A stretch of 43,983 nucleotides of DNA from an uncultured Oscillospiraceae bacterium (GTDB lineage Bacteria > Bacillota > Clostridia > Oscillospirales > Oscillospiraceae). Shown piece by piece: positions 1-43,983 of the stretch; position 1 is the stretch's first letter; each line of letters opens with the position of its first letter. The position numbers and the translations under genes were made by a program. The stretch covers positions 1 to 43,983 of the forward strand of contig CANPXW010000010.1 in assembly GCA_947587025.1 (NCBI GenBank). Direction: 5' to 3'. The notes beneath the pieces were generated by a model. The model saw only the letters and a program-made list of their open reading frames with translations, made no database searches and was not told the DNA's origin.

Positions 1-717
<717 letters not shown>

Positions 718-742
718 AAAATCCAGCCTGACTCCAAAAGCT

Positions 743-772
743 GTATAAATTGGTGTTTCCAGGGCCACAATA
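743..772 (+). promoter_or_regulatory. Sigma-F-like promoter candidate for the SpoIIQ-like gene
   Basis: GTATA at 743-747, then 15 bases, then GGCCACAATA at 763-772. This fits the forespore sigma-F pattern GYATA-N15/16-GGnnAnAnTn. In Bacillus subtilis spoIIQ is a classic sigma-F target, so the match fits the gene it precedes. Predicted transcription would start near 779, inside the right arm of the eno terminator, so the spoIIQ-like mRNA would not form that hairpin. This is a motif match by eye only. Confidence 0.5.
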
Positions 773-796
773 GCCCTTGGAAACACCAATTTTTTT
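748..796 (+). terminator. Rho-independent terminator of eno
   Basis: The left arm AATTGGTGTTTCCAGGGC and the right arm GCCCTTGGAAACACCAATT pair along almost their whole length, with one bulged A. The loop is CACAATA and a T run follows. The loop also carries the -10 of a sigma-F-like promoter for the next gene. Confidence 0.9.
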
Positions 797-811
797 GGAG
801 GGTCAAAACAG

Positions 812-1582
812 ATGGAAAACAAGCACGGGTCCGGCGCCAAGGCCGGCTCCCTGGGGGAAAAGGGCTTCTACATAGTCCTTTTCCTGTGCGCGGCGGTGAT
901 CGGCGTGTCCGCATGGATGCTGCTGACCGACGTGGGGACTAATGTAGAAAACGAAGCAGTAAAAACCGTTATGAGCGTGCCTGAAGCGGCGCCGACCATG
1001 CTGCCGGCGATGGAGCCGGTGACGCAGCCGGAGGAGGAGACAGCCTCCGCGACGGAGGCGGAGCAGGGCAGCCAGCCGGAGCAGGATGAACAGCCGGAGA
1101 CCCTGGAGGACACGGCGGCAGAGGAGGAGCCTCAGACCCAGGAGGTGTTCTCCGACGGCACGGTCAGCTACGTCTGGCCCGTGCAGGGCCAGGTGCAGCG
1201 GCCCTACTCTGTGGACAAGCTGCTGTACGACAGCACCATGGCCGACTGGCGCACCCACGACGGCATCGACATCGCCTGTGAACAGGGCGTTCCTGTGCTG
1301 GCGTCCGCTGCCGGCCTGGTGGTGGACGTGCGGGGAGACGATCTGCTGGGCACCGTGGTGGAGATCGACCACCGCAACGGCATCCACAGCGTCTATGCCA
1401 ACCTGGCGCCGGAGCCGACCGTGAAGGCCGGCGCGGAGGTGACCATGGGGCAGGTGATCGGCTCCGTGGGCAGCACTGCCCTGGGGGAGGTCAACCAGGT
1501 CAGCCATCTGCACTTTGCCATGCGGCAGGACGGCCTGACCACAGACCCCGGTCTCTATCTGCCCAGCGACTGGACGGAGTAA
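812..1582 (+). CDS. Membrane-anchored M23 (LytM) peptidase, SpoIIQ-like
   Basis: A 256-residue protein with a short cytoplasmic N-terminus, one membrane segment at about residues 18-38, a Glu/Gln/Ala-rich spacer to about 115, and a C-terminal M23/LytM domain. Zinc-ligand motifs are present: HDGID (H149, D153) and HLH (H232, H234), so the peptidase site looks intact. This resembles clostridial SpoIIQ, where the site is kept; in Bacillus SpoIIQ it is degenerate. SpoIIQ sits in the forespore membrane and binds SpoIIIAH across the engulfment space. The ATG at 812 follows GGAGG at 797-801. The sigma-F-like promoter just upstream supports a forespore role. The M23 call is firm. SpoIIQ itself is inferred from architecture and promoter, and a vegetative endopeptidase remains possible. 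A terminator follows at 1596. Confidence 0.8.
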   Translation: MENKHGSGAKAGSLGEKGFYIVLFLCAAVIGVSAWMLLTDVGTNVENEAVKTVMSVPEAAPTMLPAMEPVTQPEEETASATEAEQGSQPEQDEQPETLEDTAAEEEPQTQEVFSDGTVSYVWPVQGQVQRPYSVDKLLYDSTMADWRTHDGIDIACEQGVPVLASAAGLVVDVRGDDLLGTVVEIDHRNGIHSVYANLAPEPTVKAGAEVTMGQVIGSVGSTALGEVNQVSHLHFAMRQDGLTTDPGLYLPSDWTE

Positions 1583-1595
1583 AAAGAATATGGCC

Positions 1596-1633
1596 GCAGG
1601 CGGCGGGGAGAGGTCCCCGTCGCTTGCTTTTTT
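1596..1633 (+). terminator. Rho-independent terminator
   Basis: GCAGGCGGCGGGGA pairs with TCCCCGTCGCTTGC (two G-U pairs) around a GAGG loop and is followed by six T. It ends the SpoIIQ-like transcript. Confidence 0.85.
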
Positions 1634-1702
1634 GGGTCGATTTGATTTGTTACAAATTATTTCATTTGGAATAAAAATTTTTAAGATTACGTAACAAATG
1701 TA

Positions 1703-1731
1703 TTGCAAGATTATGTTAAATCTGATAAAAT
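1703..1731 (+). promoter_or_regulatory. Sigma-A-type promoter for the M60 protease gene
   Basis: TTGCAA at 1703-1708, 17-base spacer, TAAAAT at 1726-1731, within a markedly AT-rich stretch (about 1640-1745) that contrasts with the GC-rich surroundings. The leader to the ATG at 1784 is about 45 bases and holds the ribosome site AGAGGTG. Confidence 0.65.
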
Positions 1732-1783
1732 ATAACATGATCTTGTCTGAGATCGTCAAGACCCAGGTAAAAGAGGTGCAGCC

Positions 1784-4700
1784 ATGAAAAGAACGATCGC
1801 GTTGATGCTTGCCTTGATCATGATCTGCAGCATCACTCTGCCCGCGTTCGCGGATGGCGAGCCGGATGCGGACGCCACGCCGGAGCCGGAGGTCACCGCT
1901 ACGCCGGAGCCGGAGCCGGAGGCTACCGCCACACCGGAGCCGGAGGCCACCACTGTGCCGGAACCGGAAGCCACTGCCACGCCGGAACCGGAGGCCACCG
2001 TCGTGCCGGAACCGGAGGCCACTGCCACGCCGGAACCGGAGGCCACTGCCACGCCGGAGCCGGAAGCCACCGCCACGCCGGAGCCGGAGGCGACCGCTGC
2101 GCCGGAGCCGAGTCCCAGCGCCACGCCGGAGCCGGAGCTGCTGCTCGCGATGGCCGGCCTGGAGGACGTGTACGCGACGGTCGGCAGACTGGATCTCTCC
2201 ATCCACAAGGCGATGGACCCCGACGGCGTCACGCCCGCGTTCACTGTCACGCTGGCGCGGGACGGCGCGTCCGGGGAGCAGAAGAGCGTGCCCGCCGACG
2301 GCGGCACGTACAGCTTTTCCGTCGCTGAGGAGGCCGACTATGTGCTGAGCGTATGCGCGCCCGGCTTCGCGGCCTATACGCAGACCATACATATCTCTCT
2401 GGGCGAGTGCGCCCGTATCATGCTCCTGACCGGCAAAGTGGCCGGCTATGAGAGCAAGGCCCATCCCGGCGTGCTGCAGATCGGCGACGTGAACGGCGAC
2501 GGCGCGGTGAACGATGCGGATCGGGGGCCGATGATGCGCTCTGTGGCGGCGGGAGCCGCTGTAGACGGCTGCTGCGCCGATCTGAACATGGACGGCAGGG
2601 TGGACCTGGCCGACGCGGAATATCTGGCCCGAGGGCTGGACGTGGGCGGGATGGACGCCGACGCGCGTCTGGCCACCGTGGAGCGCTTCATCCCGGCGGA
2701 TATGATCAAGCCCGCTGTGTCGGAGAACACGGCCGTCACCGGCAATGTGGACGATCTGCTGCGGGACAACGGCCAGTCCGTCCAGTTCGGCACGGCCGAC
2801 GGCCAGCCCATCTCCCCGGAGGCGCCGGTACAGGTGTCCTTCGCCGTGCCCGACAAGGCCAAGACAGACGTCATCCTTCTGGAGGACACCAACATCGCCA
2901 ACGGCGAGATACTCATCACATATTTTGACGAGGCGCTGGGCATGGAGGTCGTGGCCAAGGGCGTCATCGGCCAGCCTGTGGTCTACGCGCCCGCTGCGGT
3001 GATCGCCGCGCCTGTCACCGCCGCCCAGACCGAGATGACTGTCCCGGCGGCGGAGCCGGAGCAGACCCAGGAGCCGCTGCCGGAGCCCGTTGCCGTAACG
3101 GAGACGGAGGAACCGGGGGCCGAGATCATCGCCGAGCCCATCGTGCCCGCCGCCATGTCCCCCTGGGTGCTGCGCCGCTCATCCGGCGCGACGATGCTGT
3201 CCGCGCCCATCGTCACCGGCACGGTGGAGGTGGTGCCGGACGGCGCCGGCAACTTCACGGTGAAGCTGGGCGGTCAGAAGGCCGTCAAGCGGGTCACGCT
3301 GACCATCACCTCTACATCGGACGAGCTCGACCTGGCGGAGATCTCGCAGGTGGAGTTCGTCAACGGCATGGAGAACCGCATCTCCGAGCCAGCGCTGGAC
3401 ATCCCCGTCATGAACGCGCCCGCCGGCGGCAGCCGTCAGTTCACCATCTCCTGGCAGCCCTGCCAGAACATCACCGGCTATGAGGTGCGCGTCAGCGACG
3501 GCGTGCACGCGCCGGAGACATACTCTCTGACCGGTACCAGCCTGACCGTGACGAACTTCAACAAGGACGAGGTGCTCAACTATACCACCTACACGGCCCA
3601 GGTGCGCTCCGTCAACGGCTCCTGGACGAGCCCTGACTGGTCCGCCGCCGTCTCCGTGACGCCTAAGCCCACGGGCGCGCCGGACAAGCCGGACAACGTA
3701 AAGGCGACCGGCGCTTATCAGAGCGTCGTGGTCTCCTGGAAGAACATGAAGGACACCACGTCCTATGACCTCTACTACAAGGCGGAGACCGAGGCCCAAT
3801 ACAGCAAGGTGCCCGATCTGACCGTGACCAGCTACACCATCGGCGGGCTGGACAGCTCCAAACCGACCAATTATATGGTCTACGTGATCGGCAAAAACGA
3901 GATAGGCCAGAGCGCCCCGTCCATGCTGGCCAGCGCCAGGACCGTCACCCTCGCGCCGCCTGAGATGAGCCGGTTCAATCTGATCAACCGCAGCGCCAGC
4001 GGCGTTCCCGGCCCATACCACATCGAATCCGCCGCGCAGAGCAGCGGTACGATGCTCTCCAGCTCCATGGACAGCGGCGCGGGCACCGCCTGGGGCACGG
4101 TGGACGGAGACCCCGCGTCCTACTACGACCGGCACACCTGGGACGACGGCGGCTACAACGGCAGCCTGGGCTCCCATCTCGGCCTGACCTACACCTTCGA
4201 CGGCGTATATAAGATCGACACCATCGGCATGATGAGCGCCGTGGACGCCGGCATGGACTATACCTACATCCAGCTGCGCTGGTGGGAAGGCGCCGGCACG
4301 GAGCATTTCATCGACCGCAGCCAGATGTATTCCGAAAAGCGCACCGACGCCGAAGGGCGGCACTACTTCTTCATCCGCCTGCCCGGTCCGGTAGAGGCGA
4401 AGAAGATACAGATCGGCACGGCACGCTACTGGGCGGGGAACAACCGCATCAACGTCTCCGAGGTGTACTTCTATAAGTACGACAGCCTCAAGCAGGAGCT
4501 CAATGCGTTGTACACGGACGATCTGCACATGACCCTGGCGGATACCGTCACCGAGCAGCTGCTGGACCAGCTGCAGGCGCGCATCGAGTCCTCTGTGGAC
4601 GAGTTCGGTGAGGTGAACCCGGACAAGGCGCAGCTTCTGCGGGAGCTGGATACCGCCCGGCAGATATACAACGACCAGTTCAAGGGCCGCGTCATCCAGA

Positions 4701-7378
4701 TACATACCGGCATCACCGCCAGCGGCGACGAGCACGGCTTTGGCGGACTGAACGCCTGGCAGCCGCTGGGCGTCACGGCGGCGGCCGGCGAGAGCGTCAC
4801 CGTCTACGTGGGCAGCCCCGGTAAAAAAACCGGCAGCGGCACCAATCTGCAGCTGGTGGCCACCCAGTACCACGCCGAGTCCAGCGCTATGAGCAAGGTG
4901 CTGCTCAACCTGAAGGTGGGCGCCAACGAGATCAAACTGCCCAAGATATGGACCACCACCGGCGTGGAGTCCGGCGGCGCGCTGTACGTGCAGTATACCG
5001 GCGGAGCCGGCTCTTCGGAGCAGTACGCCGTGCGCGTCAGCGGCGGCGTGGCCGTGCCCGTACTGGACCTTTACAAGGTGACGGACCCCGGCGAGCGCTC
5101 CGCCCGCACGGCGGACTATCTCAGCCAGCTCGGCGCCTACGCCGCCGGCATCCAGGCCAAGCACGCCGAGGTGCATCAGGGCGAGGGAGCCGTCAGCGTG
5201 GAGGTCAACTATGACTACAGCGAGCGCGACTGCATCCTGGGCGCCACCGACATCATGCTGGACACCATGATGCTGTCCATCCCGGCACAGCAGGTGCTGG
5301 CCGGCTGCGGCGGCGACGCGGTCAGGCTGCTGGCATCCCTCAACGCCATGGAGAACATGATGGCCCTGTTCTATCAGCACAAGGGCCTGAACGCGGCCGC
5401 GCCCGACGCCGTGGACCGCATCCCCAACCGGCACCTGAATATCCGCTACCAGCGGATGTTCTCCGGCGCGTTCATGTACGCCTCCGGCGACCACATCGGC
5501 ATCGAGTGGCCCGAGACGGCGGGCATTGCCGGCTGCGGCGGCGTGACCGCCGACGCCAACGGCCTGTACCAGAGCGGCAATTACTTCGGCTGGGGCATCG
5601 CCCATGAGATCGGCCACGACATCAACCAGGGCACCTACGCCATCGCGGAGGTCACCAACAACTACTTCGCCGTGCTGGCCCAGGCCCAGGACAGCAACGG
5701 CTCTGTCCGCTTCGAGTACCCGAAGGTATACGAGAAGGTGACCAGCGGCACGAAGGGCAGCGCCGGCAACGTATTCACCCAGCTGGCTATGTACTGGCAG
5801 CTGCACCTGGCCTACGATAAGGGCTATAACTTCAAGACCTACGCCGACTACGACCAGCAGCTGGCCAGCCTGTTCTGGGCCCGTGTGGACACCTATGCCC
5901 GCACGCCTTCCAAAGCGCCTGGAAAGCTGACGCTGGAGGGAGCGGATATGGACCAGCGGCTGATGCGGCTGTGCTGCGCGGCGGCTCAGAAGGACATCCT
6001 GGACTTCTTCGTGCGCTGGGGCAAGACCCCGGACGAGGGCACCGCCGCCTACGCCTCCCAGTTCGAGAAGGAGACGCGCGCCATCTGGTACGTGTGCGAC
6101 GACTCCCGCCGCTATACCATCGAGCACAGCGGACCCAGCCGCCTGAATGCCGACGGCTCCACCCAGGCCGTGGGGCAGATCACCGCTGCGGCGGACGCCG
6201 GCCAGACCAACCGGGTGGACATCTCCATCGCGCCCGGTGGCGTTGTCGCCCCGGAGGAGGTGCTGGGCTACGAGATCGTCCGCTGCACCATCGCCGGCGG
6301 CAAGGTGGAGCGCAGGACCGTGGGCTTCACCACGGACGGCTCCTTCACCGATGTGGTGACCGCCATGAACAACCGGGCGGTCTACTATGAGATCACCCTG
6401 GTGGACAAATATCTTGAGCGCTCCGCGCCCGCTGTCACCGGCACGGTGAAGATCCAGCACGAGGGCGATCTGGACAAGTCCGGCTGGACCGTCACCACCG
6501 ATGGACTGAAGGCGGATCCCATCCTGAGCGGCGGCACCAGCGCCGACGACCCGGAGCAGATCACCGAGGACGCCGCCGTGCTGCTGGCCGACAACAGGGC
6601 CGACACGGTCTACAGCGCTCTTGTGGAGAAGGACGGGGCCAGCATCCAGATAAGCTTCGGCCAGACCCAGGTCATCAGCGGCTTCCGCTACAGCGCCGGC
6701 GGCGCGGCCATCGGCGGCTATGTGATGGACGTGCGGCAGAACGGCCAGTGGCTCCGTGCCGCCGAGGGCACGCTGGGCAGCGACAAGACCGTCTACTTTG
6801 CCAACCCCGACGGAAAGTATGTGAGCACCTACAGCGCCGACGCCATGCGACTGACTCTGACCGGCCAGGCGGGACAGACGGTCTCGGCGGCGGAGCTGAC
6901 GGCGCTGGGGCTGACCGGCGACAACGTGGACTTCCGCTACGGCGGCGGCAGCGCTGTCATCGGCTACCTGAGCGAGGCGTATAAATACGGCGACGAGCCG
7001 GGCGACTATATCCCCAAGGGCTCGCTGGTGTTCACCGGGAGCTATAAGGGCAACGCGGCTTACAACACGGTGGTGCTCTATGACCAGAACGGCGGCATCG
7101 TGGCGGGCAGGGGCGCCGACGGCACGCAGCGGGCCTATCAGACCATCATGGCGGATCTGCCCGACACCGGCAGCATCCAGGACGTGGCCGACGGCTTCTG
7201 GGTCTACTGGATACAGCCGGAGGACCTGACGATGGACTTCGCGCTGCCGCAAAAGGTGCGCGTGGAGCTGTACCGCGTCAACGACGCTATGAACAACGAG
7301 GGCCATCGGCTGGTGAGCGACTCCATGTTCGTGGATATGCCGCAGCCCCTTGGCAGCATCACTCTCGGCAACGGCTGA
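1784..7378 (+). CDS. Secreted dockerin-bearing M60-like zinc metalloprotease (mucinase type)
   Basis: A 1864-residue exported protein. Domains in order: Sec signal peptide (1-24, ending PAFADG); Pro-Glu-Ala-Thr repeat linker (31-118); a beta-rich module of carboxypeptidase-regulatory type (about 125-220); a type I-like dockerin (about 230-286) with two calcium loops, D235-N237-D239-N243-D246 and D266-N268-D270-D274-D277; a second Pro/Glu-rich stretch; two fibronectin type III domains (about 540-626 and 633-720); a discoidin/CBM32-like domain (about 755-898); an M60-like peptidase (about 970-1430) with H1274-E-I-G-H1278 and E1289; and a further discoidin-like module (about 1570-1720). M60-like enzymes with CBM32 domains cleave O-glycosylated mucin-type proteins, so a host glycoprotein target is inferred. 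There is no wall-sorting signal of its own. The next gene, 23 bases on, encodes a cohesin-like surface anchor. Confidence 0.88.
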   Translation: MKRTIALMLALIMICSITLPAFADGEPDADATPEPEVTATPEPEPEATATPEPEATTVPEPEATATPEPEATVVPEPEATATPEPEATATPEPEATATPEPEATAAPEPSPSATPEPELLLAMAGLEDVYATVGRLDLSIHKAMDPDGVTPAFTVTLARDGASGEQKSVPADGGTYSFSVAEEADYVLSVCAPGFAAYTQTIHISLGECARIMLLTGKVAGYESKAHPGVLQIGDVNGDGAVNDADRGPMMRSVAAGAAVDGCCADLNMDGRVDLADAEYLARGLDVGGMDADARLATVERFIPADMIKPAVSENTAVTGNVDDLLRDNGQSVQFGTADGQPISPEAPVQVSFAVPDKAKTDVILLEDTNIANGEILITYFDEALGMEVVAKGVIGQPVVYAPAAVIAAPVTAAQTEMTVPAAEPEQTQEPLPEPVAVTETEEPGAEIIAEPIVPAAMSPWVLRRSSGATMLSAPIVTGTVEVVPDGAGNFTVKLGGQKAVKRVTLTITSTSDELDLAEISQVEFVNGMENRISEPALDIPVMNAPAGGSRQFTISWQPCQNITGYEVRVSDGVHAPETYSLTGTSLTVTNFNKDEVLNYTTYTAQVRSVNGSWTSPDWSAAVSVTPKPTGAPDKPDNVKATGAYQSVVVSWKNMKDTTSYDLYYKAETEAQYSKVPDLTVTSYTIGGLDSSKPTNYMVYVIGKNEIGQSAPSMLASARTVTLAPPEMSRFNLINRSASGVPGPYHIESAAQSSGTMLSSSMDSGAGTAWGTVDGDPASYYDRHTWDDGGYNGSLGSHLGLTYTFDGVYKIDTIGMMSAVDAGMDYTYIQLRWWEGAGTEHFIDRSQMYSEKRTDAEGRHYFFIRLPGPVEAKKIQIGTARYWAGNNRINVSEVYFYKYDSLKQELNALYTDDLHMTLADTVTEQLLDQLQARIESSVDEFGEVNPDKAQLLRELDTARQIYNDQFKGRVIQIHTGITASGDEHGFGGLNAWQPLGVTAAAGESVTVYVGSPGKKTGSGTNLQLVATQYHAESSAMSKVLLNLKVGANEIKLPKIWTTTGVESGGALYVQYTGGAGSSEQYAVRVSGGVAVPVLDLYKVTDPGERSARTADYLSQLGAYAAGIQAKHAEVHQGEGAVSVEVNYDYSERDCILGATDIMLDTMMLSIPAQQVLAGCGGDAVRLLASLNAMENMMALFYQHKGLNAAAPDAVDRIPNRHLNIRYQRMFSGAFMYASGDHIGIEWPETAGIAGCGGVTADANGLYQSGNYFGWGIAHEIGHDINQGTYAIAEVTNNYFAVLAQAQDSNGSVRFEYPKVYEKVTSGTKGSAGNVFTQLAMYWQLHLAYDKGYNFKTYADYDQQLASLFWARVDTYARTPSKAPGKLTLEGADMDQRLMRLCCAAAQKDILDFFVRWGKTPDEGTAAYASQFEKETRAIWYVCDDSRRYTIEHSGPSRLNADGSTQAVGQITAAADAGQTNRVDISIAPGGVVAPEEVLGYEIVRCTIAGGKVERRTVGFTTDGSFTDVVTAMNNRAVYYEITLVDKYLERSAPAVTGTVKIQHEGDLDKSGWTVTTDGLKADPILSGGTSADDPEQITEDAAVLLADNRADTVYSALVEKDGASIQISFGQTQVISGFRYSAGGAAIGGYVMDVRQNGQWLRAAEGTLGSDKTVYFANPDGKYVSTYSADAMRLTLTGQAGQTVSAAELTALGLTGDNVDFRYGGGSAVIGYLSEAYKYGDEPGDYIPKGSLVFTGSYKGNAAYNTVVLYDQNGGIVAGRGADGTQRAYQTIMADLPDTGSIQDVADGFWVYWIQPEDLTMDFALPQKVRVELYRVNDAMNNEGHRLVSDSMFVDMPQPLGSITLGNG
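1874..2137 (+). repeat. In-frame 24-base tandem repeat encoding T-A-T-P-E-P-E-A units
   Basis: About eleven PEPE-containing units, most of them the octapeptide T-[A/T/V]-[T/A/V]-P-E-P-E-A, encoded by a 24-base unit such as GCCACTGCCACGCCGGAACC plus four bases. It codes for the flexible linker (residues 31-118) of the M60 protein. Unit number could vary by slippage. Confidence 0.9.
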
Positions 7379-7401
7379 GCCGGCCAGGGAAGGAGCAGAA
7401 C

Positions 7402-8538
7402 ATGACCAAGACTTTTTTCAAAACGCTCTGGACGATCGCGGTCCTGCTGTCGCTGCTGTTGCTGCTGACGCCCCCGGCGCTGGCCGCCGGCGTGGACGCG
7501 GGCACGGACGCCATCGAGGTCTCCCCGGACGGGACCGTCACCCTTCTCTCCGGCCACATCGCCGGAGAGGGGGTGTCCTCGGTGCAGTTCCAGCTGCGCA
7601 CGGAGGGGGACGTGCAGTTCTCCTTCGCCGGCGATATAGCCGGGGGTTATCTGACCAACTGCGTCGCCGGCGACGGGACCCTGGACGTGTATATCGCCGG
7701 CACGGCCCCGCTGATGCAGCCGGGATACACCAGCCGCGTTTTGGGCACTGTCAGTCCGGCGGACAAGGCGCAGCCCGTGCAGTCCTCTCTGCGCTACGTA
7801 TACGGCGTCAACACGGTCGCCCAGAACGTGAGCCTGGGCCCCGAGGCGGAGAGCGGCGAGCCCAAGGCACAGCTGCAGAGCGTGCTGGACGCCGCCAACG
7901 CGATGTTCTCCGCTGAGAACAAGTATTCCGAGGAGAGCTGGGCAAAGCTCAACGCCGCCATCGACGAGATAGTAAGGCTTCTGGAGAGCGATGCCGTGAC
8001 CCAGGAGCAGGTGAACGACGCCATCAAGGCGTACAATCAGGCGTGCATCGACCTGGTGATCGTCGGCTCGGACGATCTGGGCGCGGTGCTGGAGTCCGCC
8101 AGAGCCATCGACGCGTCCCTGTACACGCCGAACAGCTACAGCGTTCTTGCCGACGCGATAAGCGCGGCGGAGACTGTCCTGGCGAAGGGCGACGGCGCCG
8201 GGCCCGAAGAGGTAGAGCAGGCGATAAGCGCGCTGCGCGCGGCCATGGAGGGGCTGGTGTCCCAGCAAAGCGCCGACGGCAGCGGCGGCGTCATCGGAGA
8301 CGGCGCCGATAACGGCACGATGCTGCGCTCCGCGCCCGCCCCCGAGCAGGGCGGCGGGACAGGCGACGGCGGTGATGGCTCCGGCAGCGGCAGCTCCGGT
8401 ACCCAGGCGACCACATCTGCGGGCTCCGTCATCCCCGCCACCGGCGACGAGACGGACTTGGCGCCCTGGCTGGCGGTGATGTGCCTGTGCGGCGGACTGC
8501 TGGCGGTGCTGCTGCGCCGCGTCAGAACGCAGGGATGA
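7402..8538 (+). CDS. Cell-wall-anchored cohesin-like/FIVAR surface protein (putative scaffoldin anchor)
   Basis: A 378-residue protein with signal peptide (1-29, ending ALAAG) and a beta-strand domain at about 36-140 with cohesin-like features: GEGVSSVQFQLRTEGDVQF, then LDVYIAGTAPL and VLGTVSPAD. Two helical FIVAR-type modules follow (about 157-219 and 226-286), then a Gly/Ser-rich spacer and a sorting signal. The signal is I344-P-A-T-G348, then a hydrophobic segment and a basic tail (RRVRTQG), as expected for sortase attachment. Cohesins bind dockerins, and the gene just upstream encodes a dockerin protease, so the inferred job is to hold that enzyme on the wall. The ATG at 7402 follows AAGGAG. 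FIVAR plus cohesin/dockerin modules also occur in Clostridium perfringens secreted glycosidases. The cohesin call is by pattern, not by search; another beta-sandwich adhesin fold is the main alternative. Confidence 0.7.
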   Translation: MTKTFFKTLWTIAVLLSLLLLLTPPALAAGVDAGTDAIEVSPDGTVTLLSGHIAGEGVSSVQFQLRTEGDVQFSFAGDIAGGYLTNCVAGDGTLDVYIAGTAPLMQPGYTSRVLGTVSPADKAQPVQSSLRYVYGVNTVAQNVSLGPEAESGEPKAQLQSVLDAANAMFSAENKYSEESWAKLNAAIDEIVRLLESDAVTQEQVNDAIKAYNQACIDLVIVGSDDLGAVLESARAIDASLYTPNSYSVLADAISAAETVLAKGDGAGPEEVEQAISALRAAMEGLVSQQSADGSGGVIGDGADNGTMLRSAPAPEQGGGTGDGGDGSGSGSSGTQATTSAGSVIPATGDETDLAPWLAVMCLCGGLLAVLLRRVRTQG

Positions 8539-8552
8539 GAGGATAAGAAAAT

Positions 8553-8581
8553 CGGCCCCGGAGCGCAACGCTCCGGGGCCG
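8553..8581. terminator. Bidirectional terminator between convergent genes
   Basis: A perfect 13-bp stem, CGGCCCCGGAGCG/CGCTCCGGGGCCG, with loop CAA lies between the cohesin-like gene (+) and the exonuclease gene (-). T-rich bases follow on both strands, though neither T run is long. Confidence 0.75.
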
Positions 8582-8595
8582 TGTCTTTATATAGT

Positions 8596-9552
8596 TTATG
8601 ACTGCTTCGCGCCTCTGCGGCGGCGACGGCGGGGGTGGCTCTGCCGCTCGCGGAAGCTGGCGACCATCTCCTCGTCCGCCCGGTACAGCAGCCGGTTGGC
8701 GGTCCAGGTACCGTCCGGGTCGCTGCGCAGCCGGACACGGCAGAGGAACGCGCCGTGCTCGGCGCACTCGGCCAGGGACATATACCGCCGGTCGCCCTGG
8801 CTGACCCAGCGGGTGCGCTCCAAGGGCCTGCGGCAGTCGGGGCACACGGCCTGAGACTGCTCCACCGCCTGCCAGAGCTCCTCCCGCGTGGCGTAGGCGG
8901 GGGAGACGTTGTGTTCGATGGGCGCGGGGCCGCTGCCGCCGGCCTCGGGCACATGGCGGGAGAGCTGCCGGACGAGCGAGTCATAATTGTCCAGCCCTCG
9001 GCGCAGATCCAGCCGGGAGCAGACCAGCGCGGTGTTGTAGGCGTCGCCCAGCGCGTCGTGCGCCACACGCGTCTGCTCGATGCCGAAGTGCTCCATGGCG
9101 GTCTCCAGGGACTTCTGGTTACGGTCCGGGTCCTCGGTGAGCATGTTGTATATGAGCTGCAGATTCACCCACTGGCCCATCCAGTCGATGTCCAGGTCGT
9201 GGATGATGCAGTTCTGCTCCATGATGCCGCTGTCGTCATAGCCCCAGGTCATGAAGGTGCAGTCCGGCCCGCACCAGTCCAGGAACTGCTCCAGAGCCTT
9301 TTTGAAGGGCAGGCCGTGGGCCAGCCTCTCGTTATCGAAGCCGGTGAGCTTTTTCACCTTGTAGTGCATCTTGCGGAACCACACGGGGCTGACGTCGCAC
9401 TGAAATTCCTCGCCGGGTGTCAGATCATCGTTCAGCTTCACGGCGCCGATCTGGATGATCTCGCCCCGCAGATGGATGGGAAGATGGTTGAATACGGAAG
9501 ATCTCGCGCTCATGGCCTGGTTCCACTCCAGGTCGATGATAATGTATGGCAT
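8596..9552 (-). CDS. DEDDh 3'-5' exonuclease with C-terminal zinc-ribbon-like tail
   Basis: A 318-residue protein whose N-terminal half is a DnaQ/KapD-type exonuclease. Metal ligands visible are D7 and E9 in IIDLEWNQ, the Asp in TWGYDDSG (D106/D107), and H165 with D170 in HDALGD, which makes it DEDDh. Such enzymes remove nucleotides from DNA or RNA 3' ends; the substrate here is unknown. KapD of Bacillus, which inhibits sporulation entry, is a related architecture. Unusually, residues 237-271 hold C237-x2-C240, C263, H266 and C271, which could bind zinc, and the C-terminus is very basic (RRRRRRGAKQS). The ATG at 9552 has AGGAAGG upstream. The gene is divergent from ddl, with its own promoter candidate in the shared spacer. 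Confidence 0.85.
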   Translation of the reverse strand: MPYIIIDLEWNQAMSARSSVFNHLPIHLRGEIIQIGAVKLNDDLTPGEEFQCDVSPVWFRKMHYKVKKLTGFDNERLAHGLPFKKALEQFLDWCGPDCTFMTWGYDDSGIMEQNCIIHDLDIDWMGQWVNLQLIYNMLTEDPDRNQKSLETAMEHFGIEQTRVAHDALGDAYNTALVCSRLDLRRGLDNYDSLVRQLSRHVPEAGGSGPAPIEHNVSPAYATREELWQAVEQSQAVCPDCRRPLERTRWVSQGDRRYMSLAECAEHGAFLCRVRLRSDPDGTWTANRLLYRADEEMVASFRERQSHPRRRRRRGAKQS

Positions 9553-9585
9553 ATCCTGTTTCCTTCCTAAGTTTACACTAACTGT

Positions 9586-9614
9586 AGTTTAACATATTTT
9601 TGAAAAAATGACAA
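9586..9614 (-). promoter_or_regulatory. Sigma-A-type promoter for the exonuclease gene
   Basis: Read on the minus strand: TTGTCA (9614-9609), 17-base spacer, TAAACT (9591-9586). It lies back to back with the ddl promoter. Confidence 0.55.
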
Positions 9615-9619
9615 TATAA

Positions 9620-9648
9620 TTGCGCGAATCTCCGGGATATGTTAAAAT
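9620..9648 (+). promoter_or_regulatory. Sigma-A-type promoter for ddl-murF
   Basis: TTGCGC at 9620-9625 (weak -35), 17 bases, TAAAAT at 9643-9648. It is about 30 bases from the start codon at 9684. Its -35 starts six bases from the divergent exonuclease promoter. Confidence 0.5.
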
Positions 9649-9683
9649 GCGTTGATGGAACGCAAAGCAGAGGAGGCGCGATC

Positions 9684-10709
9684 ATGAAGATAGCGGTATT
9701 GTGCGGCGGGCTTTCCAACGAACGGGATGTGTCCCTTTCCGGCGGCGTGGGCATCGCCCGTGCCCTGCGCAGCATCGGCCACCGGGTGGCTCTGGTGGAC
9801 CTGTTCCTTGGATGGACAGAGCCCTTCGATGAGATAGAGGACGTGTTTACGGCGGAGGAACAGAGCGGACATTTTGCCGTGGGGGAGGACGCCCCCGACC
9901 TGGCGGCGGTGCGGGCCATGCGCCCCGGTCAGGGCCTGGTGGGGCCCAATGTGCTCAGGATATGCCAGGCGGCGGACATCGCCTTTCTGGCCCTGCACGG
10001 CGACGAGGGAGAGAACGGCAAGCTGCAGGCATACTTCGACATAAACGGCGTCAAATACACCGGCAGCGGCTATCTGGGCAGCGCTCTTGCCATGGATAAG
10101 GCGCTGTCAAAGATCCTGCTGCGCCAGGCAGGCGTGCCCGTGGCGGACAGCGTGACGGTGCGCCGGGGGGAGGATGCTCCCATGCCCCCGTTCCCCTGTG
10201 TGGTGAAGCCCTGCTCCGGCGGCAGCAGCGTGGGCACCACCATCGTGAACGGTCCCGATGAATACCAGGCGGCGCTGGAGCTGGCCTTCCGGTACGAGGA
10301 CAGCGTGCTGGCCGAGCGCTTCATCGACGGCCGTGAGCTGACCGTGGGCGTGCTGGACGGGGCGGCCATGCCCGTGACGGAGATTATCCCCAAGTCCGGC
10401 TTTTATGATTATAAGAACAAATACCAGCCCGGCATGACCGACGAGCCCTGCCCGGCCCCTATCACGGACGAGCAGACCGCCGCCATCCAGGCTCTGGCGG
10501 AGAAGGTGTATAAGGTCCTGCGCCTGCAGGCATATGGCCGGGTGGACTTCATCATGGGCCGGGACGGCGTGTTCTACTGCCTGGAGGCCAACACCCTGCC
10601 CGGCATGACGCCTACCAGCCTCATCCCCCGGGTGGGCCGGGCCATGGGCATGGACTACGGCGCGCTGTGCCAGTCGCTCATCGACGCGTCCCTGAAGAAG
10701 TACCGCTGA
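9684..10709 (+). CDS. ddl: D-alanine--D-alanine ligase
   Basis: Joins two D-alanines with ATP to make the dipeptide that MurF then adds to the peptidoglycan precursor. The 341-residue length is normal for the ATP-grasp family. Visible motifs: HGDEGENGKLQAYF and YTGSGYLGSALAMDK near the centre, the nucleotide-binding segment CVVKPCSGGSSVGT, RELTVGVL, and the metal/substrate site CLEANTLPGMTPTSLIP near the end. I chose the ATG at 9684 because AGGAGG lies at 9671-9676 and the protein then begins MKIAVLCGG, as the family does. An upstream in-frame start at 9639 would overlap the -10 region. The stop overlaps the murF start by one base (TGATG), so the two wall-synthesis genes are translationally coupled. 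Confidence 0.96.
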   Translation: MKIAVLCGGLSNERDVSLSGGVGIARALRSIGHRVALVDLFLGWTEPFDEIEDVFTAEEQSGHFAVGEDAPDLAAVRAMRPGQGLVGPNVLRICQAADIAFLALHGDEGENGKLQAYFDINGVKYTGSGYLGSALAMDKALSKILLRQAGVPVADSVTVRRGEDAPMPPFPCVVKPCSGGSSVGTTIVNGPDEYQAALELAFRYEDSVLAERFIDGRELTVGVLDGAAMPVTEIIPKSGFYDYKNKYQPGMTDEPCPAPITDEQTAAIQALAEKVYKVLRLQAYGRVDFIMGRDGVFYCLEANTLPGMTPTSLIPRVGRAMGMDYGALCQSLIDASLKKYR

Positions 10710-12067
10710 TGGATACGGTCATGCGCGGATTGACGGCCCAGGTCATACTGGATGTGACCGGAGGCCAGGCCAGCGGTCCGCTCCCGGCGGGGGAGCTGAC
10801 GGCCGTCACGACAGACAGCAGGACCATCGTGCCCGGCTGCCTGTTCGCGGCCATCCCCGGCGAGCGTGTGGATGGCCACGATTATATCGCCCAGGCGGCG
10901 AAAATGGGCGCGCGCTGCGTGCTGTGCCAGCGGTTCGTGGAAGCGGACGTGCCCCAGATAAAGGTCCCGGATACCCAGGCGGCGCTGCGGGCCGCAGCGG
11001 CTTGGTACAGGGGCCGGTTCGACATACCTTTCATCGGCGTGACCGGCTCCGTGGGCAAGACCACCGCCAAGGAGATGATCGCGGCGGTGCTGTCGGCCCG
11101 GTTCGACACCCTGAAGACAGAGAAGAATTTCAACAACGAGCTGGGGGTGCCCATGACCCTGTTCCGGCTCCGGCAGGAGCATGAAGCGGCCGTGGTGGAG
11201 ATGGGCATCTCCGGCTTCGGTGAGATGACCCGGCTGACGGAAATGGTCCGGCCGGACGTTGGCGTATACACGCTCATCGGCGACGCCCACCTGGAGTTTC
11301 TGGGCGACCGGCCCGGTGTGCTGCGGGCCAAGGGAGAGATGGTCGCCGGCATGCCTGAAAACGGCGTCGTCATCGCCAATGGGGACGACGCGCTGCTGCG
11401 GGCGCATGACTTCGGCCGCCGGACCGTGCTGTTCGGCATGGGGGAGAACTGCGCCGTCCGGGCGGAGGACGTATCCGCCGACGGAGAGGACGGGATGCGG
11501 TGCGTCATCGTCTCCGGCGCAAGGCGCATCCCGGTGCGCATCCCCGCCTTCGGGGAGCATATGGTCTACGCCGCCCTGATGGGCGCGGCGGTGGGCCTGC
11601 AGCTGGGTCTTACCGACGAGCAGATCGCCCGGGGCGTGGCGTCCTATGAGACCGTGGGCAGCCGGGGACGGGTGATACGCACCGGCGGCCTCACCATCCT
11701 GGATGACTGTTACAACGCCAATCCCACCAGCGTGGCCAGCTCCCTGGACAGCCTTTCCCATCTGCCTGGACGGCGGGTGGCCATCCTGGGGGACATGCGG
11801 GAGCTGGGAGAGCGCAGCGGGCAGCTGCACCGGCAGACCGGCGCGCTGGCTGCGGAAAAGTGCGCGCTGGTGCTCGCCTGCGGCGGCGAGGCCAAGGCCC
11901 TGGCCGAGGGGGCCGGGGAGGGGGCGCTCTGGTATGCCGATACGGACGGGCTCATCGCCGCTCTGCCCTCGCTTTTGCAGCCGGGGGACGCGGTGCTGGT
12001 CAAGGCCAGTCGGGCCATGGGTTTTGAAAAGGTCACCCAGGCGCTGGAAACGCTGGAATTGCCATAA
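10709..12067 (+). CDS. murF: UDP-MurNAc-tripeptide--D-alanyl-D-alanine ligase
   Basis: The last cytoplasmic amino-acid addition in peptidoglycan precursor synthesis, using the D-Ala-D-Ala made by the preceding gene. The 452-residue length is typical. The N-terminal Mur domain has TTDSRTIVPGCLF. The P-loop is GVTGSVGKTTAKE, followed by NFNNELGVPMTLFRL and EMGISGFGEM. The C-terminal domain shows DDCYNANPTSVASSL and ILGDMRELGERS. The ATG at 10709 overlaps the ddl stop. Upstream in-frame starts would lie inside ddl and are unlikely. No terminator hairpin is visible after the stop, and a new promoter for nfnA lies about 50 bases on. Confidence 0.96.
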   Translation: MDTVMRGLTAQVILDVTGGQASGPLPAGELTAVTTDSRTIVPGCLFAAIPGERVDGHDYIAQAAKMGARCVLCQRFVEADVPQIKVPDTQAALRAAAAWYRGRFDIPFIGVTGSVGKTTAKEMIAAVLSARFDTLKTEKNFNNELGVPMTLFRLRQEHEAAVVEMGISGFGEMTRLTEMVRPDVGVYTLIGDAHLEFLGDRPGVLRAKGEMVAGMPENGVVIANGDDALLRAHDFGRRTVLFGMGENCAVRAEDVSADGEDGMRCVIVSGARRIPVRIPAFGEHMVYAALMGAAVGLQLGLTDEQIARGVASYETVGSRGRVIRTGGLTILDDCYNANPTSVASSLDSLSHLPGRRVAILGDMRELGERSGQLHRQTGALAAEKCALVLACGGEAKALAEGAGEGALWYADTDGLIAALPSLLQPGDAVLVKASRAMGFEKVTQALETLELP

Positions 12068-12113
12068 AATCCACAAAACATCGCAGAAAACCCTTCCATA
12101 ACTGAGCGAAATT

Positions 12114-12122
12114 TGCTATAAT
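12114..12122 (+). promoter_or_regulatory. Extended -10 promoter for nfnAB
   Basis: TGC-TATAAT (TATAAT at 12117-12122) is a perfect -10 with the TGn extension. The -35 region 17 bases upstream (TTCCAT) is poor, as is common for extended -10 promoters. The leader to the ATG at 12164 carries AAGGAG at 12154-12159. Confidence 0.65.
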
Positions 12123-12163
12123 AATAATAACATAGCAAAAAGCAGAGGGGGACAAGGAGCAAT

Positions 12164-13018
12164 ATGTTCAAGATCGTGAGCAAGCGCGCCCTGAACGAGG
12201 CCGGAACGGTCATCGAGTTCGTCATCGAAGCGCCGCTGGTGGCCCGCAAGGCCCGTCCGGGACAGTTCATCATCTTCCGCCTGGATGAGTATGGCGAGCG
12301 CGTGCCGGTGACCATCGCCGCTTCCGACACGGAAAAGGGGACCGTGACCATCATGGTCCAGCCGGTGGGCAAGACCACCAAAATGCTGGCCCTGATGGAG
12401 CAGGGCGACAGCCTGGCGGACTTCGTCGGTCCTCTGGGCCGGCCCACCAACATGGAGGGGCTGAAAAAGGTCTGCGTCGTCGGCGGCGGCGTGGGCAACG
12501 CCATCGCCTATCCGGTGGCCAAGGGCATGCACGACCGGGGCATAGAGGTGGACATGGTAGCGGGCTTCCGCTCCAAGGACATCGTGATCCTGGAGCAGGA
12601 GATGCGCGCCGGGGTGACGAACCTGTACATAACCACCGACGACGGCTCCTACGGCGAGGCAGGGTTCAATGTGGACAAGATGAAGGCCCTGCTGGACGCC
12701 GGGAACCAGTACGACGAGATCATGTGCGTGGGACCCACCCGGATGATGCAGCGGGTGTGCGAGGCCACGAAGGCCTACGGCGTGAAGACCATCGTGTCCA
12801 TGAACCCCATCATGCTGGACGGCACCGGCATGTGCGGCGCCTGCCGGCTGACGGTGGGCGGCCAGACCAAGTTCGCCTGCGTGGACGGCCCGGAGTTCGA
12901 CGGCCATCAGGTGGACTGGGACGGCATCATCAAGCGCAGCGCGTTTTACGCCGAGGAGGAGAAGGCGGCGGAGGAGCACATCTGCCGCATCACGGGAGGA
13001 GTGAGACAGCATGGCTAA
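12164..13018 (+). CDS. nfnA: NADH-dependent ferredoxin:NADP+ oxidoreductase, alpha subunit
   Basis: The small FAD/[2Fe-2S] subunit of NfnAB, which couples ferredoxin, NADH and NADPH by flavin-based electron bifurcation in anaerobes. At 284 residues it shows a ferredoxin-reductase-type FAD domain (RPGQFIIFRLDEYGERVPVTIA), an NAD-binding region starting VCVVGGGVGNAIAYPVAKG, and a C-terminal cluster motif DGTGMCGACRLTVGG...FACVDGPEFDGH with C224, C227 and C239. The same fold occurs in sulfide dehydrogenase and dihydroorotate dehydrogenase electron-transfer subunits, but the overlap with a GltA-like partner fits Nfn best. The stop overlaps the nfnB start by eight bases. Confidence 0.9.
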   Translation: MFKIVSKRALNEAGTVIEFVIEAPLVARKARPGQFIIFRLDEYGERVPVTIAASDTEKGTVTIMVQPVGKTTKMLALMEQGDSLADFVGPLGRPTNMEGLKKVCVVGGGVGNAIAYPVAKGMHDRGIEVDMVAGFRSKDIVILEQEMRAGVTNLYITTDDGSYGEAGFNVDKMKALLDAGNQYDEIMCVGPTRMMQRVCEATKAYGVKTIVSMNPIMLDGTGMCGACRLTVGGQTKFACVDGPEFDGHQVDWDGIIKRSAFYAEEEKAAEEHICRITGGVRQHG

Positions 13019-14405
13019 TATGCGCATGGACAAGAACCTCATGCCGGAGCAGGAGCCTCTGGTACGGAACAAGAACTTTGACGAGGTGGCCCTGGGCTAC
13101 ACCGCCGAGATGGCCGTGGACGAGGCCAAGCGCTGCCTGCACTGCCTGCGGCCGGCCTGCGTGTCTGGCTGCCCGGTGAACGTGCACATCCCGGAGTTCA
13201 TCGCCAAGGTGGCCGAGGGCGACTTTGACGGCGCCTACGCGGTCATCACCTCCACCAACAGCCTGCCGGCCATCTGCGGGCGCGTCTGCCCCCAGGAGAA
13301 CCAGTGCGAGGGCAAGTGCGTGCGGGGCATCAAGGGCGAGCCGGTGGGCATCGGCCGCCTGGAGCGGTTCGTGGCGGACTACCATATGCAGGAGGGCCAC
13401 AAGGACGGTCCCCCCGCAGTGCCGGAGACCAACGGCCACAAGGTGGCGGTGGTGGGCTCCGGCCCGGCCGGCCTGACCTGCGCCGGCGATCTGGCCCGGA
13501 AGGGGTATGAGGTCACGGTTTTCGAGGCCTTCCACAAGGCCGGCGGCGTGCTGGTGTACGGCATCCCCGAGTTCCGTCTGCCCAAGGCCATCGTGGCCCG
13601 TGAGATCGCCAAGCTGGAGCACTTCGGCGTGAAGATCGTCACCGACGCGGTGATAGGCCGTGCCGAGAGCATCGACGAGCTGTTCGAGGAGGGCTACGAG
13701 GCGGTGTTCATCGGCTCCGGCGCGGGCCTGCCCCAGTTTTTGCACATCCCCGGCGAGAACCTGCTGGGCGTGTTCTCCGCCAACGAGATCCTGACCCGCT
13801 CCAACCTGATGAAGGCGTATCTTCCCGAGTACGACACCCCCATCAAGCTGGGCAAAAAGGTGGCCATCGTGGGCGGCGGCAACGTGGCCATGGACGCGGC
13901 CCGCACCGCCAAGCGTCTGGGTGCGGACGAGGTGTACATCATCTACCGCCGCTCCATGGAGGAGCTGCCCGCCCGTAAAGAAGAGGTCCACCACGCCCAG
14001 GCGGAGGAGATCATCTTCAAGCTGCTCAATAACCCCGTGGAGATCGTGGGCGACGAGAACGACCACGTGACGGGCATCAAGGTGATAAAGATGGAGCTGG
14101 GCGAGCCGGACGCTTCCGGACGCCGCCGTCCGGTGGAGGTGCCGGACAGCGAGTACGTCATCGACGTGGACTCGGTCATCATCGCCATCGGCACCAGCCC
14201 CAACCCGCTGATCCTGTCCACCACGCCGGGCCTGGAGGCCACCAAGAAGGGCGGCATCGTGGCGGATGACGCCACGGGCGCCACCAGCCGCGCCGGCGTG
14301 TTCGCCGGGGGCGACGCGGTGACGGGCGCGGCCACGGTCATCAAGGCCATGGGCGCCGGCAAGGTAGCCGCCGCCGGGATAGACCAGTACATCCAGAGCA
14401 AGTGA
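13011..14405 (+). CDS. nfnB: NADH-dependent ferredoxin:NADP+ oxidoreductase, beta subunit (GltA-like)
   Basis: The large subunit, 464 residues, is homologous to the small subunit of glutamate synthase. The N-terminal iron-sulfur region has CLHCLRPACVSGCPVNVHIP and CGRVCPQENQCEGKCVRG, enough cysteines for two [4Fe-4S] clusters. Then come an FAD Rossmann motif VAVVGSGPAGLTCAG, a second dinucleotide motif VAIVGGGNVAMDAARTAKR with IIYRRSMEELPAR, and the FAD-closing motif GVFAGGDAVTGAATV. No large glutamate synthase subunit gene is adjacent, and nfnA overlaps it, so NADPH/ferredoxin balancing is a better call than glutamate synthesis. GGAGGAG precedes the ATG. A strong bidirectional terminator follows. 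Confidence 0.92.
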   Translation: MANMRMDKNLMPEQEPLVRNKNFDEVALGYTAEMAVDEAKRCLHCLRPACVSGCPVNVHIPEFIAKVAEGDFDGAYAVITSTNSLPAICGRVCPQENQCEGKCVRGIKGEPVGIGRLERFVADYHMQEGHKDGPPAVPETNGHKVAVVGSGPAGLTCAGDLARKGYEVTVFEAFHKAGGVLVYGIPEFRLPKAIVAREIAKLEHFGVKIVTDAVIGRAESIDELFEEGYEAVFIGSGAGLPQFLHIPGENLLGVFSANEILTRSNLMKAYLPEYDTPIKLGKKVAIVGGGNVAMDAARTAKRLGADEVYIIYRRSMEELPARKEEVHHAQAEEIIFKLLNNPVEIVGDENDHVTGIKVIKMELGEPDASGRRRPVEVPDSEYVIDVDSVIIAIGTSPNPLILSTTPGLEATKKGGIVADDATGATSRAGVFAGGDAVTGAATVIKAMGAGKVAAAGIDQYIQSK

Positions 14406-14420
14406 CCGCATGAAACGATA

Positions 14421-14455
14421 AAAAGGGTCTGTTTGCATCGCAAACAGACCCTTTT
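14421..14455. terminator. Bidirectional terminator between nfnB and the pantothenate kinase gene
   Basis: A perfect 16-bp inverted repeat, AAAAGGGTCTGTTTGC/GCAAACAGACCCTTTT, with loop ATC. Its A/T ends give a T run on either strand, which suits the convergent genes. Confidence 0.9.
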
Positions 14456-14470
14456 AGCATGTGCGGCGTT

Positions 14471-15253
14471 TTACCGCTTCTGATTCTTTTTCCAGATGAG
14501 CCACAGGCCCCGGTGGATGAGCTCAGCGTCCACGTGGATGTCCTTTCGCCGGCAGTGGGGCACCACCGCCTCGGCCCATGCCCCCGTGGCCACCACCGTC
14601 GCGGACTGGCCCAGCTCCCGTTCGATGCCGTCCAGCAGCCCGTCCAGCATGGCGGCGGAGCCGTAGATGAGCCCGGAGCGCATGCACTCGTCTGTGTTCT
14701 TGCCGATGATGCGTCCGGGGGCCTGGGGCACCACGTTGTGCAGCAGGGAGGCCCGGTTGGTCAGCGCGGCGGTGGAGACCATCACACCCGGCGCGATGAC
14801 GCCGCCGATATAGTGTCCGCCGCCGTCGGTGACGCCGATGCCTATGGCGGTGTCCATGTCCACGGTGACCACCGGCAGGGGATAGCGCTCCTGGGCCGCC
14901 ACCGCCGCTGCCACGAAGTCGCCGCCTAGCTGGGACGGGTCGTCCAGGCGGATGTTGAGCCCGGTCTTCACGCCGGGGCCCACCACCATGGGGTCGATGC
15001 CGGTCAGCAGCTCAAGCGCCTGGCGCAGCGTCAGCGTCAGCTCCGGCACCACAGAGGCCAGGATGCAGCCCTCCAGCGCGCCGCAGTCCACGCCCCGCTG
15101 CTCCAGCAGCAGGCGGGTCAGGGCGGCGTACTCGTCGGCGGTGCGGGTCTTCACGGTGGCCATCTGGCAGGTGAAGCAGCTGACGCCGTCCTCCATGCCC
15201 GCCAGGGTGATGCGGCTGTTTGAAAGGTCTGCGGTCAATATCATTCGTATCAC
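14471..15253 (-). CDS. Type III pantothenate kinase-like protein (divergent motifs)
   Basis: Type III pantothenate kinases phosphorylate pantothenate, the first step of coenzyme A synthesis. At 260 residues, length and overall layout fit CoaX, including GGDFVAAAVAAQERYP, a YIGGVIAPGV loop and GRIIGKNTDECMRSGLIYGSAAMLDGLL. Key motifs depart from the usual pattern. The phosphate loop is ADLSNSR where DxGNT is expected. The middle loop is DMDTAIG where DFGTATT is usual, and GADR is GGDF. The aspartates and the Asn of the first loop remain. It may be a working but divergent CoaX or a paralogue with another role. The GTG at 15253 has AGGAG six bases upstream; the ATG at 15244 (MILTADL) is also possible. 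It lies 36 bases after the spoVB-like gene and probably shares its transcript. Confidence 0.78.
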   Translation of the reverse strand: MIRMILTADLSNSRITLAGMEDGVSCFTCQMATVKTRTADEYAALTRLLLEQRGVDCGALEGCILASVVPELTLTLRQALELLTGIDPMVVGPGVKTGLNIRLDDPSQLGGDFVAAAVAAQERYPLPVVTVDMDTAIGIGVTDGGGHYIGGVIAPGVMVSTAALTNRASLLHNVVPQAPGRIIGKNTDECMRSGLIYGSAAMLDGLLDGIERELGQSATVVATGAWAEAVVPHCRRKDIHVDAELIHRGLWLIWKKNQKR

Positions 15254-15289
15254 TTCCCGCTCCTAGCTTACCAGATTGCGCGGGCCATG

Positions 15290-16780
15290 TCAAAGGCTTT
15301 TCCGCACGGCCAGGCAGTACAGCCCCAGCCCGCCGGCCAGGGACAGGACCAGCGCGGCGGCGCTCTCCCCGGCGCCGGTATATGCGCCCAGCGCCCTGGC
15401 CGCCAGGCCGCACAGCGCCGCCGCAGCCGCCGTATAGAGCGTCCTGCGCGGCGGCAGACGAAAGCGGGCCGTCCGCCGCAGCCGCCAGATGCTGAGGGCG
15501 AAGTTGAATACCTCCGTAAAACAGATGACGAATATGTAGGCGTTCAGTCCCCACTTTGGCAGCAGCAGCCACACCAGCAGAGCGGACAGACCCACGTCCG
15601 CGATGTTCACGTACATGCAGAACATCATGTCTCCCAGGCCCTTCAGGCAGCCGTCCGTGGCCATGTCCATGTACATCACCGGCACGATGAGGGCGAACAG
15701 CCGGATGTACTGTCCGGCCTGCTCCGAGGCGTACAGCGCCATGCCCAGCCAGTCTCCCAGCGCCAGCATGAGGCTGGCTGTGACGGCGCAGAAGACGAAG
15801 CTCTTGTACAGCACCTCGCCGGTCACACGGCGGATGCCGGCGTCGTCGCCGCGCATCTGCTTTTCCGTCAGCTTGGGCACGATCAGCTCCGCCACCGCCA
15901 TCATCAGGCAGGAGGGGAACAGCACCACCGGCAGGGCCATGCCCTGTATCACGCCGTAGCCGGCCAAGGCGCTGTCCGCCGTCAGGCCGGAGGCCCGCAA
16001 GCCCCGGGGCACCAGCAGGTGCTGCAAGGTGGAAAGGCCGCTTCTGGCATAGGAAGCCGCCGCCAGGGGCAGGGCGATGGACAGCATGCGCCCGGCCATG
16101 CCCGGCAGAGGCGCAGCGGACTTTGGCCGGACGATGCCGTGACGGCGGCGGTCGCCGGCGTAGGCCAGAGCCAGCGCTGCCAGGCCCAGACCGTCGCCGA
16201 TGAGGCTGCCGCCGGTGATGACCGCCACGGCAGTCTCCAGATCCCCTGCGGGGACGAGCAGCAGCATGGAGGCGGTGAGGGCGATGGTGACCAGCTGCTG
16301 GCAGACGGATACGCACACGCCCTTCCACACCCGTCCTACGGCGGTGAAGTAGCCGTGCATCACCGAGTCGACGCCGGTCAGGGGCATGGTCAGGGCCAGC
16401 AGCATCAGGGGCCGGACGGTGCGGGCGTCCTCCAGCCAGAGAAAACCCAGCGGCTGGGCGGTGAGCAGCAGGATAAGCCCGGCCGCCGTGCCGAAGAACA
16501 GCCCGTACACCATGCAGTCGCCCAGCGCCTGGGCCGCGCCCTGGGGCCGGCCAAGACCGTTCTCCTCCGACGTCAGGCGGGTGACGGCGTAGCGGCTGCC
16601 GGACACGGCCACCGTGACGGCCAGGGCGTTGACGCTCATCACCAGCTGAAAAAGCCCAATGCCCGCCTCGCCGATGCGGCTGACCAGCCATACCTGCCAG
16701 ACCATGCCCACGAAGCGCATGGCCAGGCCCGATGCGGTGAGCAGCGCGGTGTTGAAAGCGAGAGTCTTATCCCGGAGCAA
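15290..16780 (-). CDS. SpoVB-like lipid/oligosaccharide flippase (MATE/MVF superfamily)
   Basis: A 496-residue polytopic membrane protein with about 12-14 hydrophobic segments. The N-terminus is LLRDKTLAFNTALLTASGLAMR, typical of the SpoVB/polysaccharide flippase group. SpoVB-type proteins are thought to move lipid-linked precursors across the mother-cell membrane during spore cortex synthesis. I chose TTG at 16780 because a perfect AGGAGG lies seven bases upstream and the protein then starts at the conserved DKT segment. The longer frame to 16852 would run through both promoters in the divergent spacer. A sigma-E-like promoter candidate (16867-16839) precedes it, as expected for spoVB. A general MATE-family transporter is the alternative. 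Confidence 0.85.
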   Translation of the reverse strand: MLRDKTLAFNTALLTASGLAMRFVGMVWQVWLVSRIGEAGIGLFQLVMSVNALAVTVAVSGSRYAVTRLTSEENGLGRPQGAAQALGDCMVYGLFFGTAAGLILLLTAQPLGFLWLEDARTVRPLMLLALTMPLTGVDSVMHGYFTAVGRVWKGVCVSVCQQLVTIALTASMLLLVPAGDLETAVAVITGGSLIGDGLGLAALALAYAGDRRRHGIVRPKSAAPLPGMAGRMLSIALPLAAASYARSGLSTLQHLLVPRGLRASGLTADSALAGYGVIQGMALPVVLFPSCLMMAVAELIVPKLTEKQMRGDDAGIRRVTGEVLYKSFVFCAVTASLMLALGDWLGMALYASEQAGQYIRLFALIVPVMYMDMATDGCLKGLGDMMFCMYVNIADVGLSALLVWLLLPKWGLNAYIFVICFTEVFNFALSIWRLRRTARFRLPPRRTLYTAAAAALCGLAARALGAYTGAGESAAALVLSLAGGLGLYCLAVRKSL

Positions 16781-16808
16781 GCGATGACCTCCTGTCCGCA
16801 AGGCGGCC

Positions 16809-16837
16809 TTGCGAAAACTACCCGGAACGGGTATAAT
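16809..16837 (+). promoter_or_regulatory. Sigma-A-type promoter for ispDF
   Basis: TTGCGA at 16809-16814, 17 bases, perfect TATAAT at 16832-16837. It overlaps, on the other strand, the start region predicted for the spoVB-like gene. Confidence 0.75.
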
Positions 16838-16838
16838 C

Positions 16839-16867
16839 ACTATATGGAGCAAATCATTTTGTTATGT
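16839..16867 (-). promoter_or_regulatory. Sigma-E-like promoter candidate for the spoVB-like gene
   Basis: On the minus strand: ACATAAC (16867-16861), 14 bases, CATATAGT (16846-16839). Spacing and both CATA cores are identical to the elements before sipL and yunB in this window. Its -10 abuts the ispD -10. Confidence 0.5.
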
Positions 16868-16877
16868 TGAGGCGGAT

Positions 16878-17600
16878 ATGGCAAGAGCATCGGAAAAACT
16901 GAAGACGGCCCGGCTGCCCTATGCGGCGGCGGTGATCGTGGCGGCCGGCTCCGGCACCCGGTTCGGCGGCGATAAGCTGATGGCGGATCTGGGGGGCATG
17001 CCTGTGCTGGCCCGGACGCTGCTGGCCTTTGAGCGGTCGGGCGCGATCGGCGCCATCGTGACGGTCACCAGGCCGGGGAACGAGGAGACCATCGCCGCGC
17101 TGGCCCGGCAGTACGGGGTGACGAAGCTGTACGCCGTCGTGCCCGGCGGCGCGACCCGTGCCATGTCCTGCCTGGCGGGGGTGATGGCCGTGCCGCCGGA
17201 GGCGGAGCTGATCGCCATCCACGACGGGGCGAGGCCCCTGGTGACAGAGGAGGTCATCCTGGACGCGCTGTGGACGGCGTACCGCCATACTGCGGCGCTG
17301 CCGGCGGTGCCTGTGCGTGACACCATCAAGCAGGCGTCGGAAGGCGTGGTGACCGCCACTCCGGACCGCGTCGGCCTGTTCGCCGCCCAGACGCCCCAGT
17401 GCTTCCAGGCGGACCTCATCCGCGCGGCGCTGACCGACGCGGCGCAAAACGCCCCGGAGGTGACGGACGACTGTATGGCAGTAGAGCGTATCGGCGGGCG
17501 GATAACGTTGTCCCGTGGAAGCGAGGAGAACGTCAAGATCACCACGCCGCTGGACCTGAAGATCGCGGAGCTCATATTGCGGGGGAGGCAGGGAACATGA
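16878..17600 (+). CDS. ispD: 2-C-methyl-D-erythritol 4-phosphate cytidylyltransferase
   Basis: The third step of the MEP isoprenoid pathway: transfers CMP from CTP to methylerythritol phosphate. At 240 residues it shows the nucleotide-binding start [24 protein letters not shown], then [34 protein letters not shown] and the closing [15 protein letters not shown]. The ATG at 16878 has GAGG five bases upstream; the longer frame from 16809 starts at the promoter itself. The stop overlaps the ispF ATG (ATGA), so the two MEP genes are coupled. Confidence 0.95.
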
Positions 17601-18064
17601 GGATAGGCCATGGATACGACGCCCACCGGCTGGCGGAGGGCAGAAAGCTGATACTGGGCGGGGTGGAGATACCCTTTGAAAAGGGGCTTCTGGGCCACTC
17701 GGATGCGGACGTGCTGCTGCACGCGCTGGCGGACGCCATCCTGGGCGCGGCGGCGCTGGAGGACATCGGGCACCTGTTCCCGGACAGCGACCCGGCCACG
17801 GAGGGGATAGACAGCCGCGTCATCCTCCGGGCGGCGGTACAGGCGGCCGCCCAGGCGGGGTATGCCGTGGGCAACTGCGACGTGACCGTCATCGCCCAGC
17901 GGCCCAAGCTGGCGCCCTACCTGGCGCAGATGCGCCAAAACATCGCCGACGACCTGGCGGTGGACGTCTCCGCCGTCAGCGTGAAGGCCACCACTGAGGA
18001 GCACATGGGCTTCACCGGCGCGGGCGAGGGCATCAGCGCCCACGCGGTGGTGCTGCTGCGCTGA
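17597..18064 (+). CDS. ispF: 2-C-methyl-D-erythritol 2,4-cyclodiphosphate synthase
   Basis: Closes the cyclodiphosphate ring in the MEP pathway, two steps after IspD. The 155-residue length is standard. Visible metal and substrate motifs: [15 protein letters not shown] (D8-x-H10), [28 protein letters not shown], and the C-terminal [22 protein letters not shown]. The ATG at 17597 overlaps the ispD stop. The start at 17399 in the same frame lies deep in ispD and is rejected. The gene ends in a terminator that also holds the promoter and ribosome site of the next gene. Confidence 0.96.
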
Positions 18065-18066
18065 CA

Positions 18067-18097
18067 TTGACCAAATACCGTACCTCCCGCATACAAT
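18067..18097 (+). promoter_or_regulatory. Promoter candidate inside the ispF terminator
   Basis: TTGACC at 18067-18072, 19 bases, TACAAT at 18092-18097 could serve sigma-A. Alternatively CATACAAT (18090-18097) equals the sigma-E -10 consensus, though no matching -35 is found. Either way the start would fall in the hairpin loop. Confidence 0.4.
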
Positions 18098-18126
18098 GGT
18101 GCGTAACCACAGCGGGAGGTCTTTTT
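18082..18126 (+). terminator. ispF terminator whose right arm is the next gene's ribosome site
   Basis: ACCTCCCGC (18082-18090) pairs with GCGGGAGGT (18112-18120) across a 21-base loop, then CTTTTT runs straight into the ATG at 18127. The right arm contains GGGAGG, the only good Shine-Dalgarno for that ATG. Transcripts reading in from ispF would terminate or hide the site. Transcripts starting in the loop would leave it free. Confidence 0.7.
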
Positions 18127-18375
18127 ATGCACTATCTATTGACGTTCCGAAGCCTGACCTATGCCCAGCGGGCGGCGCGGGTGCTGGAGCGTGCGGGCAT
18201 CACAGGAACGGTCCTGCGTGTGCCGAAGGCCGCCGCCACCCGGGGCTGCGCCTACTGTGTGTCCGTGGCCGCCCGGCACCGGGACAGGAGCCTTCAAATA
18301 CTGTCCGCCGCCGGTCTGGGCCCGGAGCGGGTGCTGCTGCGCCATGAGAACGGAAAGCTGGAGGCGGAGCCATGA
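18127..18375 (+). CDS. DUF3343 small protein (putative Se/S carrier-like)
   Basis: An 82-residue cytoplasmic protein beginning MHYLLTFRSLTYAQRAARVL, with the family feature RGCAYCVSV (two cysteines near the middle). DUF3343 proteins are described as putative selenium/sulfur carriers and often sit beside a class V aminotransferase of the cysteine desulfurase family. That is the case here, with a four-base overlap (ATGA). The inferred role is accepting or shaping S/Se delivery from the partner enzyme, possibly for a molybdenum hydroxylase. No selD or hydroxylase gene is in the window, so the target is open. The start is set by GGGAGG and the T run; an upstream TTG at 18067 would lie in the terminator. 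Confidence 0.82.
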   Translation: MHYLLTFRSLTYAQRAARVLERAGITGTVLRVPKAAATRGCAYCVSVAARHRDRSLQILSAAGLGPERVLLRHENGKLEAEP

Positions 18376-19490
18376 TCTATCTTGACTGCGCCGCCACCAG
18401 CCTGCAAAAACCAGCCGCCGTCCGCTATGCGGTGGCCGAGGCGCTGCAGAGCATGTCCAGCCCCGGCCGGGGCGGGTACGCCAGCGCCATGCTGGCCGCC
18501 GACACGGTGCTGGACTGCCGCATCGCGCTGGCGGATATGTTCTGTGTCCGGCGGCCGGAGCAGGTGGTCTTCACCTCCAGCGCCACCCACGGGCTGAACA
18601 TCGCCATCCACAGCCTGGTCGGTCCGGGGGACCGGGTGGTGGTGTCCGGCTATGAGCACAACGCCGTATGGCGGACCCTGCACGGCGTCGGAGCGGACAT
18701 AAAGGTGGCCGCATCGCCGCTTTTCCAGCCCCTGGCCGCCGTCGAAGCGTTCCGACGGCTGCTGCCGGGGGCGAAGGCGGCCGTGTGTACCCAGGTGTCC
18801 AACGTGTTTGGCTATATCCTGCCCGTCAAAGAGATCGCGGCCCTGTGCCGGGCGCAGGGGATACCGCTCATCGTGGACGCGTCCCAAGGCGCCGGCAGCG
18901 TGGGCCTGGACTTCGAGGCGCTGGGCTGCGCCTTCGCCGCCATGCCCGGCCACAAGGGCCTGCTGGGTCCCCAGGGGACCGGGGTGCTGCTGTGCCGGGA
19001 GGAGGACGCGCGGCCGCTCTTCTACGGCGGGACCGGCTCGATGAGCCGTCAGGCGGCCATGCCGGCGTTCCTGCCGGACCGGCTGGAGGCGGGCACCCAC
19101 AACGTGCCCGGCGTCGCCGGGCTGCTGGCGGGCGTGCGGTGGCTGCACAGGACCACCTGTCCGGCGGTGCTGGCCCACGAGCGGAAGCTGCTGGCTGACT
19201 TCGCGGATAGGCTGGCCGGGGACGGCCGCGTGAGGCTCTTCCGGGCCGCCGACCCGTCGGACCAGGCGGGGGTGCTGTCGCTGCAGCTGGAGGGGCTGGA
19301 CTGCGAGGAGGCGGCGTTCCGCCTGTCGGAGCGGGGCGTAGCCGTGCGGGCGGGCCTGCACTGTGCGCCGCTGGCCCATGACACGGCCGGGACGCTGGAG
19401 CAGGGGACGGTACGGTTCAGTTTCTCGCCCTTCAACACCGACAGGGAGACGGCGCTGGCGGCGGCTGCGGTGCTGGATATATTGGACTGA
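18372..19490 (+). CDS. Cysteine desulfurase family PLP enzyme
   Basis: A 372-residue fold-type I PLP enzyme of the NifS/CsdB-related class V group. It shows DCAATSLQKP at the start, SSATHGLNIAI, the cofactor-aspartate region VDASQGAGSVGLD, the Schiff-base lysine K195 in PGHKGLLGPQGTG, and the reactive cysteine C331 in RAGLHCAPLAHDTAGT. Such enzymes take S (or Se) from cysteine (or selenocysteine) as an enzyme-bound persulfide. The tight pairing with a DUF3343 gene points to the subfamily linked with labile-selenium molybdenum hydroxylase systems rather than housekeeping IscS. GGAGG at 18360-18364 serves the ATG. A strong terminator follows directly after the stop. Confidence 0.88.
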   Translation: MIYLDCAATSLQKPAAVRYAVAEALQSMSSPGRGGYASAMLAADTVLDCRIALADMFCVRRPEQVVFTSSATHGLNIAIHSLVGPGDRVVVSGYEHNAVWRTLHGVGADIKVAASPLFQPLAAVEAFRRLLPGAKAAVCTQVSNVFGYILPVKEIAALCRAQGIPLIVDASQGAGSVGLDFEALGCAFAAMPGHKGLLGPQGTGVLLCREEDARPLFYGGTGSMSRQAAMPAFLPDRLEAGTHNVPGVAGLLAGVRWLHRTTCPAVLAHERKLLADFADRLAGDGRVRLFRAADPSDQAGVLSLQLEGLDCEEAAFRLSERGVAVRAGLHCAPLAHDTAGTLEQGTVRFSFSPFNTDRETALAAAAVLDILD

Positions 19491-19520
19491 GGCGCTATGA
19501 GCATAGCGCCCCATTTTTTT
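19491..19520 (+). terminator. Rho-independent terminator
   Basis: GGCGCTAT/ATAGCGCC with loop GAGC starts at the base after the desulfurase stop codon and is followed by CCA and seven T. Confidence 0.88.
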
Positions 19521-19553
19521 GCTTTATACAGGGTAGGTTTGGTGGAAATTATG

Positions 19554-19582
19554 TTGCTAAAGTTACAGATTTGTTATATAAT
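19554..19582 (+). promoter_or_regulatory. Sigma-A-type promoter of the cdaA-to-rsgA operon
   Basis: TTGCTA at 19554-19559, 17 bases, perfect TATAAT at 19577-19582. It is about 50 bases from the cdaA start and is the only clear promoter before an 18-gene run. Confidence 0.7.
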
Positions 19583-19631
19583 ATCAAGTTGACATAGAGT
19601 AAACTGATGCGTTTTGCGGTGGTGTAGCCAT

Positions 19632-20516
19632 ATGAGTAACTCTCTGACGAATCTGGGCAATAATCTGCGGCTTTTGCTGTCCATGAGTCTGGCGGACGTG
19701 GTGGATGTGCTGGTGGTGGCAGTGGCTGTATACGCCGTCATCTCCTTCATCCGGCGCACCAACTCCATCCGCGTGGCCCAGGGCCTGTTTCTGCTGCTGG
19801 TGGCGCTGGCCCTGTCCAGTGTTTTGAAGCTGTCGCTGACGAACTTCCTGCTGCGGCAGGTGTTCGAGATAGGCGTGCTGGCCATGGTGGTGCTGTTCCA
19901 GCCGGAGATACGCCGCGCGCTGGAGCGTGTGGGCTCCTATCGGCTCTTCTCGCTCTTTGGCAGGCAGATGGGCGGGCAGACGATGGAGAAGACCATCATG
20001 CAGACGGTCTATGCCTGCGAGGACATGTCCCGTGACCGCACTGGCGCGCTGATCGTGTTCGAGAGGACCAATCGGCTCACCGGCATCGTCATGGACGTGG
20101 GCACCGAGATAGACGCCACGGTATCGCTGGAGCTGCTGAAGAATGTCTTCTACAAGGGCTCGCCCCTGCACGACGGCGCGGTGATCATCCGGGACGGCCG
20201 GCTGGCGGCGGCGGGATGCATGCTGCCGCTGACGGAGAAGTCCAATCTGAGCCGTGAGCTTGGCACCCGCCATCGGGCGGGCCTGGGCTTGAGCGAGCGG
20301 TCCGACGCGGTGGTGGTGATCGTCTCCGAGGAGACCGGGAGCATCAGCGTGGCGATGGACGGGCTTTTGAAGCGGCATCTGACAGCCGATATGCTGGAGG
20401 CCCAGCTGCGGCAGGAGCTGCTGTCGGACGAGGACCAGGCGGAGCGCGGAGGCCTGTGGGAACGGCTGAAGAGCCGGAAGGGGAGCAAGGATGCAAAACA
20501 AAACGCCGATCAGTAA
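19632..20516 (+). CDS. cdaA: Diadenylate cyclase CdaA (c-di-AMP synthase)
   Basis: Makes the essential second messenger c-di-AMP from two ATP at the membrane, which controls potassium and osmolyte uptake and wall stability. At 294 residues it has three N-terminal membrane segments (about 12-90), then the DAC domain with D181-G-A in GSPLHDGAVII and R213-H-R in GTRHRAGLGLSERSDAVVVIVSEETG, so both catalytic motifs are intact. I take the ATG at 19632; an in-frame TTG at 19614 is less likely. Only a modest GGTGG precedes the start. The gene overlaps cdaR by 26 bases. In many Firmicutes glmM follows cdaAR, but not here. Confidence 0.95.
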   Translation: MSNSLTNLGNNLRLLLSMSLADVVDVLVVAVAVYAVISFIRRTNSIRVAQGLFLLLVALALSSVLKLSLTNFLLRQVFEIGVLAMVVLFQPEIRRALERVGSYRLFSLFGRQMGGQTMEKTIMQTVYACEDMSRDRTGALIVFERTNRLTGIVMDVGTEIDATVSLELLKNVFYKGSPLHDGAVIIRDGRLAAAGCMLPLTEKSNLSRELGTRHRAGLGLSERSDAVVVIVSEETGSISVAMDGLLKRHLTADMLEAQLRQELLSDEDQAERGGLWERLKSRKGSKDAKQNADQ

Positions 20517-21759
20517 GATACGGGACAGCCGCCTGTTCTGGGCTATCATCAGCCTGGGCGTGGCGCTGTTCATCTGGCTGTACTATACCTCCAACTACGC
20601 CGTGGCCAAGACCAAGACCTTTTACGGCGTGGAGGTGGCCTTCGTGGGCCAGGACGCCATGCGGGACACGCTGAACATGGTAGTGTCCGACCAGGACGCC
20701 TCCGTGGTGAACGTGACGCTGCGGGGCACCCGGCGGGACATCGACGCCATCTCCAGCGGCGATCTGCGGGCGGTGGTGAACCTGAGCAACGTGACCAAGG
20801 CCGGCTACCGGGCCATGAGCTATACCATCACCTACCCCTCCACGGTGAACCAGAGCAACATACAGGAGGCGTCCCGTTCGCCCTCCACCATCGGACTGCA
20901 GATCAGCAAGCTGTCCACCAAGAGCCTGCCTGTGACCGGCGTGTTCGAGGGCACGACGGCGGAGGGATACATGATCGACGCCTCGGAGATGACCTTCGAT
21001 CCGGCCAACGTGACCTTTACCGGCCCGGAGGAGGAGCTGGAGCAGATCAGCGCCGTCCAGGTGGTCGTGGGCCGGGATGAGGTGAACGCCTCGTTCTCCT
21101 CGGAGGCGAACTTCGTTCTGCTGGACGCGGAGGAGAATGTCCTGGAGTTCGAGGACGTGCAGGCGGACACGGAGACCGTCACGGTCACCGTTCCCGTGAG
21201 CACCATCAAGGAGGTCGCCCTGGCGGTGAATCTGGTGGAGGGCGGCGGCGCGACCAGCGCCAACGTGATAACGGACATCGAGCCGAAGACTATCACCATC
21301 GCCGGCGACGCGGCCACGCTGGACGGACTGAACAGCATCGCCGTGGCGGACATCCGCCTGGCGGATACGCTGTCCTTCTCGCCCACGGAGTACAACATCG
21401 TGCTGCCCAACGGGGTGGAGTGCGTTTCCGGCGACCTGACGGCAAAGGTGAGCATGGAGTTCATCGGCCTGAAATATGACACGTTCATCGTGAACAACCT
21501 CTCTACCACGGAGCCTCCCGCCGGCTTTGCCTGCAAGATCGTGGAGCCTTTGAAGGTGGTCACGGTCCGCTCCCCGGAGGCGGTCTTCGACCAGATCAAG
21601 GCCAACAACATCCGCATCGTGGCGGATCTGACGGATGTGACGCCTGCCGCCGGTCGTTACCGGGTGCCTACCACCGTGTATATCGACGGCGTCGATTCTG
21701 CGGGCGTGGTCGGGTCCTATCCCATCTATATCCAGCTGACGGAGGAAGAGCAGCAATGA
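20491..21759 (+). CDS. cdaR: CdaA regulator with YbbR repeats
   Basis: A 422-residue protein with one N-terminal membrane segment (LFWAIISLGVALFIWLYY), then an extracytoplasmic region built of about four YbbR-type beta repeats. Repeat-like phrases such as VNVTLRGTRRDIDAI, VTFTGPEEELEQISAVQV, ITIAGDAATLDGLNSIAVADI and VTVRSPEAVFDQI recur at about 85-90-residue steps. CdaR binds and modulates CdaA in the membrane. It starts at ATG 20491 with GGGGAG upstream, inside the cdaA end, so the two are translationally coupled. The stop overlaps the next start (ATGA). Confidence 0.9.
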   Translation: MQNKTPISKIRDSRLFWAIISLGVALFIWLYYTSNYAVAKTKTFYGVEVAFVGQDAMRDTLNMVVSDQDASVVNVTLRGTRRDIDAISSGDLRAVVNLSNVTKAGYRAMSYTITYPSTVNQSNIQEASRSPSTIGLQISKLSTKSLPVTGVFEGTTAEGYMIDASEMTFDPANVTFTGPEEELEQISAVQVVVGRDEVNASFSSEANFVLLDAEENVLEFEDVQADTETVTVTVPVSTIKEVALAVNLVEGGGATSANVITDIEPKTITIAGDAATLDGLNSIAVADIRLADTLSFSPTEYNIVLPNGVECVSGDLTAKVSMEFIGLKYDTFIVNNLSTTEPPAGFACKIVEPLKVVTVRSPEAVFDQIKANNIRIVADLTDVTPAAGRYRVPTTVYIDGVDSAGVVGSYPIYIQLTEEEQQ

Positions 21760-22157
21760 CACAGACAGGCATCGTGAGAAAGCTGCTGGACAAGGGCATG
21801 GCCCAGGTAGAGGTGGAGCGGGTGACCGCCTGCCAGCACTGCTCCGGCTGTGGCGAGTGCATCTACGGCAAGCAGATCTTTGTGGAGGCCCATAACAAGA
21901 TATTCGCCCAGCCGGGCGAGCGTGTGGTGCTGGAGAGCGCCACCAAGACCATCATGCAGGTGACGCTGCTCATCTATATGGTCCCGGTAGTGCTGCTGTT
22001 CCTGGGCTACGCGGTGGGCGCGCTGATGCATCTGGACCAGGAGGGCTGCATCATCTCCTGCGCCATCGGCTTTGCGGTGGGCGCGCTGATCTCGGTGGAG
22101 ATGGGCAAGCGCTTCAAAAAGATAGACTACACCATCACCAGCTACCACAGGCGCTGA
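21756..22157 (+). CDS. RseC/SoxR-reducing-system family membrane protein
   Basis: A 133-residue protein with an N-terminal beta-rich part holding C26-x2-C29-x2-C32-x2-C35 (TACQHCSGCGEC), followed by two membrane segments (about 68-90 and 95-112). This is the layout of RseC/RsxC-associated proteins, which are linked to membrane electron transfer in other bacteria and can carry an iron-sulfur cluster. No rnf genes are nearby, so the partner is unknown. In this operon it sits between cdaR and a DUF5685 gene with one- to four-base overlaps on both sides. Confidence 0.82.
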   Translation: MTQTGIVRKLLDKGMAQVEVERVTACQHCSGCGECIYGKQIFVEAHNKIFAQPGERVVLESATKTIMQVTLLIYMVPVVLLFLGYAVGALMHLDQEGCIISCAIGFAVGALISVEMGKRFKKIDYTITSYHRR

Positions 22158-23044
22158 TGTACGGCTATGTCCGCCCGGTGAAGGGCGAGCTGAAGGTTTC
22201 CGAGCTGGAGCTGTTCCGGGCCGTCTACTGCGGGCTGTGCCAAGAGCTGGCCCGGCGGTACGGTTTTCTGAGCCGGTTTTTGGTCAACTACGACTTCACC
22301 TTCCTGGCCATGCTGCTGGCGGAGGGAGCCGGACCGGAGCGCTGCAAAAAGCGCTGTCCCGTCCATCCGCTGCGGCCGGTGGAGTGTCTGTGCACCACCG
22401 GGAGCCTTGCAGCGGCGGCGGATATGACTGTGGTGCTGGGCTGGTGGAAGCTGGCCGACGGCGCCCAGGACAAAAAGCCGCCTCTGGCCTGGTGCTGTAA
22501 GCTGGCATGCGCTGCGCTGCGCCGAGCCTATAAAAGGGCGTCGGACCGGCAGCCGGCTTTTGCCAGGGCAGTGCAGACCGAGCTTTCCGCCCTGCAGCAG
22601 CTGGAACAGGAGAACTGCCCCAGTCTGGACGCGGCGGCGGATAAGTTCGCCTCGATCCTGCGGGCCATCGGCGAGAGCCAGCCCACGGAGGACCGGCGGC
22701 GGATACTGGGCCAGCTGCTGTATCACCTGGGCCGCATCATCTATATCCTGGACGCGGCGGACGACCTGGCGGAGGATATGCGCAGCGGCTCCTATAACCC
22801 CCTGCGATTTCGCTTCACGCCGGCGGACGGCCGGCTGAGCCCGGAGGACGAGAGGACCCTGCGGGAGAGCCTGCAGCTCTCCCACAACGCTCTGGCGGGC
22901 GCATATGCGCTGCTGGAGGAGGGCCCCTATTCCGGCATCCTTTCCAACACCATTTACCTCGGCCTTCCCGCAGCGACACAGGCGGTCTTTGCCGGGACGT
23001 GGAAGAGATCACCAAAATACCACAGAGAACGGAGAAGCGTATGA
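22157..23044 (+). CDS. DUF5685 family protein (cysteine-rich N-terminus, all-helical)
   Basis: A 295-residue cytoplasmic protein of unknown function. The N-terminus is [16 protein letters not shown], with C25-x2-C28 (YCGLC), C63, C67, C77 and C79, a set that could bind iron-sulfur or zinc. The C-terminal half is helical and contains [19 protein letters not shown] (D199, D202, D203, D207) then SYNPLRF. This acid-rich helix resembles the Asp-rich helices of isoprenoid synthase folds, an analogy only. It starts at ATG 22157, sharing one base with the preceding stop, and overlaps the J-domain gene (ATGA). The constant neighbour may be a functional partner. Confidence 0.75.
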
Positions 23045-23676
23045 ACGATCCCTACAGCGTATTGGGCGTATCCCCTCAGGCCAGCGACGACGAGATCAAG
23101 AAGGCCTACCGTGACCTGGCGCGGAAATACCATCCGGACAACTACCACGACAACCCGCTGGCGGATCTGGCCTCCGAGAAGATGAAAGAGATCAACGAGG
23201 CATACGACGCCATCACCAAGAGCCGGGAGCAGGGGGGCGGCGGGTCCGCCCGATCCTATTCCTACGGCACAGGCGGCAGCGCCTACCAGAGCCAGAGCAG
23301 CGGGCGGAGCCAGTATATCCAGATACGCAACCTCATCAACGCCAACAACCTGGCTCAGGCCGAGGCCATGCTGAACGCCATCGGCACCCACGACGCAGAG
23401 TGGTATTACCTGATGGGCAGCGTCTACTGGCGCAAGGGCTGGATGGACCAGGCGGGGCAGTATTTCCGCACTGCCGCCACCATGGAGCCCAACAACGTGG
23501 AGTACCGCAACGCGGTGCAGTATATGAACCAGGGCGGCCAGGCCTACCGCCCCGCCGGCGGCATGGGCATGATGGGCTCCGACGCGGCCTGCAACATGTG
23601 CCAGAACCTGATCTGCGCGGACTGCTGCTGCGAGATGCTGGGCGGGAACCTGATCCCCTGCATCGGGTGCCGGTGA
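23041..23676 (+). CDS. J-domain protein with TPR-like middle and Cys-rich tail
   Basis: A 211-residue protein. Residues 1-65 form a J domain ([20 protein letters not shown], with the HPD motif in [12 protein letters not shown]) able to stimulate an Hsp70 ATPase. A Gly/Ser/Tyr-rich linker follows. Residues about 95-170 look like TPR helices ([19 protein letters not shown]). The last 28 residues hold eight cysteines ([17 protein letters not shown]). It is not DnaJ proper: there are no CxxCxGxG zinc repeats. The ATG at 23041 overlaps the DUF5685 stop. The Cys-rich tail beside a Cys-rich DUF5685 protein suggests a shared metal or cluster chaperone task (inference). Confidence 0.82.
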
Positions 23677-23677
23677 G

Positions 23678-24181
23678 ATGAAAGACGGTACGAAGCGTTT
23701 GGCTCGGCTGGCCATCCTGACCGCCATCGGCGTGGTATTGCTGCTGCTGGGGTCCGTGCTGCCCGCCGGACGGCTGGCGCTGGTGGCCGTGTCCAGCCTG
23801 CCGGTGTGCGTGACGCTGATGATGTACGGCATAAAATGGGCGCTGGCGGTGTTCGTGCTGACGGTGCTGCTGGGCGCGCTGCTGTTCCCCGGCGCGGGGG
23901 TCATCATGTTCGCAGCCTTTTTCGGCTACTATCCCATCGCCAAGAGCCTTTTCGAGCGCATCCACAGCAAGGCCGCCGGCTGGGCGTGCAAGCTGGCGCT
24001 GTACAGCGCCGCCTTCGTGATGTACTGGCTGCTGGCCAGGGCGCTGTTCACCTTCACCGGCGGGGAGCTGGCCTGGTACGTGCTCTATCCGCTGGGGGCG
24101 GTGGTGTTCGTGCTGTATGACGCGGCGTATTCGTCGCTCATCCGGTTCTACTTAGTGAAAATTGCGAGGTACTTTTCATGA
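23678..24181 (+). CDS. Small polytopic membrane protein, unknown function
   Basis: 167 residues, with about five hydrophobic segments (near 10-30, 33-50, 55-75, 100-122 and 130-152) and a basic N-terminus (MKDGTKRLARL). I do not recognise the family; transporter substrate-binding (ECF S-like) or DUF2232-like proteins have a similar look. The ATG lies one base after the J-domain stop and the gene overlaps yicC by four bases, so it is an operon member. Codon use matches its neighbours. Confidence 0.7.
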   Translation: MKDGTKRLARLAILTAIGVVLLLLGSVLPAGRLALVAVSSLPVCVTLMMYGIKWALAVFVLTVLLGALLFPGAGVIMFAAFFGYYPIAKSLFERIHSKAAGWACKLALYSAAFVMYWLLARALFTFTGGELAWYVLYPLGAVVFVLYDAAYSSLIRFYLVKIARYFS

Positions 24182-25056
24182 TAAAGAGCATGACCGGCTA
24201 CGGCGGCGCAAAGGGCGAGCATGACGCCATCGTGGTCACGGCGGAGCTGAAGAGCGTCAACAACCGCTATCTGGACGTGTCCGTGCGCCTGCCCAAGAGC
24301 TGCCTGTTCGCGGAGGACGCAGTGCGCAGCGCCGTGGCGGAGCACATCAGCCGCGGCAAGGTGGACGTGTTCATCACCGTGGACACCTCCCAGGCGGAGC
24401 AGGCGGTCATCCGGGTCAACGACAACCTGGCGGCGGCCTATCTGCAGGCCGTGCGGGACACGGCGGCCAAGTACGGCCTGGACGGCGAGGTGAGCGCGCT
24501 GAGCCTGGTGCGTTTTCCCGAGGTGCTGTCCACGGAGAAGACGGACACCGACCGGGACGCGGTGACCCAGGCCATCGGCGCGGTGCTGGCCCAGGCTCTG
24601 GCGGAATTCGACGCCATGCGCCAGCGCGAGGGCGCTAAGCTGGCCGAGGACATCCGCAAAAAGCTGGACGGCCTGGAGAAGATGGTCTCCGCCGTGGAGG
24701 CCCGTTCGCCCCAGACCGTGGCGGAGTACCGGGAAAAGCTGCTGGGCCGCATGCGTGAGGTGCTGGCGGACACCGCCGTGGACGAGAGCCGCATCCTCCA
24801 GGAGGCGGCCATCTACGCCGACAAGGTGGCGGTGGACGAGGAGATGGTCCGCCTGAAGAGCCACATCGCCCAGTACCGGCTGCTGCTGGACGCGGGCTCT
24901 CCCGCCGGGCGGAAGCTGGACTTCCTCACCCAGGAGATGAATCGGGAGGCCAACACCACCGGCTCCAAGTGCGCCGACAGCGCCATCGCCAAGACGGTCA
25001 TCGACATGAAGGCGGAGCTGGAGAAGATACGCGAGCAGATACAGAACATCGAGTGA
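24178..25056 (+). CDS. YicC family endoribonuclease
   Basis: A 292-residue protein with the family start MIKSMTGYGGAKGEHDAI, ELKSVNNRYLD, and the C-terminal DFLTQEMNREANTTGSKCAD motif of the DUF1732 part. YicC-type proteins are RNases that act on small RNAs and mRNAs. Its place directly before remA, gmk and rpoZ is the standard Firmicute order. The ATG overlaps the preceding stop (ATGA). Confidence 0.92.
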   Translation: MIKSMTGYGGAKGEHDAIVVTAELKSVNNRYLDVSVRLPKSCLFAEDAVRSAVAEHISRGKVDVFITVDTSQAEQAVIRVNDNLAAAYLQAVRDTAAKYGLDGEVSALSLVRFPEVLSTEKTDTDRDAVTQAIGAVLAQALAEFDAMRQREGAKLAEDIRKKLDGLEKMVSAVEARSPQTVAEYREKLLGRMREVLADTAVDESRILQEAAIYADKVAVDEEMVRLKSHIAQYRLLLDAGSPAGRKLDFLTQEMNREANTTGSKCADSAIAKTVIDMKAELEKIREQIQNIE

Positions 25057-25066
25057 GGCATACCCT

Positions 25067-25327
25067 ATGAAGCTTATCCCCATCGGGTTTGGCAGCTACG
25101 TGTCCCCGGACCGCCTGGTGGCGGCGGTGGACCCGGACTCCAACCCCATCAAGCGCGTCGTCTCCCAGGCCAGGGAGGACGGCAGGCTCATCGACGCCAC
25201 CTACGGCCGCCGGACCGAGTCGGTCCTGGTCATGGACAGCGGCCACGTGATACTGTGTCCCGTAGGGCCCGAGGAGCTGTCCCGCCGGGCGGCGGAGCAG
25301 GAAGGAGGCGCGGCCGATGGCAACTGA
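25067..25327 (+). CDS. remA: RemA/DUF370 DNA-binding regulator
   Basis: 86 residues with the DUF370 core MKLIPIGFGSYVSPDRLVAA, PIKRVVSQAREDGRLIDATYG and VLVMDSGHVILCP. In Bacillus, RemA is a ring-forming activator of biofilm matrix and osmoprotection genes. Its position between yicC and gmk is conserved. The C-terminal dozen residues overlap the gmk start by 11 bases. The ribosome site is weak (GAGG at 25055-25058), suggesting coupling with yicC. Confidence 0.92.
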   Translation: MKLIPIGFGSYVSPDRLVAAVDPDSNPIKRVVSQAREDGRLIDATYGRRTESVLVMDSGHVILCPVGPEELSRRAAEQEGGAADGN

Positions 25328-25940
25328 AAAAGGCGCGCTTATCGTCCTGTCCGGCCCATCCGGCACCGGTAAGAGCACCGTCATCCGGGCGCTTTTGCAG
25401 CTGCGGGACGACATCCGCTTTTCCATCTCCGCTACCACCCGCCAGCCCCGCGCCGGGGAGACGGACGGGGTGGAGTACTACTTCCTCACCCATGCGCAGT
25501 TTGCCGCGATGCTGGACCGGGGAGAATTCCTGGAGCACGCGGAATATGTGGGCAACTATTACGGCACGCCCGCCGGACCGGTGGAGCAGCAGCTTGCCGC
25601 CGGCTACAACGTGCTGCTGGACATCGAGGTACAGGGCGCGTCCCAGGTGATGGCGTGCCGGCCCGACGCGGTGACCGTGTTCCTCATCCCGCCCAGCTTT
25701 GAAGAGCTGGAGCGCCGTCTGCGCGCACGTGCCACGGACAACGAGCCCGCCATCCAGGGCCGGCTGGCCAAGGCCCGCGAGGAATATGGCCGCGCCCATG
25801 AGTACGATCACATCGTCGTAAACGACCTGGCGGAGTCAGCCGCGCGCGAGCTGGACGCCATCATCACCGCCGAGCTGAGCCGGCGGGAGAGAAGATACCA
25901 CTACATCCTGGAAGCATTGGAAGGAGACAAAACGCTATGA
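25317..25940 (+). CDS. gmk: Guanylate kinase
   Basis: Phosphorylates GMP to GDP with ATP. The 207-residue length is normal. It has the P-loop GPSGTGKST (13-21), the GMP-binding SATTRQPRAGETDGVEYYF, and the lid region FEELERRLRARATDNEPAI. GAAGGAGG precedes the ATG at 25317. It overlaps remA by 11 bases and rpoZ by four. Confidence 0.96.
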   Translation: MATEKGALIVLSGPSGTGKSTVIRALLQLRDDIRFSISATTRQPRAGETDGVEYYFLTHAQFAAMLDRGEFLEHAEYVGNYYGTPAGPVEQQLAAGYNVLLDIEVQGASQVMACRPDAVTVFLIPPSFEELERRLRARATDNEPAIQGRLAKAREEYGRAHEYDHIVVNDLAESAARELDAIITAELSRRERRYHYILEALEGDKTL

Positions 25941-26143
25941 TGCTCTATCCCCCCGTAGCCGATCTGGTGAGCAAGGTCGGCAGCCGTTACGCTCTGATCA
26001 ACCTGGTGGCCAAGCGGGCCCGCGCCATCTCCGCCGAGGCGGAGAATACCGGCGAGCCTTTGACGAAAAAGCCCGTGTCCGCCGCCATCGACGAGGTATA
26101 CACCGGCAAGCTCACCGCCAATACCGACAGCGGCGAGAACTGA
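25937..26143 (+). CDS. rpoZ: RNA polymerase omega subunit
   Basis: 68 residues, MMLYPPVADLVSKVGSRYAL, then NLVAKRARAISAEAE and VSAAIDEVYTGKL, the standard omega pattern. It assists folding and stability of the beta' subunit. The first of two adjacent ATG codons is favoured because AAGGAG (25919-25924) is closer. In Bacillus coaBC follows; here priA follows at once. Confidence 0.92.
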   Translation: MMLYPPVADLVSKVGSRYALINLVAKRARAISAEAENTGEPLTKKPVSAAIDEVYTGKLTANTDSGEN

Positions 26144-26147
26144 GCCG

Positions 26148-28601
26148 TTGGTCCCGGAGCTCACAGCGCGCATAGCCGTGGGGGACGTGACCTATTGGGT
26201 GGACCGTCCCTATACCTACGCCGTGCCTGAGAAGCTGGCCGGCCGGGTGCGCCCCGGCATGCGCGTGGCCGTCCCCTTTGGCGGCAGCCGTCCCCGGGAG
26301 GGGGTGGTGCTGGCCATGGGCGGACAGACCAACAAACGGCTCAAGCCCATACTGGAGGTGCTGGACGCCGAGCCCCTGCTGTCCGAGACCCAGCTGAAGC
26401 TGGCGCTTTGGATGCGGGAGCGGTTTTTCTGTACGGTGATGGACGCGGTGCGCACCATACTGCCGGCGGGACTGTGGTACAGCGTCTGGCCGGTGTATCG
26501 CCTGGCGGATGGCATGGACGCCGACGGCGCCTATGCCGCGTCCGCCGGCAGGAACGAGAAGCTGGCGCTGGACGCGGTGATCGGTCACGGCGGCCGGTGC
26601 GAGCTGGCGGATATAGAGTCCGTATTCGGCGCGAAGAACCCCGGACCGGCTCTGGCGGCCCTGGTGAAAAAGGGCGTGCTGTGCACCGAGGCGGGCGCCG
26701 CCCGCCGGGCGGGGGACAAGACCATCCTCCGGGCGTCTCTGGCCGTGACGGCGGAGCAGGCCGCCGCTCAGGCGGCCAAGTCCAGCCGGGCGGTGCGTCA
26801 GGCGGCGGTGCTGCGGGTGCTCTCCGAGCTGGGCCAGGCCAGCGTGGCGGACCTGTGCTACTTTACCGGCGCGGGCCGCGATACGGTCCGCCGTCTGGCG
26901 GAAAAGGGGCTCGTTACACTTTCCTACGAGCCGGTATACCGCCGGCCCGACTACGCCGCCGGCAGCGGGGAGGAGCCCCTGCCAGAGCTGAACCGGGCCC
27001 AGAGCGAGGCCTTCCAGGGCATCCTTGCCCTGGCCGACGGGAAGACGCCCAGGGCCGCGCTGCTCTACGGCGTCACCGGCAGCGGCAAGACCGCCGTCTA
27101 TCTGCATCTCATCCAAGAGATGCTCCGCCGGGGCAAGAGCGCCATCCTGCTGGTGCCGGAGATCGCCCTGACGCCCCAGATGCTTCAGACCTTTTCCTCC
27201 CACTTCGGCGAGCGCATCGCGGTGCTGCACTCGTCCCTGTCCATGGGCGAGCGCTACGACGAGTGGAAGCGCATCCGGGACCGGGACGCCCGTGTGGTGA
27301 TCGGCACCCGCAGCGCCATCTTCGCTCCGGCTCAGGACCTGGGCCTGGTCATCATCGACGAGGAGCAGGAGGACACCTATAAGTCCGAGTCCGGCCCCCG
27401 TTACCACGCCAGAGACGTGGCGAAATTTTTGTGCGCCCGGTCCAACGCTCTGCTGCTGCTGGGCAGCGCCACGCCGGATGTGCGATCCCGGTATTATGCC
27501 GGGACCGGCCGGTACAGCCTGTTCACCCTCCCGGAGCGCTATAACGCCATGCATCTGCCCCAGGTGCGCATCGCGGACATGCGCCGGGAGCTGAAGGCGG
27601 GCAACGATACCAGCATCTCGTCCCTTCTGCGGGACGAGCTGGCGGAGAACATCGGCCGGGGCGAGCAGTCTATATTGTTCATCAACCGCCGGGGGGCCAG
27701 CAAGCTGGTCACCTGCATGGAATGCGGGTATACTTATAAGTGCCCCAACTGCACCGCCTCGCTGACCTACCACAGCGTGGGCAATCGGCTCATGTGCCAC
27801 TACTGCGGCCATACCCAGCGGGTGGACGCGGCCTGTCCCGAGTGCGGCGGCAGGCTCAGCTACGTGGGCACCGGTACGCAGAAGGTGGTCCAGGAGCTGG
27901 GGGAGCTGTTTCCCGGCACGCCGGTGCTGCGCATGGACACGGACGCGGTGGCCCCGGTGGGCAGCCATCGGACGCTCTTCGAGCAGTTCCGGGCCCAGCG
28001 CATCCCTATCCTGGTGGGCACCCAGATGGTCACCAAGGGCCTCAACTTTGAAAACGTCACGCTGGTGGGCGTGCTCAACGCCGACCAGGGGCTCTACAGC
28101 AGCGAGTACAGGGCAGGGGAGCGGACGTTCTCCCTCATCACCCAGGTGATCGGGCGCGGCGGCCGGTTCGATAAGCCTGGCCGCGCGGTGATACAGACCT
28201 TCACCCCGGAAAATCAGATCATCCGCCAGGCCGCCCGGCAGGATTACGACAGCTTTTATCAGAGCGAGATCGCCTTGCGCCGGCTGGCGGGCACGCCGCC
28301 CTTTTCCGACCTGTTCGTGCTCACGGCCTCCGGGGCGGAGGAGACGGCGGTGGTGCGCTGCTGCGCCCAGCTGCGGGACGAGCTTGCGCGGCTATTGCGG
28401 GACGAGCCGGATGCACGCATACTGGGTCCGGCCCCGCTGCCTGTGGCCAAGGTGATGGGCGCGTGGCGGTACCGAGTGACGGTATGCTGCCCCTCCTCCA
28501 GGACCGTACGGGCCGCTGTGGACCAGGCTCTGATGCTCTTCAACGACTCCAAACGATACAAGGGCGTTTCCGTGTATGCGGATTTCGACCCCCTCAACTG
28601 A
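26148..28601 (+). CDS. priA: Primosomal protein N' (replication restart helicase)
   Basis: Restarts stalled replication forks and loads the primosome. The 817-residue length is normal. It has an N-terminal 3' DNA-end-binding domain (DVTYWVDRPYTYAVP), a winged-helix region, helicase motif I GVTGSGKTAVYLHLIQEML, motif II D404-E-E-Q, and the paired zinc knuckles between helicase lobes: CMECGYTYKCPNC and CHYCGHTQRVDAACPEC. These are followed by VGTGTQKVVQELGELFPG and later helicase motifs (VGTQMVTKGLNFENVTLVG). Motif II reads DEEQ rather than the usual DEEH of PriA. The start is TTG at 26148, four bases after rpoZ, matching the family's N-terminal length; it lacks a strong ribosome site, so coupling is likely. 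Confidence 0.95.
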   Translation: MVPELTARIAVGDVTYWVDRPYTYAVPEKLAGRVRPGMRVAVPFGGSRPREGVVLAMGGQTNKRLKPILEVLDAEPLLSETQLKLALWMRERFFCTVMDAVRTILPAGLWYSVWPVYRLADGMDADGAYAASAGRNEKLALDAVIGHGGRCELADIESVFGAKNPGPALAALVKKGVLCTEAGAARRAGDKTILRASLAVTAEQAAAQAAKSSRAVRQAAVLRVLSELGQASVADLCYFTGAGRDTVRRLAEKGLVTLSYEPVYRRPDYAAGSGEEPLPELNRAQSEAFQGILALADGKTPRAALLYGVTGSGKTAVYLHLIQEMLRRGKSAILLVPEIALTPQMLQTFSSHFGERIAVLHSSLSMGERYDEWKRIRDRDARVVIGTRSAIFAPAQDLGLVIIDEEQEDTYKSESGPRYHARDVAKFLCARSNALLLLGSATPDVRSRYYAGTGRYSLFTLPERYNAMHLPQVRIADMRRELKAGNDTSISSLLRDELAENIGRGEQSILFINRRGASKLVTCMECGYTYKCPNCTASLTYHSVGNRLMCHYCGHTQRVDAACPECGGRLSYVGTGTQKVVQELGELFPGTPVLRMDTDAVAPVGSHRTLFEQFRAQRIPILVGTQMVTKGLNFENVTLVGVLNADQGLYSSEYRAGERTFSLITQVIGRGGRFDKPGRAVIQTFTPENQIIRQAARQDYDSFYQSEIALRRLAGTPPFSDLFVLTASGAEETAVVRCCAQLRDELARLLRDEPDARILGPAPLPVAKVMGAWRYRVTVCCPSSRTVRAAVDQALMLFNDSKRYKGVSVYADFDPLN

Positions 28602-28616
28602 CAGGAGAGAGAACTT

Positions 28617-29135
28617 ATGGCACTTCGCAACATCTTGAAGCAGGGCGATGAGACCCTTACCAAGCACTGCCGCCCGGTGACCGAATTCAACGCCCGCCTG
28701 CACCAGCTGCTGGACGACATGGCCGAGACCATGCTCCAGGCCAACGGCGTGGGCCTGGCCGCCCCTCAGGTGGGCGTGCTTCGCCGCGCCGTGGTGGTAC
28801 TGGAGACCAACGTCCCCGAGGGGGAGGAGTATGTGATAGAGCTGGTCAACCCCCAGATCGTCGCCGCAGACGGAGAGCAGGAGGGCCCGGAGGGGTGCCT
28901 GTCCCTGCCCGGCTCCTACGGGCTGGTCAAGCGCCCCCTGCACGTAAAGGTGCGCGCCCAGGACAGGAATGGAGAGTTCTTCGAGCTGGATGGCGACGGG
29001 CTGACGGCCCGGGCCTTCTGCCACGAGTGCGACCATCTGGACGGGCACATGTTCACGGAGAAGTGCGACCACATCCTGTCCGACGAGGAACTGGAGGCGT
29101 ATTCCAGGCAGGAACAGCAAGAGGAGTCCGAATGA
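28617..29135 (+). CDS. def: Peptide deformylase
   Basis: Removes the N-formyl group from new proteins. 172 residues with the three signature motifs GVGLAAPQVG, EGCLSLPG (metal ligand C94) and H136-E-C-D-H140. AGGAGAG precedes the ATG. The stop overlaps fmt, the gene for the enzyme that puts on the formyl group, by four bases. Confidence 0.96.
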   Translation: MALRNILKQGDETLTKHCRPVTEFNARLHQLLDDMAETMLQANGVGLAAPQVGVLRRAVVVLETNVPEGEEYVIELVNPQIVAADGEQEGPEGCLSLPGSYGLVKRPLHVKVRAQDRNGEFFELDGDGLTARAFCHECDHLDGHMFTEKCDHILSDEELEAYSRQEQQEESE

Positions 29136-30049
29136 AGATCGTTTTCATGGGAACGCCGGATTTCGCGGCCTGCTCCCTGCAAAAGCTCATAGACGAGGGC
29201 TTTGACGTATCGGGCGTGTTCTGCCAGCCGGACAAGCCCCGCGACCGGGGCCATAAGCTGGTTCCCTGCGCGGTGAAACAGACGGCCCTGGCGGCGGGCC
29301 TGCCCGTATACCAGCCGGAGAAGCTGCGGGACGGCACGGCCCTTCAGCCCCTGCGCGGTCTGGCACCTGAGCTCATCGTGGTGGTGGCTTACGGCCGCAT
29401 CCTGCCGGAGGACATCCTGGCCCTGCCGAAGTACGGCTGCGTCAACGTCCACGGCTCGCTGCTGCCCAAGTACCGGGGCAGTGCGCCTATCCAGCGGGCA
29501 GTGCTCAGCGGCGACGCCGTCACCGGCGTGACCACCATGTATCTGTCCGCCAGCATGGACGAGGGGGACACGATATACTCCGAAGAGACGGCCATCGGGG
29601 AGACGGAGACCAGCGGCCAGCTCTTCGACCGGCTGGCCCCCATGGGTGCGGAGCTGCTGGTGCGCACAGTGCGGGCCATCGAGGCAGGCACGGCGCCCCG
29701 TATGCCCCAGGACCACAGCCGGGCCACCTACGCGCCGCCCCTTTCCAGGGAGGAGTCGCCCGTCGACTGGACCCAGCCCGCCCGCATGGTGCTCAAGCAC
29801 ATTTACGGCATGCAGCCCTGGCCCTGCGCCACGGCTGACCTGGGCGGGACGAACTTCAAGCTCTTCGCCGCAGCCTATACCTACCGGCCCACGTCCAAGG
29901 CCCCCGGCACGGTGCTTGCTGCCGGGAAGGCGGGCATAGAGGTGGCCTGCGGCGGGGGAGAGAGCATCCTCATCACCGAGCTGCAGGCGGCCGGCGGCAA
30001 GCGTATGAGCGCGGGGGCCTATCTGCTGGGCCACCCCATGGAGGTCTGA
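29132..30049 (+). CDS. fmt: Methionyl-tRNA formyltransferase
   Basis: Formylates initiator Met-tRNA using 10-formyltetrahydrofolate. 305 residues. The N-terminal transferase domain starts MKIVFMGTPDFAACSLQKL and holds NVHGSLLPKYRGSAPIQRAV (catalytic Asn, His and downstream Asp in TMYLSASMDEGD). The C-terminal OB-like domain has SPVDWTQPA. The ATG at 29132 overlaps the def stop; the much longer in-frame start at 28895 lies inside def and is rejected. Confidence 0.96.
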   Translation: MKIVFMGTPDFAACSLQKLIDEGFDVSGVFCQPDKPRDRGHKLVPCAVKQTALAAGLPVYQPEKLRDGTALQPLRGLAPELIVVVAYGRILPEDILALPKYGCVNVHGSLLPKYRGSAPIQRAVLSGDAVTGVTTMYLSASMDEGDTIYSEETAIGETETSGQLFDRLAPMGAELLVRTVRAIEAGTAPRMPQDHSRATYAPPLSREESPVDWTQPARMVLKHIYGMQPWPCATADLGGTNFKLFAAAYTYRPTSKAPGTVLAAGKAGIEVACGGGESILITELQAAGGKRMSAGAYLLGHPMEV

Positions 30050-30050
30050 C

Positions 30051-31298
30051 ATGCCCCGTCGGACGGCCCTGGAGGCACTGGAGCGATTTCGGCGGGACAG
30101 CGCCTGGAGCCGGCAGCTGATGGACGCTCTGGCGAAAAAGAACGGCCTGGACAGCCGGGATACGGCCCTGGCATCCCGTATGTTTTACGGCGTGCTGCAG
30201 AACCTGGCCCTGTGCGACTTCTATATCGACCGCTTTGCCAGGGGAAAGCTGGAGCCCAAGGTGCGGGACATCCTGCGCCTGGGCGCGTACCAGCTGCTGT
30301 TCATGGACAGCATACCGGCCAGCGCGGCGGTGAACGAGGCGGTGCGGCAGTGCCGCCAGCTGGGCTATGAGAGGGCGTCGGGACTGGTGAACGCCGTGCT
30401 GCGGCGCATGAGCCGGGAAAAGCAGGCGCTGCCGCCTGTGCCGGGCAAGGGCACGGCGGAGCACCTCTCCGTGCTCTACAGCCATCCGCTGTGGCTGACC
30501 CAGGAGCTCATATCCCTGCGGGGCTATGAGGGGGCGGAGGCGGTGCTGCGGGCCGACAACGAAGAGCCGCCGGTGTACGTCTGGCCCAACACCTGCCGCG
30601 TCACGGCGGAGCGGCTGGCGGAAAGGCTGCCGGTGCGCCAAACGGCGCGCGGCTGTGTTTTGGAGCGGAGAGGGGAGCTCTCTCAGCTGGACGCGTTCCG
30701 TCAGGGGCTTTTCTACGTCCAGGACCCGGCGGCCCACGACGCGGTATCGGCGGCGGAGCTGACGGCCGGCATGCGGGTGCTGGACGCCTGCGCCGCGCCC
30801 GGCGGCAAGAGCTTCGGCGCGGCCATCGCCATGGGAGATACGGGCGAGGTCACGGCACGGGACATCCTGGAGAAGAAGCTGGCCCTGGTGGCCCAGGGAG
30901 CCGAGCGCATGGGCCTTTCCTGCATCCGCTGCCAGCCGGGGGACGCCAGAGACATAGACGGCGGGGACTACGACGCGGTGTTCGCGGACGTGCCCTGCAG
31001 CGGCCTGGGCGTCATCCGCAAAAAGCCGGACATCCGCTACCGGGACCCGGCGCAGCTTACGTCCCTGCCGGAGCTGCAGGGGGAGCTGCTGGAGCATATC
31101 GCCTCGGCGGTGCGTCCCGGCGGCCGGCTCATCTATTCCACCTGCACCTGGCGGCCGGCGGAGAACGGCGGCGTGACCGGGCCGTTTTTGCGGGAGCATC
31201 CCGATTTTGTGAAGATCTCGGAGCGGACCTACTGGCCGGATACGGACGGAACGGACGGGTTTTATATATGCCGGATGGATCGGGTAAAAAGGATATAA
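30051..31298 (+). CDS. rsmB: 16S rRNA (cytosine-967 C5) methyltransferase
   Basis: 415 residues: an N-terminal NusB-like RNA-binding domain (about 1-130) and a C-terminal SAM-dependent methyltransferase. The latter has motif I DACAAPGGKSFG, the catalytic-cysteine motifs DVPCSGLG and YSTCTWRPAEN, and the C-terminal DGFYICRMDR. It begins one base after fmt and overlaps rlmN by 31 bases, a long overlap that suggests tight coupling. Codon 1 could be moved only slightly because the NusB domain begins at once. Confidence 0.94.
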   Translation: MPRRTALEALERFRRDSAWSRQLMDALAKKNGLDSRDTALASRMFYGVLQNLALCDFYIDRFARGKLEPKVRDILRLGAYQLLFMDSIPASAAVNEAVRQCRQLGYERASGLVNAVLRRMSREKQALPPVPGKGTAEHLSVLYSHPLWLTQELISLRGYEGAEAVLRADNEEPPVYVWPNTCRVTAERLAERLPVRQTARGCVLERRGELSQLDAFRQGLFYVQDPAAHDAVSAAELTAGMRVLDACAAPGGKSFGAAIAMGDTGEVTARDILEKKLALVAQGAERMGLSCIRCQPGDARDIDGGDYDAVFADVPCSGLGVIRKKPDIRYRDPAQLTSLPELQGELLEHIASAVRPGGRLIYSTCTWRPAENGGVTGPFLREHPDFVKISERTYWPDTDGTDGFYICRMDRVKRI

Positions 31299-32314
31299 AG
31301 GCCCTGCTGCCCGACGAGCTGGCGGCCGACTTTCAGGCGTTAGGGCTGCCGGGCTACCGGGCGGGACAGGTGTTTCGCTGGCTGGACCGGGGCGTGCGCG
31401 CCTTCGACGAGATGAGCGATCTGCCGAAGGGGCTGCGTGAGCGGCTGGACGGGCTGTATGCCATACCGTCTCTGACCATGCTCCGCCGGCAGGTGTCCGC
31501 CAAGGACGGCACGGAGAAGTATCTGTGGGCTCTGCCAGACGGGGAGAGCGTGGAGACGGTGCTCATGCGCTATAAACACGGCAGCACCGTGTGCATCTCC
31601 TCCCAGGTGGGCTGCCGGATGGGCTGCGCCTTCTGTGCCAGCACCATCGGCGGCAAGGTCCGGGACCTGACGGCGTCGGAGATGCTGGACGAGGTGCTGC
31701 GCACCGGCCTGGCCGCCGGGGAGCGCGTCGACGGCATCGTGCTCATGGGCATCGGCGAGCCGCTGGACAATTTTGATAACGTGCTGCGCTTTCTGCGCCT
31801 GGTGAACGCCCCCGATGGGGCCAACATCGGCATGCGCCACATCTCTCTTTCCACCTGCGGATTGGTGGAAGCGATTGACAAACTGGCCGCTCTTCATTTA
31901 CAATTGACGCTGTCCGTGTCCCTGCACGCGCCGGACGACGAGACCCGCGCCAGGCTCATGCCGGTGAACGCCGCCTATGGCGTGGACGCGCTGTACGCGG
32001 CCTGCGAGCGGTATTTTCACACCACCGGCAGGCGCGTCTCCTTTGAGTACGCCATGGTGCGGGATGTGAACGACACGCCGCGGCACGCGGATATGCTCAT
32101 CCGCCGTCTGCGGGGGACCGGGTCTCATGTGAATCTCATTAGGCTCAACTATGTCTCCGAGCGGGGTCTGCTGCCCTCCCCGGAGCAGACGGTACGGGCC
32201 TTTGCAGACAGGCTTTCCGCCGGCGGTGTGACCGTCACCGTTCGCCGGCGGCTGGGAAGCGACATCGACGCCGCCTGCGGCCAGCTCCGCCGGGGCAGGA
32301 TGAGGGAGCCATGA
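31268..32314 (+). CDS. rlmN: 23S rRNA A2503 / tRNA A37 C2-methyltransferase (radical SAM)
   Basis: 348 residues. The radical-SAM cluster motif is C116-R-M-G-C120-A-F-C123, preceded by STVCISSQVG. Also seen are GIVLMGIGEPLDNFDNV, ISLSTCGLVEAI (the methyl-carrying Cys region is near the end of the family's motifs) and LSVSLHAPDDETRARLMPVN. The enzyme methylates C2 of adenine by a methyl-cysteine route. The start lies within the rsmB end and the stop overlaps prpC (ATGA). Confidence 0.95.
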   Translation: MPDGSGKKDIKALLPDELAADFQALGLPGYRAGQVFRWLDRGVRAFDEMSDLPKGLRERLDGLYAIPSLTMLRRQVSAKDGTEKYLWALPDGESVETVLMRYKHGSTVCISSQVGCRMGCAFCASTIGGKVRDLTASEMLDEVLRTGLAAGERVDGIVLMGIGEPLDNFDNVLRFLRLVNAPDGANIGMRHISLSTCGLVEAIDKLAALHLQLTLSVSLHAPDDETRARLMPVNAAYGVDALYAACERYFHTTGRRVSFEYAMVRDVNDTPRHADMLIRRLRGTGSHVNLIRLNYVSERGLLPSPEQTVRAFADRLSAGGVTVTVRRRLGSDIDAACGQLRRGRMREP

Positions 32315-33051
32315 GTTTTTTCGGACTGAGCGACAAAGGCCGGTACCGGGCCGAGAATCAGGATTCCTTCGCGATGGGCCCTGTCCGTGACGGGGTCCTG
32401 GCCGTGGTGTGCGACGGCATGGGCGGCGAGGCCCACGGACTGCTGGCCAGTGAGATGGCGGCGAACCGGTTCTTTGCCTTCGCCCGCGCGGCGCTGGAGG
32501 CGTCGGAGGGTGAGGACGCGGCCGACATCCTCTGCCAGGCCACGGACGCGGCCAACCGGAAGGTATACCGCTGCGCCTGCCAGGGAGAGGAATATGCCGG
32601 CATGGGGACCACCCTGGTGGCGGGGTTCTGGCAGAGCGATACGGCGACCTTCGTCAACGTGGGGGACAGCCGGGCATACCGCGCCGCCAAGGACGGCATC
32701 ATACAGATCAGCCACGACCACTCCCGGGTGCAGGAGATGATCGACCGGGGCCAGATCACCCAGTCCCAGGGCCGCAACCACCCGGCCCGGAAGTTCATTA
32801 CCCGGGCGGTGGGCAGCGAGCGATTCGTCCGATGCGACGTGTTCACCGTGCCCGTCCGTGAGGGCGACCGGTTCCTGCTCTGCTCCGACGGGCTCACAAA
32901 GGCCCTGGAGGACGCGGAGCTGCACCGTGTGCTGCTGGCGGAGGACAACGCGGAGGCCGCCTGCGGCACCCTTATCCGCGAAGCATTGGAGAGCGAGGCA
33001 AGAGACAACGTGACAGTCGTTGTGATCATTCCGAAGAAAGGAGGCGCCTGA
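32311..33051 (+). CDS. prpC: PP2C-family Ser/Thr protein phosphatase
   Basis: 246 residues; it reverses phosphorylation by the neighbouring kinase. PP2C motifs with metal-binding aspartates are visible: RAENQDSF, VVCDGMGGEAHG, NVGDSRAYRA, LCSDGLTKAL and DNVTVVVI. It starts inside the rlmN stop (ATGA) and ends two bases before the kinase ATG, whose AGGAGG lies in the phosphatase coding end. Confidence 0.95.
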   Translation: MSFFGLSDKGRYRAENQDSFAMGPVRDGVLAVVCDGMGGEAHGLLASEMAANRFFAFARAALEASEGEDAADILCQATDAANRKVYRCACQGEEYAGMGTTLVAGFWQSDTATFVNVGDSRAYRAAKDGIIQISHDHSRVQEMIDRGQITQSQGRNHPARKFITRAVGSERFVRCDVFTVPVREGDRFLLCSDGLTKALEDAELHRVLLAEDNAEAACGTLIREALESEARDNVTVVVIIPKKGGA

Positions 33052-33053
33052 TA

Positions 33054-34973
33054 ATGGAGAATAAAGTAAATTGGCGTCTCGGAAAAATACTGGACGACCG
33101 GTATAAGATCGAATCCGTGGTGGGCATCGGCGGCATGGCCGTGGTGTACAAGGCCTATGACCAGCAGGAGGACCGGCCCGTGGCCGTGAAGGTGCTGCGG
33201 GACGACGTGGCCATGGACGCGGAGAGCCGCCGGCAGTTCCGCAAGGAATACGAGGCCGTGGCCAAGCTGAGCCATCCCAATATCCGCGCCGTATACGACG
33301 TGGTCGTATCCGGCGACACGGAGTATATCGTGATGGAGTATGTGGACGGCATCAACCTCAAGCAGTACCTGAAAAAGCAGGCGCGGCTGCCCTGGCGGGA
33401 GGTGCTGGATCTGTCCATCCAGATCGCCCGCGCCCTGGGCCACGCCCACAGCCGGGGCATCATCCACCTGGACGTCAAGCCCCAGAATATCATGCTCCCG
33501 AGAGACGGCGCGGTGAAGATAGCCGACTTTGGCATCGCCCAGATAGACGAGGGCGCGGAGGACGGCTCCTCAGACGAGGCGGTGGGCAGCATCCACTATA
33601 TCTCTCCGGAGCAGGCCAAGGGCGAGGCGGTGGACGCCCGTTCCGACATCTACTCTCTCGGCGTGGTCATGTACGAGATGCTCACGGGCGAGCTGCCCTA
33701 TAACGGGGAGACTGCGGAGCAGATCGTGGTGCAGCATTATTCCGTCATCCCGCCCGCGCCCAGCGAGACCGACCCGTCCATCCCGCCGGAGCTGGAGGCA
33801 GCCACTCTCCGCGCCATGGAGCCGGACCCGGCGGACCGCTATGCCACGGCGGAAGAGATGCTCTCTGAGCTGGAGGCGTGCGCGGAGAACCTGCAGACAG
33901 AGCCTGCCCCGGAGCCGGAACAGGCTATGGACCAGGAGCAGGAGCCTCTGCCGGAGCCGGAGATGGAGATGGAACAGCAGCCCCTGCCGGAGCCGATACC
34001 TGCTCCGGCGGTGGTGGAGGCGGCGGCTGAGCTCGCGCCCGAGGCCCCAGCCGGCGCGGTGCCGTCCCGCATCCTGCGTGACGAGATACGCGTGGTGCGC
34101 AAAAACGTTCCCCGCATCAGCCATGCGGGCGAGCTGTCCAGGGAGGGCTATGCCCGCCGCCGAGCCAGGGCCAACAGCATCAGCATGCTGCTGGGCTTCG
34201 CTCTGGTGACGGTGTTCGCCCTGGGGCTGTTCGCCTTCGTGTGGCGCTACTGGCTCAAGGACATCTTCCAGGAAGCGGAGAGGGTGGAGGTGCCCTCTCT
34301 CGTGGGCCTGAACATCGACGATGTGACGGAGAACGAGTCGATCAGCTCCGTATACGATCTGGAGATACTTTATCGGTCCGACCCCAATTTCCATATGGGC
34401 ATCATCATGGAGCAGGACCCGCCCGCCGGTTCCAGCCGCATGGTCGTTTCCGACGGCATCGACCTGACGCTGACGGTCAGCTCCGGTCTGCAGATGGAGC
34501 GGCTGCCCTACGATCTGGTCAACAGCCCCTTCACGGAAGCCCAGGTGGAGCTGGAGGCTATGGGCATGGAGGTCGTCATCGCCCGCCAGGAGTCCGATTC
34601 CATCACGGAGAACTACGTCATTTCGACCAATCCCGCTCCCGGCCAGCCTGTGGTCAGCGGCAGTACCGTGACCATCTACGTGAGCGCCGGGCCGTCTGCG
34701 GCCTACACCAGCGTTCCCAACGTGGTGGGCCAGACGAAGGCCGCCGCGCTGCTGTCGCTGCAGCGGGCGGGTCTGATCTGCACGGAGAACGAGATCACCT
34801 ACGCCAACTCCGCCGCTGAGATGACCGGTCTGGTGCTGAGCCAGAACTACGCCGAGGGCACCTCTGTGGTCAGCGGCACCCAGGTCTATCTGACCATCGG
34901 CAGCGGTCCCACCCAGACCGAACAGTCCGCCGTCAGCTCCGGCGCGGTGGCGCCTCCTCCTGCCGATGGCTGA
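33054..34973 (+). CDS. prkC: Membrane Ser/Thr protein kinase with PASTA repeats
   Basis: 639 residues. Cytoplasmic kinase domain at about 12-275 with glycine loop VVGIGGMAVVYKA, the VAVKVL lysine, DFG in IADFGIA, and SIHYISPEQAKGE in the activation segment. A Pro/Glu-rich juxtamembrane linker (about 285-330), one membrane segment (about 376-398) and three extracellular PASTA repeats (about 411-481, 482-550, 551-620) follow. PASTA repeats sense muropeptides or lipid II; the kinase controls growth, wall synthesis and spore germination in relatives. The catalytic loop reads H138-L-D140 where PrkC kinases normally have HRD, so the arginine that anchors the phosphorylated activation loop is missing. 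AGGAGG lies eight bases before the ATG. It overlaps rsgA by eight bases. Confidence 0.95.
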   Translation: MENKVNWRLGKILDDRYKIESVVGIGGMAVVYKAYDQQEDRPVAVKVLRDDVAMDAESRRQFRKEYEAVAKLSHPNIRAVYDVVVSGDTEYIVMEYVDGINLKQYLKKQARLPWREVLDLSIQIARALGHAHSRGIIHLDVKPQNIMLPRDGAVKIADFGIAQIDEGAEDGSSDEAVGSIHYISPEQAKGEAVDARSDIYSLGVVMYEMLTGELPYNGETAEQIVVQHYSVIPPAPSETDPSIPPELEAATLRAMEPDPADRYATAEEMLSELEACAENLQTEPAPEPEQAMDQEQEPLPEPEMEMEQQPLPEPIPAPAVVEAAAELAPEAPAGAVPSRILRDEIRVVRKNVPRISHAGELSREGYARRRARANSISMLLGFALVTVFALGLFAFVWRYWLKDIFQEAERVEVPSLVGLNIDDVTENESISSVYDLEILYRSDPNFHMGIIMEQDPPAGSSRMVVSDGIDLTLTVSSGLQMERLPYDLVNSPFTEAQVELEAMGMEVVIARQESDSITENYVISTNPAPGQPVVSGSTVTIYVSAGPSAAYTSVPNVVGQTKAAALLSLQRAGLICTENEITYANSAAEMTGLVLSQNYAEGTSVVSGTQVYLTIGSGPTQTEQSAVSSGAVAPPPADG

Positions 34974-35868
34974 GAGGCCGCCCTTGGAGGGGGTCATCAT
35001 GCGCGCCATAAGCGGATTTTACTATGTCCGCTCGGCGGACGCGCTGCTCTGCTGCCGGGCGCGGGGCCGGTTCCGCAAGGACGGCGTCACCCCCTTGGTG
35101 GGCGACCGGGTGACGGTGATACCGGACAGCGCCGACGCCGGCGTCATCGACGCCATCCTGCCCCGGAAAAACGCCTTCGACCGGCCGGCGGCGGCCAATG
35201 TGGACTACATCGTGATGCTGCTGTCCGCCGCGCTGCCGGTGACGGACCCCTTTCTGGTGGACCGCATCACGGTGCGCTGTGAGAAAAATCGCTGCGGCGT
35301 GCTGCTGGTGATCAACAAGTGCGATCTGGACCCTGGAAAGCGGCTGCGGGACATCTACGCGGCCACCGGGTACGGCGTCTATCCCGTCAGCGCCTTGACA
35401 GGTCAGGGCGTGGAGACGCTGCGTCGGGCCCTGGCGGGAAAGGTGTGCTGCTTCACCGGCAACTCCGGCGTGGGCAAGAGCAGCCTTATAAACGCTCTGG
35501 CGCCGGGTCTGGACATCCCCGTGGGGGAGGTCAGCCGCAAGCTGGGCCGGGGCCGTCACACCACCCGCCACGTGGAGCTGTTCGACATCGGCGGGGGCAC
35601 GCTTTTGTGCGACACGCCGGGCTTTGCGTCCTTTGAGGACGAGCGCTCGCCCTTCCTGCCCGAGGAGCTGGCGGGCCTGTTCCCGGAATTCGCCCCCTAT
35701 GTGCGGAGCTGCCGTTTTGACGACTGCACCCACCGGGCCGAGCCCGGCTGCGCGGTGCGGGAAGCGGTGGATGCCGGCGCGGTACATCCCAGCCGCTACG
35801 CGTCCTATCTGCGCCTTTACGAGGAAGCGGGAAAACGGGAGCGCTGGGAACTGGAAACGAAAATGTAA
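34966..35868 (+). CDS. rsgA: Ribosome small-subunit-dependent GTPase A
   Basis: A 300-residue circularly permuted GTPase that checks late 30S assembly. It has an N-terminal OB fold (VGDRVTVIPD), G4 NKCD before G1 GNSGVGKSS (about 165-173), G3 DTPGF, and the C-terminal zinc motif C-x4-C-x-H-x5-C (CRFDDCTHRAEPGC). A second Met at codon 12 (MRAISG) is an alternative start. In Bacillus rpe and thiN follow; here a terminator ends the long operon. Confidence 0.95.
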   Translation: MAERPPLEGVIMRAISGFYYVRSADALLCCRARGRFRKDGVTPLVGDRVTVIPDSADAGVIDAILPRKNAFDRPAAANVDYIVMLLSAALPVTDPFLVDRITVRCEKNRCGVLLVINKCDLDPGKRLRDIYAATGYGVYPVSALTGQGVETLRRALAGKVCCFTGNSGVGKSSLINALAPGLDIPVGEVSRKLGRGRHTTRHVELFDIGGGTLLCDTPGFASFEDERSPFLPEELAGLFPEFAPYVRSCRFDDCTHRAEPGCAVREAVDAGAVHPSRYASYLRLYEEAGKRERWELETKM

Positions 35869-35874
35869 CAGCGG

Positions 35875-35912
35875 CCGCCTTTCGTCCATACAATGGACGG
35901 GAGGCGGTTTTT
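35875..35912 (+). terminator. Operon terminator with embedded CATACAAT box and ribosome site
   Basis: CCGCCT-TTC-GTCCAT, loop ACA, ATGGAC-GGG-AGGCGG: a continuous 15-bp stem (two T-G pairs), then TTTTT and the ATG of the next ORF at 35913. The right arm holds its Shine-Dalgarno GGGAGG (35899-35904). The left arm and loop hold CATACAAT (35887-35894), the same box as in the ispF terminator and equal to a sigma-E -10 consensus. No good -35 is seen. Confidence 0.8.
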
Positions 35913-36068
35913 ATGCGCAGACGAGGGGGACGGGGGCCGTTCTGCGGCTATGCGTCCGTATGTGTAGGCTCGCTCATTTTCATCATGCTGCTGATGCCCA
36001 GCTGGTTCTGGTGGACGCTGTGCGGCGCGCTGCTGATATTCGGCGGCGTGTGGCTACTGCGGCAGTGA
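35913..36068 (+). CDS. 51-residue membrane miniprotein, unknown
   Basis: MRRRGGRGPFCGYASVCVGS starts a very basic head. Residues 18-48 are strongly hydrophobic, with PSWFWW at the centre (29-34), so it could form one long or two short membrane segments, ending WLLRQ. I recognise no family. Support for a real gene: GGGAGG eight bases before the ATG, a terminator directly upstream, basic-hydrophobic composition unlike random GC-rich frames, and a position just before the spore gene sipL. If the CATACAAT box upstream is a sporulation promoter, it may be a spore membrane protein (inference). Confidence 0.62.
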   Translation: MRRRGGRGPFCGYASVCVGSLIFIMLLMPSWFWWTLCGALLIFGGVWLLRQ

Positions 36069-36096
36069 CATATCCCGGTGCCATGCGGCATAACCT
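36068..36096 (+). promoter_or_regulatory. Sigma-E-like promoter candidate for sipL
   Basis: ACATATC at 36068-36074, 14 bases, CATAACCT at 36089-36096; compare sigma-E KMATATT-N14-CATACAMT. SipL is mother-cell (sigma-E) expressed in Clostridioides difficile. Confidence 0.5.
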
Positions 36097-36117
36097 TGCA
36101 TAGAAAATCATGCAAGG
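36094..36117 (+). promoter_or_regulatory. Hairpin covering the sipL ribosome site
   Basis: CCTTGCAT (36094-36101) and ATGCAAGG (36110-36117) form a perfect 8-bp stem with loop AGAAAATC. The right arm overlaps AAGGAG (36114-36119), the ribosome site for the ATG at 36130. The left arm overlaps the -10, so mRNA from the local promoter would lack it. Confidence 0.5.
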
Positions 36118-36129
36118 AGCGATCGCATC

Positions 36130-37632
36130 ATGGAAACGGCCCTGAAAAAGGATGTATACGAGTACCTGGCCCCTGTATGGGCCGGGTCGTTCAATAGGGA
36201 TCTGACGGCGGAGAGCATCGTGCCAGACGCCATGCCGGACGCGGCGGCGGTGGTGGACGCGGAGGGCGTCATCACCCTGCGCGGCAAGGATACGGACACC
36301 GGCTCGGTGGCTCTGTCCGCCTCTCTGAACGTATCGGTGCTGTACGCGCCGGAGGGCGGCGGGGCCCTGCAGAGCCTGACGGTGACGCTTCCGGTCGACA
36401 TGCGGGCGGACACGCCCGGCGCCGATCCGGACTGCCGGACAGTGGCACGGATGCGCCTGCGGTCGCTGGACGCCCGCATGGTCAATTCCCGCAAGCTGTC
36501 CGTCCGGGCGGATGTGGAGTGCGAGGCGGCGGTGTATCAGCGCAGGAGCCTCTCCCTGGCCTCCGCGCTGGAATCGCCCGGCGCCGCCGTGCATATCCTG
36601 CCCCGCACGGTGGAGGCAACAGGCGCGGCGGACGTGCGGGAGAAGACCTTTATCATCACCGACGAGTACCAGCTGCCCGCCGGCTGCGAGCACGTGGAGC
36701 GGCTGCTGAGCCAGCGGGTGGAGGCGTTGGTGGAGGACGTCAAATACGTCACGGGAAAGGTCGTGTTTCGCGGCAGGGTCCGCGCCGCGCTGCTGTTCGG
36801 CGGGGAGGAGGACCGCGTCTGGGCGGAGAGATATGAAACGGAGTTCTCCCAGATCATGGAGGTGGAGACCCAGGCTCAGGAGGCCGCCGGCTCGGTATCG
36901 CTCATGTTCACGGGGGTGTACTTCGACCTTCCGGAGGGCCGGGACGCAGACGGGAAGGTGAAGGCGGAGCTGCACCTGGCGGCCCAGACGGTGTGCCGCC
37001 AGCGGCAGGAGCTGACGTATATCGCGGACCTTTACAGCAACCGTACAGCTCTGATCGGTCAGACGGAGGACGTGACGCTCACATCCGCCGTACAGAGCGT
37101 CTGCATGCGCCAGACGGTGACCGGCAGCGCGGAGCTGCTGGGCGGCACGGGAGAGGTGCTGTGCGCCACCGCGTCGGTGGGCGGCGTCACGGCGGAGGGC
37201 GGGACGGTCAGGACGGCTGTCAATGTGCGAGCCATCCTGCGCCGGGAGGACGGCCAGTGGTGCACCGCCCGGTGCCGCCTGACGGCGGAGTTCACCACCG
37301 ATACGCCCCCCGGGACCCAGCTGCAGAACGTGGCCGTGAGCGCGTCGGACGTGTTCTGCGCCCCGGCGGGCGGCGGACTGGACGTGCGGTGCGTGCTGCA
37401 GATGGACGCGCTGGCTGTCACCGAGACCACCGTGGCGGCGGTATGCGCCGTGACAGAGGACGAACAGGCCTGGAAGGATGCAGCCGCCGCGCCCAGCGTG
37501 TCCCTGGTCCGGCTGGAGCCGGGCGCGGATATGTGGGCCGTGGCCAAAAAGTACCGTTCCACCGTGGAGGCCATAAAGGCCGCCAACGGGGAGAGGACGG
37601 AAGGACTTCTTTTGATTCCCAAGGCAAGATAG
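36130..37632 (+). CDS. sipL: SipL-like spore morphogenesis protein (SPOCS/DUF3794 + LysM)
   Basis: A 500-residue protein, METALKKDVYEYLAPVWAGS at the start. It contains repeated SPOCS-type beta domains (DUF3794), recognisable in the middle at about 170-265 and 285-375 (EKTFIITDEYQLPAGCEHVE, ELTYIADLYSNRTALIGQTEDV). It ends with a LysM motif at about 455-498 (LEPGADMWAVAKKYRSTVEAI...NGERTEGLLLIPK). This layout is that of SipL of Clostridioides difficile, which binds SpoIVA on the forespore and is needed for coat localisation. There is no signal peptide, in line with mother-cell cytoplasm. The gene symbol is by domain architecture. Confidence 0.85.
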   Translation: METALKKDVYEYLAPVWAGSFNRDLTAESIVPDAMPDAAAVVDAEGVITLRGKDTDTGSVALSASLNVSVLYAPEGGGALQSLTVTLPVDMRADTPGADPDCRTVARMRLRSLDARMVNSRKLSVRADVECEAAVYQRRSLSLASALESPGAAVHILPRTVEATGAADVREKTFIITDEYQLPAGCEHVERLLSQRVEALVEDVKYVTGKVVFRGRVRAALLFGGEEDRVWAERYETEFSQIMEVETQAQEAAGSVSLMFTGVYFDLPEGRDADGKVKAELHLAAQTVCRQRQELTYIADLYSNRTALIGQTEDVTLTSAVQSVCMRQTVTGSAELLGGTGEVLCATASVGGVTAEGGTVRTAVNVRAILRREDGQWCTARCRLTAEFTTDTPPGTQLQNVAVSASDVFCAPAGGGLDVRCVLQMDALAVTETTVAAVCAVTEDEQAWKDAAAAPSVSLVRLEPGADMWAVAKKYRSTVEAIKAANGERTEGLLLIPKAR

Positions 37633-37661
37633 TTGCCATTGGCAAAAATTTGTGGTAGAAT
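37633..37661 (+). promoter_or_regulatory. Sigma-A-type promoter for yebC, palindrome over -35
   Basis: TTGCCA at 37633-37638, 17 bases, TAGAAT at 37656-37661 with TGG just before it. The -35 is half of the palindrome TTGCCA-T-TGGCAA (37633-37645), which could be an operator or chance. Confidence 0.7.
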
Positions 37662-37662
37662 A

Positions 37663-37685
37663 CCCTGTAAAGCAACGATACAGGG
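37663..37685 (+). promoter_or_regulatory. Hairpin overlapping the yebC ribosome site
   Basis: CCCTGTA (37663-37669) pairs with TACAGGG (37679-37685). The right arm is part of the Shine-Dalgarno AGGGGG (37682-37687). The left arm lies mostly upstream of the predicted transcription start near 37668. Confidence 0.4.
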
Positions 37686-37696
37686 GGATAGATACC

Positions 37697-38437
37697 ATGT
37701 CCGGACATTCCAAATGGCACAACATACAGAAGACAAAGGGCGCGGCTGACGCCAAGCGTGCCCAGGCCTTCACCAAGATCGCCCGCGAGATGATCGTGGC
37801 GGTGAAGGAGGGGGGCAGCGGCGACCCGAAGAACAATATGCGTCTGGCCGCCGTCATCACCAAGGCCAAGGCCGCCAATATGCCCAACGACAACATCAAG
37901 CGCACCATCGAGAAGGCCCTGGGCAGCGGCGACACCTCCAGCTTCGAGTCCGTCACCTATGAGGGCTACGGCCCCAGCGGCGTGGCGGTGATCGTGGAGG
38001 CCATGACCGACAACCGCAACCGCACCGCCAGCGACATCCGCCACTGCTTCGACAAGTATAACGGCAACATGGGCCCGGCCAACTGCGTGTCCTGGTCCTT
38101 TGACCGCAAGGGCGTCATCGTGGTGGACAACGAGGACGGGGACCTGGACGAGGACACCGTGCTCATGGACGCCATGGAGGCCGGCGCGGACGATATGGAG
38201 AGCGAGGACGGCGTGTTCACCCTCTACACCAAGCCGGGGGATGTGACCGCTGTGGCGGACTACATGACCGCCCACGGCTACAAGCTGGACTCCGCCCAGG
38301 AGGAGATGGTCCCCCAGACCTACGTCACCCTCACGGCCGAGGGCGACCGGAAGAACATGCAGAAGATGCTGGACGTGTTCGAGGAAAACGACGACGTACA
38401 GAACGTCTGGCACAACTGGGAGAACATGGACGAGTAA
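37697..38437 (+). CDS. YebC/PmpR family protein
   Basis: 246 residues, beginning MSGHSKWHNIQKTKGAADAK, with NMRLAAVITKAKAANMPNDN, YEGYGPSGVAVIVEAMTDN and NMGPANCVSWSFDRKG: all hallmarks of the family. YebC proteins were long called transcription regulators. More recent work links family members to translation through polyproline stretches, which would suit the Pro-Glu repeat protein in this window (inference). The ATG at 37697 fits the family start; the earlier TTG at 37652 would lie in the promoter. Confidence 0.95.
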   Translation: MSGHSKWHNIQKTKGAADAKRAQAFTKIAREMIVAVKEGGSGDPKNNMRLAAVITKAKAANMPNDNIKRTIEKALGSGDTSSFESVTYEGYGPSGVAVIVEAMTDNRNRTASDIRHCFDKYNGNMGPANCVSWSFDRKGVIVVDNEDGDLDEDTVLMDAMEAGADDMESEDGVFTLYTKPGDVTAVADYMTAHGYKLDSAQEEMVPQTYVTLTAEGDRKNMQKMLDVFEENDDVQNVWHNWENMDE

Positions 38438-38454
38438 CGGGCAAAGGCCGAATA

Positions 38455-38552
38455 GGAAGTGAGCGAAGCCCGGTCAGGGCGAGCCGCGCGTGAAGTCAAA
38501 AGCCGCAATATATCAGGCTTTTGACTTCCTGCCGGCGGGATTCACTTCCGCC
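38455..38552 (+). other. Structured spacer between yebC and rnpB
   Basis: No ORF is supported here. It holds nested inverted repeats: outer GGAAGTGA (38455-38462) with TCACTTCC (38542-38549), inner perfect 13-bp GAAGTCAAAAGCC (38492-38504) with GGCTTTTGACTTC (38516-38528), and an alternative stem CGGCGG/CCGCCG (from about 38534 to 38552). No T run follows, so it is not a normal terminator. I see no clear promoter for rnpB, so this may be a transcribed leader or processing region. Confidence 0.55.
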
Positions 38553-38565
38553 GAAGCAGTTGAAA

Positions 38566-38912
38566 AATGAGTTTTCTGAACGGCCGCGGGCACAGGCCGA
38601 AAGGCCGTGCGTGAGGAAAGTCCGGGCTCCATAGGGCAAGGATAACGGGTAACGCCCGCCGATGGCGACATCAGGACGAGTGCAACAGAAACAGACCGCC
38701 GCGCTTTTGCGCGGTAAGGGTGGAAAGGCGGTGTAAGAGACCACCCGGCGGCTTGGCGACAGACCGCTGCTGTAAACTCTATCCGGAGCAACACCGTGGA
38801 GGGGGAATAGGCCGGCCCGGCTCCCCCGGGGAGGTGGCTTGAGCGCGGCGGCAACGCAGCGCCTAGATAGATGGCCGTTTTTAACAGGATCCGGCTTACA
38901 GGAAAGCTCGTT
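38566..38912 (+). ncRNA. rnpB: RNase P RNA (type A-like)
   Basis: The catalytic RNA that trims tRNA 5' ends. Signature segments are visible: the P3 hairpin GCACAGGCCGAAAGGCCGTGC region, the universal GAGGAAAGTCCGGGCTCC (about 38615-38632), GGTAACGCCCG, the AGTGCAACAGAAACAGACCGCC segment, GGTAAGGGTGGAAAGGCGGTG, AAACTCTATCCGGAGCAACACC, and CGGCTTACAGG near the 3' end. The ends are set by P1 pairing of GAGTTTTCT (38569 on) with AGGAAAGCTC (to 38909), so they are good to a few bases. The length of about 347 fits. A terminator follows within ten bases. Confidence 0.95.
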
Positions 38913-38918
38913 TATCGA

Positions 38919-38950
38919 AAAAGAGACAGGTTTGGGCCTGTCTCTTTTTT
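38919..38950 (+). terminator. Terminator of rnpB
   Basis: AAAAGAGACAGG/CCTGTCTCTTTT with loop TTTGGG, then further T. Confidence 0.92.
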
Positions 38951-38972
38951 GTGTCATGTTGTCGGTATTCGT

Positions 38973-39004
38973 ATCTTGTAAACCACAAGATGTTGTATTA
39001 TAAT
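38973..39004 (+). promoter_or_regulatory. murD promoter with operator-like inverted repeat
   Basis: TTGTAA at 38976-38981, 17 bases, TATAAT at 38999-39004. A perfect inverted repeat ATCTTGT-N5-ACAAGAT (38973-38991) covers the -35 and half the spacer, where a repressor could block polymerase. Confidence 0.65.
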
Positions 39005-39029
39005 ATCTCTGATCGTGAGGTGTTCACAC

Positions 39030-40415
39030 TTGACTTTGAAGGAGTATCTGGCCTCTCTGCGGGGCAGGCGTGTGGCCGTGATCGGCGCGGGACTGTCCAA
39101 CCGGCCTCTGATCGGTCTGCTGGCCGACGCCGGCGTGGAGACGACGGTGTACGATAAGTCCACGCCCGCAGCGCTGGGCGCGTTTTACGATAAATACAGC
39201 GCCCGTGGCGTGCGGTTCCATCTGGGGGAGAACTACCTGGAGGGCCTTGCCGGGGACGTTATCTTCCGCACGCCCAGCTTTCTGCCCTTCCGGCCTGAGC
39301 TGGACGCGGCTGCCAGGGCCGGCGCGGTGGTCACCAGCGAGATGGAGATATTCATGCGGCTCTGCCCCTGTCCCATCATGGCCGTGACCGGCTCGGACGG
39401 CAAGACCACCACTACCACCGTGATAGCAAAGCTGCTGGAGGCGGCGGGGCGGAAGGTCTGGTTGGGGGGCAACATCGGCCATCCGCTGCTGGCGGAGGTT
39501 GACCAGATAAAGCCGGAGGACGCGGCGGTGCTGGAGCTCAGCTCCTTCCAGCTGCACAGCATGGACTGCGCCCCGGACGTGGCCGTCATCACCAACATCG
39601 CCCCCAACCATCTGGACATCCACAGGGATTATCAGGACTATATCGACGCGAAAAAGCGGATCTTCCTGCACCAGCGGCAGAACGCCCGGCTGGTGCTGAA
39701 CCGGGACAACGCCGTCACAGCCGCCTGCGCGGCCGAGGCCAACAGCTTCGTCTGGTGGTTCAGCCGGAAAGAGCCGGTCTCGCCCGGCGTGTATCTGCGG
39801 CCGGACGGGGTCATCTGCGCCTCTGTGGGCGGCGAGCAGACCGAGATCATGCCCGCTTCGGACATCAAGGTACCCGGCATGCACAATGTGGAGAACATGA
39901 TGACCGCCTTCGCCGCTGTGTGGGGGATGGTCCCGCCGGAGGTCATGGCCCAGGTGGCCCGCACCTTCGCCGGCGTGGCCCATCGGCTGGAGAAGATACG
40001 GGTGAAGGATGGGGTGACGTTCATCAACGACTCCATCGCATCCAGTCCCGACCGGACCATAGCGGGCCTGGCCTGCTTTTCGGAGAAGGTCATCCTCATC
40101 GCCGGGGGCAAGGACAAGGGCGTGCCCTTTGACAGCCTGGGCCCGGCGGTGTGCGCGCACGTGAAAAAGCTCTTTCTCACCGGCCTGACGGCGGAGAAGA
40201 TCAAAACCGCTGTAGAGGGCACGGAGGGATACCGGCCCGGCGCGCCGGAGATATTTATGATAGACGATTTTACCGACACCGTGCTGGCGGCCGCAGCTGC
40301 GGCCCAGCCGGGGGACACGGTGCTGCTCAGCCCGGCCAGCACATCCTTTGACCGGTTCAAAAACTTTGAGGAGCGGGGGGACCTGTTCCGGAAGATCGTA
40401 CAGGAGATGAAATGA
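39030..40415 (+). CDS. murD: UDP-N-acetylmuramoyl-L-alanine--D-glutamate ligase
   Basis: Adds D-glutamate in peptidoglycan precursor synthesis. 461 residues: N-terminal Rossmann domain (GRRVAVIGAGLSNRPLIGLL), P-loop VTGSDGKTTTTT at about 120-131, VLELSSFQLHSMD, TNIAPNHLDIHRDY, HRLEKIRVKDGVTFINDSIASSPD, and LIAGGKDKGVPF near the C-terminus. I favour TTG at 39030 because GAGG lies at 39017-39020, nine bases upstream; GTG at 39015 is in frame but has no site. Four bases separate it from the M42 gene. Confidence 0.95.
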   Translation: MTLKEYLASLRGRRVAVIGAGLSNRPLIGLLADAGVETTVYDKSTPAALGAFYDKYSARGVRFHLGENYLEGLAGDVIFRTPSFLPFRPELDAAARAGAVVTSEMEIFMRLCPCPIMAVTGSDGKTTTTTVIAKLLEAAGRKVWLGGNIGHPLLAEVDQIKPEDAAVLELSSFQLHSMDCAPDVAVITNIAPNHLDIHRDYQDYIDAKKRIFLHQRQNARLVLNRDNAVTAACAAEANSFVWWFSRKEPVSPGVYLRPDGVICASVGGEQTEIMPASDIKVPGMHNVENMMTAFAAVWGMVPPEVMAQVARTFAGVAHRLEKIRVKDGVTFINDSIASSPDRTIAGLACFSEKVILIAGGKDKGVPFDSLGPAVCAHVKKLFLTGLTAEKIKTAVEGTEGYRPGAPEIFMIDDFTDTVLAAAAAAQPGDTVLLSPASTSFDRFKNFEERGDLFRKIVQEMK

Positions 40416-40419
40416 GCCT

Positions 40420-41442
40420 ATGGAACTGACGGAACTGACGAGAACGCTTTGCACGCTTCCAGGCCCATCCGGCTTCGAGGAGCCGGTGCGGCTGTGGCTG
40501 GAGGACTATCTGAAGGACATCGCAGACGAGGTGCGTACCGACGCGCTGGGCAACTGCATCGCCTTCAAGCGCTGCGGCAAGCCGGGAGCGAAGATGGTCC
40601 TGCTGGACGCCCACATGGACGAGATCGGCTTTGTGGTCACCGGCGCGACGGACGGCTTTCTCAAATTCGCCATGCTGGGCGGCGTGGACCAGCGGATGCT
40701 GCCGGCCAGGGAGGTGCGGGTGCTGACCGAGCCGCCCCTGTTCGGCGTCATCGACGTGCTGCCGCCCCATGTGCTGACGGCGGAGGAGAAGGAGAAAGCC
40801 TTCGAGCCGGACAAGCTCTATATCGACGTGGGCCTGACCCAGGAGGAAGCGGAGAAGCTGGCGCCTGTCGGCACGCCGGTGGTGTACGCCAGCGACTTTC
40901 TGGAGCTGGGAGAGGACAAGCTGTGCTGCAAGGCCATGGACGACCGGGCCTGCGCGGCCATCATCATCAAGGCCTTTGAGCGCCTCAGCCGGCAGGAGCT
41001 GAACGTGGATGTGTGCTGCCTGGTGAGCACCCAGGAGGAGGTAGGCCACCGTGGCGCGGCCGTAGCGGCATGGGACATACAGCCGGACACGGCGCTGGTG
41101 GTGGACGTGACCCACGGCAAGAGCCATGACTGGCGTGACGCCCCCTGCGTCTGCGGCGAGGGCGCGGCCATCGGCATCGGCCCCAATATGAACGCCGCCG
41201 TGGCGGCGGAGCTGTTCGCTCTGGCCAAAGCGCGGGGCATCGCCCACCAGACGGAGGTGGTCCCAGGCGGCAACAGCGGCACCAACGCCCACGCCATCCA
41301 GGTCTCCCAAGCGGGTGTGGCCACGGGGCTGATCTCTCTGCCGCTGAAATATATGCACACGCCGGTGGAGGTCATCTGCCGGAAGGATATGGACGCCATC
41401 GTTGCGCTTCTGGCGGCCTATGTGGAAAGCCGGGAGGTGTGA
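40420..41442 (+). CDS. M42 family aminopeptidase/endoglucanase-like metallopeptidase, copy 1
   Basis: A 340-residue cytoplasmic two-zinc peptidase that trims small peptides. Ligand and catalytic motifs: DAHMDEIG, the bridging Asp in AMDDRACA, the catalytic EE in STQEEVGHRG, the Asp in VVDVTHGK, and the last His in YMHTPVEV. TET-type glutamyl or leucyl aminopeptidases share this layout; specificity cannot be read here. The next gene is a diverged paralogue. Confidence 0.92.
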   Translation: MELTELTRTLCTLPGPSGFEEPVRLWLEDYLKDIADEVRTDALGNCIAFKRCGKPGAKMVLLDAHMDEIGFVVTGATDGFLKFAMLGGVDQRMLPAREVRVLTEPPLFGVIDVLPPHVLTAEEKEKAFEPDKLYIDVGLTQEEAEKLAPVGTPVVYASDFLELGEDKLCCKAMDDRACAAIIIKAFERLSRQELNVDVCCLVSTQEEVGHRGAAVAAWDIQPDTALVVDVTHGKSHDWRDAPCVCGEGAAIGIGPNMNAAVAAELFALAKARGIAHQTEVVPGGNSGTNAHAIQVSQAGVATGLISLPLKYMHTPVEVICRKDMDAIVALLAAYVESREV

Positions 41443-41447
41443 GAACG

Positions 41448-42467
41448 ATGCTGGATACGATGGAGACTCTGTGCTGCCTGGCCGGCGTGGTCGGCGGCGA
41501 GGACGAGGTGCGGGATTATATCCTGGAGCGGGTCATGCCCTATGCCGACGAGATCAGGACCGACCCCATGGGGAACCTGATGGTGTTCAAAAAGGGCGCC
41601 GTGACGCCGGCGGAGCGGGTGCTGCTGTGCGCGCACATGGACGAGGTGGGCCTGATCATAACCGGCTTTTCCGACGACGGCTGCCTGCAGTTCGACCAGG
41701 CCGGCGGCATCGACCGCCGGGTGCTCATGGGCAAGCCGGTATACGTGGGGCCGGACCGGGTGCCGGGAGTCATCGGCGCGCGGGCCGTGCATCGGACCAC
41801 GGCGGAGCAGCGTAAAAAGGTCCCGCCTATGAACGAGATGTTCATCGACATCGGCGCGGACAGCCGGGAGCAGGCGCAGAAGAGCGTGCGTCTGGGCGAT
41901 CTGGCCGCGTTCAGCGACTCGGTGGTCCGCTTCGGGGACGGGTTCGTGAAGGCCAAGGCCATCGACGACCGGGCCGGCTGCGCCACCATGGTGGAGCTGA
42001 TAGAGAGCGAGCTGCCCTGCGACTGCTGGTTCGCCTTCACCGTCCAGGAGGAGGTGGGCACACGCGGCGCCACTGTGGCCGCCCGGAACATCCAGCCGGA
42101 CGTGGCGCTGGTGCTGGAGACCACCACCGCCGCCGACATCCCCGGCACCGGCGGCAAGGACCCCGTCTGCCGTCTGGGCGGCGGCATCGTGATACCCTTC
42201 ATGGACAGAGGGACCATCTATGACCGGCAGCTGTACCAGATGCTGGGCCGGCTGGCGGACGAGAACGGCATCCCCTGGCAGACCAAGACCCGCATCGCCG
42301 GCGGCACCGACGGCTCGGCTATGCAGCGCAGCTGCGCCGGAACGCGGGTGGCGGCTCTGTCCGTGCCGGTGCGCAACATCCACTCCATGTCCGGCGTCGC
42401 CACGGCACGGGAGTGCGAGGACCAGTACCGGCTGGCGAAGCTCTTTTTGGAGGAAATGGCGAAATAA
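41448..42467 (+). CDS. M42 family aminopeptidase, copy 2
   Basis: 339 residues and the same fold as its neighbour: CAHMDEVGLI, AIDDRAGCA, TVQEEVGTRGA, a Glu instead of Asp in VLETTTAADIPG, and NIHSMSGV at the end. The two copies are clearly diverged, so they probably differ in substrate or form mixed complexes. The ATG at 41448 has GGGAGGTG upstream in the end of copy 1; the GTG at 41439 is in frame but inside that stop region. Confidence 0.92.
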   Translation: MLDTMETLCCLAGVVGGEDEVRDYILERVMPYADEIRTDPMGNLMVFKKGAVTPAERVLLCAHMDEVGLIITGFSDDGCLQFDQAGGIDRRVLMGKPVYVGPDRVPGVIGARAVHRTTAEQRKKVPPMNEMFIDIGADSREQAQKSVRLGDLAAFSDSVVRFGDGFVKAKAIDDRAGCATMVELIESELPCDCWFAFTVQEEVGTRGATVAARNIQPDVALVLETTTAADIPGTGGKDPVCRLGGGIVIPFMDRGTIYDRQLYQMLGRLADENGIPWQTKTRIAGGTDGSAMQRSCAGTRVAALSVPVRNIHSMSGVATARECEDQYRLAKLFLEEMAK

Positions 42468-42469
42468 CG

Positions 42470-42498
42470 TCATAATACCGCGCAAAAGCGCATAATCT
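42470..42498 (+). promoter_or_regulatory. Sigma-E-like promoter candidate for yunB
   Basis: TCATAAT at 42470-42476, 14 bases, CATAATCT at 42491-42498. It matches KMATATT-N14-CATACAMT at 6 of 7 and 6 of 8 positions. yunB is a sigma-E gene in Bacillus. Confidence 0.6.
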
Positions 42499-42516
42499 GG
42501 CATAGGGGGTGACCTT

Positions 42517-43215
42517 ATGCCGGTGAAGCGATGGCCGAGGCGGGAGCTGCTGCGGCCGGGAACGAGACAGGCCCTGCGGGCGGCGGTGCTGACGTGCGTC
42601 CTGCTGCTGATCCTGAGCGGCACGCTGGCGGCGGGTGTCGTACTGCGCGGCATGGTGACGGAGTACGCCGCCTCCGCCGCACGGGACGCGGTGGTCACGG
42701 CGGTGAACGACATCGTAAAAGAAGTGATGGCCGAGCCCCGCTTCGGCAGCGGTCAGCTGGTGGAGCTGGAACGGGACGGCCAGGGACAGATCACCGCCGT
42801 GCGGGCGGATGTGACGGCCGTCAACAGCCTGGCCGCCGAGATACTGTCCCGGACGGTGGCGGAGACGGCGGAGGAGAAGCTGACGGTGACCATCCCCGTG
42901 GCGAATCTGCTGGGCAGCACGCTGCTGATGAACCGGGGGCCGTCCATCCCCGTGCATGTGACCATGCTGTCCTCCAGCACGGCGGGTTTTCGCAGCGAGC
43001 TGACGGCAGCGGGCATCAACCAGACCCGCCACCAGATCTTTCTGGAGCTGAACGTACAGCTTTCCTTCCTGCTGCCCTGGCGGGATATGGACACGTCGGT
43101 GCAGACGGAAGTGCTGGTGTCGGAGACGGTGATCGTGGGGAAGGTGCCCGCCAGCTATATGAATTGGGAGAGTGACGATGGAGCATACGATCGAGGCATA
43201 CGACCAGTTAGTTGA
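42517..43215 (+). CDS. yunB: Sporulation protein YunB
   Basis: 232 residues with one N-terminal membrane segment (about 22-45), then an extracytoplasmic domain with the family features RDAVVTAVNDIVKEVM, VRADVTAVNSLAAEI, TIPVANLLGSTLLMNRGPSI and QIFLELNVQLSFLLPW. YunB is a mother-cell protein whose loss affects spore formation in Bacillus; the biochemical role is unknown. The ATG at 42517 follows GGGGGTGA. Its last 38 bases overlap the start of ligA. Confidence 0.9.
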   Translation: MPVKRWPRRELLRPGTRQALRAAVLTCVLLLILSGTLAAGVVLRGMVTEYAASAARDAVVTAVNDIVKEVMAEPRFGSGQLVELERDGQGQITAVRADVTAVNSLAAEILSRTVAETAEEKLTVTIPVANLLGSTLLMNRGPSIPVHVTMLSSSTAGFRSELTAAGINQTRHQIFLELNVQLSFLLPWRDMDTSVQTEVLVSETVIVGKVPASYMNWESDDGAYDRGIRPVS

Positions 43216-43983
43216 AAAGCTGCTGGCTCTGTCCGTGGCCTACTACGACAACGACGCGCCGCTGGTGTCGGACTTCGAGTACGACCGGATGAACAACGAG
43301 CTAAAGGCCATGGAGGCCGAGCACCCGGAATGGATACGGCCCGACTCGCCCACCCAGCACGTGGGCGGGCATGTGAGCGAGGCGTTTGCGCCGGTGGAGC
43401 ACCCGGTGCCCCTGGAGAGCCTGCAGGACGTGTTCTCCTTTGAGGAGGTGTCCGCCTTCGTGGAGCGGATGGACGCGTCCGTGTCCGCGCCCCACGATTA
43501 CGTGGCCGAGCCGAAGATAGACGGGCTGTCCGTGGCGGTGGAGTACCGAAACGGCGTGCTCTACCGGGGCGCGACCCGGGGCAACGGCGCGGTGGGGGAG
43601 GACGTGACGGAGAACCTGCGCACCATCCGCAGCCTGCCCAAGAAGCTGAAAAACGCCCCCGCGCGCATCATCGTCCGGGGCGAGGTCTATATGTCCCACG
43701 ACACCTTCCAGACCATCAACGCCCGCAACGAGGTGGAGGGGCTGCCCCTGCTGGCCAACCCCCGCAACGCCGCCGCCGGTTCCCTGCGGCAGAAGGACCC
43801 GGCCGTGTGCGCCCAGCGGATGCTGGACATCATCTGCTTCAACATCCAGCTGGCCGAGGGGGTGACCTACAAGGACCACTACGAGACGCTGGAGGCCATG
43901 GCGGCTATGGGCTTTCCCGTGGTGGCCCACACCCTGTGCAAGACCCCGAAGGACTGCACCGACGCCATCACCGCCATCGGCGA
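43178..43983 (+). CDS. ligA: NAD-dependent DNA ligase, 5' part (runs off window)
   Basis: The open frame from ATG 43178 continues past the window end; 268 codons are visible of a usual 650-680. It starts MEHTIEAYDQLVEKLLALSV with the Ia domain, including YYDNDAPLVSDFEYD. Then comes the adenylation domain with nucleophile K113 in EPKIDGLSVAVEY, GATRGNGAVGEDVTEN, RGEVYM and NPRNAAAGSLRQKD. It seals nicks in replication and repair using NAD. GGGAG (43166-43170) precedes the ATG. It overlaps yunB by 38 bases, so a sporulation transcript from yunB may run into it. Confidence 0.95.
   Translation, partial: MEHTIEAYDQLVEKLLALSVAYYDNDAPLVSDFEYDRMNNELKAMEAEHPEWIRPDSPTQHVGGHVSEAFAPVEHPVPLESLQDVFSFEEVSAFVERMDASVSAPHDYVAEPKIDGLSVAVEYRNGVLYRGATRGNGAVGEDVTENLRTIRSLPKKLKNAPARIIVRGEVYMSHDTFQTINARNEVEGLPLLANPRNAAAGSLRQKDPAVCAQRMLDIICFNIQLAEGVTYKDHYETLEAMAAMGFPVVAHTLCKTPKDCTDAITAIG

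Follow-up and report, generated by a model that had tools for sequence, protein, structure and literature searches.

An M60 peptidase carrying an X-dockerin and a wall-anchored protein with a cohesin-like domain form a conserved gene pair in gut Clostridia

Two adjacent genes of an uncultured Oscillospiraceae bacterium, one encoding a secreted peptidase of the M60 family with an X-dockerin dyad (XDoc; gene A, 1784..7378, + strand, 1864 aa) and the other a secreted cell-wall anchor protein (gene B, 7402..8538, + strand, 378 aa), form a pair that is hardly ever separated. We consider it likely that they constitute a dedicated unit, in which the wall-anchored N-terminal domain of protein B (N-domain), of the cohesin type, binds XDoc and holds the M60 peptidase on the cell surface. 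The observations behind this reading are the architecture and predicted folds of the proteins, the linkage, co-occurrence and fusions of the genes, and a correlation of distances. The window, that is, the whole stretch of 43,983 nucleotides analyzed, is an entire contig (G000:C10) of a genome that is 80% complete (2.32 Mb, 154 contigs).

Architecture of the locus and of the two proteins

Both genes were found where the sequence-only reading had placed them, with 23 bases between them. A promoter-like site (TTGCAA-17-TAAAAT with TG ahead of the -10; 1703..1731, +; a consensus match only) lies 52 bases 5' of gene A, and a strong terminator-like stem of 13 pairs (8553..8581, +) lies 3' of gene B. 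No promoter-like site or terminator-like stem was reported between genes A and B, and the gap contains AGGGAAGGAG (7386..7395, +), read by eye as the likely ribosome-binding site of gene B. Thus, the two co-directional genes are probably one transcription unit. Long frames on the opposite strand (e.g., 3179-7306, 1375 aa), a frame at 7350-7916 that overlaps gene B and other small overlapping frames were rejected as by-products of high GC.

Protein A consists of a signal peptide (identified by eye), a Pro/Thr/Glu-rich linker, an X-module, a dockerin, fn3, the M60 domain and a weak F5/8 type C match. The Peptidase_M60 profile (PF13402) scored 43.4 bits against a cut-off of 25.8, with the matched part covering residues 1259-1413 (5558..6022, +), and the HEIGH...E zinc site pointed out in the earlier reading (H1274, E1275, H1278 and E1289; 5603..5650, +) proved invariant across 22 of 22 genus orthologues; the profile score together with the HExxH...E motif places the protein in the M60 family. 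The FN3 modules were likewise recovered by Pfam (41.1 bits in two stretches, the best at residues 634-713; 3683..3922, +). What had been called a CBM32-like module does correspond to an F5_F8_type_C match (residues 1600-1676; 6581..6811, +), but one with an E-value of 0.043, below the Pfam cut-off. Relatives of the M60 domain in the PDB are ZmpC (6xsz), the O-glycopeptidases BcM60C (9pl8) and BcM60K (9pl7), and 5kdj and 7jfs, both titled F5/8 type C domain protein and taken by us to be M60 peptidases. Because several of these relatives bear the name glycopeptidase, glycoproteins are likely substrates of the gene A peptidase, and mucin is a plausible target, guessed from the M60 family. The linker behind the signal peptide (1859..2137, +) is a 24-base tandem repeat of 11.4 copies; numerous other genus frames match it, and protein matches from searches of genomes are inflated by it.

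The dockerin of protein A (residues about 229-290; 2468..2653, +) was recognized by Pfam, alignment and structural model. Dockerin_1 (PF00404) matched residues 234-283 with 23.0 bits against a cut-off of 22.9, and both calcium-loop repeats of the family, D235-D246 and D266-D277, are in place. D235, D246 and D277 showed no variation across the 22 genus orthologues, and D266 is kept at 90% or above; among 80 aligned rows, the ligands of the first loop were retained in 79 (D235), 75 (N/D237), 72 (D239) and 80 (D246), and those of the second in 79 (D266), 79 (N268), 78 (D270) and 80 (D277). Dockerin matches at E<=0.01 were obtained in 58 of 69 aligned rows, and Dockerin_1 at E<=0.001 detected 20 of the genus's 22 M60 genes, missing 2. 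Ahead of the dockerin lies an X-module-like, CarboxypepD_reg-like beta domain (residues about 134-218, boundary approximate; 2183..2437, +), detected by profile at E<=0.01 in 66 of 69 rows (the alignment, A5, comprised the window and 68 of the 78 distinct rows, L189 and L169 being among those left out). The predicted XDoc model (pLDDT 92.5) has an X-module fold N-terminal to the dockerin, and its ranks 1-8 in VIA-align were chains of type II cohesin-XDoc complexes or multimodular pieces of CipA; 3kcp and 4fl4 presumably contain an X-dockerin. Thus, the dockerin described as textbook two-loop does have conserved loops, but it is internal and stands behind a conserved beta-module, making the whole an X-dockerin dyad.

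Protein B carries, in this order, a signal peptide (by eye), the N-domain (residues 29-152; 7486..7857, +), two FIVAR modules and a sorting signal. Consistent with the earlier reading, Pfam matched FIVAR with 49.3 bits in two stretches, the first module at residues 155-214 (7864..8043, +) and the second at approximately residues 222-290 (8065..8271, +). The sorting signal (8431..8535, +) is composed of IPATG, a hydrophobic stretch and the basic tail RRVRTQG, and the genome scan that had been suggested turned up two sortases. Protein B thereby combines signal peptide, xPxTG motif, hydrophobic stretch and basic tail (by eye) with a sortase in its own genome, as a sortase anchor should. Among the genus anchors, 21 of 22 have xPxTG near the C-terminus, L086 having VPHTA instead, and the number of FIVAR modules ranges by eye from none to two.

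Further afield, a crude script sorted 69 downstream proteins into 28 sortase-like ones (L139 and L184 counted on doubtful motifs), 28 having a membrane helix with tail, 7 lacking a helix at the C-terminus and 6 that were cut. The retention device varies while the N-domain/XDoc joint stays, which is the expected look of a surface receptor for the protease, because the binding head is conserved and the retention exchangeable. N-domain proteins without a C-terminal membrane segment include L142, L174, L180, L159, L181 and L191. In a Ruminococcus locus (L157:4218-4877), the anchor ends in a dockerin (28.5 bits) in place of the sorting signal, and this could be a route for plugging the M60 protease into a cellulosome.

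The fold of the anchor's N-terminal domain

The sequence-only reading had called the N-terminal domain of protein B cohesin-like and proposed predicting its structure alone. The predicted fold is a cohesin-type nine-strand sandwich, and cohesins ranked first in VIA-align, with a best Z slightly over the range that the tool's notes call middling; the claim of a cohesin fold rests on this VIA-align result. Foldseek matches to YcnI, to antibody domains and to a cohesin-like module all fell near E 0.02, with none at E<=1e-3; the carbohydrate-binding domain of an endoglucanase was also among its early matches. The earlier assignment thus gained support from the predicted fold but none from sequence. 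Pfam Cohesin (PF00963) had no match in gene B and none in the 80% complete genome at E<=1, a profile search of the PDB with the N-domain retrieved no cohesin, phmmer gave no cohesin support, and hhalign of the N-domain against eight cohesin-looking domains of the genus (see below) yielded a probability of 4.7%. When 62 N-domains were compared with Pfam at E<=1, Cohesin was absent among the best 25 of the 35 families matched; each of these 25 matched at most 3 of the 62 N-domains, the last of them a single member, and the remaining 10 families at most one N-domain each. The underlying alignment (A3) was made up of the window's N-domain and 61 of the 68 distinct named ones, with the short or divergent matches L159, L163, L176, L177, L179, L181 and L198 left out and L192 identical to L190.

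The non-cohesin sandwiches among the first Foldseek matches (YcnI and the endoglucanase domain) and the sequence searches without cohesin would also suit an N-domain that is a substrate- or glycan-binding sandwich, adhesin or CBM-like, drawing glycoprotein to the surface near a freely secreted protease, with XDoc binding another cohesin or nothing; functional linkage alone would likewise yield adjacency and fusion. We regard this explanation as unlikely. Cohesins come first in VIA-align, XDoc would be left without a recognized partner in a genome (80% complete) that has no Pfam Cohesin, and another anchor of the same genome, on contig C36, comes after another dockerin. Furthermore, the distances of the N-domain show residual correlation with those of the dockerin and X-module, not with those of the catalytic or C-terminal regions.

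Conservation and exclusivity of the pair

Full-length orthologues of gene A are present in 22 of 35 genus genomes, the own one included (a tally of 28 includes six genomes with repeat-linker or dockerin matches only). In 22 of 22 loci, the next gene is a homologue of gene B, 34-46% identical to it, at a gap of -4 to 26 bases or, in three, with its first start overlapping; genes farther out vary. The N-domain occurs in one copy in each of those 22 genomes and in none of the other 13 of 35, and full-length XDoc is confined to the same 22 places, 12 more matches spanning little beyond the dockerin half.

To cover more distant relatives, we scanned genome contigs and kept the best 80 of 537 relatives, giving 80 named loci that include rabbit-gut Oscillospiraceae MAGs, Lachnospiraceae, Ruminococcus, Dorea sp. 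5-2 and Acetatifactor muris DSM 23669. Among these best 80 of 537, the dockerin profile matched 79 of 80 M60 proteins, the exception, L157, beginning at a contig end. The N-domain was encoded downstream of the M60 gene in 69 of the 80 loci, at a median gap of 20 bases (range -59 to 265; <=60 bases in 62 of 69), and was fused to the M60 C-terminus in four (L147, L152, L153 and L182). Setting aside four loci that could not be judged (L150 and L175 at a contig end, L173 and L189 with the gene cut), it was downstream or fused in 73 of 76. In three Ruminococcus loci (L170, L172 and L193) the dockerin is retained but no N-domain adjoins it; according to record names, L172 and L193 share a MAG with L169 and L161, both bearing the N-domain.

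The converse search, with the N-domain alone as query in the family of A. muris, gave 31 places in 30 of 397 genomes at E<=0.001. Four places were already known (G571, G575, G579 and G587), and the 27 others, at least four of which are contigs of the earlier set, were examined together with two extra copies from G583. All 29 examined N-domains adjoin or sit inside an M60 protein, and both the catalytic and XDoc profiles were found in 27; in L235 (fused) the N-terminal part lies past the contig end, and in L245 only the M60 C-terminus precedes the contig end. Among 18 named genomes searched, 17 had one N-domain and one had three. A class-wide N-domain search hit a single genome of 391, the own, the domain being rare in that draw, and a family-level search with gene B hit 15 of 150, own included, but mostly through FIVAR and sorting signals rather than the N-domain, and was given no weight. 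For some genomes in the gene A, gene B and N-domain searches, the best 10-15 or so candidates were scored. Since the pair is conserved over several groups of gut Clostridia, chance pairing is excluded. Genome G583 carries three M60/N-domain pairs (L228, L229 and L165).

We then compared distances over 67 pairs (L181 and L157 left out), with those of enzyme residues 540-1864 regressed out. The residual correlation of the N-domain was 0.403 with the dockerin (reached by 0 of 999 permutations) and 0.227 with the X-module region (reached by 1 of 999). Elsewhere it was 0.064 for FN3, 0.101 for residues 1251-1450, 0.034 for the C-terminus and negative for two regions, low values being favored for these controls, which belong to the regressed-out part, as the dockerin and X-module do not. 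Shared ancestry as the cause of the N-domain/XDoc correlation is reduced, not removed. The X-module, too, is contacted by type II cohesins.

Dockerin-like calcium modules occur outside cellulosomes as well, and XDoc might accordingly be a calcium-stabilized structural module only, the two proteins working side by side without contact. This appears highly improbable in view of the strong conservation of the loop ligands across 80 sequences, the residual correlation of dockerin and X-module with the N-domain, and the M60-XDoc/N-domain fusions in L147, L152, L153 and L182.

The sequence-only reading had further supposed that other dockerin enzymes could use the same anchor and had called for a scan for them. 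One other dockerin was recognized in the genome (80% complete), on a separate contig, and it is followed by an anchor of its own. This dockerin gene (L033:4485-6764 on G000:C36) is succeeded after 24 bases by an anchor gene (6789-9254; 821 aa, VPATG), whose N-terminal domain looks by eye like a cohesin; the layout is the same and the pair independent. Neither Pfam nor phmmer against the PDB found a cohesin in that domain. The same genome encodes an 835-aa secreted VPATG-anchored protein (L034:5880-8387, -) on a contig with no Dockerin_1 match.

Across the genus, Dockerin_1 occurs at 18 places outside the M60 gene. At eight of these, the gene for a secreted protein with a cohesin-looking N-terminal domain begins no more than 60 bases on, in seven cases with a sorting signal; the other 10 lack this order. 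Pfam Cohesin was found at E<=0.01 in 5 of the 8 domains, one of them under the cut-off, and not in three, that of C36 included; a profile of the eight matches PDB cohesins (1aoh, E 1e-7). Of the nine Pfam Cohesin matches genus-wide, these 5 come immediately after a dockerin. In gene B, the N-domain fills the slot held elsewhere in the genus by recognizable cohesins.

An anchor open to several dockerin proteins, amounting to a small mucinolysome-like complex, would agree with the second dockerin protein in the genome, with the dockerins that an 80% complete MAG could be missing and with the LPxTG anchor of Limousia, whose N-terminal cohesin is predicted to take many dockerins (PMC12997984). It is nevertheless quite improbable here: the second dockerin has an anchor of its own behind it, and full-length XDoc and N-domain are single and together in the genus. 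That both are single per genome (22 of 35) and only at this locus speaks for a private pair, not for a scaffold serving several enzymes, and the supposition of a common anchor found no support. With one N-domain and one XDoc in 22 of 35 genomes (own MAG 80% complete), the system is not recognizable as a cellulosome-type multi-enzyme complex.

Proposed mechanism and relation to known systems

In the dedicated unit that we favor, both proteins would be exported, and a sortase would couple protein B to the cell wall via IPATG, judging from the motif and the two sortases. The N-domain, a compact cohesin-type beta-sandwich, would then bind XDoc of protein A, the calcium-loaded dockerin loops probably taking part. 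The M60 peptidase would be held at the cell surface, with the FIVAR modules as spacers, and its zinc site would cleave proteins bearing O-glycans there, mucins for instance; one anchor would serve one enzyme, without a many-enzyme scaffold. Capture of the protease by the anchor, as first proposed, is favored by predicted folds, co-occurrence, adjacency, fusion and distance correlation, from which we infer the binding itself; calcium dependence, surface display and substrate are inferred likewise. We are evenly divided on a more specific proposal, namely, that the N-domain represents a compact cohesin of a new type, orthogonal to Pfam-recognizable cohesins and to the genus's other cohesin-looking anchors, with the M60 X-dockerin as sole partner, the joint being kept while retention is swapped (wall signal, membrane helix or second dockerin).

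Among the nearest systems are the type II cohesin/X-dockerin pairs of cellulosomes (C. thermocellum CipA and A. cellulolyticus ScaA). The solved M60-domain peptidases share the M60 domain and HExxH...E site, to which gene A adds an N-terminal XDoc and an adjacent anchor gene. Compared with the cohesin/FIVAR-dockerin enzymes of Clostridium perfringens, where each of the five proteins with a cohesin additionally has a glycoside hydrolase domain (PMC12997984), the anchor described here has no recognized catalytic domain and bears the FIVAR modules itself. The Limousia mucinolysome (PMC12997984, 2026) likewise belongs to gut Clostridia and combines dockerin peptidases with an LPxTG anchor, cSca5, that has an N-terminal cohesin; it differs in that each genome encodes 3-6 scaffoldins and as many as 22 dockerin CAZymes, against one anchor and one enzyme here, with a cohesin-like domain that escapes Pfam. 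M60 is unnamed in the main text of the Limousia paper. Dockerin type 1, with counts of 2, is listed among M60-like proteins in Nakjang 2012 (PMC3267712). We found no description of the present pair in titles and abstract openings of the openly accessible literature. Cohesin-dockerin surface capture is already known, including the mucin-targeted case of Limousia with its dockerin peptidases and LPxTG cohesin anchor (PMC12997984); the present case differs in the one-enzyme private pair, the XDoc inside the enzyme, the anchor domain not recognized by Pfam and the exchangeable retention.

If correct, our reading would mean that gut Clostridia beyond the classic cellulosome builders hold a probable glycoprotein-cutting protease on the cell through a one-enzyme cohesin-dockerin joint, and would add a cohesin-like family missed by the Pfam profile; profile searches for mucin-degrading complexes would therefore undercount such systems. 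The N-domain and XDoc would also represent a naturally private coupling pair. Relatives in the named strains Acetatifactor muris DSM 23669 and Dorea sp. 5-2 make the proposal directly testable. In the four fused loci (L147, L152, L153 and L182), a second dockerin-like stretch lies beyond the fused N-domain, with two dockerin stretches recognized by Pfam in L153 and L182. Having XDoc and its putative partner on the same polypeptide, such proteins could close into a ring or join one another head to tail.
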